64,000 bases of DNA from Arthrobacter cheniae (lineage in GTDB: Bacteria; Actinomycetota; Actinomycetes; Actinomycetales; Micrococcaceae): the NCBI RefSeq assembly GCF_003602275.1, contig NZ_QZVT01000002.1:62001-126000 (forward strand), in the 5' to 3' direction. Position numbers and translations under genes: made by a program. Under the pieces are notes generated by a model, which did no database searches, was not told where the DNA came from, and saw nothing but the letters and a program-made list of their open reading frames with translations. Positions within the stretch are counted from its first letter, which is position 1, and each line of letters starts with the position of its first letter. This document shows positions 1-64,000 of the stretch, piece by piece.

Positions 1-1308
1 CGGGTCCTCGACGCCGGTGATGAGGATCTGGGCCGAGGGGAAGAGCTCGGTGAGGTCGGCGATGAAGGGGATGGAACCACCCATCCCCGCCTCGACGGCC
101 TGAACGCCCCATGCCTCCTCGAGCGCCTCGAGCGCAAGGCGCGATGCCGGCTCGGTGGTGTCCGTCCGGAAAGGGCTGCCGGTCTCCCCCGGCGTGAAGG
201 AGACCTTGGCCCCGAACGGGGCGTGGGACTCGACGTGCGCGCGGACGGCATCCATGGCGGCTGCAGGCTCTTGCCCCGGAGCGAGCCGGAGGCTGAACTT
301 GGCGCGGGCGCGTGGAAGGAGAGTGTTGGAGGACAGCGCAACGCTGGGGATGTCCATGCCGATGATGGACAGCGCCGGCTTGTGCCAGAGCCGCGACGCG
401 ATGGACCCCGTTCCCGCCAGTTGCACGCCGTCGAGCACGGAGGCATCCGAACGGTAGTCCTGCTCGGCGTAGTCGACCGTCGCGTGGTCACCGCTCGTGA
501 GGCCCGCGATCGCCACGTCCCCGGCGTCGTCATGCAGTGTCGCGATGAGCCGTGCAAGGAGGGTCGGGGCGTCGAGCACCGGACCGCCGAACATGCCGGA
601 GTGCACGGCATGGTCGAGCACCTGCACCTCGATGGTGCCGTCGACCAGGCCCCGAAGGCTCGTGGTGAGGGCAGGCACGCCGACCTTCCAGTTGCTCGAG
701 TCGGCGACGACGATGACGTCGGCCTCGAGATCGTCCCGATACGTCTCGAGGAAGGATCGGAACGTCGGGGATCCGGCTTCCTCCTCACCCTCGATGAAGA
801 GTGTCACGCCGACCCCGAAGGAGTTCCCCAGGACCTCGGTAAGGGCCCCGAACGCTCCGATGTGCGCCATGATGCCGGCCTTGTCATCAGCGGCGCCACG
901 GCCGTAGAGCCTGCCGTTCCTTTCGGTCGCCACGAAAGGCTCCGATTCCCAGAGGTCAGGGTCTCCAGGCGGCTGGACGTCATGGTGTGCGTAGAGGAGC
1001 ACGGTCGGCTTGCCGTCGGGGGCCACACGGCGGGCGACTACGGCAGGTCCTCCGGGGACGCCGTCGTTGTCGACGCGCAGGATGCGCACGTCCTCGATCC
1101 CGATGCTGCGGATCAGCTCCGCGACGGCCTCGGCGCTGCGATCGAGTTCATGCGCGTCGAAGGCTTCCCACGCGATGCCCTGGATGGCCACGAGGCCGGA
1201 CAGCTGCTCGACGATCCGCGGGAAGGCCGCGTCGACGCTGGCTCGCAACTGCTCACCGACGTCGGCCGGATCGGGCTGGTGCTCGGAAGAGGGGTTCTTG
1301 GAGGTCAT
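1..1308 (-). CDS. M20 family dipeptidase (3' end outside window)
   Basis: This is a zinc-dependent exopeptidase of the M20 (ArgE/DapE/CPG2) family that probably hydrolyses dipeptides in the cytosol; the substrate cannot be told from sequence. The first 436 codons are present and the frame stays open to the window edge, so the C-terminal tip is missing. Visible landmarks are the metal-binding HHDVQP (about residues 108-113), GRGAADDKAG (138-147) and EGEEEAGS (174-181), which carries the catalytic Glu pair. The lid/dimerisation domain follows. No signal peptide is seen. The ATG at 1306-1308 is preceded by TAGGGT and a 6-nt spacer, which suggests a leaderless transcript. It is divergent from the DUF3043 gene, with 133 bp between them. 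Family assignment is secure. Confidence 0.93.
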   Translation of the reverse strand, partial: MTSKNPSSEHQPDPADVGEQLRASVDAAFPRIVEQLSGLVAIQGIAWEAFDAHELDRSAEAVAELIRSIGIEDVRILRVDNDGVPGGPAVVARRVAPDGKPTVLLYAHHDVQPPGDPDLWESEPFVATERNGRLYGRGAADDKAGIMAHIGAFGALTEVLGNSFGVGVTLFIEGEEEAGSPTFRSFLETYRDDLEADVIVVADSSNWKVGVPALTTSLRGLVDGTIEVQVLDHAVHSGMFGGPVLDAPTLLARLIATLHDDAGDVAIAGLTSGDHATVDYAEQDYRSDASVLDGVQLAGTGSIASRLWHKPALSIIGMDIPSVALSSNTLLPRARAKFSLRLAPGQEPAAAMDAVRAHVESHAPFGAKVSFTPGETGSPFRTDTTEPASRLALEALEEAWGVQAVEAGMGGSIPFIADLTELFPSAQILITGVEDP

Positions 1309-1314
1309 GCCAGA

Positions 1315-1320
1315 ACCCTA
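1315..1320 (-). promoter_or_regulatory. -10 box, leaderless M20 dipeptidase
   Basis: TAGGGT sits 6 nt upstream of the dipeptidase ATG, so transcription would start at or next to the A of the start codon. The same geometry recurs at other starts in this window. No convincing -35 box was identified. Confidence 0.45.
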
Positions 1321-1429
1321 CACATGGCCAACGGAGGGCTGGGCGGATGGACTCAGCCCGGTGGAGCGGGCCGCGCCGCGTCGCTCCGACGTATCCGACC
1401 GCTCGGGATGGCACTGCCACTCGAGCCGG

Positions 1430-1435
1430 TATCCT
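1430..1435 (+). promoter_or_regulatory. -10 box, leaderless DUF3043 gene
   Basis: TATCCT lies 6 nt before the GTG start of the DUF3043 gene. With no Shine-Dalgarno sequence between box and start, this fits leaderless transcription. Confidence 0.5.
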
Positions 1436-1441
1436 GAGGGT

Positions 1442-2032
1442 GTGTTCGGACGAAAAGAAAAGACCCCCGCTGCCCAGGAAGTCGTCGACAGCGCTTCACA
1501 CACCCAGGAAGCCCTGCGCGCACAGGGCAAGGGCGCACCAACGCCCAAGCGCAGCGTGCAGGAGGCCGCCCGCAAGCGACCCCTTGTACCCAATGATCGC
1601 AAGGCTGCCCGCGAGCAGAGCCGCTCGTCGGTGCGGGATGAGCGGGCGAAGATGCGCCAGGCACTCGATACCGACGACGAGAAGTACCTGCCCCTCAGGG
1701 ACAAGGGCCCCAGCCGGCGCTACATCCGCCAGTTCGTCGACGCCCGCGTGAACGTGGGTGAGTTCCTGATGATCGCGGCCCTCGTCTTCGTGATCCTGAG
1801 CTTCTTCCAGTCGCTCGCCGTGCAGAGCGCGGTGCTGATGGCGTTCTGGGTCCTCATCGTCGCGGTAATCGTCGACTGCATCCTGCTGCGCCGCTCACTG
1901 AAGAAGAAGCTCACCGGGAAGTTCGGTGCGCCCAATCAGGGCGATCTCTGGTACGGCGTGACCAGGGCGCTCCAATTGCGCCGACTGCGACTGCCGAAGC
2001 CCCAGGTGCGGCGAGGCCAGTACCCCGTCTGA
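1442..2032 (+). CDS. DUF3043 family membrane protein
   Basis: This 196-residue actinobacterial protein of unknown function has a long, highly charged N-terminal half (about residues 1-100, rich in Lys, Arg, Glu and Gln). Two adjacent hydrophobic segments follow (about 105-123 and 130-149), then a basic tail ending in RRGQYPV. It is probably a small two-helix inner-membrane protein with a cytosolic N-terminus. The reading frame stays open far upstream, but the GTG at 1442 is preferred: homologs begin with a similar FGRK sequence, and the -10 box TATCCT lies 6 nt before it. It is divergent from the dipeptidase and is followed by pyrD on the other strand. No function can be given. Confidence 0.88.
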   Translation: MFGRKEKTPAAQEVVDSASHTQEALRAQGKGAPTPKRSVQEAARKRPLVPNDRKAAREQSRSSVRDERAKMRQALDTDDEKYLPLRDKGPSRRYIRQFVDARVNVGEFLMIAALVFVILSFFQSLAVQSAVLMAFWVLIVAVIVDCILLRRSLKKKLTGKFGAPNQGDLWYGVTRALQLRRLRLPKPQVRRGQYPV

Positions 2033-2088
2033 CGCTCCTGCGTCGGCAGCTCCATCAGGTCGGCAGCTCTATTAGCTCGGCAGCTCCA

Positions 2089-3168
2089 TCAGGGTGACAG
2101 CCGGCGTGAGCGCTCCAGCCCCCGATTGATGCGGCGAGCCCAGAAGGGACCTTCGTAGAGGAAGGCGGTGTAGCCCTGGACGAGCGTGGCCCCCGCATCC
2201 AGCCGCTCCGACACGTCCTCGGGTGTCTCGACTCCTCCCACGGCGACGATCGCCAGGCCGTCACCGACTGCGGATCGGAGCCGTTTCAGGACCTCGAGTG
2301 AGCGCGCCTTCAGTGGAGCGCCACTGAGCCCGCCGACACCCTTGGCTATTACAGTCTCAGCATCCGTGGTCAGGTTTTCCCGGGTGATGGTGGTATTCGT
2401 CGCGACGATGCCGTCGAGGCCCAGATCGAGGGCGAGCGCTCCGACGTCGTCGATGTCCTGGTCGGTGATGTCGGGAGCGATCTTGACGAGGAGCGGTACG
2501 TGGCGTCCCGCCGCCGTGTCGGCGGTGCTCCGTACGGCCTCGAGCAGTGGCCTCAGCGACTCCACGCTCTGTAGCAGCCGGAGCCCGGGCGTGTTCGGCG
2601 AGGAGACATTGACCACGAGGTAATCGGCCACCGGTGCCAGCTGCTCGGTGCTGACGAGGTAGTCGGCGATCGCGTCGACGAGCTCCACCTTCTTCGTCTT
2701 CCCGATGTTCACTCCCACCACTGGGCGCATCCGCGCTCCGTAGCGTCGAGCCAGCCTCTGCCGGGCGGCACGCAGGCGGGGGGCGACGGCGGCGGCACCG
2801 TCGTTGTTGAACCCCATGCGGTTGATGACGGCACGGTCCTCGACGAGCCGGAAGAGACGCGGGGCCGGGTTGCCCGGCTGCGCCTGGCCGGTGATCGTCC
2901 CGATCTCCACGTGTCCGAAGCCGAGCGCCGTGAGCGAAAGCACTCCCTTTCCTGCTTTGTCGAACCCTGCGGCGAGCCCGAACGGCGACGGGAAGTCCAC
3001 TCCGAAGGCGGTGGTCGCCAGACTTCGGTGGGGCGCGCAGAAGCGACGAAGTCCCCAGCCGGCAGGGGTGAGATCCACGGCCCGGATGAGCGCGAACCCG
3101 ATCCTGTGGGCCCTTTCGGCGTCCATTCCGGAGAAGACGAGCCGGAAGAAGGTCGGGTAGAAGCGCAT
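2089..3168 (-). CDS. pyrD: Dihydroorotate dehydrogenase (quinone), class 2
   Basis: This enzyme oxidises dihydroorotate to orotate with FMN and passes electrons to membrane quinone, the fourth step of pyrimidine synthesis. The 359-residue product has the short amphipathic N-terminal extension (RFYPTFFRLVFSGMDAERAH) that ties class 2 enzymes to the membrane. It also has the FMN-barrel motifs AAGFDKAGKG, VNVSSPNTPGLR (with the class 2 catalytic Ser region), LVKIAPDITDQD and ATNTTI. The ATG at 3168 is chosen over a 39-codon upstream extension because family members start with this helix. It is divergent from the alpha/beta hydrolase gene. Other pyrimidine genes of the window (carB, pyrF) lie about 58 kb away. 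Confidence 0.97.
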   Translation of the reverse strand: MRFYPTFFRLVFSGMDAERAHRIGFALIRAVDLTPAGWGLRRFCAPHRSLATTAFGVDFPSPFGLAAGFDKAGKGVLSLTALGFGHVEIGTITGQAQPGNPAPRLFRLVEDRAVINRMGFNNDGAAAVAPRLRAARQRLARRYGARMRPVVGVNIGKTKKVELVDAIADYLVSTEQLAPVADYLVVNVSSPNTPGLRLLQSVESLRPLLEAVRSTADTAAGRHVPLLVKIAPDITDQDIDDVGALALDLGLDGIVATNTTITRENLTTDAETVIAKGVGGLSGAPLKARSLEVLKRLRSAVGDGLAIVAVGGVETPEDVSERLDAGATLVQGYTAFLYEGPFWARRINRGLERSRRLSP

Positions 3169-3247
3169 GCATCCAGAATTCCATGTGGGAGGGGCGGGCA
3201 CCAAGTCGCAGCCCGTGCCCCGCTGGGTCGCGCCTGTGGCCCGAAGG

Positions 3248-3253
3248 TAGGGT
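3248..3253 (+). promoter_or_regulatory. -10 box, leaderless hydrolase gene
   Basis: TAGGGT is followed by a 6-nt spacer and the ATG of the hydrolase gene at 3260. The arrangement is identical to that of the dipeptidase gene. Confidence 0.5.
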
Positions 3254-3259
3254 CGCATC

Positions 3260-4441
3260 ATGGACGAGCTCTGGTCGGAGGACATTCTCGGCGCAGACTT
3301 TCGCGCCCTGACACTAACGCTGGAGCCGGACGACGAGGGACAGCGCGTCGCGACGCTCGTGGCGTACGAGCCGGAGGGATCCAGGCTCCCCGGGCCGGAA
3401 CCCGGCCGGCTCGGGCCCGATCCCCTGCTGCCTGAGCCGGAAGCCCGCCTGCGCGACGACCAGCCTCCCGTCCGCGCCGTCCTGTACCTCCATGGCTTCA
3501 GCGACTACTTCTTTCAGGTCGAGTTGGCCGGGACATTGCACGAGCGCGGGTGGGCGTTCTTCGCGCTCGATCTGCACAAGTACGGCCGGAGCCTGAGGCC
3601 GGGCCAGACACCGGGCTTTGCTATGTCCCTCGACGACTACGACGCCGACCTGGAGGCGGCAATGGCAGCCCTCCGACGGCGCCTGGCGAAACGGTCGGCG
3701 GATCGCTCGGCCCAGCTCCAGGATCCGCATTTGGATCTGCACCAGGAGTGGAAGCGGTCGCCGGATCCTGCCCCGTCGCCGGTCGTCGAACTGGTGCTCA
3801 TGGCCCACTCGACAGGTGGTTTGACCGCTGCCCTCTGGGCTTCGAGGAACCCCGGTAGGATTGCGGGCCTGGTGCTCAACAGTCCCTGGCTCGACACGCA
3901 GGGCAGCGCCCTGCTGCGCAGCGCCGCCCAGGGAATCCTCGACACGGTCTCACGCCTCCGGCCGAAAGCCCGACTACGGCTTCCCGAACTGGGTCTCTAC
4001 TTCAGGAGCATCAGTGACACGAGGGACGGCGAGTGGACCATAGATCCCGCGTGGCGCCCCGAAACGGGTTTTCCCATCCGGGCAGGCTGGCTCGCTGCCG
4101 TCCTCGCCGGGCAGGCGACCCTCGCCCGCGGTATCTCCATCGAGGCGCCGGTGCTCGTCCTCTGCTCGACAGCATCGACCATCAGTGCCACCTGGAACGA
4201 TGCGATGCTCGAGACTGACACCGTTCTCGATGTGACCCCGATGGTGCGCCGGGCCGCGGAGCTCGGCCGGTGCGTGACGATCCGTCGGCTACCGGGCGCC
4301 ATGCACGACGTCTTCCTCTCGCGGCGCGACGTGCGCAGGGCCGCCATCGACGCTGCTGCCTGGTGGCTGGACGCCTACGTTCCCATCCAAAGCTCACACT
4401 CTCCGATGGCGGTAACCGCTTCAGATGACGACTGCGGCTGA
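3260..4441 (+). CDS. Alpha/beta hydrolase, lysophospholipase-like (serine aminopeptidase S33 group)
   Basis: This is a 393-residue cytosolic alpha/beta hydrolase. The oxyanion-hole strand reads YLHGFSDYFF (about residues 76-85). The nucleophile elbow is AHSTGG, with Ser near residue 184, so the usual first Gly of GxSxG is Ala. The acid is probably in ETDTVLD, and the catalytic His is in GAMHDVFLS near residue 350. An insert of about 40 charged residues precedes the nucleophile. The layout resembles monoacylglycerol lipase or lysophospholipase proteins, but the substrate is unknown. The start is supported by a -10 box 6 nt upstream. It is the last gene before a 312-bp stretch without genes that borders the glycan cluster. 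Confidence 0.85.
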   Translation: MDELWSEDILGADFRALTLTLEPDDEGQRVATLVAYEPEGSRLPGPEPGRLGPDPLLPEPEARLRDDQPPVRAVLYLHGFSDYFFQVELAGTLHERGWAFFALDLHKYGRSLRPGQTPGFAMSLDDYDADLEAAMAALRRRLAKRSADRSAQLQDPHLDLHQEWKRSPDPAPSPVVELVLMAHSTGGLTAALWASRNPGRIAGLVLNSPWLDTQGSALLRSAAQGILDTVSRLRPKARLRLPELGLYFRSISDTRDGEWTIDPAWRPETGFPIRAGWLAAVLAGQATLARGISIEAPVLVLCSTASTISATWNDAMLETDTVLDVTPMVRRAAELGRCVTIRRLPGAMHDVFLSRRDVRRAAIDAAAWWLDAYVPIQSSHSPMAVTASDDDCG

Positions 4442-4753
4442 CCACAGCACGTGATCGCCACGATCGGCGCTAGGACCTCGAGGGCTGCAGGCGAATCAGC
4501 AGAAGGATGGCCTCGTGCCGAATTACCACGGGGCTCCCATTCGCGTTTTGTGCGACGGCGTCCTACAGGACCTCAAGGTCGCTCCGGCACAGTGTGGAGT
4601 CAATCAACAGAGCCTCACCGACCACACCTCGGACGTAGGCACAGGGTAGGCGCGTGTGTGCTTCGTAGCGGTGAGTCGAACCCAGCGGGTGGTGCCACCT
4701 GCATCCTCAGTGGCTTGCGGGCGTTGCTGGGCATGGGGAGGTACTGTCGCTCA
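4442..4753. other. Intergenic stretch at the edge of the accessory region
   Basis: These 312 bases separate the hydrolase gene from the 3' end of the glycan operon. I see no convincing gene, terminator or RNA gene. On the minus strand, 4673-4684 reads TGGGTTCGACTC, which resembles a tRNA T-loop, but no cloverleaf can be built around it. Confidence 0.5.
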
Positions 4754-5914
4754 CTATGGCCGGGATGGGCTGACGGTTTCCAGGGCGAGCCGGGTAGGGA
4801 TTGGATCTGCAGGTATTACATCGTCGGGGAGTGGCTTGATTCTTGGCCGTGCAAGGTAAACCACCTTGGTGTGGAACAGATATCTCAGCCCGAAGGCAGC
4901 TGCGAGGGTTCCTGCTTGCGCTAGCACGCTGTTGATGAGGAGCATTTCTACGAGAAGCACCAGGACGGGTAAGCGGAGTAGTGCTTCGGCGTTGTTGAAT
5001 CCTACGGATTGCAGGAATCGTTTGTGGGTGCTGGCAGCCCTGTGAAGTGCCCCGTTGAAGACCAGCTTCTCCTGCATGAGGAAGTTCGACAGGATGGTGA
5101 TTTCGGCTGCTGCGATAGCCGCTACGACGTAGTGGACATCGAGGAACAGCAGTGCGGTCATGATCAACAGATTCAGGAGGGTACCGATGGCTCCGACGAC
5201 GGCGAAGAGACCGATGCGTCCCATTCGGAGTTCTCCTACTTGTCGGATGAAGTGCAGGCCCTGACCTATGGAGGCTTTCGATGTTCCCGCAGAGCGGCGC
5301 CCAAAAATGAAGGGCACCTCAACAATCTTCAAGCGTTGCCTGGAAAGAATTTCCAACAGGATCTTGAAGCCGCTGGGTTGAAGTGCTGTCATGTCGATGC
5401 TGCTTTTTCGTATTGCGAAGAACCCGGTCATTGGATCGGAGCAATCTTTGAGCCGGACCGGGAATAGGGAACGGGTTACCAGGGTTGCTGACGCCGACAC
5501 CATGCGGCGGTAGGTTCCGGAGAGTCCTGCGTTGCTGCCTCCTTCCCCGCAGTATCGGGAGGCAAGTGCGACATCGCTGGCCGTACTCTCCAGCTGGGAC
5601 AGCAGTACCGGAATCATTTCAGGTGGGTGTTGAAGATCACCGTCCATAACCAGGCAGTATTCTGCGTCACTGGCGGTGATACCTTCGATAACCGCTCCAC
5701 TCAGACCGCCGGAGGGGTGATCGCGGTGGATCATACGAACCGGGAGGGTCGAGTTCACTGCTGCGTGCTGGATAGTTGCGGGGGTTGAGTCGGTGGAATC
5801 ATCAACGAAAATAAGTTCAGCTTCTATGCCTAGGCAGGCTGTCGTGGTTCGCTGAACAAGTTCTTGGATATTCGGGGCTTCATTAAACGTCGGCACGATC
5901 ACTGATAGCTTCAT
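4754..5914 (-). CDS. Polyprenyl-phosphate sugar synthase: GT2 domain fused to GtrA
   Basis: This two-domain protein has 386 residues. Residues 1 to about 230 form a GT2 domain of the dolichol-phosphate mannose synthase (Dpm1/ArnC) type, with VIVPTFNEAPN at the N-terminus, FVDDSTDST and the metal-binding MDGDLQHPPE. The rest is a four-helix GtrA domain (about 232-360, with SNFLMQEKLVFN). Such fusions are thought to charge polyprenyl phosphate with a hexose in the cytosol and help move it across the membrane. The start overlaps the stop of the GT-C gene upstream by 4 nt (ATGA), so the two are probably translationally coupled; the GT-C enzyme would then use the lipid-linked sugar outside. It is the last gene of the operon. 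The sugar is unknown. Confidence 0.92.
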   Translation of the reverse strand: MKLSVIVPTFNEAPNIQELVQRTTTACLGIEAELIFVDDSTDSTPATIQHAAVNSTLPVRMIHRDHPSGGLSGAVIEGITASDAEYCLVMDGDLQHPPEMIPVLLSQLESTASDVALASRYCGEGGSNAGLSGTYRRMVSASATLVTRSLFPVRLKDCSDPMTGFFAIRKSSIDMTALQPSGFKILLEILSRQRLKIVEVPFIFGRRSAGTSKASIGQGLHFIRQVGELRMGRIGLFAVVGAIGTLLNLLIMTALLFLDVHYVVAAIAAAEITILSNFLMQEKLVFNGALHRAASTHKRFLQSVGFNNAEALLRLPVLVLLVEMLLINSVLAQAGTLAAAFGLRYLFHTKVVYLARPRIKPLPDDVIPADPIPTRLALETVSPSRP

Positions 5915-7536
5915 GGCGTTCCCCTGACGGCCAGTTCTTCAAGCGGCACTGTCATTTTGTTGATGCTCCACTCTCCGAAGGTTTTCACGGGTACTGAGTT
6001 CTCCAGCACTTTGCCCGTACGGGTAAGACCCAGGTTTTCGATATTGGCCAGGACCGTGGGACCCACCACGATGTAATCCACATCCCGCCAGCTTCCGGGA
6101 TGTATTTGATCGAATTGAGCATCAAGGTCTGGTTTCTCGACGGCAATCATGCTCCAGGGGTCATCCCAACCGCTCGAGTTCAGGTCATGCCACATCGAGT
6201 AAGGAGCGAGCACGACGTCCTCGCGGGACACATTGTCCTGAACCCACGTCATGGTGTTCTTCCAGTCGGTGTTGGTTTCGGCCGTCAGGAGTTCGCGGTC
6301 CTGTTCAAACCACTGCGGCATGGACATCAGGACCAGGGATCCACCGAGTGCTACCACGAACGATCCGCGGAGGGGATTCTTGAGCCCAGCATGGTGCCGC
6401 CATAGCTTCTCAGTACCGCTCCAGGCGATGTCGACGCCGACGCCGACGGCGAGGGCGAGGAACGGGATGACGGCGATGATGTACATGGCGGGCAGGTACC
6501 CCTGCCCGAGAACGATCGGTAACGCGAAGAGTGCGACAGCCAGGGTGATGGCTCGAGAGTTGCGACGAAACAAGCAGACAAGTGCTGCGATAAGGCCCGC
6601 CGTGATGAGGTACTTGTCGAAGTAGAGCCAGCCGGTCAATAGTTCCGCCCGGCTCGAGCCGGTCTCGAAGATGGTCCCCGATCCCGATCGCTTAAGGAAT
6701 TGGAAGGTCAGCGCTTCCTGAAGGGACACGTGGTCGGGCCCGGCAAGGAGTTCGTTGCGTAGCAGTGCAGCCAGTGGATAGAACGCAAGGACCAGCGCAC
6801 CGACGGCGAGGAATCCCACGACCGAGAACGCCCTGTTACTCCAACGGGGGCGGTTGATGAGGGTCAGCAACAGGGCGGGCCCGAAGATGGCCAGTGTTTC
6901 CTTGGACAGAACGGCGATGGCGAAGCATGTGCCCGCGAAGACGTGGTGTGCCAGCGCGTGGCGTGAACTCAGCGCTAGGTAGAACGCGAGCAGGACCCAA
7001 GGGACAGCGACGTTATCGAGATAAACCTGCCGGCCCAGAACCAGGGACAGCGGGGAGAGGATGAAAACAACTGTTGTCAGCGCGGCGAAGGGAATACGGA
7101 CGGTGAGGCGGCGCGCCAGCATGTAGAGGAGGATCGCGCTGGAAACAAAGAACGCGGCGATGACGTACCGGGTGGCGCCGATCGCGGTGCCATCTCCAAG
7201 GTTGAACAGCATTGGGATCCAGTTCAGGGCCGCGATCTGAATCCATCCAAGCGGCGGATGGTCGTACCAGTAGGTGTAGGGGGCCAGTGTGCCCTTGTGG
7301 ACGGAAAAAGCCTGCGCCGTGTAGGTTCCCTCGTCGTCCTGGTAGCTGGGGGCGCCGGTGAGATTCCACAGGCTGAAGACCACGGCCATGATGAACAGCG
7401 CTGCCATGACAAGGCGGTCCTGGCGGGACAGGCGTCTGAGCGTGAATGAGTGGCGGGCGTCTAACGGAGCTTTGTGTGCGGGTCTGATTCCCTGATCGGG
7501 AGGCCGAACAGGGGGTCGAAGTTCCAGCAGTGCCAT
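5911..7536 (-). CDS. GT39-like (GT-C fold) membrane glycosyltransferase
   Basis: This 541-residue polytopic protein belongs to the ArnT/protein O-mannosyltransferase superfamily. It has a cytosolic N-terminus, a first membrane helix near residues 43-60, and then the extracytoplasmic acidic motif YQDDEGTYTAQAF (Asp67, Asp68, Glu69), typical of GT-C active sites. YWYDHPPLGW follows, then about ten further hydrophobic segments and a soluble C-terminal part of about 130 residues. Enzymes of this fold take a sugar from a polyprenyl-phosphate donor and add it to an acceptor outside the membrane. The donor would be made by the overlapping downstream GT2-GtrA gene. The acceptor (glycan, lipid or protein) is unknown. 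Confidence 0.88.
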   Translation of the reverse strand: MALLELRPPVRPPDQGIRPAHKAPLDARHSFTLRRLSRQDRLVMAALFIMAVVFSLWNLTGAPSYQDDEGTYTAQAFSVHKGTLAPYTYWYDHPPLGWIQIAALNWIPMLFNLGDGTAIGATRYVIAAFFVSSAILLYMLARRLTVRIPFAALTTVVFILSPLSLVLGRQVYLDNVAVPWVLLAFYLALSSRHALAHHVFAGTCFAIAVLSKETLAIFGPALLLTLINRPRWSNRAFSVVGFLAVGALVLAFYPLAALLRNELLAGPDHVSLQEALTFQFLKRSGSGTIFETGSSRAELLTGWLYFDKYLITAGLIAALVCLFRRNSRAITLAVALFALPIVLGQGYLPAMYIIAVIPFLALAVGVGVDIAWSGTEKLWRHHAGLKNPLRGSFVVALGGSLVLMSMPQWFEQDRELLTAETNTDWKNTMTWVQDNVSREDVVLAPYSMWHDLNSSGWDDPWSMIAVEKPDLDAQFDQIHPGSWRDVDYIVVGPTVLANIENLGLTRTGKVLENSVPVKTFGEWSINKMTVPLEELAVRGTP

Positions 7537-7608
7537 GGGTTATCTCCTGAGGGTGCGCCCAACGGACCGTGGTCCGAGAAGGGCGGAAGAGTGCATTGGA
7601 TGGTGAGG

Positions 7609-8892
7609 TCAGGACTGCGCGACGGCGGCCTGTTCGATATAGACGAGGTGCGAGCCTGCGTGGCTGGTTTTTTCCCATCTGAAATCTCCGCGCTGAAACT
7701 TCACCAATGCGCGCAGTGCAGAGTAGGCCAGGATCATTTGGTAGAACGGGGTGCCGACGATGAGTCGGAAATAGTCATAGGAGGACAGCTCGAAGCGGTG
7801 GTCCCGGCCGAATTCGCGAAGCATGCACAGGTCGAAGGCGATGGTGGCGAATGTGGGAATGAGGGGCAGGAACGCTATCAAGGTGACAATGAGCGGAAAA
7901 TTTCCCCAGACGGCGGCGATGATCGCGACAGGGATGCATACACCGGCGAAGGCCATGAAGTGCTGTTGCATCAGAGTCCACCAGGCGATCAGACGCATAC
8001 GCCGGGTCGGCAAGGCTTTCCAATCGCCTTTGGCGAAGACCTGCATGAATCCCAGGGACCACCGCGTGCGTTGCCGGATGAGGGTGCCCACCGAATCGGG
8101 GGTCTCTTCGCGGGTCACCAGTTCTGGTGAGTAGGCGACGACGATGCGTCTACCGAGGGTGGACAGCCTGACCCCTAGGTCGCAGTCCTCAGCCAAGCAG
8201 GAACCATCCCACCCACCGACCGCGTTGAGGAGTTCACGTTTGATGAAGACAGTGTTACCGCCCAGCGGGATGAAGCCCTGCCGGGAGTGGGCATGCAGCC
8301 TGGACCGGAACCAGGTGAAGTATTCAAGACAGTTGCGCAGCGAGTACCACGTGTCGCGGTAGTTGATCAGTTGCACTGCGCCCTGCACGACGTCGGCATT
8401 CCGGGTCATGAAGACACTGTCGATATGGGACAGCAGGGCTTTCGCGGCAATCGACTCGGCGTCGAAGACGCCCACGACGTCATTGCGACAGATCTCCAGG
8501 GCACGGTTGAGCTGGAGCGGCTTGTTCTTGGTCTCGTTGCTATCCACACTGACTCGGACGAGTTCGGGGAACTCGTTGGCCAGACGGTACGCCGTCGCTA
8601 CTGTTTCGGGATCGTCGTGGCCTACTGAGATGATGACTTCTTTTTTCGAGTGGGTTTGGGTCAGGAGCGCTGCCAGGGTGGCCCTCATGACGTCCTCGCG
8701 CTCGTTTCTGCAGGGCATGATGAGTGAAAATGACACGCTTTCGGTCTCCAGCAGCCCGCTGTAGGAGGTCCGGACCTGAGTTTTCGGATCCCACCACGCA
8801 TAGGTGTTGAGGTAGAGCGTGGACGAGGCGATGGCGAACAACGCAAGGGCAACGACGACGACGACTGTGCTTGCCAGGACGACAGAAACCAT
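7609..8892 (-). CDS. Processive GT2 glycan synthase, CslA/BcsA-like
   Basis: This 427-residue membrane glycosyltransferase has one N-terminal helix (about residues 3-25), a cytosolic GT2 domain and three to four C-terminal helices (about 305-395). The catalytic set of processive beta-glycan synthases is visible: Asp93/Asp94 region, DxD-like DAE at 144-146, AEDCD at 234-238 giving the catalytic Asp of the TED motif, and QRTRW at 274-278. No PilZ domain is present, so direct c-di-GMP binding is not indicated. It probably polymerises and extrudes a beta-linked glycan from UDP-sugar (cellulose-, hyaluronan- or chitin-like). The ATG at 8892 starts just before the first helix; the longer open frame upstream overlaps the excalibur gene and is unlikely. 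Its place near the oxidase gene mirrors cslA-glxA. Confidence 0.9.
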   Translation of the reverse strand: MVSVVLASTVVVVVALALFAIASSTLYLNTYAWWDPKTQVRTSYSGLLETESVSFSLIMPCRNEREDVMRATLAALLTQTHSKKEVIISVGHDDPETVATAYRLANEFPELVRVSVDSNETKNKPLQLNRALEICRNDVVGVFDAESIAAKALLSHIDSVFMTRNADVVQGAVQLINYRDTWYSLRNCLEYFTWFRSRLHAHSRQGFIPLGGNTVFIKRELLNAVGGWDGSCLAEDCDLGVRLSTLGRRIVVAYSPELVTREETPDSVGTLIRQRTRWSLGFMQVFAKGDWKALPTRRMRLIAWWTLMQQHFMAFAGVCIPVAIIAAVWGNFPLIVTLIAFLPLIPTFATIAFDLCMLREFGRDHRFELSSYDYFRLIVGTPFYQMILAYSALRALVKFQRGDFRWEKTSHAGSHLVYIEQAAVAQS

Positions 8893-8942
8893 TTGTGTAC
8901 TCCGATGAGAAGATTGGGACGCGCAGTGGGCAGGAGTAGCGG

Positions 8943-9608
8943 TTAGTCGTTGATGCCGCAGGCGGTTCCGTCGCCGTTGGTATCCAGGCGTTGCGGGTCG
9001 ACCCCTGCTTGGCGGAGCGGAAGGCCCTCGGCGAAGTAGGTGCGAGCCTCCCTGCAGGACCAGGAGTGCGGCATCGTTGCCGGATCCTGGCCGGCTTCCT
9101 TCATGTGCTTGAGGTGTGCGCCCATGCTGGGTGGAACCCCGGGAAGGCATTGGCCATCAGCGCCGTACTCGACCAGGCAGCCACCCAAACCTTCGGACAC
9201 GTCCGTCAGCACCTGCTGCGGGTCGACCGGCCCGCGCTCGGTGAGCCCTGACGCACGATCGGGCCGGTTCCCTGTTTCCTTACCGTTGCTGGCTCTACCA
9301 TCAGTCGCCTCTGCTCCTGCGTCAGCGAGGGACTTTTCAGGCTGACCCCCGAGGATGACCGCCGGATTTCGCTTGTCCTTGGCCAGCGCCTGACCGGAAG
9401 GGGTCTTGCCAGGATTTCCTGCCTGCGGTGCCATGGCGGCGCTGCCTGCCGCTGCGGGAGCATCGATGGTCTGTACCGTCGAGATCCCTGCCCCAACGAT
9501 CGCTACCGCTGTGGCTGCCCCTGCAAGAGAGAGCAACGGGATCCACCGTTTCTTCTCGCGGTCCCCTCTTAGATCTGGTGATGTCTTAGCGATGCGTGTT
9601 CGTTTCAT
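8943..9608 (-). CDS. Membrane-anchored excalibur-domain protein
   Basis: This 221-residue protein has a basic N-terminus, one hydrophobic segment near residues 22-45 (signal anchor), and a low-complexity Ala/Gly/Pro/Lys linker of about 80 residues. A C-terminal domain follows, with Cys residues in LGGCLVEYGADGQCLPG, SWSCREAR and the terminal excalibur motif DTNGDGTACG. Excalibur is a small extracellular calcium-binding module. The ATG at 9608 overlaps the stop of the oxidase gene (ATGA), so coupled translation is likely. A role as a Ca-dependent scaffold or assembly factor at the cell surface is inferred only from its position between oxidase and synthase. Confidence 0.82.
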   Translation of the reverse strand: MKRTRIAKTSPDLRGDREKKRWIPLLSLAGAATAVAIVGAGISTVQTIDAPAAAGSAAMAPQAGNPGKTPSGQALAKDKRNPAVILGGQPEKSLADAGAEATDGRASNGKETGNRPDRASGLTERGPVDPQQVLTDVSEGLGGCLVEYGADGQCLPGVPPSMGAHLKHMKEAGQDPATMPHSWSCREARTYFAEGLPLRQAGVDPQRLDTNGDGTACGIND

Positions 9609-12133
9609 GAGATCCATACCCACTTTGCGATGCTCGGGACGCCATTGGTGTCAAGGACCGAGAGCATGTACGGCCCCGGTGGAAGAAGGTTCGGGTTGAC
9701 GGGTATTCGCGCCGTGCGCGCGTTTCCACTTCCCATCAGAGGAAGATCGACCAGGCGTGCGTTGGTGTCGGTCTGGTGAGTGGCCGACATTGGCGCGATG
9801 AGTGAGGCCGAGGCGACAGTGCCGGTGACACCGAGTGCGATGTTTTGCCCGTACGTCCCCTGGGCGGGGGCACTGGTCACAGTGGGCCGTGTCCCCTTGA
9901 AGAGGTACGGCGGGCTGTAGACGGAGATTCGCAGGTCAAAGGAGTTATCGGCCGGGTTGGACCCCAGAACCGCGACCTTGCCGTTGGGTAGGAGGATCGA
10001 CGAGGAGTGATAGTTCCGCCCCACCGGATCGGCAGCGACGGACTGCCAGCTGTTGGTGCCCGGTTTGTAGATGGCCGCTGACTGCACGTTCTCCGCACGG
10101 TTTTGTTTCGCACCGTTCGCCGCCAGGACTGTCCGGTCGGGGAGGTTGACGAGATTTACATAGGCTTTGCCGGCGCCGGGCAGGTCAGGTCCTGGGACGT
10201 AGGCGGGAACGGGCCGGTTGAGGTCGATGATGTCGACGAGGTTGATCGCCGGCGTATTCCCATCGGTATTGCCGCCGCCGACGATCATCAGTTTCTGGTC
10301 CTGGGCGGGGCCGACGAAAACCGAGCCGGCCTGGTCGCGCATGTCCTTCTGCCGCAAGCCCGGTATGTCCCAGATTTTGGCGGTCTCCCAGTCATAAAGG
10401 CTTGCACCGGTTCCGGGTAAACCGTTTCCGAAGGTGTGAGCTCCGGTGTAGAACATCTTTCCGTCATCCAGGAGGAACATGTGCGGATAGGTGCCCCAGA
10501 AGCTATAGGTTTGCGGCACTTGATTCTGCGGCAACCAGCTCTTTGTCTTGCTCGAGAACATTTCGGTAAGGACGGTTCCCTCGGCGTTCTCGTTAAGTCC
10601 GCCGGCTGACCAGATATCACCGTTTCCGAGCTTGGTCAGTGAGGGGTACCAGTGTGCTCCGGTCATGTCTGCCAGTTGGTGGAAGGTGTCATCGGCCGGG
10701 TCGAAGTAGTAACTTCTATCTGAACCTTTGAAAGTATTCGGGCCCTGATCCTCGGCGGGAAATGCTTCGGTACCGCCGGCCAGGAGAACCTTGCCGTCTG
10801 GCAGAGTGACATGACCGGCGCAGAACATGTCGTAGGGAACCGGGATCTCCTTGAATGCGTTGGCTTCCGGCGTCCAGATGACCGCACGGAACTGGCCGGC
10901 AGCGAATTTTGCTCCGTCGTTTCCCGAACCGGCGATGAGCAGCAGCCGCCCATCGGTCAGCAGCGTTGAGTGGATCGCACGGATCGGCAGCTGCGTTGTG
11001 AGGACATCCCAGGAGCCCTCCAGCTCCGCTCCTCCCGCCGGCGGGACGACTTCAGCCCGAGGTTTCTTCATCGAGTAATTCGTGGTGTTCAGGGTTCCGT
11101 TGCCGCCGATCGATAAACCGAAGGATATTCGGTCCACACCGGCTGGAATCAGGGGTGTGCGGGCCGTAGCGGTGGTCCAGTTGGCGACAGCGGGCAGCGC
11201 CTTGAGGTCGGTCCAGTACTGCCACCCGTTGATGGTGTGGGTGAAGACGCTGAAACCCGTCAGCCCCGTCGCGGTGGTTCTGTAGTCCACAGAAAGGTCG
11301 TACTGTTGGCCCGCTGCCACCGTGGGGGCACAACCAGCGCCTTCGGACTGCAGCAATTTCGCGTCTCCCGACACGTGTCCGCTTATCGTGAACTGGAAAG
11401 ACCTGGCACCAGCCGGAGAATTCGCCGGAACATCGGTAGAAACGAGGGAGCTTGCCTGACGTTGTCCCCATCCAGCTACCTGATGACATGCTGGGATGTT
11501 GGCGCCTCCGGCCAGACTTCCATTCACGATGAGCTCGTCAGTCACCGGTGGCGGATCGATTACCTGCCGGAAAGAATAATCGTCCGTGGTCAGTGATCCA
11601 TTGGCGCTTAGTGAAAGCCCGAAGATGACCTGGTCCGTTCCCTCCGGGATAACCGGAGTAGGGGCCTGGGCTAGAGTCCACCCGGTCGCGGCAGGGACTT
11701 GCTCAACGTTGCCCCAGTAGCTCCAGCCCTGCGCGGTGTGCCGGAACATCGTGAGCGACACTGGCGCTGACGACTTGTACCAAACCTGCATGTCGTAGGT
11801 GAGGCCGGCGGTTACCTTCGGGGCGCATTGAGCGTTCTCGGCCTGGAGGAGCTTCCGGTCCCCTGCCTGATAACCCTGGATGCTCAACGAAACGGAGCGG
11901 CCACCGGCGCGTCCGGGCTGGAACGTCCAAGCAGCTTCTGTTCCCCAACCTGATCGTGAGAAGCAGGAAGGATCGTTGGTGCCTTGCTCCAGAGAAGGAT
12001 TGACGACCAGGTTGTCGCCCGCTGCAGCGCGAGCCGGTGAATCCGCAGCAGAGATGACCACGAAGAAACTGGCGATAAGGGCGCAGACGAGAGCAACGAA
12101 AGCGGATGGACGCCGACCTGCCAGCGGCTTCAC
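9605..12133 (-). CDS. Secreted copper-radical oxidase, galactose oxidase/GlxA-like, with two carbohydrate-binding repeats
   Basis: This 842-residue exported oxidase has a signal peptide (about residues 1-37, ending near ARAAAG). Two homologous repeats of about 155 residues follow (40-195 and 198-356). Each starts with a VNPSL/VNGSL strand and ends in GLSL/GLSI-type strands, like CBM4-type jelly rolls. A seven-bladed kelch propeller (about 370-735) and a DUF1929 immunoglobulin-like domain (745-842) complete it. All copper and radical residues of the AA5 family can be placed: Cys438 (DMFCAGH), Tyr496 (AHWYPS), Tyr708-His709 (NYHSS) and His786 (SATHQTDT). It should oxidise primary alcohols of a glycan and give H2O2. 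The GTG start overlaps a short upstream frame (GTGA). Confidence 0.93.
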   Translation of the reverse strand: MKPLAGRRPSAFVALVCALIASFFVVISAADSPARAAAGDNLVVNPSLEQGTNDPSCFSRSGWGTEAAWTFQPGRAGGRSVSLSIQGYQAGDRKLLQAENAQCAPKVTAGLTYDMQVWYKSSAPVSLTMFRHTAQGWSYWGNVEQVPAATGWTLAQAPTPVIPEGTDQVIFGLSLSANGSLTTDDYSFRQVIDPPPVTDELIVNGSLAGGANIPACHQVAGWGQRQASSLVSTDVPANSPAGARSFQFTISGHVSGDAKLLQSEGAGCAPTVAAGQQYDLSVDYRTTATGLTGFSVFTHTINGWQYWTDLKALPAVANWTTATARTPLIPAGVDRISFGLSIGGNGTLNTTNYSMKKPRAEVVPPAGGAELEGSWDVLTTQLPIRAIHSTLLTDGRLLLIAGSGNDGAKFAAGQFRAVIWTPEANAFKEIPVPYDMFCAGHVTLPDGKVLLAGGTEAFPAEDQGPNTFKGSDRSYYFDPADDTFHQLADMTGAHWYPSLTKLGNGDIWSAGGLNENAEGTVLTEMFSSKTKSWLPQNQVPQTYSFWGTYPHMFLLDDGKMFYTGAHTFGNGLPGTGASLYDWETAKIWDIPGLRQKDMRDQAGSVFVGPAQDQKLMIVGGGNTDGNTPAINLVDIIDLNRPVPAYVPGPDLPGAGKAYVNLVNLPDRTVLAANGAKQNRAENVQSAAIYKPGTNSWQSVAADPVGRNYHSSSILLPNGKVAVLGSNPADNSFDLRISVYSPPYLFKGTRPTVTSAPAQGTYGQNIALGVTGTVASASLIAPMSATHQTDTNARLVDLPLMGSGNARTARIPVNPNLLPPGPYMLSVLDTNGVPSIAKWVWIS

Positions 12134-12237
12134 GTCCAGCCACCGCCCGAGGAAGCTCGTGGCCTACCGTAAGGCGGACGTGACAGCAAGAAGCGCCTTA
12201 CTGGCATCATCGATAACAGTCTTCGAACCACCAGCAT
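12130..12237 (-). CDS. 35-residue upstream ORF coupled to the oxidase gene
   Basis: An ATG at 12237 follows a strong ribosome-binding site (GGAGG, 4-nt spacing) and opens a 35-codon frame. The stop codon overlaps the GTG start of the oxidase gene (GTGA). The peptide begins MLVVRRLLSMMPVRR and is basic, hydrophobic and Arg-rich; I do not recognise it. Because the oxidase GTG has only a weak ribosome-binding site of its own, the likely role is translational coupling, but a functional small membrane protein is possible. Confidence 0.45.
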   Translation of the reverse strand: MLVVRRLLSMMPVRRFLLSRPPYGRPRASSGGGWT

Positions 12238-12761
12238 GAGACCTCCGTTAGGGGACGCACTACCCGTGAGAGTGCGGGCGAAAGAAACTTGATCGGTTTG
12301 TACGGCTTCCAGGAAAGCCATCCAGGCGCATATAAGCCGCTAGGAAGTTGTAACCTCGAGCCCTTAGCGACGAGGGGATTGCGGGAATGCAATCCGGACG
12401 TCACCGGGAGATTAACTTCAGAACTCCGGACAAATGAGGATCCCTGTCGGTGCAGCAAGCAAAAGCCTCAAGTTCGAGCGGATTGCACCTCGATCAATGT
12501 GCAGTTGGCATCATCCGATCAAGATCCCAAATCAGAGAATATGAGCAACGAAAGACACCGGCCCGAGTAATGCTTACCTGAATTCACAGCCGAAATACGC
12601 GGCTGCGGTACTTGACCAGGGAAGGCCGAATACTTGTAAACACCACAATGTGGAATTGTGGGTTAACAATGAGTGAACTAATTACTCCTAGGATTAACAC
12701 CAGTGAAATAGCTACTGTGGAATGCCGGCATCCGTAAATAAGACGAACTCGCGTCTCAGGT
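12238..12761. other. Low-GC upstream region of the glycan operon
   Basis: About 520 bases without a convincing gene, clearly richer in A and T than the surroundings, especially 12500-12720. It must hold the promoter of the minus-strand glycan operon. I found an interrupted palindrome at 12643-12661 but no confident -35/-10 pair. Confidence 0.5.
12643..12661. promoter_or_regulatory. Inverted repeat, possible operator of the glycan operon
   Basis: The sequence is CCACAAT, five bases, ATTGTGG: two perfect 7-bp arms in the AT-rich region about 400 bp upstream of the 35-codon ORF. The size suits a dimeric repressor site, but no regulator gene lies next to it. Confidence 0.3.
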
Positions 12762-13137
12762 TCGCGGGCCGGGGACATTCTCGTCGTGACGATGCTCGAC
12801 CGGTTGGGCCGCTCGGTTCGGAACCTCGAGGAATTCGTCGACGGACTTCAGAAGTAGAGAGTCGGCCCGAGGGCGCTCACCAGGGCATCGCCACGACAGC
12901 CCGGCGGGCGCTAGGTCTTCCACATGCTCTCCGTGATCGCGGACTCAGCCCGCGATCTCATTGTTGACTGCGCGAAGGACGGTCTTTCTGCAGCCAAAAT
13001 TCGCGGCCCAAGGGTGAAGGCTGGCTCGGGATGACTCGGACGAGATCATTGCAAGCAGGCCGATGTACGACGAAAGGAGGCACCCGGCTGCTGCTCTTCC
13101 AGTGATACGGCGTCGACTCATGAAGCGTGATCCGTGA
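12762..13137 (+). pseudogene. Decayed serine recombinase (resolvase/invertase) fragment
   Basis: In one frame from 12762, the translation gives RAGDILVVTMLDRLGRSVRN, the conserved C-terminal part of the catalytic domain of Tn3-type resolvases. The frame continues through an in-frame TAG (12855-12857), a second TAG (12912-12914), and then VFHMLSVIAD and DLIVDCAKDGLSAAKIRG, the helix E region. A +1 frameshift near 13033 leads to MYDERRHPAAALPVIRRR, which matches the helix-turn-helix linker and domain up to the TGA at 13135. The N-terminal third with the catalytic Ser is not seen. Two stops, one frameshift and the missing 5' part make it clearly nonfunctional. It marks an old mobile element next to the glycan operon. 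Confidence 0.85.
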
Positions 13138-13478
13138 GGCGTGTACTCGAGTCCGCGGTGGGCGTCCTGCGGGCAGTAGTGACGACCGACATTGGCGGTG
13201 CGGGCCCGGTACCAACAGCCCTCGGGCAAGGCCTGCCTTCTTCGGCACGTTTCGTGGCGGCCCGGCAGATACAGCACTGCGCCAGGGCCGGATCATCCAA
13301 GGTGTTGCCCTGGTTGATCAAAGCGGGTGAGCCCGTCGTACTGAGCGTGCAGGTGAGCGTCGGTGTTGTTCATGAAGGGTCGGACATGACGCTGCCCCGT
13401 TGAAGAGGGCAGAGACCGTCTCGTTGCAAGGTACAACCCCGGGCAAAAATCTTTTCCCACTGAACTATCGAGGGACCA

Positions 13479-13484
13479 TATAAT
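13479..13484 (+). promoter_or_regulatory. -10 box TATAAT of the STAS-like gene
   Basis: This is a perfect TATAAT in an AT-rich patch about 55 nt upstream of the ATG at 13538. No good -35 box is found at 16-18 bp, so dependence on an activator or an alternative sigma factor cannot be excluded. Confidence 0.45.
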
Positions 13485-13518
13485 TTTTCTGGTCCTGCAG
13501 GGCGGCCGCCAGAAAATT
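13482..13518 (+). repeat. Inverted repeat in the STAS gene leader
   Basis: Arms 13482-13492 (AATTTTTCTGG) and 13509-13518 (CCAGAAAATT) pair over 10 bp with one bulged T and a GC-rich loop of 16 nt. The left arm overlaps the -10 box, so this could be an operator or a 5'-UTR hairpin. Confidence 0.4.
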
Positions 13519-13537
13519 CTAGCCGCGGGGCACGCTT

Positions 13538-13882
13538 ATGAATTACAAACTTCGAGCTCTCATCAAGATCGACCTCGAGGACAGATCTGCTGGCATTCAT
13601 GTCACGGGATGCTTCACATCAACCAACTACCGGGCTCTTGTACCGGTAATCAGGCGTGCATACGCCCTACCAGGTCACCCCGAGGTAACGGTCGATATCT
13701 CTCGGGCCAAACACGTGGACCCGAGCGCCGCCGCCCTGCTTGAAGCCGTCTGCGCAGCACTATCCTTGCCCAGCCCGACCAGGGTCATACGCATCATCAA
13801 GTCCGAGCACATGAATCAAAGTGCAAGCGTTGCCGGACTGGTCCCAGGCAATTCGGCCTCGGTCATGTCACAGGTGTCCTAG
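13538..13882 (+). CDS. Small STAS-like protein
   Basis: This 114-residue soluble protein has a pattern that fits a single STAS domain (anti-sigma factor antagonist fold). It starts with strands ending in GIHVTGCFTSTNYRALVPVI. The central segment VTVDISRAKHVDPSAAALLE resembles the loop and helix that carry the regulatory Ser/Thr in SpoIIAA-type proteins; here DPSAA would supply the Ser. No anti-sigma kinase or sigma factor gene is adjacent. It stands alone in the accessory stretch with its own promoter-like sequence. The fold assignment rests on this one motif and is tentative. Confidence 0.6.
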   Translation: MNYKLRALIKIDLEDRSAGIHVTGCFTSTNYRALVPVIRRAYALPGHPEVTVDISRAKHVDPSAAALLEAVCAALSLPSPTRVIRIIKSEHMNQSASVAGLVPGNSASVMSQVS

Positions 13883-14265
13883 CTCCACCGCCATTGTTGT
13901 TCTTGCCGAGGGACCGCGCACCTGCGAACCAGCGTCACAGTATCAGCTGCAGCCCAACGGGGTAATGATGATTCACGTATGAGCGAAATAACCAGTGGAA
14001 ATACTCCGGCCTATTTGTGTGCAGACACGGGACACATCGATTTATTCGAAGAACGGATTCCCGCCCGGCACTGTTCACCACTCCCCCGCCGGCCAAGAAA
14101 TGACCACTATTCGGCGACCAGCCGCTGACCGACATAAGCTGCTGCTGCATATCGGCGTGGCGGCATCGACCCGATAGCAGGCTATTGCACTCAAGCGCCG
14201 GCAAGCAGATCCTCTACCGGCACACCGCTTACCGCAGGCGCGTGAGAGTGTCCCTCTCGATGCAA
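13883..14265. other. Intergenic stretch with one 49-codon open frame
   Basis: These 383 bases hold no recognisable gene. A 49-codon frame on the plus strand (13979-14128, starting MSEITSGNTPAYLC) has no clear ribosome-binding site and no family I know. I do not call it as a gene. Confidence 0.4.
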
Positions 14266-14664
14266 TCAGGTGCCCGAGGGCTGACCGAAGGTGGTCGGGT
14301 CTACGGGCTGTTGGTTCTTGGGCAGTTTTTCGAGGACGAGGAGGTATGACTCGGTCACGAGGTCTTCGACGAGCGTGGCTTCTATCCGGCCGTTGGGATG
14401 GAGGGTGATCCAGTGCTTCTTGTTCATGTGGTAGCCGGGTGTGATGTCGTCGTAGGCCTCGCGGAGTAGGTGCGCGTCGCCTGGGGTCGCTTTGAGGATG
14501 ACGATGGGTTCACCGGTGACCTCGGTGTGGAGCATGAATACTTTTCCACGCACCTTGTAGACGTCCCAGTCGGCACCGAAGGGGTGCGTAAGTTCGGCAC
14601 CCGGGAGCTCACGCACCCGTTCGGAGGCCCTCTGTTGCAGTTCTTTTCCTTGCATGATGAGCAC
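14266..14664 (-). CDS. MmcQ/YjbR family protein
   Basis: This 132-residue single-domain protein of the YjbR/MmcQ (CyaY-like fold) family shows the usual pattern. It has HPFGADWDVYKVRGKVFMLH near the N-terminus, ITPGYHMNKKHWITL in the middle and VTESYLLVLEKLPK at the end. Family members are often described as DNA-binding or linked to mitomycin resistance, but the biochemical role is not established. The GTG at 14664 is preferred over the ATG three codons later because GAGG lies 6 nt upstream of it. It stands alone between intergenic stretches of the accessory region. Confidence 0.88.
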   Translation of the reverse strand: MLIMQGKELQQRASERVRELPGAELTHPFGADWDVYKVRGKVFMLHTEVTGEPIVILKATPGDAHLLREAYDDITPGYHMNKKHWITLHPNGRIEATLVEDLVTESYLLVLEKLPKNQQPVDPTTFGQPSGT

Positions 14665-15106
14665 GGGGTTCCTCTGACTGATCAGGGTGTGACGACCACT
14701 TTACCGAGGCTGTGATCCTTTTCGGCGTCGTTGCCCCGCCGTCAACCGCAACGACCCATCGACGACAGCACTGCGGTCCCGCATGGAAGTGCAGGCGACA
14801 GGGTCGACAAGCGTAGTTGTGGAGGGTGGCCAAACTCCCTCGGTTACACATACGCGTCCGGGTCGAGCCAGGATGCCCTTTGATCGGTGAGGGTGTATCG
14901 CACTGGTGTGCCGCCCCGGCTCAGGACCCCGGCAGTACCGCACTGCGGGAATCATCGGCCATGGCGCGGTGCCGTCCGGGCAAGCCTCCGACCCCATGAA
15001 CCTCATACCTGAAGAATCTGATGCACCTCTTAGAACATGAATGGGCTGCTCAGGGTTCAGGCAGAGTGGTTGGTCTTCCTAAGTGGTTGAACGCCGTTGG
15101 CAGTCA
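14665..15106. other. Intergenic stretch between YjbR gene and nuclease relic
   Basis: About 440 bases without a gene I can support. Open frames here are short, and their translations show no family signature. It is probably decayed accessory DNA, given the relics on both sides. Confidence 0.45.
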
Positions 15107-15312
15107 TCAGCACCTGGGGGCGTCCTTCTCGGCCGACGGCAGGAATTCGTAGGTGTACGTCGAGACGGCCATGGGCGAGTCCGCACGTCCCAGCGCGTAC
15201 CGAACGGTGTGCTCGTTCTTGCTGCCACGGAAGGATGCCCACTGTTTCTTTGGACTGGAAGTTTGAGCTTGTCATCGAGCAGAAGGACGTCGAGGTGCAC
15301 CTGCCGGACAAG
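15107..15312 (-). pseudogene. Frameshifted C-terminal relic of a DUF1016 (YhcG-type) PDDEXK nuclease
   Basis: Three reading frames of the minus strand must be joined to recover the C-terminal part of a DUF1016 protein. VHLDVLLLDDKLKLPVQ (normally the FYV..VDDKL strand and loop) comes first, then KETVGILP, then RGSKNEHTVRYALGR and SPMAVSTYTYEFLPSAEK to the TGA at 15107-15109. DUF1016 proteins carry a PD-(D/E)XK nuclease domain and are often found near restriction-modification genes. Only about 65 codons remain and the nuclease core is mostly gone. The relic ends next to the 3' end of uppS, which gives the right border of the accessory stretch. Confidence 0.65.
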
Positions 15313-15316
15313 CCGC

Positions 15317-16123
15317 TCAGGAGGACGATTCCCTGCCGGACGCAGCCTGGTCCACCGCTCCCCCGAATCGGCGATCCCGTGAGGCATACTCCTCGATGGC
15401 CCGCCACAGGGTCCGCCGATCGACATCGGGCCACAGCGTGTTCATGAACACCATCTCGGCGTAAGCGGACTGCCACAGCATGAAGTTGGACAGCCGCTGC
15501 TCGCCAGATGTCCGGAGGAACAGGTCGACGTCGGGGAGGTCTGGTTCGTCGAGGTATCGCTGGATGGTCTTCTCGCTGACCGAGGAAGCCTTCAGCGTCC
15601 CTGCAGCTACATCCTCGGCGATCGCCCTCGCAGCGTCGGCGATCTCCGCGCGTCCACCGTAATTCACGCACATGGTCAGGGTGCACGTCGTGTTGTGCAC
15701 GGTGTGCCGCTCAGCTTCCTCCAGCTCGCGGATGACCGATTGCCACAGCTTCGGACGGCGCCCGGACCACCGGATACGGACACCCCACTGGTCGAGCTGG
15801 TCCCGCTGTCGTCGCAGCACGTCCTTGTTGAAGCCCATCAGGAAGCGCACCTCATCGGGTGAGCGCTTCCAGTTCTCGGTGCTGAACGCGTAGACCGATA
15901 CATGCTTGACGCCGATCTCGATCGCGCCGGCCATGACGTCGAGCAAGGCCGCCTCACCGGCCTTATGGCCTTCGGTGCGGGGCAATCCGCGCTCGTTGGC
16001 CCATCGGCCGTTGCCGTCCATGACGATTGCCACGTGCTCCGGCACGAACTGACGCGGGATGGACGGAACCTGCTCCCCGCTGGGGTGCGGCCAGGGCGCC
16101 ACGGGACGCGAGGAGTTCCTCAT
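15317..16123 (-). CDS. uppS: Isoprenyl transferase (undecaprenyl diphosphate synthase type)
   Basis: This cis-prenyltransferase condenses isopentenyl diphosphate units to the long polyprenyl diphosphate that carries cell-wall precursors. The 268-residue product has all family motifs: [12 protein letters not shown] (catalytic Asp), [41 protein letters not shown] and [10 protein letters not shown]. The ATG at 16123 overlaps the recO stop (ATGA), and a longer N-terminus would run into recO, so this start is preferred. A Pro-rich stretch of about 25 residues precedes the core. Its lipid product is also the carrier that the GT2-GtrA/GT-C pair of the nearby glycan operon would need. Confidence 0.97.
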
Positions 16124-16866
16124 ACACGCTCCACATATTTGAGGGAGGGGACCCCGCGTTCGAGGTGCCACTGAACGTAGGCGCCGACGAGTCCGGCGGC
16201 TTCGCGGCGGGCTCCGGCATCCGAGGCATCGGCGATGGTCCAGTCACCTGTGAGGAGCGCCCCGAGCAATTCCATGGCGGCGGTCGACGGCGAAGCGGAT
16301 CCCGGCGGCCGGCACGTAGGGCATACTGCTCCTCCGAGCGGCGCCGAGAAGGCTGAGTGGGGGCCGGGTGCTTCGCACCGTGCGCAGTTGGTGAAGCTGG
16401 GTGCCCATCCCGCCGTCGCCAGCGCCCTCAGCAGGTAGGAGTCGAGGATCAGTTCGGAGGGATGCAGATTGCGGCTGAGGGCCGAGAAGGCCCCCGCAAC
16501 GAGGGCGTACTGCGCTCCTCCGGCCTCGCCGATGTCGGTCAGCCGTTCGGCCGTCTCGGCGATCGCCGTGGCGGCCGTGTAGCAGCCGTAATCGGAGGCG
16601 ATACCGTGCCCGTAAGCGCCCTTGGTCTCGGCCTGCGTGATGACATCGAGGCTGCGGCCGTGGGCGAGTTGCAGGTCCACCGACATGAAGGGCTCGAGCC
16701 GTGAGCCGAACTTGCTGCTGGTTCGGCGAACACCCTTGGCCACCGCGCGCACCTGGCCCTGGTCCCGTGTCAGCAGGACGATGATGCGGTCCGCCTCACC
16801 GAGCTTGTACGTACGCAGCACCACACCGATGGTGCGGTAGGTACGGGATGCTATCGAGGAGGGCAC
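16120..16866 (-). CDS. recO: DNA repair protein RecO
   Basis: RecO works with RecR to load RecA on SSB-covered single-strand DNA in the RecF pathway. The 248-residue protein has the N-terminal OB fold ([31 protein letters not shown]), the helical domain, and a zinc site with two CxxC pairs (CARC and CPTC, about residues 165-190). The start is GTG at 16866, giving [11 protein letters not shown]; the open frame upstream has no family similarity. It is coupled to uppS by a 4-nt overlap and lies 112 bp after leuA. Confidence 0.95.
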
Positions 16867-16978
16867 TCCAATATTCTCCCACCTGCCACCCCCGCGGCAG
16901 CCGATCGGCGCGGGGACGGCAGGAGGACGGGTGACGCCCGGGCTACCGCCGAGGACCGCCAGGTGAGAACCGATCCGA

Positions 16979-18811
<1,833 letters not shown>

Positions 18812-18830
<19 letters not shown>

Positions 18831-18859
18831 CACCGAAGAAGAGTCTTGTGTGCGCGCAC
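18812..18859 (-). CDS. leuA leader peptide with tandem Leu codons
   Basis: A leaderless GTG frame encodes the 15-residue peptide MRAHKTLLRCRGEAI. The two central residues are Leu, both read by CTT, a codon rare in high-GC genomes. The -10 box TATGGT lies 6 nt before the GTG. The stop is 90 nt upstream of leuA. Slow decoding at the CTT pair when charged leucyl-tRNA is short would place the ribosome next to the 5' arm of the leader hairpin. Confidence 0.6.
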
Positions 18860-18865
18860 CTTTTC

Positions 18866-18871
18866 ACCATA
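18866..18871 (-). promoter_or_regulatory. -10 box of leuA leader transcript
   Basis: TATGGT is 6 nt upstream of the GTG of the leader peptide, so the transcript should begin with that GTG. The leuA mRNA would then carry a leader of about 138 nt. Confidence 0.5.
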
Positions 18872-18950
18872 GCACGGCACATAGGATGGGTTTCGGGGCG
18901 CCCGGACGGGCGCCGTCCTGCGCCGCACCATGGAGAATCAGGAAGCGATT

Positions 18951-20909
18951 ATGACGATCAGCACTCTCGATCCAGCCAATCTCGACGGAACGGTCCGTCC
19001 CCAGGACGATCTTTTCCGGCACGCCAACGGCGTCTGGCTGAAGGACGCCGTCATTCCCGATGACCGCCCGCTGGCAGGTTCCTTCACCGCTCTGCGTGAC
19101 GCCTCCGAACTCGCTGTCCGCGCCATCATCGAGGACGCTGCATCGCTGTCCGGTGACGATGCGGCGGATGCGATCGACGCAAAACTGGGCACGCTCTACG
19201 CGGACTTCATGGACACCGACCGCATCGCGTCCGAGGGAATCTCCCCGATCATGCCGCTGCTCGAGCGCATCGCCGCAGTCGCGTCGGTCGGGGACCTGGT
19301 GGACCTCAGCGCCGGGCTGTCGCGCTCGGGGATCCAGGGCTTCCTTGCCCCCTACGTCAGCAACGACGCCGGCAACCCGGCACGCTACCTCCTGCACCTC
19401 TACCAGTCGGGCCTCGGCCTGCCGGACGAGTCCTACTACCGGGAGGACGGGTTCGCGGAGACCCGCGAGAAGTATCAGGACCTGCTCGAGCAGCTCTTCC
19501 GGCTAGCCGGTACCGATGACGCGCCAGGGGCGGCCGCGCGCGTCATGGCCCTCGAGACGCGCCTCGCCGCATCCTCGATGGGCTCGGTGGAGCGCAGGGA
19601 TCCCCAGAAGACCTACAACCTGGTGAGGCACGACGACGTGGCCGGGCTCTCGACCCACCTCGTTCCGTGGCTCGCGATCGTGACCGACGCTCCGGACCAG
19701 GCGGGAGAACTCGTGGTCAATCAGCCGGACTTCGTCCGCGGACTCGATGCCGCGCTTCGCGAAGAGGAACTGGGCAGCTGGCGGGAGTGGCTCGTGAGCC
19801 GCGTACTGCTTCATGCCTCGGATTACCTCGACGACCGCTTCGTCCAGGCCACCTTTGCGTTCTACGGCACCCATCTCGCCGGAACTCCCCAGCTGAAGGA
19901 CCGCTGGAAGCGCGGGGTGGCGCTGGTCGAGGGAGCGATGGGCGAGGCGATCGGCCAGCGGTACGTCGAACGGCACTTTCCGGCGACGCACAAGGCCGCG
20001 ATGCTGACCCTCGTCGGAAACCTCATCTCGGCCTACGAGGCGAGCATCAGGGCTCTCACCTGGATGACCGACGAGACCCGGGTCAGGGCACTGCAGAAGT
20101 TGTCGCAGTTCACCACGAAGATCGGGTACCCGGAGGAGTGGATCGACTACGGTCTGCTCGACGTGCAGCCCTCGGATCTGTACGGCAACGTCCTTCGCGC
20201 TTCCGAGTTCGAACACAGCCGGCAGCTCGGCAAGCTGGGAGGCCCCGTCGATCGTGGTGCCTGGCTGATGACTCCGCAGACCGTCAACGCCTACTACATG
20301 CCGACGATGAACGAGATCGTGTTCCCCGCTGCGATCCTGCAACCTCCCTTCTTCGATATCGACGCCGACGACGCCGTCAACTACGGCGCCATCGGAGCCG
20401 TCATCGGTCATGAGATAGGCCACGGCTTCGATGACAAGGGCTCGCAGTTCGATGGCACCGGGATGCTTGCGAACTGGTGGAGCGAGGCCGACAGGGAGGA
20501 GTTCGACGAGCTCACGGGCCGCCTCGTCGCCCAGTACGCCGCTCTCGAACCGTCGGAAGTGCCGGGGCAGCCGGTGAACGGCGAACTGACCCTCGGCGAG
20601 AACATCGGCGACCTCGGGGGGCTCGGCATCAGCTACCGGGCGTACCTCCTCAGCCTCGGGGGCGAGGAGGCTCCCGTGATCGGTGGACTGACGGGCACCC
20701 AGCGGTTCTTCCTGTCCTGGGCCACGTGCTGGCAGCAGAAGATTCGCCCCGAGGAGGCGAAGCGACGCCTGACCGTCGATCCGCACTCCCCCAACGAGTT
20801 CCGGTGCAACCAGGTCATCCGGAACCTCGACGAGTTCCACGAGGCCTTCGGCGTCAGCGACCAGGATCGTCTGTGGCTCGACCCCGAAGAGCGCGTCCGG
20901 ATCTGGTAG
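18951..20909 (+). CDS. pepO: M13 family zinc metallopeptidase (PepO/neprilysin type)
   Basis: This 652-residue endopeptidase probably degrades oligopeptides. The zinc motif is HEIGH near residue 487 (in GHEIGHGFDDKGSQFDG). The third ligand lies in ENIGDLGG near residue 550, and the substrate-binding NAYYMPTMNEI and the C-terminal DPHSPNEFRCN and NLDEFHEAF motifs are intact. There is no signal peptide or membrane helix, so it is cytosolic, like many actinobacterial PepO proteins. The ATG at 18951 is chosen because AGGAAG precedes it by 6 nt. It is divergent from leuA and convergent with the LCP gene, with a terminator between. Confidence 0.95.
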   Translation: MTISTLDPANLDGTVRPQDDLFRHANGVWLKDAVIPDDRPLAGSFTALRDASELAVRAIIEDAASLSGDDAADAIDAKLGTLYADFMDTDRIASEGISPIMPLLERIAAVASVGDLVDLSAGLSRSGIQGFLAPYVSNDAGNPARYLLHLYQSGLGLPDESYYREDGFAETREKYQDLLEQLFRLAGTDDAPGAAARVMALETRLAASSMGSVERRDPQKTYNLVRHDDVAGLSTHLVPWLAIVTDAPDQAGELVVNQPDFVRGLDAALREEELGSWREWLVSRVLLHASDYLDDRFVQATFAFYGTHLAGTPQLKDRWKRGVALVEGAMGEAIGQRYVERHFPATHKAAMLTLVGNLISAYEASIRALTWMTDETRVRALQKLSQFTTKIGYPEEWIDYGLLDVQPSDLYGNVLRASEFEHSRQLGKLGGPVDRGAWLMTPQTVNAYYMPTMNEIVFPAAILQPPFFDIDADDAVNYGAIGAVIGHEIGHGFDDKGSQFDGTGMLANWWSEADREEFDELTGRLVAQYAALEPSEVPGQPVNGELTLGENIGDLGGLGISYRAYLLSLGGEEAPVIGGLTGTQRFFLSWATCWQQKIRPEEAKRRLTVDPHSPNEFRCNQVIRNLDEFHEAFGVSDQDRLWLDPEERVRIW

Positions 20910-20917
20910 CCCCCGTC

Positions 20918-20955
20918 GCCACCCGTGCCGCGCTTTATCAGGCGGCACGGGTGGC
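20918..20955. terminator. Bidirectional terminator between pepO and the LCP gene
   Basis: A perfect 14-bp stem (20918-20931 with 20942-20955) and a 10-nt loop lie between two convergent genes. Tails are not U-rich, as is common in high-GC actinobacteria. Confidence 0.75.
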
Positions 20956-21004
20956 AGGGCTTGCAGTGGACCGGCTGGTCGACTGCGATCGGTAGGGAGT
21001 CGGC

Positions 21005-22552
21005 CTAGAGTCCGGACGACGCCTGGCAGGTGATCTGGTCGGCGGTCTGTCCCTCGAGCGCGTCACCGAGGGGCGGCACGACCACCGCGCTGCCGGTGGC
21101 CAGGTCGGCGCCGACCTGCAGCTGCACCCCGACGACCGTCTCGTCGAACACGACCCGGGTGTCGGGGACACCGAAACGTGCCGCGAGATCTGCCGCGGCC
21201 CCGTCATAGCCCGCACCGAAGACGACCAGCGTCGCTTCCGCGGGTGCAGACGCGAAGGTGTCCGTCTGGGTGTAGCCGGCGTCGAGCAGGAGCTGCCGCA
21301 CCTCCGTGGACCGCTCGGTGTTCGTCGTCGCGTTGACGACGAGCACCGGCACCGTCGCGGGATCGACGGCGGGAGCGTCCGTCGTTTCCGGTGCGGACGG
21401 TGATACTTCCGGTGCCGGCGCCGCGGCATCGGGAGACTGTTCGGTGATCCCGCGGTCCTCCCGAAGAGCATCGAACAGGGGGGCGGCGGCTTCCTCGTCG
21501 AGCACCAGGCGGTTGGGGTCCTCGACCCACGGCTCGGTCGGCACGGTCACGAAGGCCATGTTGCCGAGGTCGACGTTCTTCAGCCGGTCGGCGATCTTGA
21601 GGATCTCCGTGGGCTGCGACAGGGCATCATCGACCGTCAGGTTGCGCGTGATCACGTCGGCGATCGAGTAGAGCTTCGGCAGGTTCGTCAGGGTCCCCTC
21701 CGCACGCACTTTCCGGGCCAGGGATGCCATGAAGGACTGCTGCGCCGCGATACGCCCGATATCGCCGCCGTCGCCGAAACTGTGGCGGGTTCGCAGGAAC
21801 GCCAGGGCCTGGTCCCCCTCGACCTCACTGGTTCCGGCCGGCAGCTTGAGACCGGAGAACTCATCATCGACGGGTTCCTCGACGCAGACGTCGACCCCGC
21901 CGACAGCCGAGGACAACTCGCTGACGGCATTGAACCCGGCCATCATGAAGTGGTCGATGGACAGGCCCGTGAGGTTGTTGATGGCGGCCACGGTGCAGCC
22001 CGGCCCGCCCTCGTTCAGTGCTTCGTTCAACTGTCCGAGGTCCACGGCGGCCGAGACGTTTCCGGACTCGGGGTTCACGCAGCCCGGCACGGGTACGAGC
22101 AGGTCGCGCGGGAAGGAGACGACCGTGACGTTCTGCCGGTCGGCCGAGAGCGTTGCGAGCATCATGACGTCCGAGTTGCCCTCACCGGACGAATCCTCCT
22201 CACTACCGAAGAACTCGCCGGAATTGCCCGTACGGGTATCGGATCCGAGGATGAGGATCTGGAGCGGATCGGTGCTTGAATCCACCGGAAGTGCTGTGCC
22301 CTGGTTCTCGCCGAGGTTGAGCGGCATGGTATCGACATTGGACTGGAGCCGGAGCACCTGCACGCCCACGAAGGCGACGACGGCCACGATCGCCGAAGCC
22401 ATCAGGATGGCTGTCAGCTTGAGTCCGCGGAAGCGCCGTGCCCGACCCAGGTGCCTGCTGCCCGGCGCGACGCCGATGACAGCCTCAGCAGGTGTCGCCG
22501 CGAAGGGGTCGCTGGCGTTATCGGCGCCCTCGGGTGACGGTCGGCGGCTCAT
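21005..22552 (-). CDS. LCP family (LytR-CpsA-Psr) cell-wall ligase with LytR_C domain
   Basis: This 515-residue membrane protein has a cytosolic N-terminus of about 45 residues and one membrane helix (about 46-68). An extracytoplasmic LCP domain follows (about 95-300, with ILILGSDTRTG, SDVMMLATLSADRQNVTVVSFPRDLLV and GDQALAFLRTRHSFGDGGDIGRIAAQQ). An Asp/Pro/Ala linker leads to a C-terminal LytR_C domain (about 400-480). LCP enzymes transfer polymers such as teichoic acid, arabinogalactan or capsule from a polyprenyl carrier to peptidoglycan. The Arg and Asp residues that bind the pyrophosphate are present. It is downstream of era but separated from it by a strong terminator, so it is probably transcribed alone. 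Confidence 0.93.
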   Translation of the reverse strand: MSRRPSPEGADNASDPFAATPAEAVIGVAPGSRHLGRARRFRGLKLTAILMASAIVAVVAFVGVQVLRLQSNVDTMPLNLGENQGTALPVDSSTDPLQILILGSDTRTGNSGEFFGSEEDSSGEGNSDVMMLATLSADRQNVTVVSFPRDLLVPVPGCVNPESGNVSAAVDLGQLNEALNEGGPGCTVAAINNLTGLSIDHFMMAGFNAVSELSSAVGGVDVCVEEPVDDEFSGLKLPAGTSEVEGDQALAFLRTRHSFGDGGDIGRIAAQQSFMASLARKVRAEGTLTNLPKLYSIADVITRNLTVDDALSQPTEILKIADRLKNVDLGNMAFVTVPTEPWVEDPNRLVLDEEAAAPLFDALREDRGITEQSPDAAAPAPEVSPSAPETTDAPAVDPATVPVLVVNATTNTERSTEVRQLLLDAGYTQTDTFASAPAEATLVVFGAGYDGAAADLAARFGVPDTRVVFDETVVGVQLQVGADLATGSAVVVPPLGDALEGQTADQITCQASSGL

Positions 22553-22623
22553 GCCGGTGCTCCTTCGGGTGACTGGACGGGTTGGGTGGTGCTGAAATCT
22601 TTCCCTGGGCGGGAACAGGGCCG

Positions 22624-22666
22624 GATCACCGTCGATCCCCCTCGCGCAGGGGGATCGACGGTGATC
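22624..22666. terminator. Perfect 19-bp hairpin downstream of era
   Basis: Arms 22624-22642 and 22648-22666 are perfectly complementary over 19 bp with a 5-nt loop. The hairpin follows the era stop by about 70 nt and precedes the LCP start by about 70 nt on the same strand, so it should end the phoH-ybeY-CBS-era transcript. Confidence 0.75.
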
Positions 22667-22733
22667 GGGAGGTACGCGGGAGGATCAGTCCCGTTGCAGC
22701 GACATAACGACCGGGACGTGCCGGCGGTGCCCG

Positions 22734-23649
22734 TCAGAACCCGAGCTTGACGAGTTGCTTGGGGTCTCGCTGCCAGTCCTTTGCGACCTTGACGTGCAGG
22801 TCGAGGTAGATCCGGGTCCCCAGCAGCGCCTCGATACCGCGGCGCGCAGTGGTTCCGATCTCCCGGAGCCGGGCGCCTCCCTTGCCGATGATGATGGCCT
22901 TCTGCGACGACCTCTCCACGTAGACATTCACGTGGACATCCAGCATCGGGTTGTCCTCGCTTCGCCCCTCCCGGGGGATCATCTCCTCGACGACGACGGC
23001 GATGGAGTGCGGCATCTCGTCGCGGACGCCCTCGAGTGCGGCTTCCCGCACCAGTTCCGCGACCATGACGGCTTCCGGCTCGTCCGTCAGCTCTCCGTCC
23101 GGGTACAGGACGGGCGATTCGGGCATGTGTCCGCTGAAGACCTCGGCGACAGTGCCCACCTGGAAGCCGTCCGCGGCCGAGACCGGAACGATGTCCGCCC
23201 AGCCATCGGGCCCGGCCACCTCCACGCCTAGTTTCGAGACGGCGAGCAGCTGCTCAGTCAGCGCCTGGCGGTCCACGAGGTCCGTTTTGGTGACGACGGC
23301 GATCAGCGGCTTCCGCTTCAGCCGCGCGAGCTGCTCGGCGATGTAACGGTCACCCGGGCCGATCTTCTCATTGGCCGGAAGGCAGAACCCGACGGCGTCG
23401 ACCTCGGCGAGGGTGTCAGCCACGAGGTCGTTCAGCCGCTGCCCGAGCAGGGTGCGGGGACGGTGCAGCCCCGGTGTGTCGACGAGGACGATCTGGGAGT
23501 CCTCACGGTTGACGATTCCACGGATGGTGTGGCGCGTGGTCTGCGGCTTGGCCGACGTGATGGCGACCTTCTGGCCCACGAGGGCGTTCGTGAGGGTCGA
23601 TTTACCCGCATTCGGCCGCCCGACGAGCGAGACGAATCCCGCCCTGTGC

Positions 23650-23663
<14 letters not shown>
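22734..23663 (-). CDS. era: GTPase Era
   Basis: Era is an essential GTPase that binds the 3' end of 16S rRNA and helps mature the 30S subunit. The 309-residue protein has G1 GRPNAGKST near residue 15, the effector loop TTRH, G3 DTPGLHRP and G4 TKTDL. The C-terminal KH domain includes GKGGARLREIGTTARRGIEA. It overlaps the CBS-domain gene upstream by 14 nt and is the last gene of the phoH-ybeY-CBS-era operon. Confidence 0.98.
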
Positions 23664-24956
<1,293 letters not shown>

Positions 24957-24960
<4 letters not shown>

Positions 24961-25430
24961 GCGCGGGTCTCCTGCGGCGCATCTCCACCGAGGAAGTCCG
25001 CGAGCAGCTGGCGCTGGAGGCCGAACATCTCCTTCTCGTCCTCGGGTTCCGCATGGTCGAAACCGAGGAGGTGGAGGACGCCGTGCGTCGTCAGCAGCAG
25101 GAGCTCGTCACCCGTGCTGTGCCCTGCGGCCGCTCCCTGGGACGCGGCGACCTCCGGGCAGAGGACGATATCGCCGAGAAGCCCGGCGGGCGTCACACGG
25201 CCAGGGGTCCCCGGTCGAAGCTCGTCCATGGGGAAGGAGAGCACATCGGTGGGACCGGGCTCGTCCATCCACTCGACATGGAGCTTCTCCATCGCGGCGG
25301 TGTCCACCAGGATGATCGACAGCTCTGCCTCGGGGTGGACGAACAGTGACTCGAAGAGGAAGTTGGAGAGACGGACGAGGGCTTCGCCGTCGACGTCGTA
25401 TCCCGACTCGTTGTTGACCTCGACGCTCAT
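24957..25430 (-). CDS. ybeY: Endoribonuclease YbeY, rRNA maturation factor
   Basis: YbeY is a zinc-dependent RNase needed for 3' maturation of 16S rRNA and ribosome quality control. The 157-residue protein has the [10 protein letters not shown] motif, [10 protein letters not shown], and the zinc site [11 protein letters not shown] followed by [10 protein letters not shown]. The ATG at 25430 overlaps the phoH stop (ATGA), and the end overlaps the next gene, so all four genes of the operon are packed head to tail. Confidence 0.97.
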
Positions 25431-26461
25431 CGTCCGTTCACCGGTCGGCCGGAGCGCGACTGCCCCGCCCGCTGCTCCTCGTCCCATGCGCTGTAGGCGC
25501 TCACGATGTCCCCCACGAGCCGGTGGCGCACGACGTCGGAGGCGTCCAGTTCGCTGAAGTAGACGTCGTCGACGTCGTCGAGGATCTCGCGGACGACGCG
25601 CAACCCGGAGCTCGTGCCGTTGGGGAGGTCCACCTGCGTGACGTCACCCGTGACGACCATCTTCGAACCGAAGCCGAGGCGCGTGAGGAACATCTTCATC
25701 TGCTCGGGCGTCGTGTTCTGGGCCTCGTCGAGGATGATGAAGGCGTCGTTGAGCGTCCGTCCGCGCATGTAGGCCAGGGGCGCCACCTCGATGGTGCCGG
25801 CTGCCATGAGGCGCGGGATGGAGTCCGGGTCCATCATGTCGTGCAGCGCGTCGTACAGCGGTCGGAGGTACGGGTCGATCTTGTCGTTGAGCGTTCCCGG
25901 CAGGAATCCGAGCCGCTCCCCCGCCTCGACGGCGGGCCTCGTGAGGATGATCCTGTTGACCTCCTTCTGCTGCAATGCCTGCACTGCCTTGGCCATGGCG
26001 AGGTAGGTCTTGCCGGTACCCGCGGGGCCGATGCCGAACACGATCGTGTTGCGGTCTATCGCATCCACGTAGGTGCTCTGGTTGAGGGTCTTCGGGCGGA
26101 TAGTCTTGCCGCGGGACGACAGGATGTTGACGGACAATACCTCGGAGGGCCTGGCCGCGCTCTGCGTCTTGAGCATCATGACCAGCTGCTCGAGCACCTG
26201 GGGGGAGACGGTTGCGTTGTTGCTGGCCATGGTGCGGATCTCGCCGACGAGGCGCTCCGTACGCAGGACGTCCGCGGACGGTCCCGTGATGGTGAGCTCG
26301 TTCCCTCTGGCCTGGAGGCCGACGCCGGGAAAGGAATCCTCGATCAGGCGGAGGGCCTCGTCATTGGACCCGAGCGCCTGCACCATCTGCTCGGTCGAGT
26401 CGAAGATGAAAATCCTTGAGTCCAGCCCTGCTGCGTTGATGCCTGTTGAAGATTCGCTCAT
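25427..26461 (-). CDS. PhoH-family ATPase (PhoH-like, PhoL type)
   Basis: This 344-residue protein combines an N-terminal KH-like region (about 10-85) with a PhoH ATPase/RNA-helicase-like domain: Walker [29 protein letters not shown], Walker [12 protein letters not shown] and [11 protein letters not shown]. Its link to ybeY is conserved in bacteria and points to RNA processing or ribosome maturation rather than phosphate control. It is the first gene of the phoH-ybeY-CBS-era operon. An interrupted palindrome lies 130 bp upstream. I leave the symbol empty because several phoH paralogs exist in these genomes. Confidence 0.95.
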
Positions 26462-26914
26462 AGCTCGGCCGTCCGGCCTTCGATCGCCCCTCGTTCGAGT
26501 AGTCGTCCTGATGTGGTGTCGGGTCCGCCCGCCGGCGTGGCCGTTCTTCTCGAGCAGGCCGCACCAGCAGTGGCAGAAGCCTCAATGTTACGGCATACCG
26601 TTTATGCCAACAGGAGCGGATCCGTCTTGATTCCCTGGCCGCAGGCGTCCGACGGGTGTGTCCAGTCGTCCTGAGCTTTCGTCGCAATTCCGCAACGGCT
26701 TCGTATCGATCAGGTTTCAGTCAGGCGGAGGACTCTTTTCCATGCGGACCGACCCCCGGCGCTGTGCCAAGCTGAAACAGGTCCGGCGAAGTCACGCCGT
26801 CCATCGGACGGTGCCGGTCCCTATGAGGTCGGTGAGGCCGCCGACCTCCGATGACCTGAATTCAAGCACCTCACTGGAACCGCGCCTGCATGCGCCTGAC
26901 GAAAGGGGTCGAGC
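26462..26914. other. Divergent intergenic region between phoH and the GerMN gene
   Basis: These 453 bases carry the promoters of the two divergent genes. I see a palindrome at 26592-26608 and a ribosome-binding site for the GerMN gene, but no extra gene. Confidence 0.5.
26585..26608 (-). promoter_or_regulatory. Palindrome with -10-like box upstream of phoH
   Basis: GGCATA, five bases, TATGCC forms an interrupted palindrome at 26592-26608. Directly downstream in the phoH direction is TAACAT (26585-26590), a possible -10 box. The overlap would suit a repressor site, but the regulator is unknown and no good -35 spacing was found. Confidence 0.3.
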
Positions 26915-27907
26915 ATGAGCCAGCACGACCCCCTCCGGAAGAACAGGTTGGGACTGCGCGGGATACTCCTGGTGTCCGGCGGCGTACTCGTGGCAAGCAG
27001 CATCTTCTTCCTGCCCGACACCGGCCTGCTCCCGGGCAGCGCTTCGACGACGGACCTCGCGCAACCATCGCTGACGGCCGCGTCCAGCGAGGGGACCGAG
27101 GGATCCTCCGACGCTGCCGTCCGGAAGCAGGGGGCCGCTGCCGGTCCCGCCGACGCGACCCAGCCGCTGCTGCCCGTCTACTGGCTCGGCGAGGTCGAAG
27201 GAACGGACCGTCTCTTCCGCGAATACCTCGTCTCTCCCGCGGGTGCGACGGGCGATCCCATCTCCGAGGCCGTGCAGGTGATGACCGAGGGGCAGCCCCT
27301 GGACCCGGACTACCACTCGCCGTGGCGCCCGGCCTCGAGCGTGAGCTCCTCCATCTCGACCAAGAACGTGATCACCCTGGACATCTCCTCCGACTCGGTC
27401 TCGAAGCGACTCGACGAGGACGAAGCGCGGATCGCCCTGCAGCAGCTGGTGCACACCGCTACGGCGGCCGCCGCCCACGGCGGCCTCATCGCGGGAGGCG
27501 AAGCGAGCTCGGTCGTCGTCCTCGTCGACGGGGCAGCGAACCACCGGGCTTTCGGTGCCGTCGATCTCGGCGGGGAATGGACACGGGACCCGTCGGCGCT
27601 CGCGCCCGTGTGGGTGATAGACCCCCAGGAGGGGGTCGAGCACGCCGCCGAGAGCCTGACCATCCACGGCGTCGGCCCCGCTTCGGATGATTCGCTCGCC
27701 TGGCGCATCGACCGGAGCGTGGACGGCTCGGCCGCCGGAGACACCAACCTCTTCCGGGACGGATCCGTGGACATCTCGTCGCAGGACGGTGTGCCGGGCG
27801 CCTACTCCTTCTCGGTGACACTCCCCCCGGGTCAGTACGAGATCACCGTTTCAACGCCGTCCGGCAGCGGCACCGCCCAGGACTCGAAGACCATCACCAT
27901 CCGCTAG
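26915..27907 (+). CDS. Secreted or membrane-anchored GerMN/Gmad2 domain protein
   Basis: This 330-residue protein has an N-terminal signal anchor (about residues 14-34) and a Ser/Ala-rich linker. A GerMN domain follows (about 85-215, with LPVYWLGEVEGTDRLFREYL and NVITLDISSDSV), then a C-terminal Gmad2 immunoglobulin-like domain (about 230-330, with LTIHGVGPASDD and FSVTLPPGQYEITVSTPSG). These modules were first seen in spore germination proteins, but actinobacterial versions occur in non-sporulating species as extracytoplasmic binding proteins, role unknown. An AAAGGGG ribosome-binding site precedes the ATG by 6 nt. It is convergent with rsmE, with only 11 bp between stops. Confidence 0.85.
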   Translation: MSQHDPLRKNRLGLRGILLVSGGVLVASSIFFLPDTGLLPGSASTTDLAQPSLTAASSEGTEGSSDAAVRKQGAAAGPADATQPLLPVYWLGEVEGTDRLFREYLVSPAGATGDPISEAVQVMTEGQPLDPDYHSPWRPASSVSSSISTKNVITLDISSDSVSKRLDEDEARIALQQLVHTATAAAAHGGLIAGGEASSVVVLVDGAANHRAFGAVDLGGEWTRDPSALAPVWVIDPQEGVEHAAESLTIHGVGPASDDSLAWRIDRSVDGSAAGDTNLFRDGSVDISSQDGVPGAYSFSVTLPPGQYEITVSTPSGSGTAQDSKTITIR

Positions 27908-27918
27908 CGGCCGCGGTG

Positions 27919-28686
27919 CTACCAGCGTTCCAGCAGGTGGTTCAGCAGGACGAGGGCCGCCGGACCGGCCGAGGACGATCGCAGAACGTGCGGCCCCAGG
28001 CGGGCTGACTCGGCACCGACCGCGCGCAGCTTCTCCAGCTCCGCGTCGCTGATGCCGCCCTCGGGTCCGACGACGACGGCGGTCGACGACGCGGCGGCAA
28101 GGCCACCGGTGGCACGGAGAGCGTCGACCCGGTCTGCGAGCGAGGCATCGGCATCCTCGTGGAGGACGACGACGCGATCGACGGACGCAGCCCATGCAGC
28201 CAACCTGGTGGTATCCATCACGGGGTGCACCCCGGGCACGAACGAGCGGCGCGACTGCTTGGACGCGGCAGCCACGAGCGATACCCACTTTTGCCGGCCC
28301 TTCTCCGCCTTGTCCCCACGCCACCGAACGATGCACCGCTCGGCGTGCCACGGGACGACGGCGTCGACGCCGAGCTCGGTGGCCGCCTCGACGGCCTGCT
28401 CGTCGCGGCCGCCCTTGGCCAGGGCCTGCACGAGCACGAGGCGGTGCAGCGGGGCCGGGTCCTGGCCCGCGGTGTCGATCATCAGCTCGATCGTTCCCGT
28501 ACCGACGGCGGTGATGATCCCGCCGAGCCTGTAACCGGCGCCGTCGGAGACGTCGACCGGCTCTCCCACGGAGAGCCGGCGCACGGTCGCCGCGTGGCGT
28601 CCCTCGTCACCGCCAAGAACGAAGACACCGCCCGGACGCGCCACACGGACGTCCTTGTCCGGTCCGAAGAACAGGGGACGCGTCAT
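27919..28686 (-). CDS. rsmE: 16S rRNA (uracil-1498-N3)-methyltransferase
   Basis: RsmE methylates N3 of U1498 in 16S rRNA with SAM. The 255-residue product has the N-terminal PUA-like domain (RPLFFGPDKDVRV, GDEGRHAATVRRLSVGE) and the SPOUT knot domain (ALAKGGRDEQAVEAATELG, WVSLVAAASKQSRRS, VVVGPEGGISDAELEKL, LGPHVLRSSSAGPAAL). It follows dnaJ by 2 nt on the same strand and is cotranscribed with hrcA-dnaJ, the usual actinobacterial order. Confidence 0.97.
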   Translation of the reverse strand: MTRPLFFGPDKDVRVARPGGVFVLGGDEGRHAATVRRLSVGEPVDVSDGAGYRLGGIITAVGTGTIELMIDTAGQDPAPLHRLVLVQALAKGGRDEQAVEAATELGVDAVVPWHAERCIVRWRGDKAEKGRQKWVSLVAAASKQSRRSFVPGVHPVMDTTRLAAWAASVDRVVVLHEDADASLADRVDALRATGGLAAASSTAVVVGPEGGISDAELEKLRAVGAESARLGPHVLRSSSAGPAALVLLNHLLERW

Positions 28687-28688
28687 CG

Positions 28689-29819
28689 TCAGCGGTTCCC
28701 GAGTCGCTCCCGCAGGCGCGCGAAGACGCCGGACCCGCTGCTGGCCAGCTGGCCGTCCGTGTATTCCTCGCCGCGGAGCTCGGCAAGCTTGCGCAGGAGC
28801 TCCTCCTGCTGGTGATCGACGTTGCGCGGCGTCTCCACGTTCAGGTGGATGCGGAGGTCTCCCCTGCCCTGGTTGCGGAGGTGCGTGACACCGAGACCTC
28901 GGAGCGTCAGGATCTCGCCGGACTGCGTCCCCGGCTTGATGGTCAGTTCCTGATCGCCGTCGTACGTGTCGAGGCGCACGGAGGTGCCGAGTGCAGCGGC
29001 AGTCATCGGGACGCTCAGCGTGACGTGCAGGTCGTCGCCATCGCGCAGGAAGGTGGAGTCGGTGTTGACGCGGATCTCGATGTAGAGGTCACCCTGCGGC
29101 CCTCCTGCTATGCCGGCTTCGCCCTGGCCGCCCAACTGGATGCGGGTACCGGTACTGACACCGGCGGGGACCTTGATCGTGAGGGTGCGGCGCGCGCGGA
29201 TTCGACCCTCGCCACTGCACTCATGGCAGGGGCTCGGGATCACGGTGCCGTAGCCCTGGCAGGTGCCACAGGGAGCGCTGGTCATGACCTGACCGAGGAT
29301 GGAGCGCACGGCGCGCTGCACCTGGCCGGAGCCACCGCAGATGTCACACGTGCGCGGCGACGTGCCGGGCTGGCAGCAGGATCCGTCACATGTGGGACAC
29401 ACTTCGGCGGTGTCGACCTCGATCTTCTTGTTGGTGCCGAAAACGGCGTCCTTGAGATCGATCCGGACGTTGATGAGCGCGTCCTGGCCGCGGCGCGTCC
29501 GGGATGGGGCCCCGCCCTGCTGCCCGCTGCCGCCGAAGAACGTCTCGAAGATGTCCTGGAAGGCGAAGCCCGAGCCCGAGTAGCCGGAACCGTATCCCGT
29601 GTCCGTCCCGTTCTCGTTGCCCGTGGTGTCGTAGACCCGGCGCTTCTGCGGGTCGGACAGCACCTCGTAGGCACGCGTGACGAGCTTGAACTCCTCGGCT
29701 GCGTCGTCTCCGGAGTTCACGTCCGGGTGGAGCTTGCGGGCGAGCTTGCGGTACGCCTTCTTGATTTCCTCCCCGGTCGCGCCCTGCGCCACACCGAGGA
29801 CCTCATAGTGATTACTCAC
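28689..29819 (-). CDS. dnaJ: Chaperone protein DnaJ
   Basis: This 376-residue type I J-protein stimulates DnaK ATPase and delivers substrates. It has the J domain (residues 1-68 with HPDVNSG), a Gly/Phe/Ser-rich linker (about 75-120), and a zinc domain with four cysteine pairs (CPTC, CDIC, CGTC, CHEC). The first pair is followed by DGSCCQPGT, the actinobacterial DnaJ2 variant of the CxxCxGxG repeat. The C-terminal substrate domains follow. It lies downstream of hrcA, so it is the HrcA-linked copy; a second copy with dnaK-grpE would be expected elsewhere. Confidence 0.97.
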
Positions 29820-29894
29820 TCCTGCACATCACTTCCTGTTGGAAACTTCTGTCGTCTGCTCGCCGGCGAAACCGGCGGAGATGCGGGGACGCCG

Positions 29895-30908
29895 CTACTC
29901 CTCGAGGATCCTCGAGAGATAGCGGGCGACGGCGCGCACGGCGGCCATCGTCGTCGGGTAGTCCATCCGGGTGGGACCGAGGATGCCGAGCTTCGCACCG
30001 GCGTCCGGTCCGTAACCCGTCGCCACCACGGAAGCCCCGGACAGGCCACCGTAGGGATTCTCGCTTCCGATCCTGACCGAGATACCACGGGCGTCGTACT
30101 CCATCTCGGAGAGGAGCCGAAGCATGACGACCTGCTCCTCCAGTGCCTCGAGGATCGGACCGATACTGAGCGGGAAATCACCGGTGGACCGCGCGAGGTT
30201 GGCTGTTCCCGCCAACAGGATACGGTCCTCGCGGCCCAGGCCGGCAAGCTGCTCCAGCGCCTTGACGATCGTACCCCCGTGGGCCCTGAGGGCGGGGGGA
30301 AGCTGGGACAGTGCAACGCCGAGCTCGCCGGGGAGCGCCGAGAGCTTCACCCCGGACACGGCGGAGAGTATCCGCTGCTTGATCTCCGCGAGGTCGCCCT
30401 CCTGGATGTCGGGATGCGTGCGCACGATGCGCTGCTGCACCGTGCCGTTCGTGGCGATCAGCACGATCAGGATCTGCTGCGGTGCCAACAGGACGAACTC
30501 GATATGCCGCACCGAGGCACCTCCCGAGCGGGGGAACTGGACGACCGCGACCTGGTTGGTGAGCTGCGCGAGCAGCCGAACGGTCCTGTCCATGACGTCA
30601 TCGACGTCCTCCGCCCCCTCGAGCAGGGTCTGGATGGCCTTCTTCTCCGGCGCCGAGAGAGGCTTCACCTCGGAGATGCGGTCAACGAACAACCGGTAGC
30701 CCTTGTCCGTGGGGATGCGGCCTGAGCTCGTATGCGGAGCGGCGATCAGGCCCTCCTCCTCGAGGACGGCCATGTCATTGCGGATCGTCGCCGAGGAGAC
30801 CCCGAGGTGGTGACGGTCCACGAGGGCCTTGGAGCCGACGGGCTCCCGGGAATGGACGTAGTCCTCGACGATGGCCCGGAGTACCTCCAGGCGTCGCGGT
30901 TCACTCAC
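29895..30908 (-). CDS. hrcA: Heat-inducible transcription repressor HrcA
   Basis: HrcA represses class I heat-shock genes by binding CIRCE operators and is kept active by GroEL. The 337-residue protein begins with a winged helix-turn-helix (RRLEVLRAIVEDYVHSREPV, HHLGVSSATIRNDMAVLEEE), followed by the dimerisation GAF-like domain (HIEFVLLAPQQILIVLIATN). The start is GTG at 30908. A CIRCE element lies over its own promoter (30971-30999), giving autoregulation of hrcA-dnaJ-rsmE. Confidence 0.98.
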   Translation of the reverse strand: MSEPRRLEVLRAIVEDYVHSREPVGSKALVDRHHLGVSSATIRNDMAVLEEEGLIAAPHTSSGRIPTDKGYRLFVDRISEVKPLSAPEKKAIQTLLEGAEDVDDVMDRTVRLLAQLTNQVAVVQFPRSGGASVRHIEFVLLAPQQILIVLIATNGTVQQRIVRTHPDIQEGDLAEIKQRILSAVSGVKLSALPGELGVALSQLPPALRAHGGTIVKALEQLAGLGREDRILLAGTANLARSTGDFPLSIGPILEALEEQVVMLRLLSEMEYDARGISVRIGSENPYGGLSGASVVATGYGPDAGAKLGILGPTRMDYPTTMAAVRAVARYLSRILEE

Positions 30909-30970
30909 TCCTCAAGTCACCTCCGGGTTTGTTCCTACCTCACGATCAGGCTGTCCGGGTGGTTCCGAGC

Positions 30971-30999
30971 AGTTAGCACTCGACACACCCAAGTGCCAA
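30971..30999 (-). promoter_or_regulatory. CIRCE operator overlapping the hrcA promoter
   Basis: On the plus strand the arms are TTAGCACTC (30973-30981) and AAGTGCCAA (30991-30999) with a 9-nt spacer. This matches the CIRCE consensus TTAGCACTC-N9-GAGTGCTAA in 16 of 18 arm positions. Read towards hrcA, a -35-like TTGGCA (30994-30999) and a -10-like CTAACT (30971-30976) are 17 bp apart and lie within the operator, so HrcA would block RNA polymerase directly. Confidence 0.85.
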
Positions 31000-31085
31000 G
31001 TCTAGTACGTCCCCACCGATTGTTAGCATTGGCAACCCGGGCCGCGGCAGACCGTCGGAGCCCCTGTTGGAAGGACGCGCTCGGG

Positions 31086-31937
31086 ATGGACTACGGGTGG
31101 GGAGCACAGGACATCTCGGCTCCGAAGCGGGTCGACCTGCCCGATGTGCCTGTCGAGAAGGACATGGTCCTCGAGGATGTCCAGAGTGGCTTCGTCGGCG
31201 CGGTCGTTCGGGTCGAGAAGTCCGGGGGCCTGCACGTCATGGTGCTTGAGGACCGGCGGGGCAAGCAACGCAGCTTCCGGCTCGGCTACGGCTTCCTCCT
31301 CGACGGCAGGCCGATCCACGTCGTCGCCCCCGTCCTGGTGCCCGTTGCCGCCCCGACGCGAACGGCGTCCGGCAGTGTCCGGGTGGAAGGAGCCCGCGCG
31401 AGGACTGCCCGGGCGAGCAGGATCTGGGTCGAGGGCCAGCACGACGCCGAACTCGTGGAGAAGGTGTGGGGTGACGACCTACGGCTCGAGGGGATCGTCG
31501 TCGAACCGCTGCACGGCGTCGACGACCTCGAAGGGGCCGTCCGCGCCTTCGCACCCGGCCCCACGAGGAGGCTCGGGATCCTCGTCGACCACCTGCTGCC
31601 CGGGACCAAGGAGACGCGCATCGCGCAGAAGGCCATGACCGTGCCGGGTGCGCGGAATCATGTCCTCATCGTCGGACATCCCTACGTGGACGTGTGGCAA
31701 GCAGTGAAGCCGGGCGCCCTCGGCCTCGACGCCTGGCCCGTCGTGCCGCGCAACCAGGATTGGAAGACGGGTATCCTGGCCGGGCTCGGCTGGCCCCACC
31801 ACAACCAGGCCGCCGTCGCGCACGGGTGGAAGCGCATCCTCTCGAGCGTGAGCACCTACGCGGATCTCGAGCCGTCCCTGCTCGGTCGCGTCGAAGAAGT
31901 CATCGATTTCCTGACTGCGCCGCCTGGCGCAGCCTGA
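31086..31937 (+). CDS. DUF3097 family protein
   Basis: This 283-residue cytosolic protein is of a type found almost only in actinobacteria and has no known function. A first domain (about 15-90, FVGAVVRVEKSGGLHVMVLEDRRGK) is followed by a part that reads like a TOPRIM-type nuclease or ligase core: IWVEGQHDAELVEKVWGDDL, GILVDHLLPGTKE and VLIVGHPYVDVWQAV, with conserved Glu and Asp residues on strand ends. That similarity is an inference. The ATG at 31086 gives the usual family N-terminus (MDYGWGAQDISAP). It is divergent from hrcA, and DUF4870 follows after 79 bp. Confidence 0.88.
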   Translation: MDYGWGAQDISAPKRVDLPDVPVEKDMVLEDVQSGFVGAVVRVEKSGGLHVMVLEDRRGKQRSFRLGYGFLLDGRPIHVVAPVLVPVAAPTRTASGSVRVEGARARTARASRIWVEGQHDAELVEKVWGDDLRLEGIVVEPLHGVDDLEGAVRAFAPGPTRRLGILVDHLLPGTKETRIAQKAMTVPGARNHVLIVGHPYVDVWQAVKPGALGLDAWPVVPRNQDWKTGILAGLGWPHHNQAAVAHGWKRILSSVSTYADLEPSLLGRVEEVIDFLTAPPGAA

Positions 31938-32016
31938 GGCTTTGCAGTCGAGCCACCACGTATCCTTGAAGCACAGTCACGGCGGAGGAGTTCCGCCAGC
32001 CAGCAAAGGAATACCG

Positions 32017-32433
32017 TTGTCCAATACCGCCGACCACCAGCACCACGGACGGGGCGAGTCCCGACCCGCGTTCGAGGGCACGCCGGCCAACGCCCTCCCC
32101 CTCACGGCGTCCGAGGATCGCCAGTTCGCCACCCTGGCGCACTTCGGCGGGATCCTGGGCTTCATCCCGTCCCTGCTGATCTTCCTCATCTTCAAGGACC
32201 GCGGCCCGTTCACGGCGCAGGAGTCGAAGGAAGCGCTGAACTTCACGCTCCCGCCGACGATCCTCGCCCTCGTAGCCTGGTTGCTCTCACTCGTACCGGA
32301 GATCGGCGGCATCTTCGCCGTCCTCAATGCGCTGATCTGGGTCACGATCACGATCCTCTCGGTGAACGCAGGGATCCAGGTCAATCGCGGGCGGCCCTAC
32401 CGCTACGCCCTGAATCTGCGCCTGATCCGCTAG
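32017..32433 (+). CDS. DUF4870 family membrane protein
   Basis: This 138-residue protein has a His/Gly-rich N-terminus of about 40 residues and then the DUF4870 (Tic20-like) unit. Three hydrophobic segments (about 50-68, 83-104 and 106-130) surround the motif FKDRGPFTAQESKEALNF. The function is unknown; it is probably a small helical inner-membrane protein. TTG at 32017 is preferred because AAAGGA lies 7 nt before it; no ATG or GTG fits better. It is convergent with hemW. Confidence 0.85.
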   Translation: MSNTADHQHHGRGESRPAFEGTPANALPLTASEDRQFATLAHFGGILGFIPSLLIFLIFKDRGPFTAQESKEALNFTLPPTILALVAWLLSLVPEIGGIFAVLNALIWVTITILSVNAGIQVNRGRPYRYALNLRLIR

Positions 32434-32469
32434 GGGGCGTCAGGCCGAAGCCCGTTCGGTAGAACCAGT

Positions 32470-32486
32470 GAGAGCGGAGCGCTCTC
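32470..32486. terminator. Short hairpin between convergent DUF4870 and hemW
   Basis: GAGAGCG, three bases, CGCTCTC forms a 7-bp stem in the 105-bp gap between convergent genes. There is no U-tract, so the terminator call is tentative. Confidence 0.4.
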
Positions 32487-32538
32487 CTATCCCTGCGACA
32501 GGTCCTGTCCGTCAGGCAGGCGTGCGGGATCCTGTCAG

Positions 32539-33768
32539 TCAGTCGGGCAGGAGCCGGCGCACGACGGCGTCGGCCAGCAGTCGGCCCGTGAAGGTCAGGA
32601 TCACGCGGCCCGCGAAAGCGGCAGCAGGCTCTACGAGGCCATCGGCGATGAGCCCGGCAACGGCCTTCCTGCCCGACGGCGTCAGCGCGTCGGTGCCCAG
32701 ACCCTCCCGCAGACGGACTCGAAGCATGACGTCCTCGACGTAGCGATCGCCGGCGGACAGGACCTCCCTCCCCGCGGCAGGTGATCTGCCGTCGCCCAGA
32801 GCGTCGGCGTAGGCGCGTGGGTGCTTGACGTTCCACCAGCGGGTACCACCGACATGGGAGTGCGCCCCTGGGCCGGCACCCCACCAGTCACTTCCACGCC
32901 AGTACGCAAGGTTGTGACGGCACTCGTCGTCGGGCGTCCTCGCCCAGTTGCTCACCTCGTACCAGTGCAGGCCTCCGGCCGTCAGCATCTCCTCGGCGAG
33001 GGCATACTTGTCCGCGTGGTCGTCGTCGTCGATGGGCGGGACCTGTCCACGGCGGATGCGCGAGGCAAGCCGCGTCCCCTCCTCGATGATCAGGGCATAC
33101 GCGGAGATGTGGTCGGGACCGTAGGACAGTGCCGTGGACAGCGACGTCCGCCAGTCCTCGAGCGACTCACCGGGGGTGCCATAGATGAGGTCGAGGCTCA
33201 CCCTCAGCCCTGCCTCCCGGGCCCATTGCACCGCCTGCGGCACGCGTTCGGGCGAGTGCGTCCGGTCGAGCACGGCCAACACATGCGGCACTGCCGACTG
33301 CATACCGAAGGAGACGCGGGTGAAGCCGGCGTCTCGCAGGACCTTGAGCGAGTCCAGTGTGACGGAATCAGGATTTGCTTCCGTCGTCACCTCTGCGTCC
33401 GGCGTGAGCCCCCAGCGGTTCCGGGCGGACCGGAGGATCGCTGCGAGATCCTCGGCCGGAAGGAGGGTCGGCGTGCCACCGCCGAAGAAGACCGTGGACA
33501 GCGGCCGGGCGGGGACGCCCGAAGCCTCGAGTGCGCGTTCACCGAGCTCCAGCTCGGCAAGCACCGAGCCGGCATAGGCGTCCTGTGATGCGCCGCCACC
33601 CAACTCCGTCGCCGTATAGGTGTTGAAATCGCAGTAACCGCAGCGGACTGCGCAGAACGGGATATGGACGTAGAGACCGAAGTCCCGCGCTGCGGCGCCG
33701 CTTGCGGACTCCGGCGGCAGCACCCCGTCCTCGGGTGCCGGCAGGCCGAGCGGGAGGGCGCTAGGCAC
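32539..33768 (-). CDS. hemW: Radical SAM heme chaperone HemW
   Basis: HemW is a coproporphyrinogen oxidase-like radical SAM protein that binds heme and inserts it into respiratory enzymes. The 409-residue protein has YVHIPFCAVRCGYCDF, in which CxxxCxxC holds the 4Fe-4S cluster. It also has FFGGGTPTLL, TTEANPD, RVSFGMQS and SLDLIYGTPGE, as well as the C-terminal HemN_C part. The start is GTG at 33768 with GGAGG 6 nt upstream. It lies just downstream of lepA on the same strand, a conserved pair. Confidence 0.95.
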   Translation of the reverse strand: MPSALPLGLPAPEDGVLPPESASGAAARDFGLYVHIPFCAVRCGYCDFNTYTATELGGGASQDAYAGSVLAELELGERALEASGVPARPLSTVFFGGGTPTLLPAEDLAAILRSARNRWGLTPDAEVTTEANPDSVTLDSLKVLRDAGFTRVSFGMQSAVPHVLAVLDRTHSPERVPQAVQWAREAGLRVSLDLIYGTPGESLEDWRTSLSTALSYGPDHISAYALIIEEGTRLASRIRRGQVPPIDDDDHADKYALAEEMLTAGGLHWYEVSNWARTPDDECRHNLAYWRGSDWWGAGPGAHSHVGGTRWWNVKHPRAYADALGDGRSPAAGREVLSAGDRYVEDVMLRVRLREGLGTDALTPSGRKAVAGLIADGLVEPAAAFAGRVILTFTGRLLADAVVRRLLPD

Positions 33769-33795
33769 GACCCGCCTCCTTGGAACTGTTCGGCG

Positions 33796-35649
33796 TCACT
33801 TCTTGGATTTGTCCTTCGACTCGTCCGACGACAGAGCCGCGATGAAGGCTTCCTGGGGCACTTCCACGCGTCCGACCATCTTCATGCGCTTCTTGCCCTC
33901 CTTCTGCTTCTCGAGCAGCTTGCGCTTACGCGTGATGTCGCCGCCGTAGCACTTGGCGAGGACGTCCTTGCGGATCGCCCGAATGCTCTCGCGGGCGATG
34001 ATGCGCGCCCCGATGGCGGCCTGGATCGGCACCTCGAACTGCTGGCGCGGAATCAGCTCACGGAGCTTGCCCGTCATCATGACGCCATAGGCGTAGGCCT
34101 TGTCACGGTGGGTGATGGCGCTGAAAGCGTCCACCTGCTCGCCCTGCAGCAGGATGTCCACCTTCACGAGGTCGGCGACCTGGTCTCCGTCCGCCTTCCA
34201 GTCGAGCGATCCGTATCCGCGGGTCTTCGACTTCAACAGATCGAAGAAATCGAAGACGATCTCCGCCAGCGGGAGCCGGTACCTGATCTCGACCCGCTCC
34301 TCGGACAGGTAATCCATACCCCCGAGGACGCCCCGGCGCTGCTGGCACAGCTCCATGATGGCGCCGATGAACTCCGACGGCGCGAGGATCGTCGCGGACA
34401 CCATGGGTTCGCGTACCTCGGCGATCTTGCCGACGGGGTATTCGCTGGGATTGGTGACCTTCAATGCGCGCTTGTCCTCGAGGGTCACCTCGTACTCCAC
34501 GTTCGGTGCCGTTGAGATGAGGTCGAGGTTGTACTCGCGCTCCAGCCGCTCGCGGGTGATCTCGAGGTGCAGCAGGCCGAGGAAGCCGACACGGAAGCCG
34601 AATCCCAGCGCCGCCGACGTCTCGGGCTCGTACACGAGGGCGGCGTCGTTCAGGGTGAACTTGTCCAGGGCGTCACGCAGCACCGGGTAGTCGGTGCCGT
34701 CGAGCGGGTAGAGACCCGAGAAGACCATGGGTTTCGGATCCTGGTACCCGCCCAGGGAGGTGGCAGCCGGCTTGGCCAGGTTCGTGACGGTGTCGCCGAC
34801 CTTGGACTGGCGGACGTCCTTCACACCCGTGATGAGGTAACCGACCTCGCCCACGCCGAGGCCCTTGGACGGCTTCGGCTCGGGCGAACTTACGCCGATC
34901 TCGAGCAGTTCGTGGCTCGCCCGGGTGGACATCATCTGGATGCGCTCTCGCGGGCTGAGCTTGCCGTCGACGACCCGCACGTAGGTGACGACGCCGCGGT
35001 ACGTGTCGTACACGGAGTCGAAGATCATGGCACGGGCAGGAGCATTCGGGTCACCGGTCGGCGCGGGAAGATCGCGCACGATTTTGTCCATGAGAGCCTC
35101 GACGCCGACTCCTGTCTTGCCGGACACCATGAGGACGTCCTCGGGCTCGCCGCCGATGAGGCTCGCCAATTCTGCCGCGTATTTCTCGGGCTGGGCAGCA
35201 GGGAGGTCGATCTTGTTGAGTACCGGGATGATGGCGAGGTTGTTTTCCATCGCCAGGTACAGGTTGGCCAGTGTCTGCGCCTCGATACCCTGCGCCGCAT
35301 CCACCAGCAGGACCGCGCCCTCGCAGGCGGCGAGGGACCGCGAGACCTCGTACGTGAAGTCCACATGGCCCGGTGTGTCGATCATGTTGAGGGCGTAGGC
35401 CGTGCCGTCGACTTCCCAGGGAAGGCGAACGGCCTGCGACTTGATGGTGATGCCGCGCTCCCGCTCGATGTCCATCCGGTCCAGGTACTGCGCCTTCATG
35501 TCCCGCTGCTCGACGGCCCCCGTGAGCTGGAGCATCCGGTCGGCCAGGGTGGACTTCCCGTGATCGATGTGGGCGATGATGCAGAAATTCCTGATGATCG
35601 CCGGATCGGTGGCGGCAGGCACCGGCGCGGTGCGGGCCATGGGTGACAC
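33796..35649 (-). CDS. lepA: Elongation factor 4
   Basis: LepA (EF4) is a translational GTPase that acts on ribosomes during initiation or 30S assembly and under stress. The 617-residue protein has G1 [20 protein letters not shown]3 DTPGHVDF and G4 NKIDLP. The EF4-specific C-terminal domain is present ([24 protein letters not shown]). The start is probably GTG at 35649, because GAGGAAC lies 6 nt upstream; an ATG three codons later is the alternative. It is followed by hemW and divergent from the PemK-like gene. Confidence 0.98.
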
Positions 35650-35887
35650 GTGCGTTCCTCACTTTTACGGGACAGGGTCCGGCATGCTGCAACCAACCGG
35701 GCCGCCCTCGTGGACAACCGGCGCTGGTCCGCGCCGTTTCGCTTCCCTTAGTCTCCCACGACGCCGGACAGCCCCGGCAATCGGGCAGGATCACCGACCT
35801 GACGATCTCGGGCACTCCCGACCCGAACATGGCGTGCTGCCCGGCTCCCCGACCTTAGCTCCCCCTGGTTCCGGGAGCCGCTATCGC

Positions 35888-35893
35888 TAGGAT
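35888..35893 (+). promoter_or_regulatory. -10 box, leaderless PemK-like gene
   Basis: TAGGAT with a 6-nt spacer precedes the ATG at 35900. This is the same spacing as at the other leaderless starts of the window. Confidence 0.5.
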
Positions 35894-35899
35894 CACTGC

Positions 35900-36433
35900 A
35901 TGGCGATCACTCTCCGCTCCGTCCTGTCGCTCGCCGGTCGCGTGGTCCGCGCCGTCAGCAGCACGTCCGCACCCCCGGCCGACCGGCAGCCCGCGGGCAG
36001 ACGCCCGGCCACCGGCAGGGCGTCGTCCCCCTCCCCCCAGCAGCCGGCGTCGCGACGGCAGAAGGCGGTTATCGCCTACTCACCCTCCGCGGACGGCAAT
36101 CCGGACCCGGGCGAGATCGTCTGGACCTGGGTGCCCTACGAGGACGATCCGACCCAGGGCAAGGACCGGCCGGTGCTCCTCATCGGAACATCCGGGAAGA
36201 CACTGCTCGGTCTGATGCTGACGAGCCGCGACCGCAACAACTCGCGCAGCCACGATGACCGCTACATCGACATCGGCACCGGGGCCTGGGACCGGCAGGG
36301 ACGCCCGAGCGAGGTCAGAACCGACCGCGTACTGCGCCTCGCCCTGGCCGATATACGGCGTGAAGGTGCCGTGCTTCCACGCGGGCAGTTCGAACAGGTG
36401 ATTGCGGCCGTACCCGACGACCTCCTCGGGTAG
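35900..36433 (+). CDS. PemK/MazF-like protein without adjacent antitoxin
   Basis: This 177-residue protein has a basic, Pro/Ser/Arg-rich N-terminal extension of about 65 residues and then a PemK-like domain. GEIVWTWVPYEDDPTQGKDR carries the usual G-x-V start and KxRP-type loop (KDRPVLLIG), followed by LGLMLTSRDRN, YIDIGTGAWD and VRTDRVLRL. MazF/PemK proteins are mRNA interferases, but this conserved actinobacterial copy beside lepA and rpsT has no antitoxin gene next to it. A housekeeping RNA-related role is as likely as toxicity. The start is supported by a -10 box. Confidence 0.82.
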   Translation: MAITLRSVLSLAGRVVRAVSSTSAPPADRQPAGRRPATGRASSPSPQQPASRRQKAVIAYSPSADGNPDPGEIVWTWVPYEDDPTQGKDRPVLLIGTSGKTLLGLMLTSRDRNNSRSHDDRYIDIGTGAWDRQGRPSEVRTDRVLRLALADIRREGAVLPRGQFEQVIAAVPDDLLG

Positions 36434-36517
36434 CCGTTTCCGGTGGCCGCGACCTGCCTGCACCTGCGGCTCACGCCCCGCCAGAATGCAGCGCAGGTCC
36501 GGTTTCCCGCGGGTTTC

Positions 36518-36526
36518 TGGTAACCT
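36518..36526 (+). promoter_or_regulatory. Extended -10 promoter of rpsT
   Basis: TGG followed by TAACCT forms an extended -10 element. Transcription would start near 36533 and give a leader of about 125 nt before rpsT. Confidence 0.45.
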
Positions 36527-36532
36527 TGACAG

Positions 36533-36658
36533 CTGTGTGTCCGCGCAGGTCTCCGGGCACTTTGGCCGATCACCACACGGTATCCCCACGCCGCTCAGTC
36601 TTCGGTTGGCCGAAATACCCTCACGACCCAGTCCGCAATACAAAGAAAGTTCTCATAC
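36533..36658 (+). promoter_or_regulatory. 5' leader of rpsT
   Basis: This leader of about 125 nt is predicted from the upstream extended -10 box. It includes a small hairpin (TTCGG, four bases, CCGAA, at 36601-36614). Leaders of ribosomal protein genes often bind their own product, so autogenous control by S20 is possible, but I recognise no known motif. Confidence 0.35.
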
Positions 36659-36919
36659 GTGGCAAATATCAAGTCCCAGAAGAAGCGCATCCTCACCAAC
36701 GAAAAGGCGAGGCAGCGCAACAACTCGGTCAGGTCCGAGTTGAAGACCGCCATCCGCGCCGTGAACACGGCCGTCGAAGGTGCTGACAAGGATGCTGCCG
36801 CGACGGCTCTGCAGGCAGCCAGCCGCAAGCTCGATAAGGCCGTCAGCAAGGGTGTGCTGCACAGGAACAACGCAGCCAACCGCAAGTCCGCGATCTCCAA
36901 GAAGGTCAACGCGCTCTAA
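36659..36919 (+). CDS. rpsT: 30S ribosomal protein S20
   Basis: S20 binds the 5' domain of 16S rRNA and takes part in early 30S assembly. The 86-residue basic, helical protein begins [20 protein letters not shown] and ends in [13 protein letters not shown], typical of the family. The start is GTG at 36659. It is convergent with holA, with a strong hairpin after its stop. Confidence 0.98.
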
Positions 36920-36937
36920 GCTGCGGATCCTCCGATG

Positions 36938-36967
36938 AAGGGCCGGCTCCATTCGGGGCCGGCCCTT
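36938..36967 (+). terminator. Terminator of rpsT
   Basis: A perfect 10-bp stem (AAGGGCCGGC with GCCGGCCCTT) and a 10-nt loop begin about 18 nt after the rpsT stop. The tail is not U-rich. Confidence 0.75.
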
Positions 36968-37103
36968 CGTCATGAGAGCAGCACTCAGGGGTGCGAGTAC
37001 CTCCATGCTGCAGGGACGCTCCTCTCTGGCTGCAGGAACGACGAAGCAGGACGGGTCTCGCCCGAGGAGCCGCAGTGCCCTCCACGCACCTCGGGGGTGG
37101 GGT

Positions 37104-38117
37104 TCAGCTGTCCCCGAGGGCTATCACGGTCACTGCCCGCTCGACGGCGTACACGGGATCCCGGGACTCGCCTTTCACCTGGGCGTCGGCTTCCGCGAGA
37201 GCGCGGATACAGCGTGCCAGTGCGTCGGAGCTGAAGCGCTGTGCCTCCTTCCGTGCCTGATCGACCTGCCATGGAGCCATGCCCAACTCCTTGGCCAACT
37301 GCATGGAAGAACCCCGCACCCCGTGCACCTTCGCGACGGCCCGCACCTTCATGGCGAGTGCTGCGACGATCGGCACAGGGTCCGCGCCCGTGGCGAGCGC
37401 ATGGCGGAGCATCGACAGTGCCTGCGCGGTTCGTCCGGCCAGTGCCGCGTCGGCGACCTTGAAGCCGGTCGCCTCGATCCGGCCTCCGTAGTATTTCTCG
37501 ACCGACTCGACGGTGACATCTCCCGCTGTGTCCGCGGTCAGCTGCTGGCAGGCTGCTGCCAGTTCCGGCAGCTGCGAGCCCACGGCGGCAACGAGCGCGC
37601 GGACGGCATCAGGTTCTATCCGCCTCCGCGCGAGCCGGAATTCGGTGGAGACGAACTCGGCCTTCTCGGCGTCCTTCTTCAGGGGCTGACAGTCGACGAC
37701 GGTTGCGTGAGTGGCCTTGATCGCGTCCAGAAGCTTCTTCCCGCGATTGCCACCCGAATGGCGCATGACCAGGACGACGTCCGGCGCCGGATCGGACAGG
37801 TATGCGAGCGCGTCGATTAGAAAGGCATCGTTCATCTGTGCCAGACCCGACGCCTCGATGACCTTCCAGTCACCAAAAAGCGATGGACTGGCGTGCATTG
37901 TCAGTGTGCCGGCCTCGTAGGCGCCCGCATCGAACCTGACGAGTTCCACGTCGGGTTGTGCGGTACGCACCTGATGACGGATCGCTTCCGCGGCCTTCGA
38001 CGCGAGATAGTCCTCGGGCCCGGACAGCAGGACGACGGCGGCGGGCCGGACATCACGCCAGGATGCCGGCTGCTGGCCTCCGCCGGTGGTGCGGCCGGCC
38101 GTATGTCTCGTTGCCAT
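37104..38117 (-). CDS. holA: DNA polymerase III subunit delta
   Basis: The delta subunit opens the beta clamp as part of the clamp loader. The 337-residue protein fits the family: AAVVLLSGPEDYLASKAAEAI at the N-terminal AAA-like domain, SPSLFGDWKVIEAS, and LVMRHSGGNRGKKLLDAIK. The helical collar domain has LSMLRHALATGADPVPIVAALA and a C-terminus with DPVYAVERAVTVIA. As usual for delta, no Walker A motif is present. It lies downstream of comEC, the conserved comEA-comEC-holA order. Confidence 0.95.
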   Translation of the reverse strand: MATRHTAGRTTGGGQQPASWRDVRPAAVVLLSGPEDYLASKAAEAIRHQVRTAQPDVELVRFDAGAYEAGTLTMHASPSLFGDWKVIEASGLAQMNDAFLIDALAYLSDPAPDVVLVMRHSGGNRGKKLLDAIKATHATVVDCQPLKKDAEKAEFVSTEFRLARRRIEPDAVRALVAAVGSQLPELAAACQQLTADTAGDVTVESVEKYYGGRIEATGFKVADAALAGRTAQALSMLRHALATGADPVPIVAALAMKVRAVAKVHGVRGSSMQLAKELGMAPWQVDQARKEAQRFSSDALARCIRALAEADAQVKGESRDPVYAVERAVTVIALGDS

Positions 38118-38239
38118 GGAGCGCTGTTCCTTTCGAAGAATCGATACCTACTGTTTCATGGCATCGACCTGCCACGAAAAGCCGTCCGTGCCGACGGTCG
38201 GATCGCCGCTCGGACAGCTCATTCCAGGTCCCGAACAGC

Positions 38240-40897
38240 TCACTCCAGGTCCCGGACCTCCATGGTGGTGCCAACGACGTTCACGGTGAAGGACCCGAGC
38301 TCGTCGGTCCGGACCACAGGGATATCGGCACGCACGAGTGCCTCCAGGATGGTGGGATGGGGATGGCCGTACTCGTTGTCCTCCCCCACGGAGATCAGCG
38401 CGAGACGGGGACGTAGCGCCTCGATCAGCGTGGTGCCGCCGTTCCTTGCCCCATGGTGGGCGACCTTCAGGATATCCACGCCCCGGTTGGCGATCTCCGG
38501 TGACGCATCGAGCATCCGTGCCCCAGCATCCTCCTCGAGATCCCCAGTGAGCAGGATCCGCACAGGCCGGTCGGATGCCTGGACCACGACGTCGAGCACC
38601 GCACTGGCGTTGTTCTCCTCCTCTGCTTCTGCGGAGCCTGCCGGCCACAGGACGCGGACCTGTGTCCGTTGGAGGTCGAAAGTCGTGAGGCTGTCGAGCT
38701 TCTCGGGCCGTACCCCGGCATCGGCAGCCGCGTCCGTCACCTCCCGCGGCAATCGGTCCTCGCCCGTCGAGTAATAGAACTTAGAGACGGTGCGTCCGTT
38801 GACAGCCCCCTCAACGCCTCCGTAGTGATCGTCGTGCAGATGTGTGATGACGAGGGCGTCGATCACCTCGACCGACAGGTCATCGAGGCAACGGTCCATC
38901 GCGGCCGGGTCAGGGCCGGTATCCACCACCAGTGCGTGTCCCGGCGCCGTCCCGACGACCAGACCGTCCCCCTGCCCCACGTCGCAGACCGCGACGATCC
39001 AGCCGGTAGCCGGAGGAACGGTCGTGACCTTGACGAGCACGATGACCGCTGCTGCCACCACAGTGAGGATGAGACCCATGACGAGAACCCTCCGGCCTCT
39101 CGCCATGCCCCCGTTGTCCGCCGATGGCGAGCGCGTGCGGCCCGTGCCCGGATGGCCTCCTTCGACGAACGCGGTGTGGTCCGCGGGACTCCGGTTCACT
39201 CTCTCCCTGCTCCGAACCGGGTCCCCGCCGCTGCCCGTCGCGCCGAGCATGTGGTTCCAACGGGTCGACTGCGGCCGTCGGGCGACCAGCAGGAACAGGA
39301 CCGCGAGCGACACCAGAGCAGCAAGAGTGGCTCCCGCCGGCCCTGACGCCCAGGGTAGCGATGCTGCCGGTGCTCCCGCGAAGGTATCGGCGACGGCGCC
39401 CACCCATCGTGTTCCCCCTTGCGCTGCGACGATGAGGGGCTGTGCCAGCACTGGTGCAGCGACCAGCGCGAGGATCGCGACCATGCCCAGCAGCGTGATC
39501 GCCGGCACGACGGGAGACACCGCGACATTCGCCGGGAGCGAGTACACCGGCAGGGCCGGCTGGATCAGGACGAGGATCGGAGCACAGAACAATTGCGCCG
39601 TGAGCGGTATCGCGAGCACTTGGGCCATCACGCGGGGCATCAGGCGCCCGAGTGATTCCGCTACCGCAGGACCGGCGAGGACGAGCCCCAGGGTTGCAGA
39701 GACCGACAGCATGAAGGCGAAGGACACCGAGAGCCAGGGATCGACCGCCAGCAGGACGATGATCGACAGCATCAGCAGTGTCAGTGAGACCTTTCCCCGC
39801 CCGGACAGCACGGCCACGACACCGATCCCACCCATGACTGCTGCCCGCAGCACACTCGGTTCGGGACGCACCAGCAGGACGAACCCCGCAAGGGCCATCA
39901 CGGCGCCGATGGCCGCCGGGAATCGAGGTACGCGACCGAAGCGGAGCCCCAGGAACATGAATGCGATGACATAGGAGCAATTGGCTCCGCTGACGGCAGT
40001 CAGGTGTGTCAGCCCGGTGGTCTTCATGGCGTGTTCGAGATCGGGCTCGAGAGTGGTCCGGTCTCCAAGGACCATCCCCGGAAGCAATCCGTGGTCCCGG
40101 CCGTCACGCTGGGCTGCATCCCTGAAGCGGGACCTCAGCCCATCGGTATAACCGAACCAGCCCTCGGCTTCCTGGACCATGGGACGGCTGGAGGGAAGGA
40201 AGATCGCTGTCGCCCGTCCAGGGCGATCCGAAGGCTTGGCGATGCCTAATACCCGTACCGTGTCTCCCGTGCCCATGGTCGACCACGAGGCGGAACCAAG
40301 AACGACGACGGGCGTGGCCGAGATGAAGGGAGTACCACCCAACAGCCCTCCGATTACTTCGGCGTCCACCAGGAACCGCTCCCCGCCGCCGAAAGCGCCC
40401 TGAGGGAGCGACGAGGGCTCCCCCACGATCCGCAGGTAAGCCGTGAACGTGGCCGAGCTCGCGATTGCCTCATCAACGGGTCCTTCCGCCGCCCGAGCGA
40501 GGCTTCCACCGGTGGCCAGCAGGACGAGGGCCACCGTCGCTGCGGGTGCCAGGCCCTGCCCCAGCAACAGCGCCCACTGCCGACCGGCGCGTTCAGGTAC
40601 GAGGAAAATAACGCCGGCGAGTAGCAGAGTGACAGCAGCACAGATCAGCGCACTCGCCGTCACACCGACCGCAGGGCCCTGGATGGCAGTGGCAGCGACC
40701 GCCCATGCGACCGCAGCGGATGGAACAAGGCGCAGATCACCTCGCCACCGCGGCCCACGGGTTCCCGACCCCACCTCCCGGTGTGGAATATTGCCTTCTT
40801 GCGGCAGTCCGCCCGTGGGGTTGCGCCGTCTACCGGTGTGCCGCACAGGGCGGAGGCGCCCTGTCGAACGGAACGATGCCACCGCAGCCCTGATCAC
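38240..40897 (-). CDS. comEC: DNA uptake channel protein ComEC/Rec2
   Basis: This 885-residue polytopic membrane protein is thought to form the channel that brings single-strand DNA into the cytosol. It has two N-terminal helices, an OB-like DUF4131 region (about 120-220), and the competence domain with many helices (about 240-560, TGLTHLTAVSGANCSYVIAF). An extracellular metallo-beta-lactamase-like nuclease domain follows (about 640-880, VDTGPDPAAMDRCL, ITHLHDDHYGG, LKVAHHGARNGG). The HxHxDH metal site is intact. The start is GTG at 40897, overlapping the comEA stop by 4 nt. The frame is complete, so DNA uptake may be functional. Confidence 0.95.
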   Translation of the reverse strand: MIRAAVASFRSTGRLRPVRHTGRRRNPTGGLPQEGNIPHREVGSGTRGPRWRGDLRLVPSAAVAWAVAATAIQGPAVGVTASALICAAVTLLLAGVIFLVPERAGRQWALLLGQGLAPAATVALVLLATGGSLARAAEGPVDEAIASSATFTAYLRIVGEPSSLPQGAFGGGERFLVDAEVIGGLLGGTPFISATPVVVLGSASWSTMGTGDTVRVLGIAKPSDRPGRATAIFLPSSRPMVQEAEGWFGYTDGLRSRFRDAAQRDGRDHGLLPGMVLGDRTTLEPDLEHAMKTTGLTHLTAVSGANCSYVIAFMFLGLRFGRVPRFPAAIGAVMALAGFVLLVRPEPSVLRAAVMGGIGVVAVLSGRGKVSLTLLMLSIIVLLAVDPWLSVSFAFMLSVSATLGLVLAGPAVAESLGRLMPRVMAQVLAIPLTAQLFCAPILVLIQPALPVYSLPANVAVSPVVPAITLLGMVAILALVAAPVLAQPLIVAAQGGTRWVGAVADTFAGAPAASLPWASGPAGATLAALVSLAVLFLLVARRPQSTRWNHMLGATGSGGDPVRSRERVNRSPADHTAFVEGGHPGTGRTRSPSADNGGMARGRRVLVMGLILTVVAAAVIVLVKVTTVPPATGWIVAVCDVGQGDGLVVGTAPGHALVVDTGPDPAAMDRCLDDLSVEVIDALVITHLHDDHYGGVEGAVNGRTVSKFYYSTGEDRLPREVTDAAADAGVRPEKLDSLTTFDLQRTQVRVLWPAGSAEAEEENNASAVLDVVVQASDRPVRILLTGDLEEDAGARMLDASPEIANRGVDILKVAHHGARNGGTTLIEALRPRLALISVGEDNEYGHPHPTILEALVRADIPVVRTDELGSFTVNVVGTTMEVRDLE

Positions 40898-42126
40898 CGG
40901 ACCACGATGAGCGGGAGGATTCCCTCGAGCAGCGCCGGTCCTATTCCCGGTATCGCGTCGATATCCGAGGCCTGCACGAAAGGACCGTGCTCCTCGCGCC
41001 AGTCGATGATGCGCTGGCCGAGGACGGGTCCCACACGTGGAAGCGATTCGACGTCGGCGAGTGTCGCCGCGTTGATGTCGATGGCCTGATCAGGAGCTTC
41101 GGGCCCGCCCGCGCCGCCGGCTGAATCCTCCGAAGGTTGAATGTTCTGGTCCAGGACTCCTGATGGGGACGACCCTCCGGAACGTGCTGTATCCGTGCGT
41201 GGTTCCTCCCCGACGGCCAGTACGTGGATGTGCTGCCCGTCCGACGGTGTGGCGGCGAGATTGACTCCCTCGAGGTCGGCCTCCGGCAAAGCCCCGCCGG
41301 CTTGCTCGATGACCTCGAAGAGGCGCGCGCCGGCAGCGACCTCCACCACGCCGGGTGCAGCGATTGCTCCCGTGACGTAGACGATGACTTTCTGGTCCGC
41401 ATCCCTCTCCGCGCCGCCCGGTGGCTCGCCCGTTCCCAGGTCCGACATTCCGGGGCCTGCTCCGTTCCCTTCCTGCTGGCTCGTCGCACCGTCGGTAGTT
41501 TCCGGTGTTCCGGCCTCGCGCGCACCGCCTTCCGATGCTGCCCCCGAGGGGTCCCCCTGATCCGAAGGCTGGACCCCGACGTCCGGCGCCCCGGAACCCG
41601 CCGGCCTCTCGGCGTCGAGTTGTACCGAGACCGCTGCGGCGGACGGCTCCGAGCTACGCACCAGGAAGAGGGCGGCACCGACCGCGAGGGCTATGCCGAG
41701 GAATACGAGCGCCGCCGATCGCGCGACGCGCCACTGCAAGCCCCCGGCGCCCCCATCCTCGTCATCATCCTCGTCACGGTTCGGGTCAGGATTCGCGTCG
41801 ACATTCCCATAGACGTTCTCCTGGGAGTACCCACTGAAGCCCTCATCAGGGACGCCATCAGCATCACCCTCGAAGGGTGGGTAGGAGCGACCCGCACCAC
41901 CGCGGCCGGAAACACCACCGAGGCCGGAAACGGCATCTCGAAGACTCGCTCGTTCCGGGTCGACCCCGCTGCCCGGCACCCGCGGGACAGTCCCGCCACC
42001 TGACACCCGAGGGACGTCCCCGCCGCGCGGCTGCCCGCCGACGCCCAGACTGCCGGACGAGCCGCCCTGCGGACGGGGCGGCGGGACCCAGGGGTCCCCG
42101 TTCGTCGGCCATCGGTGCTTTCCCAT
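40894..42126 (-). CDS. comEA: Competence DNA receptor ComEA (SLBB and helix-hairpin-helix)
   Basis: This 410-residue protein is longer than the classical ComEA of about 200 residues because of an N-terminal cytosolic Gly/Pro/Arg-rich extension of about 130 residues. One membrane helix (about 136-155), an acidic low-complexity linker, an SLBB domain (about 245-305, VIVYVTGAIAAPGVVEV) and two C-terminal helix-hairpin-helix motifs (INAATLADVESLPRVGPVLG and DIDAIPGIGPALLEGIL) follow. ComEA binds double-strand DNA outside the membrane and hands it to ComEC, encoded next with a 4-nt overlap. Confidence 0.93.
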   Translation of the reverse strand: MGKHRWPTNGDPWVPPPRPQGGSSGSLGVGGQPRGGDVPRVSGGGTVPRVPGSGVDPERASLRDAVSGLGGVSGRGGAGRSYPPFEGDADGVPDEGFSGYSQENVYGNVDANPDPNRDEDDDEDGGAGGLQWRVARSAALVFLGIALAVGAALFLVRSSEPSAAAVSVQLDAERPAGSGAPDVGVQPSDQGDPSGAASEGGAREAGTPETTDGATSQQEGNGAGPGMSDLGTGEPPGGAERDADQKVIVYVTGAIAAPGVVEVAAGARLFEVIEQAGGALPEADLEGVNLAATPSDGQHIHVLAVGEEPRTDTARSGGSSPSGVLDQNIQPSEDSAGGAGGPEAPDQAIDINAATLADVESLPRVGPVLGQRIIDWREEHGPFVQASDIDAIPGIGPALLEGILPLIVVR

Positions 42127-42222
42127 AGGGCCACGCTAGGAGCGGGGGCCGGCGCGACCGGAAGTGCACGCGGCTATGTGGACAACGCGGCAGGAGACAC
42201 CGTGGAGGCCTCGATCATGCCG

Positions 42223-43083
42223 TCAGGACAGGCGTGGACTCACCGTGACGGCCACGACCCCCAGGCCGGCGTGCGCCGCCAGGACCGACGGACAGGGAGA
42301 CGTTGAGACTCGTCCGGCCCCGACGACGCTCTCGAGCCTTTGCGCGAGTCCGACGGCGTCCTCCTCGTTGCCGAAGTGGTGAACCGTCAGGTCCACGCCG
42401 TTGCTTCGACCCGCAACATCCGCCTCGACGAGCTCCTCGAGCCGCTGCAGTGCCCGTGCTGCCGATCGCATGCGTTCGAGCGGCACCAGACGACCGCCCT
42501 GTACATGCAGGAGGACGCGGACGGACAGCAGGGTGCCCAGCCAGCCGACGGCGGCCGTGATGCGTCCTCCGCGCCGCAACTGTTCCACGCTCGGGACGTA
42601 GAAATAGAGGGCCGAGGCACGGGCAGCCATGGCCGCAGCAGCCGCAGCGGCCTGGAGGCCGGCACCGGCCCGTGCAGCGGTCAGCGCAGCCAGGGCTGCG
42701 CGGCCCTGAGCCATGCCCGCCGTCCTCGTATCGATCACTTCCACGGGGATGACGGACCGCGAAGCCGCGAGCCGAGCTGCCTCGACGGTTCCCGACAGCA
42801 GCCCCGAGAGGTGGACGGACACGACGGCGTCGTACCCCTCGTCGGCGAGCCTGCCGTAGACCCGGTCGAACTGCCCCGGGGACGGCCGCGAGGTACGAAC
42901 GACGGATCCGGCGGCGAGGGCCACCATCAACGGCGCGGTAACGTCGTCGTGCTCTCCCGTGAGGATGTCGTCACCCACGAGCACGGGCATCGCGACCACC
43001 TGCACGCCGTCGGCGATGCCGCCGGTTCCGGTCCATCCGGGTGCGAAGCCGGCGGCGGAGTCCGTGACGACGGCTACGCGCAC
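42223..43083 (-). CDS. DegV family fatty-acid-binding protein
   Basis: DegV/FakB proteins bind a fatty acid between two domains and present it to the kinase FakA. The 286-residue protein has the first-domain start VAVVTDSAAGF, TSRPSPGQF, the HLSGLLSGT loop, LRRGGRI and a C-terminal HAGLGVVAV (HAGPG in most members). An Ala-rich helix near residues 130-155 is unusual in its lack of other residues. The ligand is unknown. It lies 43 bp downstream of leuS on the same strand. Confidence 0.9.
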   Translation of the reverse strand: MRVAVVTDSAAGFAPGWTGTGGIADGVQVVAMPVLVGDDILTGEHDDVTAPLMVALAAGSVVRTSRPSPGQFDRVYGRLADEGYDAVVSVHLSGLLSGTVEAARLAASRSVIPVEVIDTRTAGMAQGRAALAALTAARAGAGLQAAAAAAAMAARASALYFYVPSVEQLRRGGRITAAVGWLGTLLSVRVLLHVQGGRLVPLERMRSAARALQRLEELVEADVAGRSNGVDLTVHHFGNEEDAVGLAQRLESVVGAGRVSTSPCPSVLAAHAGLGVVAVTVSPRLS

Positions 43084-43126
43084 AACCCGCTCCGGCCCGG
43101 AACGACAGCCGCTGGCACGAGCATCA

Positions 43127-45625
43127 TCAGGCTGGAACGATGTTGACCAGCTTCGGCGCCCGCACGATGACCGTGCGGATCCCCCGCCCGTCCAGGACCC
43201 GCTGGACCTGCTCGCTCGCCAGCGCCAACTCGCGGAGTTCGTCCTCGGCGATGTCCGGCGACACCGTCAGGCGGTCACGCACCTTGCCCTGCACCTGCAC
43301 GACGGCGACGACGGTCTCCTGTGTCAGCAGGGCCGGATCGACGGCGGGCCACCCTGCCGTCGCCACGGTCGCCTCGTGCCCGAGCCGGTTCCAGAGGTCC
43401 TCCGCGGTGTACGGCGCGAAGAGGCTGAGGATGATGGCGACAGCCTCCGTTGCCTCCCGGACTGCCGGGTCCGCCCCGCCAGGGCCGGAGTCGATGGCCT
43501 TCCTCGTCGCGTTGACGAGTTCCATGAGTTTGGCGATGACCACGTTGAACTTGTTGGCCTCCATCAGCTCAGCGGCGTCGGAAACGGTCCTGTGGGTCAC
43601 CACGCGCAGCGCGCGATCCCCCGCGGAGGGGTCGGCTCCGACAGGGCTCGTGACGTCACCGCCCAGACGCCAGGCGCGTGCGAGGAATTTCGCGGAGCCC
43701 GACGGCGAGACATCGGCCCAGTCGACGTCGTCCTCAGGCGGGGACGCGAACACCATGGTGAGTCGAACGGCGTCGACCCCGTAGCGGTCCAGCTGCTCAC
43801 CGAGGTCCACTCCATTGCCCAGCGACTTGCTCATCGCCTTGCCACCGTTGAGGACCTGGCCCTGGTTCAGCAACGCGCTGAAGGGCTCCGTGAAGTTCAC
43901 CATGCCGAGGTCGAACAGCACCTTGGTGAAGAACCTGCTGTACAGCAGGTGCAGGATGGCGTGCTCGACCCCGCCGACGTACTGGCAGACCGGCAGCCAG
44001 CGGTTGACCGCCTCGCTGTCGAAGGGGGCTGTGTCGAGCTGCGGGTTCACGAAGCGGAGGTAGTACCAGGACGAGTCGACGAACGTGTCCATGGTGTCGG
44101 TATCGCGCCTGGCAGCACCACCGCACTCGGGGCAGGGCACGTTGACCCACTCCTCGACCGCGGCCAGCGGCGAGGTGCCTTTGGGCGCGAGGGCCTCGCC
44201 TCGCAGGCCTTCGGGCAGCGTCACCGGCAGCTGGTCGTCCGGCACCGGCACCTCGCCGCAGGACGGGCAGTGGATGATCGGGATGGGGGTGCCCCAGAAA
44301 CGCTGGCGTGACAGCAGCCAGTCCCGCAGGCGGTAGTTGATGGTGTGCTCGCCGGTCCCCTGCTGCTCGATCAGTTCGACGGCGCGGCGGATGGCAGCGG
44401 GCTTGTCCAGCCCGGTCAGTTCGCCGGAGTTGACGAGCGTACCCTCGCCCGTCGTCGCGATGCCGGTCACGGATGCGTCATCGGCCCCGGTGTCGACGAC
44501 GGTGCGCACCGGCAGGTCGAAGGCGCGTGCGAAGTCGAGGTCACGCTGGTCGTGCGCGGGCACGGCCATGATCGCTCCGGTCCCGTAGTCGGCGAGGACG
44601 TAGTCCGCGGCCCAGACAGGCAGCTTCTCCCCCGTCAGGGGATTGACTGCGTGGCGCCCGGTGAAGACTCCCGTCTTCTCACGCTCGGTCGCCTGCCGTT
44701 CGATTTCCGACAGTCCCTTGACCTGCTCCCGGTACGCCTCGAGCGCGTCCCGGCGATCCGGGGTGACGAGCTCGAGCGCCAGGTTCGCGTCGGCCGCGAC
44801 GACGAAGAACGTCGCCCCGTACAGCGTGTCGGGACGCGTGGTGAAGACCTCGACGTCGGAAGCGGGCAGACCGCCGTCTGCCTCGATCCGGAAACGTACG
44901 TGCGCTCCTTCCGACCGGCCGATCCAGTTGCGCTGCATCGCGAGCACGCGCTCGGGCCAGTGGCCCTTCAACTGCTCCATGTCATCCAGCAGGCGGTCGG
45001 CGTAGTCGGTGATCCGGAAGTACCACTGGTTCAGGTTCTTCTTGGTCACCATTGTGCCGCAGCGATCGCAGGCACCGTTGATGACCTGCTCGTTGGCCAG
45101 GACGGTCTGATCCTTCGGGCACCAGTTCACCGGCGAGTTGCGTCGGTAGGCGAGGCCCTTCTCGAAGAACCGCACGAAGAGCCACTGGGTCCACCGGTAG
45201 TACTCGGGGTCCGAGGTGTGCAGACGCCGCTCCCAGTCGGCACTGATGGCGTAGCGCTTGAACGAGTGCGCCTGGGTCTCGATGTTTGCGTACGTCCACT
45301 CGGCGGGATGCGCGTTCCGCTTGATGGCGGCGTTCTCCGCGGGGAGGCCGAAGGAGTCCCAGCCGATGGGATGCAGGACGTCGAAGCCCTTCTGCCGGTA
45401 GAAGCGCGCGGCGACGTCGCCCATCGCGAAGGCCTCGGCGTGTCCCATGTGGAGGTCACCCGAGGGGTAGGGGAACATGTCGAGGACATAGCGCCGCTGG
45501 CGGCTCCCGTCGTCGATCGGCGCGAAGGACTTCAGCCGGTCCCAGACCGCCGGCCACTTCGCTTCGATAGCCGCGACGTCGTAGGAGTTCTCGTCCGGCT
45601 GGGCGTCCTCGGGGTTGGTGCTCAC
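43127..45625 (-). CDS. leuS: Leucyl-tRNA synthetase
   Basis: This 832-residue class I synthetase charges tRNA-Leu and edits mischarged norvaline or isoleucine. HIGH appears as HMGH ([12 protein letters not shown]) and KMSKS as AMSKSLGN (in GGKAMSKS). The CP1 editing domain has the Thr-rich [10 protein letters not shown] and [15 protein letters not shown]. The zinc-finger-like CPKD and CDRC, and CPSC and CPEC, pairs are present, as is the C-terminal anticodon domain. The start is GTG at 45625; the open frame upstream runs through the leader terminator and is rejected. A leader with Leu codons and an intrinsic terminator precedes it. Confidence 0.97.
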
Positions 45626-45710
45626 TGTTTGGCCTGTCCTGTCGGTGGAACGTTGTACTGCATGTGCTCGGGTAACCCCGCCGTCGAGGTGTCCATCGCA
45701 TCCTGTGCCG

Positions 45711-45743
45711 GACACACAAAAGCCCCTCACACGCAGGAGGGGC
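45711..45743 (-). terminator. Intrinsic terminator in the leuS leader (attenuator)
   Basis: In the transcript, GCCCCTC (45737-45743) pairs with GAGGGGC (45722-45728) over 7 bp with an 8-nt loop, followed by TTTTGTGTG. This is one of the few U-tailed hairpins in the window. It lies about 85 nt before the leuS start and after the leader peptide, so it can stop transcription before leuS. Confidence 0.75.
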
Positions 45744-45745
45744 CG

Positions 45746-45767
45746 CCGCACGGTTTTGACCGTGCGG
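45746..45767 (-). promoter_or_regulatory. leuS leader stem-loop 1
   Basis: A perfect 9-bp stem (CCGCACGGT with ACCGTGCGG, 4-nt loop) starts directly after the stop codon of the leader peptide and lies 2 nt upstream of the terminator hairpin. A ribosome at the stop codon would cover its 5' arm. How it interacts with the terminator is not obvious, since the two do not share bases. Confidence 0.6.
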
Positions 45768-45794
45768 CTAGGTAAGCAGGAGGTTCCGGAGCAT
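45768..45794 (-). CDS. leuS leader peptide rich in Leu
   Basis: An ATG frame of eight codons encodes MLRNLLLT, with half the residues Leu (CTC, CTC, CTG, CTT). The -10 box TAAAGT is 7 nt upstream, so translation would start at the first base of the RNA. It has the form of a classical attenuator peptide that senses charged tRNA-Leu, the product of the downstream enzyme. Confidence 0.65.
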
Positions 45795-45801
45795 GGATGC
45801 C

Positions 45802-45807
45802 ACTTTA
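45802..45807 (-). promoter_or_regulatory. -10 box of the leuS leader
   Basis: TAAAGT is placed 7 nt before the leader peptide ATG. No good -35 box is visible at 17 bp. Confidence 0.5.
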
Positions 45808-45828
45808 GCAGTGCGCCATCGGGCGGAA

Positions 45829-45876
45829 GGCGCCCGGCACAGCGAAGCCCGGTCCATCGTGGACGAACCGGGCGCC
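45829..45876 (-). terminator. Terminator downstream of glpK
   Basis: An outer 9-bp stem (GGCGCCCGG with CCGGGCGCC) encloses an inner GCCCGGT/ACCGGGC pairing, beginning about 20 nt after the glpK stop. It should separate glpK from the leuS promoter. Confidence 0.65.
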
Positions 45877-45895
45877 GCTCAGGGTGCGCAGGCTG

Positions 45896-47413
45896 CTAGT
45901 GCACGTCCTCATCGACCCAGTCGAAGGTCTTCGTGACGGCCTTCTTCCACAGCCGGAGCTGACGCTCCCGCTCACTGTCGTCCATGGACGGGATCCAGCG
46001 CTTGTCCTCGGCCCAGTTCGTGGACAGCTCGTCCGTGTCCTTCCAGAAGCCGACGGCGAGGCCCGCAGCGTAGGCGGCCCCCAGCGCGGTGGTCTCCGTG
46101 ACCTTCGGACGAATGACCGGAATGCCGAGGATGTCGGCCTGGAACTGCATCAGGGCGTCGTTGGCAACCATGCCGCCGTCGACCCTGAGATCCTCCATGT
46201 CGACACCGGAATCGGCGTTCGCAGCGTCCAGCACCTCGCGGGTCTGGAATGCTGTCGCTTCCAGCGCTGCACGGGCGATGTGACCCTTGTTCACGAACCG
46301 CGTCAGGCCGACGATCGCGCCGCGGGCGTCTGCACGCCAGTACGGTGCGAAGAGGCCGGAGAACGCCGGGACGATGTAGACGCCACCGTTGTCGTCCACG
46401 GTTGTCGCAAGCTGCTCCACCTCGGGAGCACTCTTGATCAGGCCGAGGTTGTCCCGCAGCCACTGGATGAGTGAACCGGTGACGGCGATAGACCCTTCGA
46501 GCGCGTAGATCGGCTTCGCGTCGCCCAGCTTGTAGCAGACCGTCGTGAGCAGGCCGTTCTTGGAGTGGACGATCTCCTCACCCGTGTTGACGATCATGAA
46601 GTTGCCGGTGCCGTAGGTGTTCTTCGCGCCGCCCTTGTCGAAGGCTGCCTGACCGAACGTCGCCGCCTGCTGGTCGCCGAGAATACCGGCGACCGGGGTC
46701 TCGCGCAGGAGCTGCGACGTGTGAACCGTGCCGTAGACCTCCGAGGACGACCTGATCTCAGGCATCATCGACACCGGGACACCGAAATCGGCGAGGATCC
46801 CCTCGTCCCAGGCCAGGGTCTCGAGATCCATGAAGAGCGTCCGGGACGCATTGGTGACGTCGGTGATGTGCACGCCGCCGTCGACACCGCCCGTCAGGTT
46901 CCAGGTGACCCAGGAATCGGTGTTGCCGAAGAGTAGGTCACCGGACTCGGCCTTCGCCCGCGCACCATCGACGTTGTCGAGGATCCACTTGATCTTGGTA
47001 CCGGAGAAGTAGGTCGCCAACGGCAGTCCCACCTTCGCCTTGTAACGCTCCACCCCGCCGTCCTTCGCGAGGTCGTCGACAATGTCCTGCGTGCGGGTGT
47101 CCTGCCACACGATCGCGTTGTAGACGGCCTTGCCGGTGGTCCTGTCCCAGACGACGGCGGTCTCCCGCTGGTTCGTGATGCCGACGGCTGCGATGTCGTG
47201 GCGGGTGAGGTTGGCCTTCGAGAGAGCCGTTCCGATGACCTCGCGGGTGTTGTCCCAGATCTCCGCGGGGTCGTGCTCGACCCAGCCGGCCTTCGGGAAG
47301 ATCTGCTCGTGTTCCTTCTGGCCGGAGGAGACGATATCCCCCTTGTGGTCGAACACGATAGCCCTGCTGGACGTGGTGCCCTGGTCGATGGCGATGACGT
47401 ACTGCTGCGACAT
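45896..47413 (-). CDS. glpK: Glycerol kinase
   Basis: This enzyme phosphorylates glycerol to sn-glycerol 3-phosphate and traps it in the cell. The 505-residue FGGY kinase has [15 protein letters not shown] at the N-terminal phosphate loop, [46 protein letters not shown] and the C-terminal [26 protein letters not shown] lies 6 nt before the ATG at 47413, so this start is preferred over one five codons upstream. It follows glpF by 64 nt, with a palindromic hairpin between. Confidence 0.98.
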
Positions 47414-47445
47414 GTCTAACTCCTTCATTGGATGACACGGTTAAG

Positions 47446-47463
47446 GGCGGCCCGCGGGCCGCC
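47446..47463. repeat. Perfect palindrome between glpF and glpK
   Basis: The 18-base perfect palindrome GGCGGCCCGCGGGCCGCC can form a 7-bp stem with a 4-nt loop in the glpF-glpK mRNA, 14 nt after the glpF stop. It may act as a weak terminator or RNA-processing site that sets the ratio of the two products. Confidence 0.5.
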
Positions 47464-47477
47464 GGGCTCGGTGAGGA

Positions 47478-48221
47478 CTAGGCAGCTATCGGGAAGGAGA
47501 TGAACTGGATGACGATGCCTGCAAGCGCACCACCGACGATCGGACCGACGACCGGCACCCATGCGTAGGACCAATCGCTGCCGCCCTTACCCCTGATGGG
47601 CAGGAGGGCATGCGCGATGCGGGGGCCGAGGTCACGGTTCGGGTTGATGGCGTAGCCGGTGGGTCCACCGAGCGAGGCACCGATGCCGACGACGAGGAGT
47701 GCTACGGCGAGGGGACCGATTTCTGTCGGCGTCCCGGCGAAGGAGAGGATGACGAACACGAGCACGAAGGTGCCGATGATTTCGGTTACGAGGTTCCAGC
47801 CGTACGAGCGGATGGCCGGGCCGGTGGAGAAGACGCCGAGCTTGTTGGCGGGGTCCGGCTCGTCATCGAAGTGCTGCTTGTAGGAGAGCCAGCAGAGGAC
47901 GGCGCCGAGGATGGAGCCGAGCATCTGCGCCGCGAGGTACGCCAGCGTGGTGGCGAAGGTCTTGTCGACACCGGGCGCGTATTCAGCCGCGTCGCCGTTG
48001 ACCAGCAGGCCGACCGTGACGGCGAAGTTCAGGTGGGCTCCGGAGAGGGCTGCGACGTAGACGCCGGCGAAGACCGCCAGGCCCCAGCCGAAGTTGACCA
48101 TGAGGAAGCCGCCGTTATTGCCCTTGGTCTTGGCGAGCGCAACGTTCGCGACTACACCGGTACCGAGCAACAACAACAGCATCGTGCCGAATGTTTCAGC
48201 AACAAATACTTCGAGAGACAT
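47478..48221 (-). CDS. glpF: Aquaglyceroporin, glycerol facilitator type
   Basis: This 247-residue six-helix channel of the MIP family would let glycerol enter by diffusion. Both half-helix motifs are changed: the first reads GAHLNFAVT (NFA instead of NPA) and the second INPNRDLGPR (NPN instead of NPA). The Arg of the selectivity filter (in NPNRD) is kept, as is the Asp after it that marks glycerol channels. The place between glpD and glpK supports glycerol as substrate. The N-terminus MSLEVFVAETFGTMLLLLLGTG is typical. Confidence 0.93.
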   Translation of the reverse strand: MSLEVFVAETFGTMLLLLLGTGVVANVALAKTKGNNGGFLMVNFGWGLAVFAGVYVAALSGAHLNFAVTVGLLVNGDAAEYAPGVDKTFATTLAYLAAQMLGSILGAVLCWLSYKQHFDDEPDPANKLGVFSTGPAIRSYGWNLVTEIIGTFVLVFVILSFAGTPTEIGPLAVALLVVGIGASLGGPTGYAINPNRDLGPRIAHALLPIRGKGGSDWSYAWVPVVGPIVGGALAGIVIQFISFPIAA

Positions 48222-48250
48222 CTTTGACTCCTCTAACTATTCATTTATCG

Positions 48251-48283
48251 ACGGGCGCCGCCGCCTCGACGGCACCCGTTTTT
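48251..48283 (+). terminator. Hairpin with T-run facing the glp operon
   Basis: Between glpD and glpF, a 10-bp stem with one mismatch (48251-48260 with 48270-48279) is followed on the plus strand by TTTTT. Read as a terminator it would stop transcripts going opposite to the glp genes. On the minus strand the A-run precedes the stem, so it is at best a weak terminator for glpD. Confidence 0.5.
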
Positions 48284-48358
48284 CCCCCCGGCAACCACTG
48301 CCGTTGGATATGCACCGCTGCGAGTACCAGCGGTCCGACCCAATGGCGGCGGTTGCCG

Positions 48359-50080
48359 CTACTGGACCAAGCTCTTCGTGCTCCTGACGTGCACCCTGTG
48401 CGCCTCGGCGAGCACCTTCTCGGCGAGCTCGATCTCCGCCGCGGACTTCGCGGCGTCCCACCCCAGCAGGGGAGCCAGGGTCTCAGCAAGCTCTGCGAGC
48501 AGCTTCTCGGAAACGAGTCCGCGGAAGGCAAGCGATGTACGGCGAATCAGGACGTCGGTCAGGTGGCCGACCTGTTCGTGCTCCACCATATAGGCACACT
48601 CCCGCGTACTGACCTCCTTCGTGGAAATAAAAATCCTGTCGGGGCCTTCGGTGAGGTATTGGATGACGTCCTTCGCACGGGTGCCATAGCGGGTCAGGAG
48701 GACCCTGACGCGTGCCTCGTCGAAGCCCGGACGGACAGTCTTCCTGATCCATTCCTGCTCGGCTGCGTCATCCGTCGGGAAGTCCTTGCCGCCGCCGATC
48801 GCCACTCCGGCCGTGGAGGTCTTGCGCGTCGCGCCGAGGGCTGCGAGGGTGTCGTCGGCGAGGTGTTCGGAGAGAGCGCGGAACGTGGTCCACTTGCCTC
48901 CGACGAGACTCAGGGTCGTGACGGAGCGTCCACCCAGCTGTTCCTCACGCTTCTCGATGCGGTAGTCGCGGGACACGAAGCCCGGCTGCGTATCGTCATG
49001 GCGCGGCAGTGGTCGGACTCCCGAGAAGCTGTAGACGATGTGGTCCTGGGAGACCTTGATATCCGGGAACACGTGCCCGATCAGTTCGAAGAAGTAGTCG
49101 ATCTCCTCGTCCGTGCAGACGGCCTGCTCGTTGATGTCCACATCGATGTCCGTGGTGCCGACGAGGACGCGATCGCCCATGGGGTAGATCAGGACGATAC
49201 GGCCGTCGACGTGCTCGAAGAAGATCTCCGTGCCGTTGCAGGCCTTGAGCAGTTCCGGGTGGTCCAGCACGATGTGCGAGCCCTTGGTCCCGCCCATGAA
49301 GAGGGTCTCGGTGCCGAGCACCGCGTTGGTGCCGTCCGTCCAGGCGCCGGTGGCGTTCACGACGACGTCGGCCTGGAAGCCGAAGGTCTCGCCCGTGAGC
49401 TCGTCGCGCAGCAGGACGCCGTCCTCGGTGCGGCCGATGGCACTGACGTAGTTCGCTGCTCGCGCTGCCGGGTTGGCCAGCTGGCCGTCACGCAGGACGT
49501 CCAAGGTCAGTCGCTCCGGGTTGTGGACGCTCGCGTCGAAGTAGGTTGCGGCGTACTTGATGTCCTTACGAAGCTCCGGCATGGCGGCGAGCGCCTTCTT
49601 ACGGCCCACGAAGGAGTGGCGGGGCACGTTTCCGCCGTCGCGCGAGAAGAAGTCGTACATCGTGAGGCCGGCCTTGATCAGCACGGCGCCGCGCTCCACC
49701 TGCTTGCCCTGCTTGTGGGTCAGGAACCGCATCGGCGCTGAGAGGATGCCGGAGAACGTGGTGTAGATCGGGATGGTGGTCTGGAGCGGCTTGACATAGT
49801 GGGGAGCGATTTTCATCAGTGCGTTACGTTCTATGACGGACTCACGCACGAGGCGGAACTCACCGTTCTCCAGGTAGCGGATACCGCCGTGGATCATGTG
49901 TGAGGAGGCGCCCGAGGCTCCCTGGCAGTAGTCACCCCGCTCGACGAGCGCGACGTCGATGCCCTGCAGTGCGAGGTCGCGGAACGTACCGACCCCGTTG
50001 ATGCCGCCACCGATGATGAGCACGGACGCCCGGGGGTTGTCCCTGAGCTTCTGCACCATGGCGCGTGTCGAAGTTGTCAT
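48359..50080 (-). CDS. glpD: Glycerol-3-phosphate dehydrogenase/oxidase, FAD-dependent
   Basis: This enzyme oxidises glycerol 3-phosphate to dihydroxyacetone phosphate and feeds electrons to quinone or, in some members, to oxygen. The 573-residue protein has the FAD-binding VLIIGGGINGVGTFRDLA, GASGASSHMIHGGIRYLE, the substrate-site HNPERLTLDVLRDG, GTKGSHIVLD and GTTDIDVD. A C-terminal DAO_C helical domain follows (about 400-560). The ATG at 50080 is preferred (GAAGG just upstream); a TTG 19 codons before it lacks support. It is divergent from the SorC-type regulator gene. It is the first gene of the glpD-glpF-glpK set. Confidence 0.97.
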   Translation of the reverse strand: MTTSTRAMVQKLRDNPRASVLIIGGGINGVGTFRDLALQGIDVALVERGDYCQGASGASSHMIHGGIRYLENGEFRLVRESVIERNALMKIAPHYVKPLQTTIPIYTTFSGILSAPMRFLTHKQGKQVERGAVLIKAGLTMYDFFSRDGGNVPRHSFVGRKKALAAMPELRKDIKYAATYFDASVHNPERLTLDVLRDGQLANPAARAANYVSAIGRTEDGVLLRDELTGETFGFQADVVVNATGAWTDGTNAVLGTETLFMGGTKGSHIVLDHPELLKACNGTEIFFEHVDGRIVLIYPMGDRVLVGTTDIDVDINEQAVCTDEEIDYFFELIGHVFPDIKVSQDHIVYSFSGVRPLPRHDDTQPGFVSRDYRIEKREEQLGGRSVTTLSLVGGKWTTFRALSEHLADDTLAALGATRKTSTAGVAIGGGKDFPTDDAAEQEWIRKTVRPGFDEARVRVLLTRYGTRAKDVIQYLTEGPDRIFISTKEVSTRECAYMVEHEQVGHLTDVLIRRTSLAFRGLVSEKLLAELAETLAPLLGWDAAKSAAEIELAEKVLAEAHRVHVRSTKSLVQ

Positions 50081-50153
50081 GCCTTCACCGTGGGTCAGGT
50101 CGGCTGAATCGCTCAAGGTCCTACTCCGTAACTTCAATGTCGGGAATGGTTAC

Positions 50154-50212
50154 TGCACACCCAATTGTTCGAGCACTGGGAATAGCAGTCAACCTGATTG
50201 CACAAACGTGCA
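50154..50212. promoter_or_regulatory. Candidate operator region between glpD and the SorC-type gene
   Basis: An inverted repeat TGCAC, four bases, GTGCA lies at 50199-50212, just before the regulator gene. A second TGCAC half-site lies at 50154-50158, 45 bp away. This fits a tetrameric SorC-family repressor binding the shared promoter region. Confidence 0.45.
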
Positions 50213-50232
50213 GACGGGTCCAGACTGGCGAG

Positions 50233-51234
50233 ATGACGACGACGAACGACCTCCCCGGAGCCGACCTCGCAGGGGATGCGCCCCTCCCGGGCAACCGTTC
50301 GCGGGATGCGCTGAGGGCCGCGCAGATGTACTACCTGCAGGACCTGACCATGAACGCGATCGCCCGAGAGCTCCGCACCTCCCGCTCCACGGTGTCCCGC
50401 CTGCTCTCCATGGCCCGCGCAACCGGACTCGTCCAGATCCAGGTCAACAATCCGTCGGATCGTGCCCCCGCGCTCGAGCAGCAGATTCGCCGCCGCTTCG
50501 GCGTCGAGGCCCATGTGGTCCCCGTCGCGGACTCCATCAGCGACTCCGAGGTCCTGGACCGCGTCGCGATCCAGGCCGCCCGCACGATCGGGCCGCTGAT
50601 GGACTCGAACGCGATCATCGGCGTCGCCTGGGGGTCCACCCTCAGTGCGGTGAGCCACCACCTGACGAGGAAGCAGACCCACGACAGCACGATCGTGCAG
50701 CTCAACGGCGCAGGCAACACGCAGACCACGGGCATCACGTACGCGAGCGAGATCCTGCGGCGCTTCGGCCAGGCATACGGCGCGCGCGTGGAGCAGTTTC
50801 CCGTGCCGGCGTTCTTCGATCACGCAGCAACCAAGACCGCCATGTGGGAGGAGCGAAGCGTGCGCCGCATCCTCGATCTGCAACAACGAATGACCATGGC
50901 GATCTTCGGGGTCGGATCCATCGGCTCGGGCATTCCGAGCCATGTCTACAGCGGTGGTTACCTCGACCGGGAGGACCTCGAGACGCTCGAGACGGATGAG
51001 GTGGTGGGCGACGTCGCCACCATGTTCTTCCGGGCGGACGGGAGCCATCGCGACATCCTCCTCAATGCGCGCAGCACGGGTCCGGACCTCGACCAGTTGC
51101 GCACGGTCAGCAGGCGCATCTGCGTGGTGTCCGGCGAGTCGAAGATCAACGGCCTGCGGGGCGCCCTCGCCGCAGGACTCGCCACCGACCTCATCCTGGA
51201 CGAGGGATCGGCCCGTCGCCTCGTCCACGCCTAG
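50233..51234 (+). CDS. SorC/DeoR-type sugar-binding transcriptional regulator
   Basis: This 333-residue regulator has an N-terminal helix-turn-helix (about residues 28-65, YYLQDLTMNAIARELRTSRS and TVSRLLSMARATGLV). A SorC-type effector domain follows (about 70-330, NAIIGVAWGSTLSAV, VQLNGAGNTQTTG, IFGVGSIGSG and VSGESKINGLRGAL). Such proteins bind phosphorylated sugars and control the next operon; glycerol 3-phosphate or dihydroxyacetone phosphate would be a natural effector here, by position only. The ATG at 50233 is the first in the family-like part. It is divergent from glpD, 152 bp apart. Confidence 0.93.
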   Translation: MTTTNDLPGADLAGDAPLPGNRSRDALRAAQMYYLQDLTMNAIARELRTSRSTVSRLLSMARATGLVQIQVNNPSDRAPALEQQIRRRFGVEAHVVPVADSISDSEVLDRVAIQAARTIGPLMDSNAIIGVAWGSTLSAVSHHLTRKQTHDSTIVQLNGAGNTQTTGITYASEILRRFGQAYGARVEQFPVPAFFDHAATKTAMWEERSVRRILDLQQRMTMAIFGVGSIGSGIPSHVYSGGYLDREDLETLETDEVVGDVATMFFRADGSHRDILLNARSTGPDLDQLRTVSRRICVVSGESKINGLRGALAAGLATDLILDEGSARRLVHA

Positions 51235-51349
51235 GCACCCCTCCGTCCGACTCGGCGCCGCTCAGGTAAGGCGGTGGTCCGGCGCGGGCTCGACGTCGTG
51301 GACCGCCCGTCGTGGCACCTCGGTCACGCGGTGCAAGCGCCCTCGTCGG

Positions 51350-51355
51350 TAGAGT
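51350..51355 (+). promoter_or_regulatory. -10 box, leaderless aldo/keto reductase gene
   Basis: TAGAGT with a 6-nt spacer precedes the ATG at 51362. It would drive the four-gene run that follows. Confidence 0.5.
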
Positions 51356-51361
51356 TCCCCC

Positions 51362-52195
51362 ATGACCTCCTCCGTGCCACGCGCAGTCCTCGCCGATGGA
51401 ACGTCGATAGACCGGATCGGCTACGGCGTCTACAAAGTGCCTCCGGAGGACACGGCGATCCTCTGCTCGACGGCACTCGACACCGGGTACCGCCTCCTCG
51501 ACACGGCTGCGCTCTACGGCAACGAATCGGGAGTCGGCGCTGCAGCGCAGACGTACCTCGAGACCGGAGCCCGGGAAGACCTGTTCATCACCTCGAAGGT
51601 CTGGAACGACGACCACGGCTTCGACGCCACCCTCCGGGCGTTCGATGTGAGCATGCACCTTCTGGGCCTCGACCAGCTCGACCTCTACCTCATCCACTGG
51701 CCCTGCCCGTCGAAGGACCTGTACCTGGACACCTGGCGTGCCCTCGAACGGCTCCGATCCGAGGGACGGGTGCGGTCCATCGGGGTCTCCAACTTCCAGC
51801 AGGCGCACCTCGAGCGGCTGCTGGCAGAGACGGACATCGTCCCGGTCCTGAACCAGGTGGAACTCCACCCCTACCTGCAGCAGAGGGAGCTGCGCTCGTT
51901 CCACGAGGAGCACGGCATTACCACGCAGGCGTGGAGCCCCCTCGGGCGGGGGAACGTGCTCGACGACCCTGATATAGCGCGGGTAGCGACCGGACTCGAC
52001 CGTACGGCGGCTCAGGTGATCCTGCGGTGGCACCTGCAGCACGGCATCCTGACCATCCCGAAGGCCAGTTCGCGCGAGCGCATCAGCTCGAATCTGGACA
52101 TCTTCGGCTTCGAGCTCGACGACGCGCAGATGGCCGTGCTCGATGGATTGGACCGCGACCAGCGCTTCGGTTCGCACCCCGACAGGGTGGGCTGA
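51362..52195 (+). CDS. Aldo/keto reductase
   Basis: This 277-residue NADPH-dependent reductase of the AKR5 (2,5-diketo-gluconate reductase-like) group has a TIM barrel with RIGYGVYKV and DTGYRLLDTAALYGNE. The tetrad Asp and Tyr are in these, Lys is in FITSKVWNDD, and His is in LIHWPCP. SIGVSNFQQAHL, VLNQVELHPYLQQ and the cofactor-binding IPKASSRERISSN are also present. The physiological aldehyde is unknown. It is followed by an alpha/beta hydrolase gene that starts on its stop codon (TGATG). Confidence 0.95.
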   Translation: MTSSVPRAVLADGTSIDRIGYGVYKVPPEDTAILCSTALDTGYRLLDTAALYGNESGVGAAAQTYLETGAREDLFITSKVWNDDHGFDATLRAFDVSMHLLGLDQLDLYLIHWPCPSKDLYLDTWRALERLRSEGRVRSIGVSNFQQAHLERLLAETDIVPVLNQVELHPYLQQRELRSFHEEHGITTQAWSPLGRGNVLDDPDIARVATGLDRTAAQVILRWHLQHGILTIPKASSRERISSNLDIFGFELDDAQMAVLDGLDRDQRFGSHPDRVG

Positions 52196-53067
52196 TGCGC
52201 GACGCCGTCGTCCGCTCCATGCTGTGGGAGGGGACCCTGCAACTGGTCTGGGACTTTCCCGCGGTCGACGGTCCCGGCCGGGCCGACCGCACGACGATCG
52301 TCATGGTGCACGGGTTCAGGGGCGACCACCACGGACTGTTGCGCCTCGTGGAGGAGCTTCCCGCCCACCGGGTCCTCCTGCCGGACCTGCCCGGTTTCGG
52401 CCAAGGGCAGGAACTGCCGGGGAGCCACGACGTCGGCACGTACGCACGCTTCGTCCGGGACACCGCTCGCGGCTTCGCTCCCGGCCCGCTCGTGGTGCTC
52501 GGACACTCGTTCGGCTCGATCGTCGCGGCCGAGGCAGCCGCGCTCGACCCTGACCTCGCCGGCGCGCTCGTCCTGGTCAACCCCATTAGCGCTCCGGCAC
52601 TCGAGGGGCCCAGCCGCGTGGCGTCCCGCATCGCCGAGACCTACTACGTGGCCGCGGACCGCCTGCCCGAGGCCGCCGGGCGGGCCCTGCTCTCGAATCC
52701 GGTGATCGTACGCGGCATGAGCATGTTCATGGCCAAGACGAAGGACCGTACCCTGCGCCGCTGGATCCACGGGCAGCACGACGCCTACTTCAGCTCGTTC
52801 GCCAGCCGGCGCGTGGTGCTCGAGGCCTTCCGTGCCTCCATCTCGGGCACCGTCAGGGACCGGGCCCGGGACCTGGTCATGCCCGTCCTGCTGATCGCCG
52901 CGGAACAGGACGATATCGGGTCGGTCGCCAGTCAGCGTGAACTGGCTGCGCTCATCCCGCATGCGACCCTCGAGGTCATCCCCGACGTCGGGCACCTGGT
53001 CCACTACGAGAAGCCGCGCGAGGCGGCGCTGCTCATCGAGGACTTCCTGGAGAGCGTGCCCGCATGA
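52195..53067 (+). CDS. Alpha/beta hydrolase
   Basis: This 290-residue hydrolase has VMVHGFRGDHHG at the oxyanion hole and VVLGHSFGSIVAAEA as nucleophile elbow (GHSFG, Ser near residue 103). A cap domain lies at about 130-215. LLIAAEQDDI carries the Asp and IPDVGHLVHYEKP the His. All catalytic residues are present; the substrate is unknown. The ATG at 52195 shares one base with the stop of the reductase gene, and its own end overlaps the glycosyltransferase start by 4 nt (ATGA), so the run is one operon. Confidence 0.92.
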   Translation: MRDAVVRSMLWEGTLQLVWDFPAVDGPGRADRTTIVMVHGFRGDHHGLLRLVEELPAHRVLLPDLPGFGQGQELPGSHDVGTYARFVRDTARGFAPGPLVVLGHSFGSIVAAEAAALDPDLAGALVLVNPISAPALEGPSRVASRIAETYYVAADRLPEAAGRALLSNPVIVRGMSMFMAKTKDRTLRRWIHGQHDAYFSSFASRRVVLEAFRASISGTVRDRARDLVMPVLLIAAEQDDIGSVASQRELAALIPHATLEVIPDVGHLVHYEKPREAALLIEDFLESVPA

Positions 53068-54149
53068 GGATCCTCTTCGACGCCCGCTTCACCCGGACCG
53101 ACCACCACGACGGCATCAGCCGGTACGGCGCCCGCCTCATCGCCGCCCTCGCCGCGACGGACGACGTCGTGATGCTCATCAGCGACCCGCGGCAACTGGC
53201 GCTCCTGCCGGACGTCCCCCACGTCCGGATCAACAGCCCGCTCTCCCCCGCCGAGGTGCTGGTGGCCCGGCGCATCAATGCCCTGGAGCCCGACGTCGTG
53301 GTGTGCCCCATGCAGACCATGGGCTCCTGGGGTCGCAGGTATCCCCTCGTCCTCACCCTGCACGACCTGATCTATTACCAGAACCCGGCACCGCCGTCGT
53401 TCCTCCCGCTGCCCGTACGCCTGCTGTGGCGGCTCTACCACCTCGCCTACTGGCCGCAGCGCCTCCTGCTCGACCGCGCCGATGTGGTAGCGACGATCTC
53501 GCACACCACGGCCGGCCTCATCCGGGAGCACAAGCTCACGCGGCGACCCGTGGTGCTCGTCGGCAATGCGCCCCAGCCGACGGAGCGGCGCCGTGATCCG
53601 GAGGCTCCGCGGTCATCTTCGTTGCTCTACATGGGCTCCTTCATGCCCTATAAGAACGTCGAGACCGTGGTCCGCGCGATGGGACTCCTGCCCGGTTCGA
53701 TGCTTCACCTGCTGAGCCGCATCACGGCGGAACGCCGGCGTGAGCTCGAGGCCCTCGCGCCTGATGCGGAGCGCGTGGTCTTCCACGGCGGCGTGACGGA
53801 TGCCGAGTACGAGGACCTGCTGCATGACTCGACCGCACTCGTCACCCTGTCGAAAGCCGAGGGATACGGACTGCCCATCATCGAGGCGATGGCCACCGGC
53901 ACACCCGTCATAGCCAGCGACATCCCGATCTTCCGCGAGGTCGGCGGTTCCGCAGCGCTGTACGTCGACCCGGACGACCCGGCGGCCGTGGCCGCAGCCG
54001 TGCGGACCCTGGAGGAGCCCGACCGGTGGGCGGAAGCGTCCCGTGCCGGACTCGAGCGGGCGTCGGCCTACTCGTGGGCCGCATCCGCGGACCAGCTCCG
54101 GCTGGCGTGCGAACGTGCAGTCGCCGAATATGCACGACGGCGGGCCTGA
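53064..54149 (+). CDS. GT1/GT4-type glycosyltransferase
   Basis: This 361-residue soluble GT-B glycosyltransferase shows MRILFDARFTRTDHHDGISR at the start (Gly-rich loop of the acceptor domain), LTLHDLIYYQNP and SLLYMGSFMPYKNVET. The donor-binding EX7E region is SKAEGYGLPIIEAMATGTPV, followed by PIFREVGGSAALYVDPDDP. These enzymes use nucleotide sugars and keep anomeric configuration. The acceptor is unknown; no wall or capsule genes are adjacent. It is translationally coupled to the hydrolase upstream. Confidence 0.93.
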   Translation: MRILFDARFTRTDHHDGISRYGARLIAALAATDDVVMLISDPRQLALLPDVPHVRINSPLSPAEVLVARRINALEPDVVVCPMQTMGSWGRRYPLVLTLHDLIYYQNPAPPSFLPLPVRLLWRLYHLAYWPQRLLLDRADVVATISHTTAGLIREHKLTRRPVVLVGNAPQPTERRRDPEAPRSSSLLYMGSFMPYKNVETVVRAMGLLPGSMLHLLSRITAERRRELEALAPDAERVVFHGGVTDAEYEDLLHDSTALVTLSKAEGYGLPIIEAMATGTPVIASDIPIFREVGGSAALYVDPDDPAAVAAAVRTLEEPDRWAEASRAGLERASAYSWAASADQLRLACERAVAEYARRRA

Positions 54150-54150
54150 C

Positions 54151-54438
54151 ATGGCCGACCTCCAGTGCCCGGCCACGGCGATCCTGCTCGACGCCGCCGC
54201 CGCTCCGCCCCCGTGGCTGACACGCCTGAACGTCGCCGGACGGTTCGAGGCACGCGGTTCCGATGCCATCGTGGCCCTCGTGGAGGAGACGGCCGACCTG
54301 TACCGCGGGGAGGCCTTCGTGGTCGCCGCGCCTCCGGCCGACCTGGACCAGGCGCTGCGGACGCGCGGTATCGGAGGCACCACGCCGATCGTCGTCGAGA
54401 TCGATTCGAACGGGTGGCGGACCGTGTCCCCTCCCTGA
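54151..54438 (+). CDS. Small hypothetical protein
   Basis: This 95-residue protein starts 1 nt after the glycosyltransferase stop. It has no family I recognise: no Cys pairs, no membrane helix, Ala/Pro-rich with a plausible alpha/beta pattern (LNVAGRFEARGSDAIVALVE, GEAFVVAAPPADLDQALR, TPIVVEIDSNGWRTV). Codon use matches its neighbours and the coupling suggests it is real. A second ATG seven codons upstream would overlap the previous gene. Confidence 0.65.
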   Translation: MADLQCPATAILLDAAAAPPPWLTRLNVAGRFEARGSDAIVALVEETADLYRGEAFVVAAPPADLDQALRTRGIGGTTPIVVEIDSNGWRTVSPP

Positions 54439-54563
54439 GGAGCAGATCCGTTACCGTGCCTCACACGCGTCGCCTCCGATGAGGACGCGGGCGCACAGGC
54501 GGGCGCTGAGGCAGGCTGGGGAGACGCGGCACGGGATCGGAGCCCGCCGGGTCACGCCATCGG

Positions 54564-56780
54564 TCAGAGCACGTCGAGCGCGTCGAGGCGGATGTGCACC
54601 GGGTCCCCGGTCCTTCTGGCCGAGAGCGCCGCACGGCGGGCGCGCAGCTGGCGGGTGATTCCGGCGGCGGTCCGGTAGGGGAAGAACAGCAGGACGCGAT
54701 GGCTGCCCTGTCCGGCCAGCGCGTCGGTGGACGGCATCGCCTTCCCGATCCCGCGCGGAGGAAGCGCGGCACGGACGGCAAGCATCGCCTCCCTGCGGAC
54801 ATCCGGCGGTACGGGTGCAGGACCGACGACACGCGCTGCACCCTCGAGGTCCAGCCCCTCCAGGAAGTGCACCAGGGCCTCACGGGTCCCTGTCAGCACG
54901 GCGTACCGCACGGCGGGTGGAAGGCCCAGTTCCTGACGTTCCACCAGCTCGCGGGACGCGGCACCGGCGGGATCCCACCGCACCAGGTGCCCCACCGCGA
55001 CGTCATCGTCGCCCGTGATGACGACCGTGCCGCCGGAGGTCGACGGCCGGGCGAGTATCGCCGCCGAGAACCATCTCCGCAGGGCGTCCTCGCCGGCCCG
55101 CAGTGTCTCCCTGCTGAGCATGGCGTTGCCGTCGAGCAGGATGACAGCCGCATATCCTTCTGCTGCCACGGGTTCGGCTCCTGACGTGGCGACGACGACG
55201 GCGGGAACATCGAGGACTGTGTCGACGATGTGTTCGCCCGCCGATGAGATGACGGGTACTCCGGGGAAAGCCCTGCCGAGCTCCTCGGCCGTCCTCGTGG
55301 CGCCCGCCACGGTGGCCCGGACACGCGTTCCCCCGCACGCGGAACAGGCCCAGTGGTTGTCCGGCCGGCCGCACCACCGGCACGCGAGCGGCGCATTGCG
55401 TCCCGTCTGCGCCAGTGGTCCGGCACAGACGGAGCACCGGGCGGGGTGGCGGCACCGATCGCATGCAACGGCCGGGGAGAAGCCGGTCCGAGCGACCTGC
55501 AGCAGCACGGGACCCTTCTTGAGTCCCGCCTGTGCTGCGGCCCAGGCGGCATGCGGGATCCGGGCCTGGGCGGCGTGTGGATCACGTTCCATCTGGAAGG
55601 CGTCGGCTGCGTGGACCACACGGGGGGATGCGCGCCGCACTTCGGTGCGATCGGCCTGGATGGCTCGGGCCCAGCCCGTATCGACGAGGCGTTGCGCTTC
55701 CGTGGACCGCGCGAAGGACGACAGCAGGATGCCCGCTCCCTCGTGTTCCGCCCGCAGCAGCACGACGTCCCGGATGTGCTGATAGGGGGCGCGCTGCTCG
55801 ACGTGCTGGTCATCGCCGTCATCCCACAGACAGACGAGTCCGAGGTTCCGAACGGGGGCGTAGGCGGCGGACCGGGTGCCGACAGCAACCGTGGCCGTGC
55901 CCTGCAGGACCCGCAGGAAGTTCCTGTACCTCGGCGTGGCACCGTCCTCACCGGTCAGGCGGGCGACGGCGGGCGCGCCGAGGCGCGCCACGAGGACGGC
56001 CTCCACGCGCGCGAGGTCACGCTGGTCGGGAACGACGACGACGGCTCCCCGGCCGGAAGCGACGGTCGCCGCCACGGCGTCGGCCAACTCCTCGGTCCAG
56101 GCCCGGCTTCCGTAGCCCCCGAGGCTCGTGAGCACCGCGCGGGGAGACTCCCCTGCCGCGAGGTGCTGGAGATAGGCGGGCCCGTTGACATAGCGCTGGA
56201 AGGTGCCCTTGGCCGGGGGGCCGGGAACCTCCCGGGGCCGGGCGGGCTCGGGCTCGGACGGGGTGGGGTGCGGAACCGGCTCAGGAACGGCCGTCGCCGG
56301 CAGCACGAACTCGGCTTCGACGCGTGCCATCCGCGGCGGCACGGCGGACCGGAGCACATCGCTCACCGTTCCGACCGAACGGGCGGCGACCGACGTCGCC
56401 AGGGCGAGGATCTCCGGTGTGAGCACCCGCAGCGGGGAGACCACCTTTCCGAGCGGCAGCAGGGTGGCCGTCGTGCTGGCCTCCGCGACCCGTTCGGCCA
56501 GGAAACCTGCCTGTTCCCGACCGGCGAAGCGGACCTTGACCCGGACGCCGGGTTGCGCCTCCGCGTCCATGGCAGCGGGCACCGAGTAGTCGAAGAACCG
56601 GTCCAGGTGAGGAAGCTGCGCGTCGAGGACCACGCGGGCGATCGGCAGGATCCGGGCCCGCTCGGGATCAGTCTGCGGCAGCTTGGCAGCGCCGAATCCA
56701 TGCAGCAGCGACAGTTGTCCGTCGGTGCCGTCAGGTTGCCGGGAGCTCTGTCGGGTCGGGTGGGGCGTGTTCTCCGTCAT
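54564..56780 (-). CDS. priA: Primosomal protein PriA, helicase-degenerate
   Basis: PriA reassembles the primosome at stalled forks. The 738-residue protein keeps the N-terminal 3' DNA-binding domain (RVVLDAQLPHLDRFFDYSVP, VRVKVRFAGREQAGFL), the zinc domain (CDRC, CSVC, CRWC, CSAC) and the C-terminal domain. The helicase motifs are lost: where GxTGSGKT should stand there is VLTSLGGYGSRAWTEEL, and DEEH is replaced by WDDGDDQHVE. This is known for actinobacterial PriA, which probably acts without ATP-driven unwinding. It is downstream of metK on the same strand. Confidence 0.93.
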   Translation of the reverse strand: MTENTPHPTRQSSRQPDGTDGQLSLLHGFGAAKLPQTDPERARILPIARVVLDAQLPHLDRFFDYSVPAAMDAEAQPGVRVKVRFAGREQAGFLAERVAEASTTATLLPLGKVVSPLRVLTPEILALATSVAARSVGTVSDVLRSAVPPRMARVEAEFVLPATAVPEPVPHPTPSEPEPARPREVPGPPAKGTFQRYVNGPAYLQHLAAGESPRAVLTSLGGYGSRAWTEELADAVAATVASGRGAVVVVPDQRDLARVEAVLVARLGAPAVARLTGEDGATPRYRNFLRVLQGTATVAVGTRSAAYAPVRNLGLVCLWDDGDDQHVEQRAPYQHIRDVVLLRAEHEGAGILLSSFARSTEAQRLVDTGWARAIQADRTEVRRASPRVVHAADAFQMERDPHAAQARIPHAAWAAAQAGLKKGPVLLQVARTGFSPAVACDRCRHPARCSVCAGPLAQTGRNAPLACRWCGRPDNHWACSACGGTRVRATVAGATRTAEELGRAFPGVPVISSAGEHIVDTVLDVPAVVVATSGAEPVAAEGYAAVILLDGNAMLSRETLRAGEDALRRWFSAAILARPSTSGGTVVITGDDDVAVGHLVRWDPAGAASRELVERQELGLPPAVRYAVLTGTREALVHFLEGLDLEGAARVVGPAPVPPDVRREAMLAVRAALPPRGIGKAMPSTDALAGQGSHRVLLFFPYRTAAGITRQLRARRAALSARRTGDPVHIRLDALDVL

Positions 56781-56822
56781 GATGCCGCGGCGGCCACCGA
56801 GCCGCTCCCTATCCCTTCCGCG

Positions 56823-58034
56823 TCAGGCGTTGAAGTAGCTCCGGAGCTTGTCCACCCGGTCGGTGCGTTCCCAGGTGAAGTCCTCCTCCTCGCGGCCGAA
56901 GTGGCCGTGCGCTGCCGTGCGCTGGTAGATGGGCCGCTTCAGGTCGAGTGCGTTGATGATCCCGAGGGGTCGGAGGTCGAAGAGCTCCCTGATGGCATCC
57001 CCGATCGCCAGAGGATCGACGGTCTCGGTACCGAAGGTCTCGACATAGATGCCCACGGGCTGCGCCATGCCGATCGCGTAGGCGATCTGGATCTCGGCGC
57101 GCCGCGCGAGACCGGCAGCAACGACGTTCTTGGCCACCCAGCGCATGGCGTAGGCGGCCGAGCGGTCGACCTTCGACGGATCCTTGCCGCTGAAGGCACC
57201 ACCGCCGTGGCGGGCCATGCCGCCGTACGTGTCGACGATGATCTTGCGTCCCGTGAGTCCGGCGTCCCCCACTGGCCCGCCGATGACGAAGGCACCACCG
57301 GGATTGAGGATATGGCGGACCGATGACGTGTCGAGCTCGGATTCCGCGAGGACCGGGATGATGACGTGCTCCGCGAGGTCCGCGCGCAGCTCCTCGAGGG
57401 ATACCTCGGCCGAGTGCTGGGACGAGATCACGACCGAGTCGATGGAGACCGGGCGGTCGCCGTCGTACCCGATGGTGACCTGCGTCTTGCCGTCCGGACG
57501 CAGATACGGGAGCGTTCCGTCCTTGCGCACGCTGGTCAGGCGCTCGGAGAGGCGGTGGGAGAGCCAGATGGGAGTCGGCATCAGGACAGCCGTCTCGTCG
57601 CTCGCATAGCCGAACATGATGCCCTGGTCCCCGGCGCCCTGCGCATCGTACGGGTCGACGCCGGTACCCTCACGGGTCTCGAGCGAGGTGAAGACTCCCG
57701 AGGCGATCTCCGCGCTCTGCTGCCCGATGGACACCGACACACCGCACCGTGCGCCGTCGAACCCGTTCGCCGAGGAATCGTAGCCGATACCGAGGATCGT
57801 CTTCCGCACGATCTCGGGGATCTCGACATACGCCTCCGTGGTGACCTCACCCGCGACGTGCACCAGGCCCGTGGTGACGAGCGTTTCGACCGCGACGCGG
57901 GAGTCCGGATCCTGCTCGAGGAGACCGTCGAGGATCGCGTCACTGATCTGGTCGCAGATCTTATCGGGATGACCCTCCGTGACCGATTCCGAGGTGAAAA
58001 GGCGCAGGGAGGAACCGGTGCTGGGTGAATTCAC
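56823..58034 (-). CDS. metK: S-adenosylmethionine synthetase
   Basis: This enzyme makes SAM from methionine and ATP. The 403-residue protein has [18 protein letters not shown] (His and Asp of the ATP/Mg site), [12 protein letters not shown] (the hexapeptide-type loop), [20 protein letters not shown], and the phosphate-binding [19 protein letters not shown]. The C-terminal [16 protein letters not shown] is also present. No SAM riboswitch is recognisable upstream. It lies between coaBC and priA, the usual order. Confidence 0.98.
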
Positions 58035-58145
58035 GTGCCCACTCTACTTGGTCGGAGGGACAGTCCTGCCCGGACGCTACGCGATGCGACGGCGCTGTCC
58101 GGCGTTCCGGCGGCGGGCGGTCGGGAGGAAGCCGTCCGAGCGGTT

Positions 58146-59360
58146 TCAGCGGGACAGGATCCGTGCCGCATGGTCGATGACGGCGTCCGCGACGACCCGC
58201 TTGCTTCCGCGAACCGGCCCCGATGCGCTGCCGTCCGCGTCGAGGATGGTGACCTCGTTGGAGTCCTTGCCGAAGACCAGGTCCGAGCCGACGACGTTGA
58301 GCACGAGGAAGTCGCAGCCCTTCCGCGCGAGTTTCGCGCGTGCGTGCGTGAGCGGGTCCGCGGACGCGTCGCCCGTCTCGGCAGCGAAACCGGCGATGAC
58401 CAGCGGTTCGGCCAGGGACGCCCTGGCGATCACCGCGTCGCGGAGGACGTCGGGGTTCCGGACGAGGCTGATGACCGGATCGGCGCCGTCGTCGCTCTTC
58501 TTGATCTTGGTCGTCGCGACCTCGGCGGGGCGGAAATCCGCCACGGCTGCGGCCATCACGAGCACGTCGGTGGTGGCCAGCGCCCCGAGGACGGCATCCC
58601 GCAGCTCGAGTGCGGACTCGACCCGGACGACGTCGCAGCCACGGGGTGCTGCCACCTCGGCGTGCGCGAGGATGAGCGTCACCTGGGCACCCTGCGCCAG
58701 CGCTGCCTCCGCGAGGGCCATGCCCTGCTTGCCCGAGGACCTGTTGCCGAGGAACCGCACGGGGTCCAGCGCTTCTCGGGTTCCGCCGGCGGAGATCGTG
58801 ACGCGCCTCCCCGCGAGCGACCCGGTTCCCCCTGCCCGGGCGGCAGCAGCCATGACCGCGTCGAAGATCTCGGCTGGTTCAGGAAGCCTGCCCGGACCCG
58901 AATCCGTGCCGGTGAGACGCCCCGACGCCGGTTCGATCACGGTCACGCCTCTGGATCGGAGGGTCTGGACGTTCGCCCGCGTCGCGGCGTGCTGCCACAT
59001 CTCGGTGTGCATCGCCGGTGCCATCACGACGGGTCCGCGGGCCATGAGGAGGGTGCCGGTGAGGAGGTCGTCGGCGAGGCCGGCAGCCGCCCTCGCCATG
59101 ACGTCGGCGGTGGCGGGGGCGACGACGATGAGGTCGGCCTCATGACCGAGCCGGACGTGGTTGACCTTGTCGACGTCGTCCCAGACGCTGTTGCTGACCG
59201 GATGTCCGGACAGCGCCTCCCACGTCGCCGTGCCGACGAACCGTGTGGCGGCGTCCGTCGGGATGACGGTGACGTCGTGCCCGGACTCCGTGAAAAGACG
59301 AAGGAGGGATGCTGCCTTATAGGCAGCGATCCCTCCTCCGACACCAAGTACTATGCGCAC
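58146..59360 (-). CDS. coaBC: Bifunctional phosphopantothenoylcysteine decarboxylase/phosphopantothenate-cysteine ligase
   Basis: This enzyme carries out two steps of coenzyme A synthesis. The 404-residue fusion has the FMN-dependent CoaC domain (about 1-185: IVLGVGGGIAAYKAA, the active His in KVNHVRLG, PAMHTEMW) and the CoaB domain (about 190-404: VTISAGGTREALDPVRFLGN, MAAAVADFRP, and the KIKK signature). The start is GTG at 59360, right at the CoaC motif; the open frame upstream runs into rpoZ antisense to its coding sense and lacks similarity. It lies 31 bp downstream of rpoZ. Confidence 0.97.
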   Translation of the reverse strand: MRIVLGVGGGIAAYKAASLLRLFTESGHDVTVIPTDAATRFVGTATWEALSGHPVSNSVWDDVDKVNHVRLGHEADLIVVAPATADVMARAAAGLADDLLTGTLLMARGPVVMAPAMHTEMWQHAATRANVQTLRSRGVTVIEPASGRLTGTDSGPGRLPEPAEIFDAVMAAAARAGGTGSLAGRRVTISAGGTREALDPVRFLGNRSSGKQGMALAEAALAQGAQVTLILAHAEVAAPRGCDVVRVESALELRDAVLGALATTDVLVMAAAVADFRPAEVATTKIKKSDDGADPVISLVRNPDVLRDAVIARASLAEPLVIAGFAAETGDASADPLTHARAKLARKGCDFLVLNVVGSDLVFGKDSNEVTILDADGSASGPVRGSKRVVADAVIDHAARILSR

Positions 59361-59391
59361 CGGTTGTCCGTTACCTGCCCTGCGGTTCCGG

Positions 59392-59652
59392 TTATTCGGA
59401 CTGTTCCATGGGCGAGGACACGAGCATGCCCTCGTTGATCTCGCGGAGTGCGATGGACAGGGGCTTCTCGTTGAGCTTCGTGTCGACGAGGGGGCCGACG
59501 TACTCGAACAGGCCCTCGTGCAGCTGCGAGTAGTACGCGTTGATCTGGCGGGCGCGCTTGGCACCGTAGATCACGAGGGCGTACTTCGAGTCCGAGGCCT
59601 CCAGCAGAGAATCGATCGACGGGTTGATGATGCCTTCGGGCTGAGTTGACAC
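59392..59652 (-). CDS. rpoZ: RNA polymerase omega subunit
   Basis: Omega helps fold and assemble beta' in RNA polymerase. The 86-residue protein has the actinobacterial pattern [36 protein letters not shown] and [10 protein letters not shown]. The start is GTG at 59652 with GGAG upstream. It lies between gmk and coaBC in a conserved run. Confidence 0.97.
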
Positions 59653-59696
59653 AAATTCTCCAAATATTTTAGGCGGAAGGGCTGATGCGGCGCTTC

Positions 59697-60266
59697 TCAG
59701 CGCTGCAGCGGAAGCAGTCCCATCAGTGACACGAGCTCGTCTGCCGCATGCTCCACGGTGTCATTGACGACGGTGTGGTCGAATTCCGGCTCGGCGGCAA
59801 GTTCCAGTTTAGCCGTTTCCAGCCGCTGCTGCTGTTCCTCGGGTGTTTCGGTGCCGCGGCCGACGAGGCGGCGCACCATCTCCTCCCAGCTGGGCGGAGC
59901 CAGGAACACGAAATTCGCGTCCGGCATAGTGTCCTTGACCTGCCGCGCACCCTGCAGGTCGATCTCGAGGAGCACCCGGCGGCCCTCGTCCATGGCGGCC
60001 TGCACCGTGCGTCGCAGCGTGCCGTAGCGGTTGCGTCCGTGCACCACGGCCCACTCGAGCAGCTGCCCGTCGCTGATGAGCTGGTCGAACTCCTCGGGCG
60101 AGAGGAAGAAGTAGTGCACGCCGTCCACCTCGCCCGGACGCGGGGGACGGGTGGTCGCCGAGACGGAGAGCCATACCTCCGGGTAGTTGTCCCTGATGTA
60201 GGTGGAGACCGTTCCCTTGCCGACCGCCGTCGGGCCGGCCAGGACTGTCAACCGGGGCTGTGACAC
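59697..60266 (-). CDS. gmk: Guanylate kinase
   Basis: This kinase phosphorylates GMP to GDP. The 189-residue protein has the P-loop [12 protein letters not shown]-binding [47 protein letters not shown] and the lid [17 protein letters not shown]. The start is GTG at 60266 (AAGGAAG 5 nt upstream). The gene follows mihF by 10 nt, which is the conserved order in actinobacteria. Confidence 0.98.
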
Positions 60267-60276
60267 TGACTCTTCC

Positions 60277-60615
60277 TTACTTGCTGGCCGGGCCAGAGTG
60301 ATGTTGTGCGAGGTAGGAGACGAGGGACGTGCGCTGATGGATGCCGAGGCCTCGTACACGCCGGGTCGCCGCAATCCCGACCTCGGCCATAATGGCCGCC
60401 GCCCGCACGTCGCCGACGCCCGGAAGGGCCTTGAGGAGGTCCAGTACTTTCAGGCGGCCCACGGCGTCGTCGCCGTCGGGATTGTCGATCACGTCCTCCA
60501 CAGAGAGCTTACCGGTCTTCAGCCGGGACTTGATGTCCGCCCGAACCGCCCTCGCCGCCGTCGCCTTCTCGCGCGCCTGGGTTCGTTCGTCATCCGTCAA
60601 TGGCTTCAGGCTCAC
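60277..60615 (-). CDS. mihF: Actinobacterial integration host factor MihF
   Basis: mIHF is a small nucleoid protein of actinobacteria that bends DNA without sequence similarity to the classical IHF/HU family. The 112-residue basic protein has the family core [32 protein letters not shown] (helix-two-turn-helix like) and [14 protein letters not shown]. The start is GTG at 60615 with GGGAG 7 nt upstream. Its place between pyrF and gmk is typical. Confidence 0.96.
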
Positions 60616-60762
60616 TGGTGCTCCCTGCGCTGGACGGCACCACGTATGGCGGCGACCGCTCGTCGTATGGATGGGCAAAGGATGGTGCGGACGGAGGAAT
60701 CGGGGTTGGGCTGGAACCGAACCTACCGGGCGCGTGCCCCGGAAATCAATGTACCCGCGGCA

Positions 60763-61614
60763 TCATGCGAGCTCGTCGCGCGTCCGCTCCGCCGCTGCGC
60801 GGAGATCGGCGGGATGAGGGCCTGCCGCGAGGATGGCCCGGCTCGACGTCGGCAGGACGAACGGCAGGGCGTTCCCGAAGGCGGCACGCAGCTCGACGGT
60901 CCCGGCGCCCTGCGCTCCGACCCCCGGGGCGAGGATGGGACCGTTCAGCGAGCCCAGGTCCAGTCCGAGGTGCCGGGCGGCATCGCCGATGGTCGCCCCG
61001 ACCACGAGGCCGACGTGACCCGGTCCGGCGCCGGCGTTCTCGGCGGCAGCGGCGAGCGCTATCGAGCGCGCCACCGACTCGTCCCCGCCCACGTGCTGCA
61101 CCGAACGGCCTTCGGGGTTCGAGGTCAGGGCGAGGACGAAGACACCCCGGCCCGTCGCTGCGGCAAGGTCGATGGCCGGCCGGAGGGACTCGAAACCGAG
61201 GTAGGGATTGAGGGTGACGGCGTCGGCCGCCAGTGGCCGCCCCTCCCCCAGCCATGCTTCGGCGTACGCCAGCATGGTGGATCCGATGTCCCCGCGCTTC
61301 GCGTCGGCGATCGTCAGGACGCTGGCGTCCGCGGCCCGCGCGAGCAACGTCTCGAGGACGGCCAGGCCACGGGAGCCGTGCCGCTCGTAGAGGGCGACCT
61401 GCGGCTTGAGTGCCACAGCCACGGCCCCGACGGCCTCCAGCACCGTCAGCGAGAAACGCTCCAGGCCCTCGGGTGAGTCATCGAGCCCCCAGCCGGCGAG
61501 CAGGCCCGGATGTGGATCGATCCCGACGCAGAGGCTGCCCCGGGCAGCCCGGGCCGCCGCGAGGCGCTCTCCGAAAGGAGCACGCAGCGCAGCGGCCGGC
61601 GCCTCAGGAGGCAT
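60763..61614 (-). CDS. pyrF: Orotidine 5'-phosphate decarboxylase
   Basis: This enzyme makes UMP from OMP, the last step of pyrimidine synthesis. The 283-residue protein belongs to the long, type 2 (actinobacterial/myxobacterial) group: [12 protein letters not shown], the catalytic [34 protein letters not shown] and [12 protein letters not shown]. It overlaps the end of carB by 11 nt, so the two are cotranscribed. Confidence 0.97.
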
Positions 61615-64000
61615 CGCGTGCCTCGGTGGAGGCGCGCAGGTTCGCGGCGTGTTCCTGGAGGCTCGTCACCGACCACTCGTAGGACCGCATCGCCTCGATC
61701 GCCTGCACTGCCGCACCGACCTCGGGGATGGTGGTGATGACCGGCAGCCCGTAGGACGTCGCGGCAGCGCGGATCTCGTAGCCGTCGCCGCGGGCCTGGC
61801 CGCCGGAGGGCGTGTTGATGATCATGTCGATCCCGCCCTCGGTGATGAGGTCGACGACGGTCCCCCGGCCCTCGCCCGCACCCTCGGCGACCTTGCGGAC
61901 CGTCGTGGCCTGGATGCCGTTGCGGCGCAGCACGTCCGCCGTGCCGCCGGTCGAGACGATCTCGAACCCGAGGTCCACCAGGCGCTTGACCGGCATGATG
62001 ATGGCGCGCTTGTCGCGGTTGGCCACGGAGACGAAGACCTTGCCCTCGATGGGCAGTGCGGCGTTCGCTGCGGCCTGGCTCTTGGCGAAGGCCGTGTCGA
62101 AGTACTTGTCGATGCCCATGACCTCGCCGGTGGATCGCATCTCCGGACCCAGCAGCGAGTCCACGACGGTGCCCTCCGGGGTACGGAAGCGGCTGAAGGG
62201 CAGCACGGCCTCCTTGACGGAGACCGGTGCGTCCAGCGGAAGTGAGCCGCCGTCACCCTTGGCGGGCAACAGGCCGCGCTCGCCGCGGAGCTCCGCGATG
62301 GTCACACCCGTGCCGATCAGCGCCGCACCCTTGGCGAGCTGCACGCCCGTGGCCTTCGAGACGAAGGGCACGGTGCGCGAAGCCCGCGGGTTGGCCTCCA
62401 GGACGTACAGGACGTCGGATGCGAGGGCGAACTGGATGTTGATGAGACCGCGGACGCCCACGCCCTCGGCGATGGCGAGCGTGGCTTCGCGGACCCGCTG
62501 CAGGACGTCGGCCCCGAGCGTGATGGGCGGGAGCACGCACGCGGAGTCACCGGAGTGGATGCCGGCTTCCTCGATGTGCTCCATGATGCCGCCGAGGTAC
62601 ATCTCCGTGCCGTCGTACAGCGCGTCCACGTCGATCTCGATGGCGTCCTCGAGGAAGCGGTCGATCAGGACGGGGTGCGCCTCGGTGATCTCCGTGGCAT
62701 TGGCGATGTAGCGGGAGAGGTTCGCCTCGTCGTAGACGATCTCCATGCCGCGGCCGCCCAGCACGTAGGAGGGTCGCACCAGCACGGGGTAGCCGATATC
62801 GTCGGCAATCCTCTTCGCATCCTCGAAGGACACAGCGGTGCCGTTCTTCGGGGCGATCAGCCCGCCGGCGTCGAGCACCCGGCTGAAGGCACCACGGTGC
62901 TCGGCGAGGTCGATGGCCTCCGGGGAGGTGCCGAGGATCGGGATGCCCGCGTCGGCCAGTTCCTGCGCGAGCTTCAACGGTGTCTGGCCGCCGAGCTGCA
63001 CGAAGACGCCGAGGACGCCGCCGGTGCGCTGCTCGGCCGCGATGACCTCCAGGACGTCCTCGAGGGTCAGCGGCTCGAAGTAGAGCCGGGTCGAGATGTC
63101 GTAGTCCGTGGAGACCGTCTCCGGGTTGCAGTTGATCATCACGGTCTCGTAGCCGGCCTCGCGGAGCGCCATCGTGGCGTGGACGCAGGAGTAGTCGAAC
63201 TCGATGCCCTGGCCGATCCGGTTGGGGCCGGATCCCAGGATGATGATCGACGGCTTCTCGTGCTGGGCCACCTCGTCCTCCTCGTCGTAGGACGAGTAGT
63301 GGTACGGGGTGTAGGCGGCGAACTCCGCGGCGCAGGTGTCCACGGTCTTGAAGACCGGCCTGATGCCGAGGGCATGGCGGACACCGCGGACGACGGCGTC
63401 GGGGGTATGGGTGAGGGCACCGATCTGCTCGTCGGAGAAACCGTGGCGCTTGGCGAGCCGCAGCACCTCCTCCGTCAGGTTCGGGGCCGACCGCACCTCC
63501 TCGGCGACCTCGTTGAGCAGGACCAGCTGGTCGAGGAACCACGGGTCTATGCCCGTGGCCTCGTAGAGGCGCTCCACGCTGGCTCCACCGAGCAGCGCAC
63601 GCTGCACCTGGGAGAGCCGCTCGGTGGTGGGACGCTTCGACGCCTCGACGAGCGCGTCGACCTCCCCGGGAGCGACGGGGGCGTAGGAGAGCTGCGAGCC
63701 CTTCTGCTCGAGCGAGCGGAGTGCTTTCTGCAGCGCCTCGGTGAAGTTGCGACCCATCGCCATGGCCTCGCCGACGGACTTCATGGTCGTCGTGAGTGTG
63801 GGATCCGCGGCCGGGAACTTCTCGAACGCGAACCGTGGCACCTTCACCACCACGTAGTCGAGGGTCGGCTCGAAGGATGCCGGGGTCTTCAGCGTGATGT
63901 CGTTCGGGATCTCGTCCAGCGTGTAGCCGAGGGAGAGCTTCGTCGCGATCTTCGCGATGGCGAAGCCGGTGGCCTTCGACGCGAGGGCGGAGGAGCGCGA
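61604..64000 (-). CDS. carB: Carbamoyl-phosphate synthase large subunit (5' end outside window)
   Basis: CarB makes carbamoyl phosphate from bicarbonate, ATP and ammonia for pyrimidine and arginine synthesis. The last 798 codons are present; the frame is open to the window edge ([20 protein letters not shown]), so about 300 N-terminal residues are missing. The end of the first synthetase unit, the oligomerisation domain, the second ATP-grasp unit ([50 protein letters not shown]) and the C-terminal MGS-like allosteric domain ([18 protein letters not shown]) are intact. carA should lie just outside the window. It overlaps pyrF by 11 nt. Confidence 0.98.

Follow-up and report, generated by a model that had tools for sequence, protein, structure and literature searches.

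The window analysed here, a stretch of 64,000 nucleotides from Arthrobacter cheniae, carries five minus-strand genes, OX, EXC, GT2P, GTC and GTRA, all of them found where the initial annotation had placed them (4754..12133; Table 1). Both ATGA overlaps described there are present, between GTC and GTRA at 5911-5914 and, given an EXC start at ATG 9608 (221 aa), between OX and EXC at 9605-9608; the list of open reading frames offers an alternative upstream GTG start for EXC at 9623. The right end was formerly drawn at 12237, beyond the OX frame. OX is taken to start at GTG 12133, and its open frame extends about ten codons further upstream (852 aa).

Table 1. Features of the operon and the surrounding insertion, in positions of the window
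Feature	Position	Strand	Remark
Low-GC insertion with the operon, flanked by an alpha/beta hydrolase gene and uppS	4442..15316	.	10.9 kb
GTRA, GT2-type polyprenyl-phosphate sugar synthase with a fused GtrA/DPMS membrane domain	4754..5914	-	
GTC, GT39/PMT_2-type GT-C glycosyltransferase	5911..7536	-	Pfam and conserved motifs
GT2P, GT2 membrane protein with the fold of processive synthases (like BcsA/hyaluronan synthase)	7609..8892	-	ATG start
EXC, small membrane-anchored or secreted protein, excalibur-like tail, four conserved Cys	8943..9608	-	
OX, probably secreted GlxA-like copper radical oxidase	9605..12133	-	842 aa, two N-terminal beta-sandwich domains
Two N-terminal domains in tandem in OX (residues 38-358), probably binding carbohydrate	11060..12022	-	Domain sharing

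The GC content of the insertion is 0.597, against 0.677 and 0.668 in the flanks, and the gap between the hydrolase gene and uppS, which measures -10 to 438 bp in all 24 other genomes of the genus, is 10,881 bp in A. cheniae. When terminal repeats were sought, one pair from 20 of the 23 direct repeat families lay near both edges (4498-4518 and 15278-15298, 21 nt, 76% alike); it was given no weight because many pairs inside the stretch are equally good.

Catalytic features of the encoded proteins

OX matches the Pfam families GO-like E-set (GO-like_E_set) and Kelch, and the solved structure closest to it is that of GlxA. Residues C438, W495, Y496, Y708, H709 and H786 are invariant in an alignment of 29 rows including the window and are aligned to GlxA; we take them to be the Cys-Tyr cofactor pair, axial Tyr, two His and stacking Trp of AA5-type copper radical oxidases, and the role of W495 is backed by the entry 5lqi (W288A). 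OX has the residues expected of such an enzyme, from which copper binding, a thioether cross-link and alcohol oxidation are predicted. A fold search with the whole model (pLDDT 85) returned mostly oxidases, Kelch or Kelch-like designed proteins among the best 50 rows. Judged by eye, the N-terminus looks like a cleavable signal peptide rather than a transmembrane anchor. The OX of locus L042, split over two frames, was omitted from the alignment and is absent from the rows of the OX tree. OX is less likely to be a true galactose oxidase, because the GlxA-type Trp that precedes its radical Tyr is missing in the aligned 9g8h.

GT2P matches Glyco_tranf_2_3 and keeps D93/D94, D144xE146, E235D236 and QRTRW 274-278 invariant (19 rows). 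Its model (pLDDT 87) includes the C-terminal helices and has BcsA as the top fold match (TMq 0.70), with hyaluronan synthases also among the best and the smaller mannosyltransferase PcManGT among the matches. With a modelled GT-A plus membrane fold and the QxxRW motif, GT2P fits a predicted processive GT2 of the BcsA/HAS/PgaC type. The earlier label, CslA/BcsA-like, stands for the fold and fails for the family: among curated profiles PgaC/IcaA (TIGR03937) was best with 80.2 bits (cut-off 422) and CelA/BcsA (TIGR03030) reached 40.7 bits (cut-off 699), all family scores of GT2P being well under their cut-offs. For the GT2P of Streptacidiphilus an XrtP-associated family was slightly ahead (83 versus 80 bits).

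GTC matches PMT_2 and PMT, and its D68E69 and D92-H93-P94-P95 are conserved in at least 95% of 31 rows. GTRA matches Glycos_transf_2 and GtrA_DPMS_TM, and its residues 1-351 align over nearly the full length with the solved dolichol-phosphate-mannose synthase 5mlz (E 1.7e-55); it is missing from several relatives or replaced by a GtrA-only gene. These matches bear out the claim that a polyprenyl-phosphate sugar synthase and a GT-C enzyme accompany the glycan synthase, and GtrA completes the lipid-linked-sugar route. Polyprenyl-phosphate-sugar GT2, GtrA domain and GT-C enzyme together form a three-component glycosylation set, predicted from sequence to transfer sugar outside the membrane. In EXC, residues C149, C159 and C190 and the tail residues D214, D218, G219 and C222 (numbered from GTG 9623) are conserved in at least 95% of 25 aligned rows. 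The name excalibur protein survives as a likeness, the Pfam Excalibur match falling just below threshold (19.2 bits, cut-off 22).

Conservation of the gene set and domain sharing

A search of Micrococcaceae for the five-gene neighbourhood, proposed in the initial annotation, showed that, of 245 genomes, the 15 with GT2P are also the 15 with GTC (E-value limits of 1e-90 and 1e-40, chosen by us), and GTC adjoins GT2P in 23 of 23 other genomes of the class that carry GT2P. Homologs that never co-occur elsewhere had been named as evidence against the proposed system; the set recurs across many genomes, and because of this it is more than a chance arrangement of neighbours. OX adjoins GT2P/GTC in two clades, Micrococcales and Streptomycetaceae. 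In the GT2P tree (55 rows, 54 different; 54 classed, with L129 at a contig end unclassed) the presence of OX switches only twice, compared with a mean of 13.3 after shuffling. GT2P and GTC occur without OX in 15 of the 54 classed rows, so oxidation appears to be optional to the core. Such co-occurrence counts are unbiased where GT2P or GTC served as the query; for L027-L051 the query was OX, and these loci are therefore uninformative on how often the glycosyltransferases occur without it. The order OX-EXC-GT2P-GTC-GTRA is found in 9 of the 25 loci fetched via the oxidase. Some genomes are represented twice, for example by L031/L091 (identical GT2P) and L047/L085 (contigs of equal length).

Variants of the set were also observed. 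The Kocuria locus L040 has OX and EXC and no GT2P, GTC or GTRA within the 22.5 kb examined. In a second kit, an oxidase related to OX (identity of 57% in the core) and EXC stand beside glycosyltransferases, including a GT2, that are not orthologous to those of the first set; at locus L085 this GT2 has PgaC/IcaA as best family, a CE4 deacetylase is present and a PMT_2 GT-C gene lies six bases from OX, and at L086 a GtrA gene is present.

The N-terminal domain of OX has no Pfam family above cut-off and no copy in 7 GlxA rows. It is also carried by CE4 polysaccharide deacetylases, which make up 17 of the 18 non-oxidase proteins judged; a protein was assigned to CE4 if it resembled the CE4 portion of the L016 protein, for which the Pfam match had been confirmed, and the 18 are matches for which the locus had been fetched and whose frames lie clear of its edges. 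A GT2 gene adjoins 7 of these 18 loci, and for the two GT2s scanned beside CE4 proteins with the OX-type domain the best family was again PgaC/IcaA. The window operon contains no deacetylase; four CE4 matches lie elsewhere in the A. cheniae genome. The exported glycan was first proposed to be a beta-glycan; the domain that OX shares with CE4 proteins, together with the deacetylases themselves, suggests an amino-sugar glycan instead. Because the GT2P family scores are so far below their cut-offs, and the Streptacidiphilus GT2P leans slightly to the XrtP-associated family, it is the shared domain and the neighbouring genes that speak for an amino-sugar polymer.

Interpretation and comparison with known systems

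The genes present and their linkage, the conservation of catalytic residues, the shared domains and the insertion are best explained, with a probability of about 55%, by a horizontally acquired surface-glycan operon whose products polymerise a glycan, decorate it outside from a lipid-linked sugar, oxidise it to aldehydes and possibly cross-link it. As to the identity of the glycan, the acceptor, the oxidised position, the cross-linking and the role of EXC, we infer the following. GT2P would polymerise and extrude a glycan, most likely containing an N-acetylamino sugar. In the cytoplasm GTRA would link a sugar to polyprenyl phosphate; with help from its GtrA domain this sugar would be turned outward, and on the outer side of the membrane GTC would attach it, most likely to the glycan made by GT2P. 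OX may dock on this glycan via its N-terminal domains and convert primary alcohols to aldehydes with release of H2O2, EXC may be a helper at the wall, and the aldehydes could react with free amines (deacetylated amino sugars, proteins) to give a stiffer coat. A bolder and rather doubtful version is a self-hardening matrix, in which the sugar from the lipid carrier is a handle on an amino-sugar glycan and the aldehyde that OX makes from the primary alcohol of this sugar condenses with deacetylated amines on neighbouring chains; if true, the glycan would undergo enzymatic self-cross-linking, and the matrix would be the bacterial equivalent, on a polysaccharide, of lysyl-oxidase chemistry.

It is conceivable, though on balance not probable, that GTC and GTRA add their sugar to a different wall polymer, whether teichoic acid, lipoglycan or protein, and merely share the operon with synthase and oxidase: the targets of three-component systems described so far include LTA, WTA and wall polysaccharides (PMC8035078, PMC7389260 and PMC13390465), and several otherwise intact loci are without GTRA. 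However, GTC stays with GT2P in the genome counts above, which favours a common product. An unlikely role for OX is that of an assembly or stabilising partner of the synthase with secondary oxidase chemistry, after the example of the binary CslA-GlxA complex, whose full activity requires the extracellular part of GlxA (PMC11022532); against it, OX appears by eye to be secreted rather than anchored, its catalytic residues are invariant, and more than a quarter of the classed GT2P rows lack it.

That GT2P is no polymerase and adds a single sugar to a lipid or oligosaccharide, which GTC extends outside from the lipid-linked donor, we consider improbable. PcManGT is among the fold matches and the L. 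johnsonii glucan requires a GtrA/GtrB pair (PMC7117936), but BcsA and hyaluronan synthases are the top folds, with QxxRW and the C-terminal helices retained. Hardest to credit is an OX that targets external alcohols, for instance galactosides from plants or fungi, to gain nutrients or to release H2O2: the solved Pseudarthrobacter galactose oxidase (9g43/9g8h) shows that such enzymes exist in the family, yet the Trp-Tyr pair of OX is absent from 9g8h and OX adjoins synthase genes in both clades.

The OX set bears on the still open question of what bacterial copper radical oxidases do in nature: it links a related oxidase to a synthase and a decorating pathway in two actinobacterial lineages. 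The shared domain indicates the class of glycan, and the compact gene set offers a place to ask what the oxidase oxidises and why. The conserved set is apparently undescribed, as the initial annotation supposed: no such system was found in the part of the open-licence PMC literature covered (subscription papers and preprints excluded). It could harden the coat by means of a copper oxidase.

With Streptomyces cslA-glxA(-cslZ) the operon has in common that genes for a BcsA-fold GT2 and for a GlxA-type copper radical oxidase stand together, at a lower-GC locus of probable foreign origin (PMC3543389 and PMC11022532, in the latter of which the glycan made in vivo by CslA-GlxA is unsettled). It is not, as had been thought, the same pair; family scores, the tree and coexistence in one genome rule out identity. 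OX scores 417 bits against the GlxA family NF052501 (cut-off 800), whereas GlxA of three related genomes scores 1042-1145 bits, and of 11 genomes searched 3 carry the two systems side by side in one genome. OX forms a separate clade (97% SH-aLRT; five rows, L052, L053, L054, L085 and L031, dropped as repeats), has one or two extra N-terminal domains and is without a GlxA stretch of about 113 residues. Nor is OX encoded with CslA: GT2P and CslA share 21% identity over 259 aa (E 2e-5), and GT2P scores nearer PgaC/IcaA than CelA, whereas the CslA adjoining true GlxA has CelA as best family (91 bits). The lipid-linked-sugar route is an addition of the OX operon. Of the Streptomyces partners reported missing, no endoglucanase is among the operon's genes and no DyP peroxidase match was found in the A. 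cheniae genome. The copper chaperone Sco is not generally missing: an SCO1/SenC gene lies between OX and GT2P in two Streptacidiphilus loci. In the A. cheniae genome the only Sco match is incomplete, with 27 bits against a cut-off of 22.8, and covers positions 3-67 of 134.

The three-component systems CsbB/GtcA/YfhO and GtrA/B/X likewise combine a polyprenyl-phosphate-sugar GT2, a GtrA-type flippase and a GT-C transferase. In contrast to them, GT2 and GtrA form a single protein in the OX operon, as they do in DPMS 5mlz, and the three components belong with a synthase and an oxidase; the acceptor is therefore probably the glycan made by the synthase. The third likeness is to PgaC/IcaA, poly-N-acetylglucosamine synthases with a CE4 deacetylase, through the top curated family of GT2P and of the GT2s scanned beside related CE4 proteins and through the deacetylase of the second kit; the OX operon differs in that the score of GT2P is far under the cut-off, the window operon is without a deacetylase, and genes for decoration and oxidation are added.

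Gene order and conservation of the set

The initial annotation had described a five-gene operon on the minus strand, and all five genes were found at the described place: OX, a GlxA-like copper radical oxidase; EXC, a small excalibur-like protein; GT2P, a BcsA-fold GT2; GTC, a GT39/PMT_2-type GT-C; and GTRA, a DPMS-like GT2 fused to a GtrA domain. The two ATGA overlaps that it reported were read from the sequence at 9605-9608 and 5911-5914.

Positions of the five operon genes in the window
Gene	Positions	Strand	Length
OX	9605-12133	-	842 aa
EXC	8943-9608	-	
GT2P	7609-8892	-	427 aa
GTC	5911-7536	-	541 aa
GTRA	4754-5914	-	386 aa

The neighbourhood search in relatives that had been proposed was run, and the set recurs. 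Among 25 loci fetched with OX as query, nine carried all five genes in order, two had a GtrA-only gene, one a detached GtrA and one OX and EXC alone; three were cut by contig ends, five were from Streptomycetaceae (GT2P and GTC in all five, GTRA in four), and the remaining four were of other make-up. When 245 genomes of the family were searched (E <= 1e-90 for GT2P, E <= 1e-40 for GTC), both genes were present in the same 15 genomes, that of the window included; the two adjoined in 14 of these, and in one a contig end separated them. Nine of the 15 had a full-length OX, which shared a contig with GT2P in eight. A class sample of 394 genomes, own genome included, gave 23 others with GT2P, where GTC was adjacent in 23/23, OX was in the stretch in 14 and GTRA was full-length in 14. 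On the GT2P tree, OX presence (54 classed rows) required 2 changes, the mean after shuffling being 13.3 and none of 500 shuffles being as low. The adjacency counts and the few OX changes therefore indicate that GT2P-GTC is the core, to which OX was stably joined in two lineages.

Two other arrangements were observed. At L089:9929-19057 (genome G206), OX-EXC faces GT2P-GTC-GTRA, and there is a second, diverged GTC (48% versus 57% identity). At L123:3357-13669, GT2P and GTC are paired in the absence of OX, and genes for a sortase (4802-5455) and a PIG-L deacetylase (12878-13669) are close by.

The oxidase and its N-terminal domains

GlxA was the closest solved sequence to OX (E 5.5e-83) and the best structural alignment of its model (pLDDT 85, pTM 0.61; TM 0.74 by target length). 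The GlxA family model scored 417 bits, below the cut-off of 800, and GlxA has about 113 residues that OX lacks. C438, W495, Y496, Y708, H709 and H786, the presumed copper and radical site, did not vary across an alignment of 29 rows that includes the window, and align to the GlxA stretches FC-G-H, WYP, NYH and TH-D. A 59-row quick tree, which gave long-branch warnings, set the OX group apart from the four GlxA rows (SH-aLRT 97%), with one group each for the OX of Micrococcales, Streptomycetaceae and Actinocorallia. Three of 11 genomes searched (L043, L046, L048) contained both an OX-type oxidase and a GlxA above the cut-off. In Actinocorallia genomes, OX-type oxidases are repeated in tandem, four at L049:9848-18828 and three at L050:5357-12148; the L049 array follows a gene for a small protein whose tail resembles excalibur by eye and which has no Pfam family. 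At L042:10001-12420 the OX gene is in two overlapping frames that part near 11500, which may reflect a frameshift or an error in sequencing.

OX residues 38-358 comprise two copies of a beta-sandwich domain, for which a Pfam scan gave no family above cut-off. Copies were counted in 64 rows, some genomes being entered twice: two in all 21 Micrococcales OX rows, one in 19/19 Streptomycetaceae and 7/7 Actinocorallia rows, and none in 7 GlxA rows, 7 other oxidases and 3 rows of a second kit (L085 and L086; related OX and EXC with non-orthologous glycosyltransferases). The domain was present in 24/245 family genomes (E <= 1e-8). It stood behind a CE4 polysaccharide deacetylase in 17 of the 18 distinct non-oxidase proteins judged, CE4 being called by similarity to one of these proteins, itself Pfam-checked; the remaining carrier was a short frame. 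A GT2 adjoined 7 of the 18 loci within the approximately 1.5 kb of flank covered, and for the two GT2s scanned PgaC/IcaA was the top curated family, below cut-off. The domain most likely binds the substrate of the deacetylase, an N-acetylamino-sugar glycan.

Glycosyltransferases, partner genes and proposed mechanism

The GT2P model (pLDDT 87) was nearest to BcsA (TM 0.70 by query length), hyaluronan synthases and PcManGT, and its QRTRW and acidic motifs were kept in 19 rows. Curated scores were below cut-off both for GT2P (PgaC/IcaA highest at 80 bits, CelA 41) and for the CslA adjoining true GlxA (L083; CelA 91). For Streptacidiphilus GT2P an XrtP-associated family gave 83 bits and PgaC/IcaA 80. 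Residues 1-351 of GTRA match a solved dolichol-phosphate-mannose synthase. GTC is a PMT_2 protein whose D68E69 and D92HPP are at least 95% conserved (31 rows), and motifs of this type are expected in GT-C enzymes using lipid-linked sugar. GTRA and GTC together make up a full three-component set.

The absence of a Sco-type chaperone, claimed previously, holds for the five genes of the window operon and fails for Streptacidiphilus L044 and L045, where a SCO1/SenC gene lies between OX and GT2P. Relatives 41-43% identical to that gene are directly beside GT2P-GTC-GTRA in two class genomes (L161:3311-5781, L162:3313-5417), and the 12 kb examined at each showed no OX. Four CE4 matches lie outside the operon in the window's genome, which also has one partial Sco match just over cut-off and none to DyP peroxidase.

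Both second-kit loci have EXC and an OX of 57% core identity. In L085 they are joined by a GT2 distinct from GT2P (57 bits with its best family, PgaC/IcaA), a lipoprotein CE4 deacetylase and, six bases from OX, a PMT_2 GT-C without useful similarity to GTC; in L086 by a GT2 of like appearance, a frame containing GtrA and a match to GH18 that is under cut-off. In our view, no other observation points more strongly to joint action of oxidase, synthase and lipid-linked sugar than this rebuilding of the same functional kit from non-orthologous glycosyltransferases.

The gene set, its linkage and the catalytic residues are the observed parts of the mechanism. The product would be an amino-sugar glycan, which GTC may decorate and OX may then oxidise, so that aldehyde-amine cross-links could form in the glycan.

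Origin of the operon and relation to known systems

In all 24 other genus members sampled, an alpha/beta-hydrolase gene adjoins uppS, their matched parts being -10 to 438 bp apart; in the window this distance is 10,881 bp. GC of the inserted stretch is 0.597 versus 0.677 and 0.668 in the flanks, Arthrobacter sp. RIT-PI-e has the closest GT2P on the tree, and no full-length OX match came from any other genus genome of the 245-genome sample; acquisition of the operon by transfer is therefore probable. G079, of the same genus, has an OX of the 57% type. No convincing terminal repeats that would tell the mode of insertion were found. The remainder of the insertion (12240-15316) has no frame of at least 150 aa up to 15056, and contains a STAS-like frame at 13538-13882, with a Pfam score below cut-off, and a YjbR gene at 14266-14664.

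No description of the five-gene set was found among the matches listed in the open-licence literature. The paper on the gsf GtrA cluster of Actinoplanes names no oxidase, the word being absent from its text (PMC13390465). For CslA-GlxA, one account gives cellulose as the product in vitro and the in-vivo glycan as unsettled (PMC11022532). Searching by domain architecture, Liman et al. located GlxA orthologues of actinobacteria in Streptomyces (28) and Frankia (3) and in no other genus (PMC3543389), and the OX clade extends this range to Micrococcaceae, Microbacteriaceae, Actinocorallia and a second Streptomyces locus.
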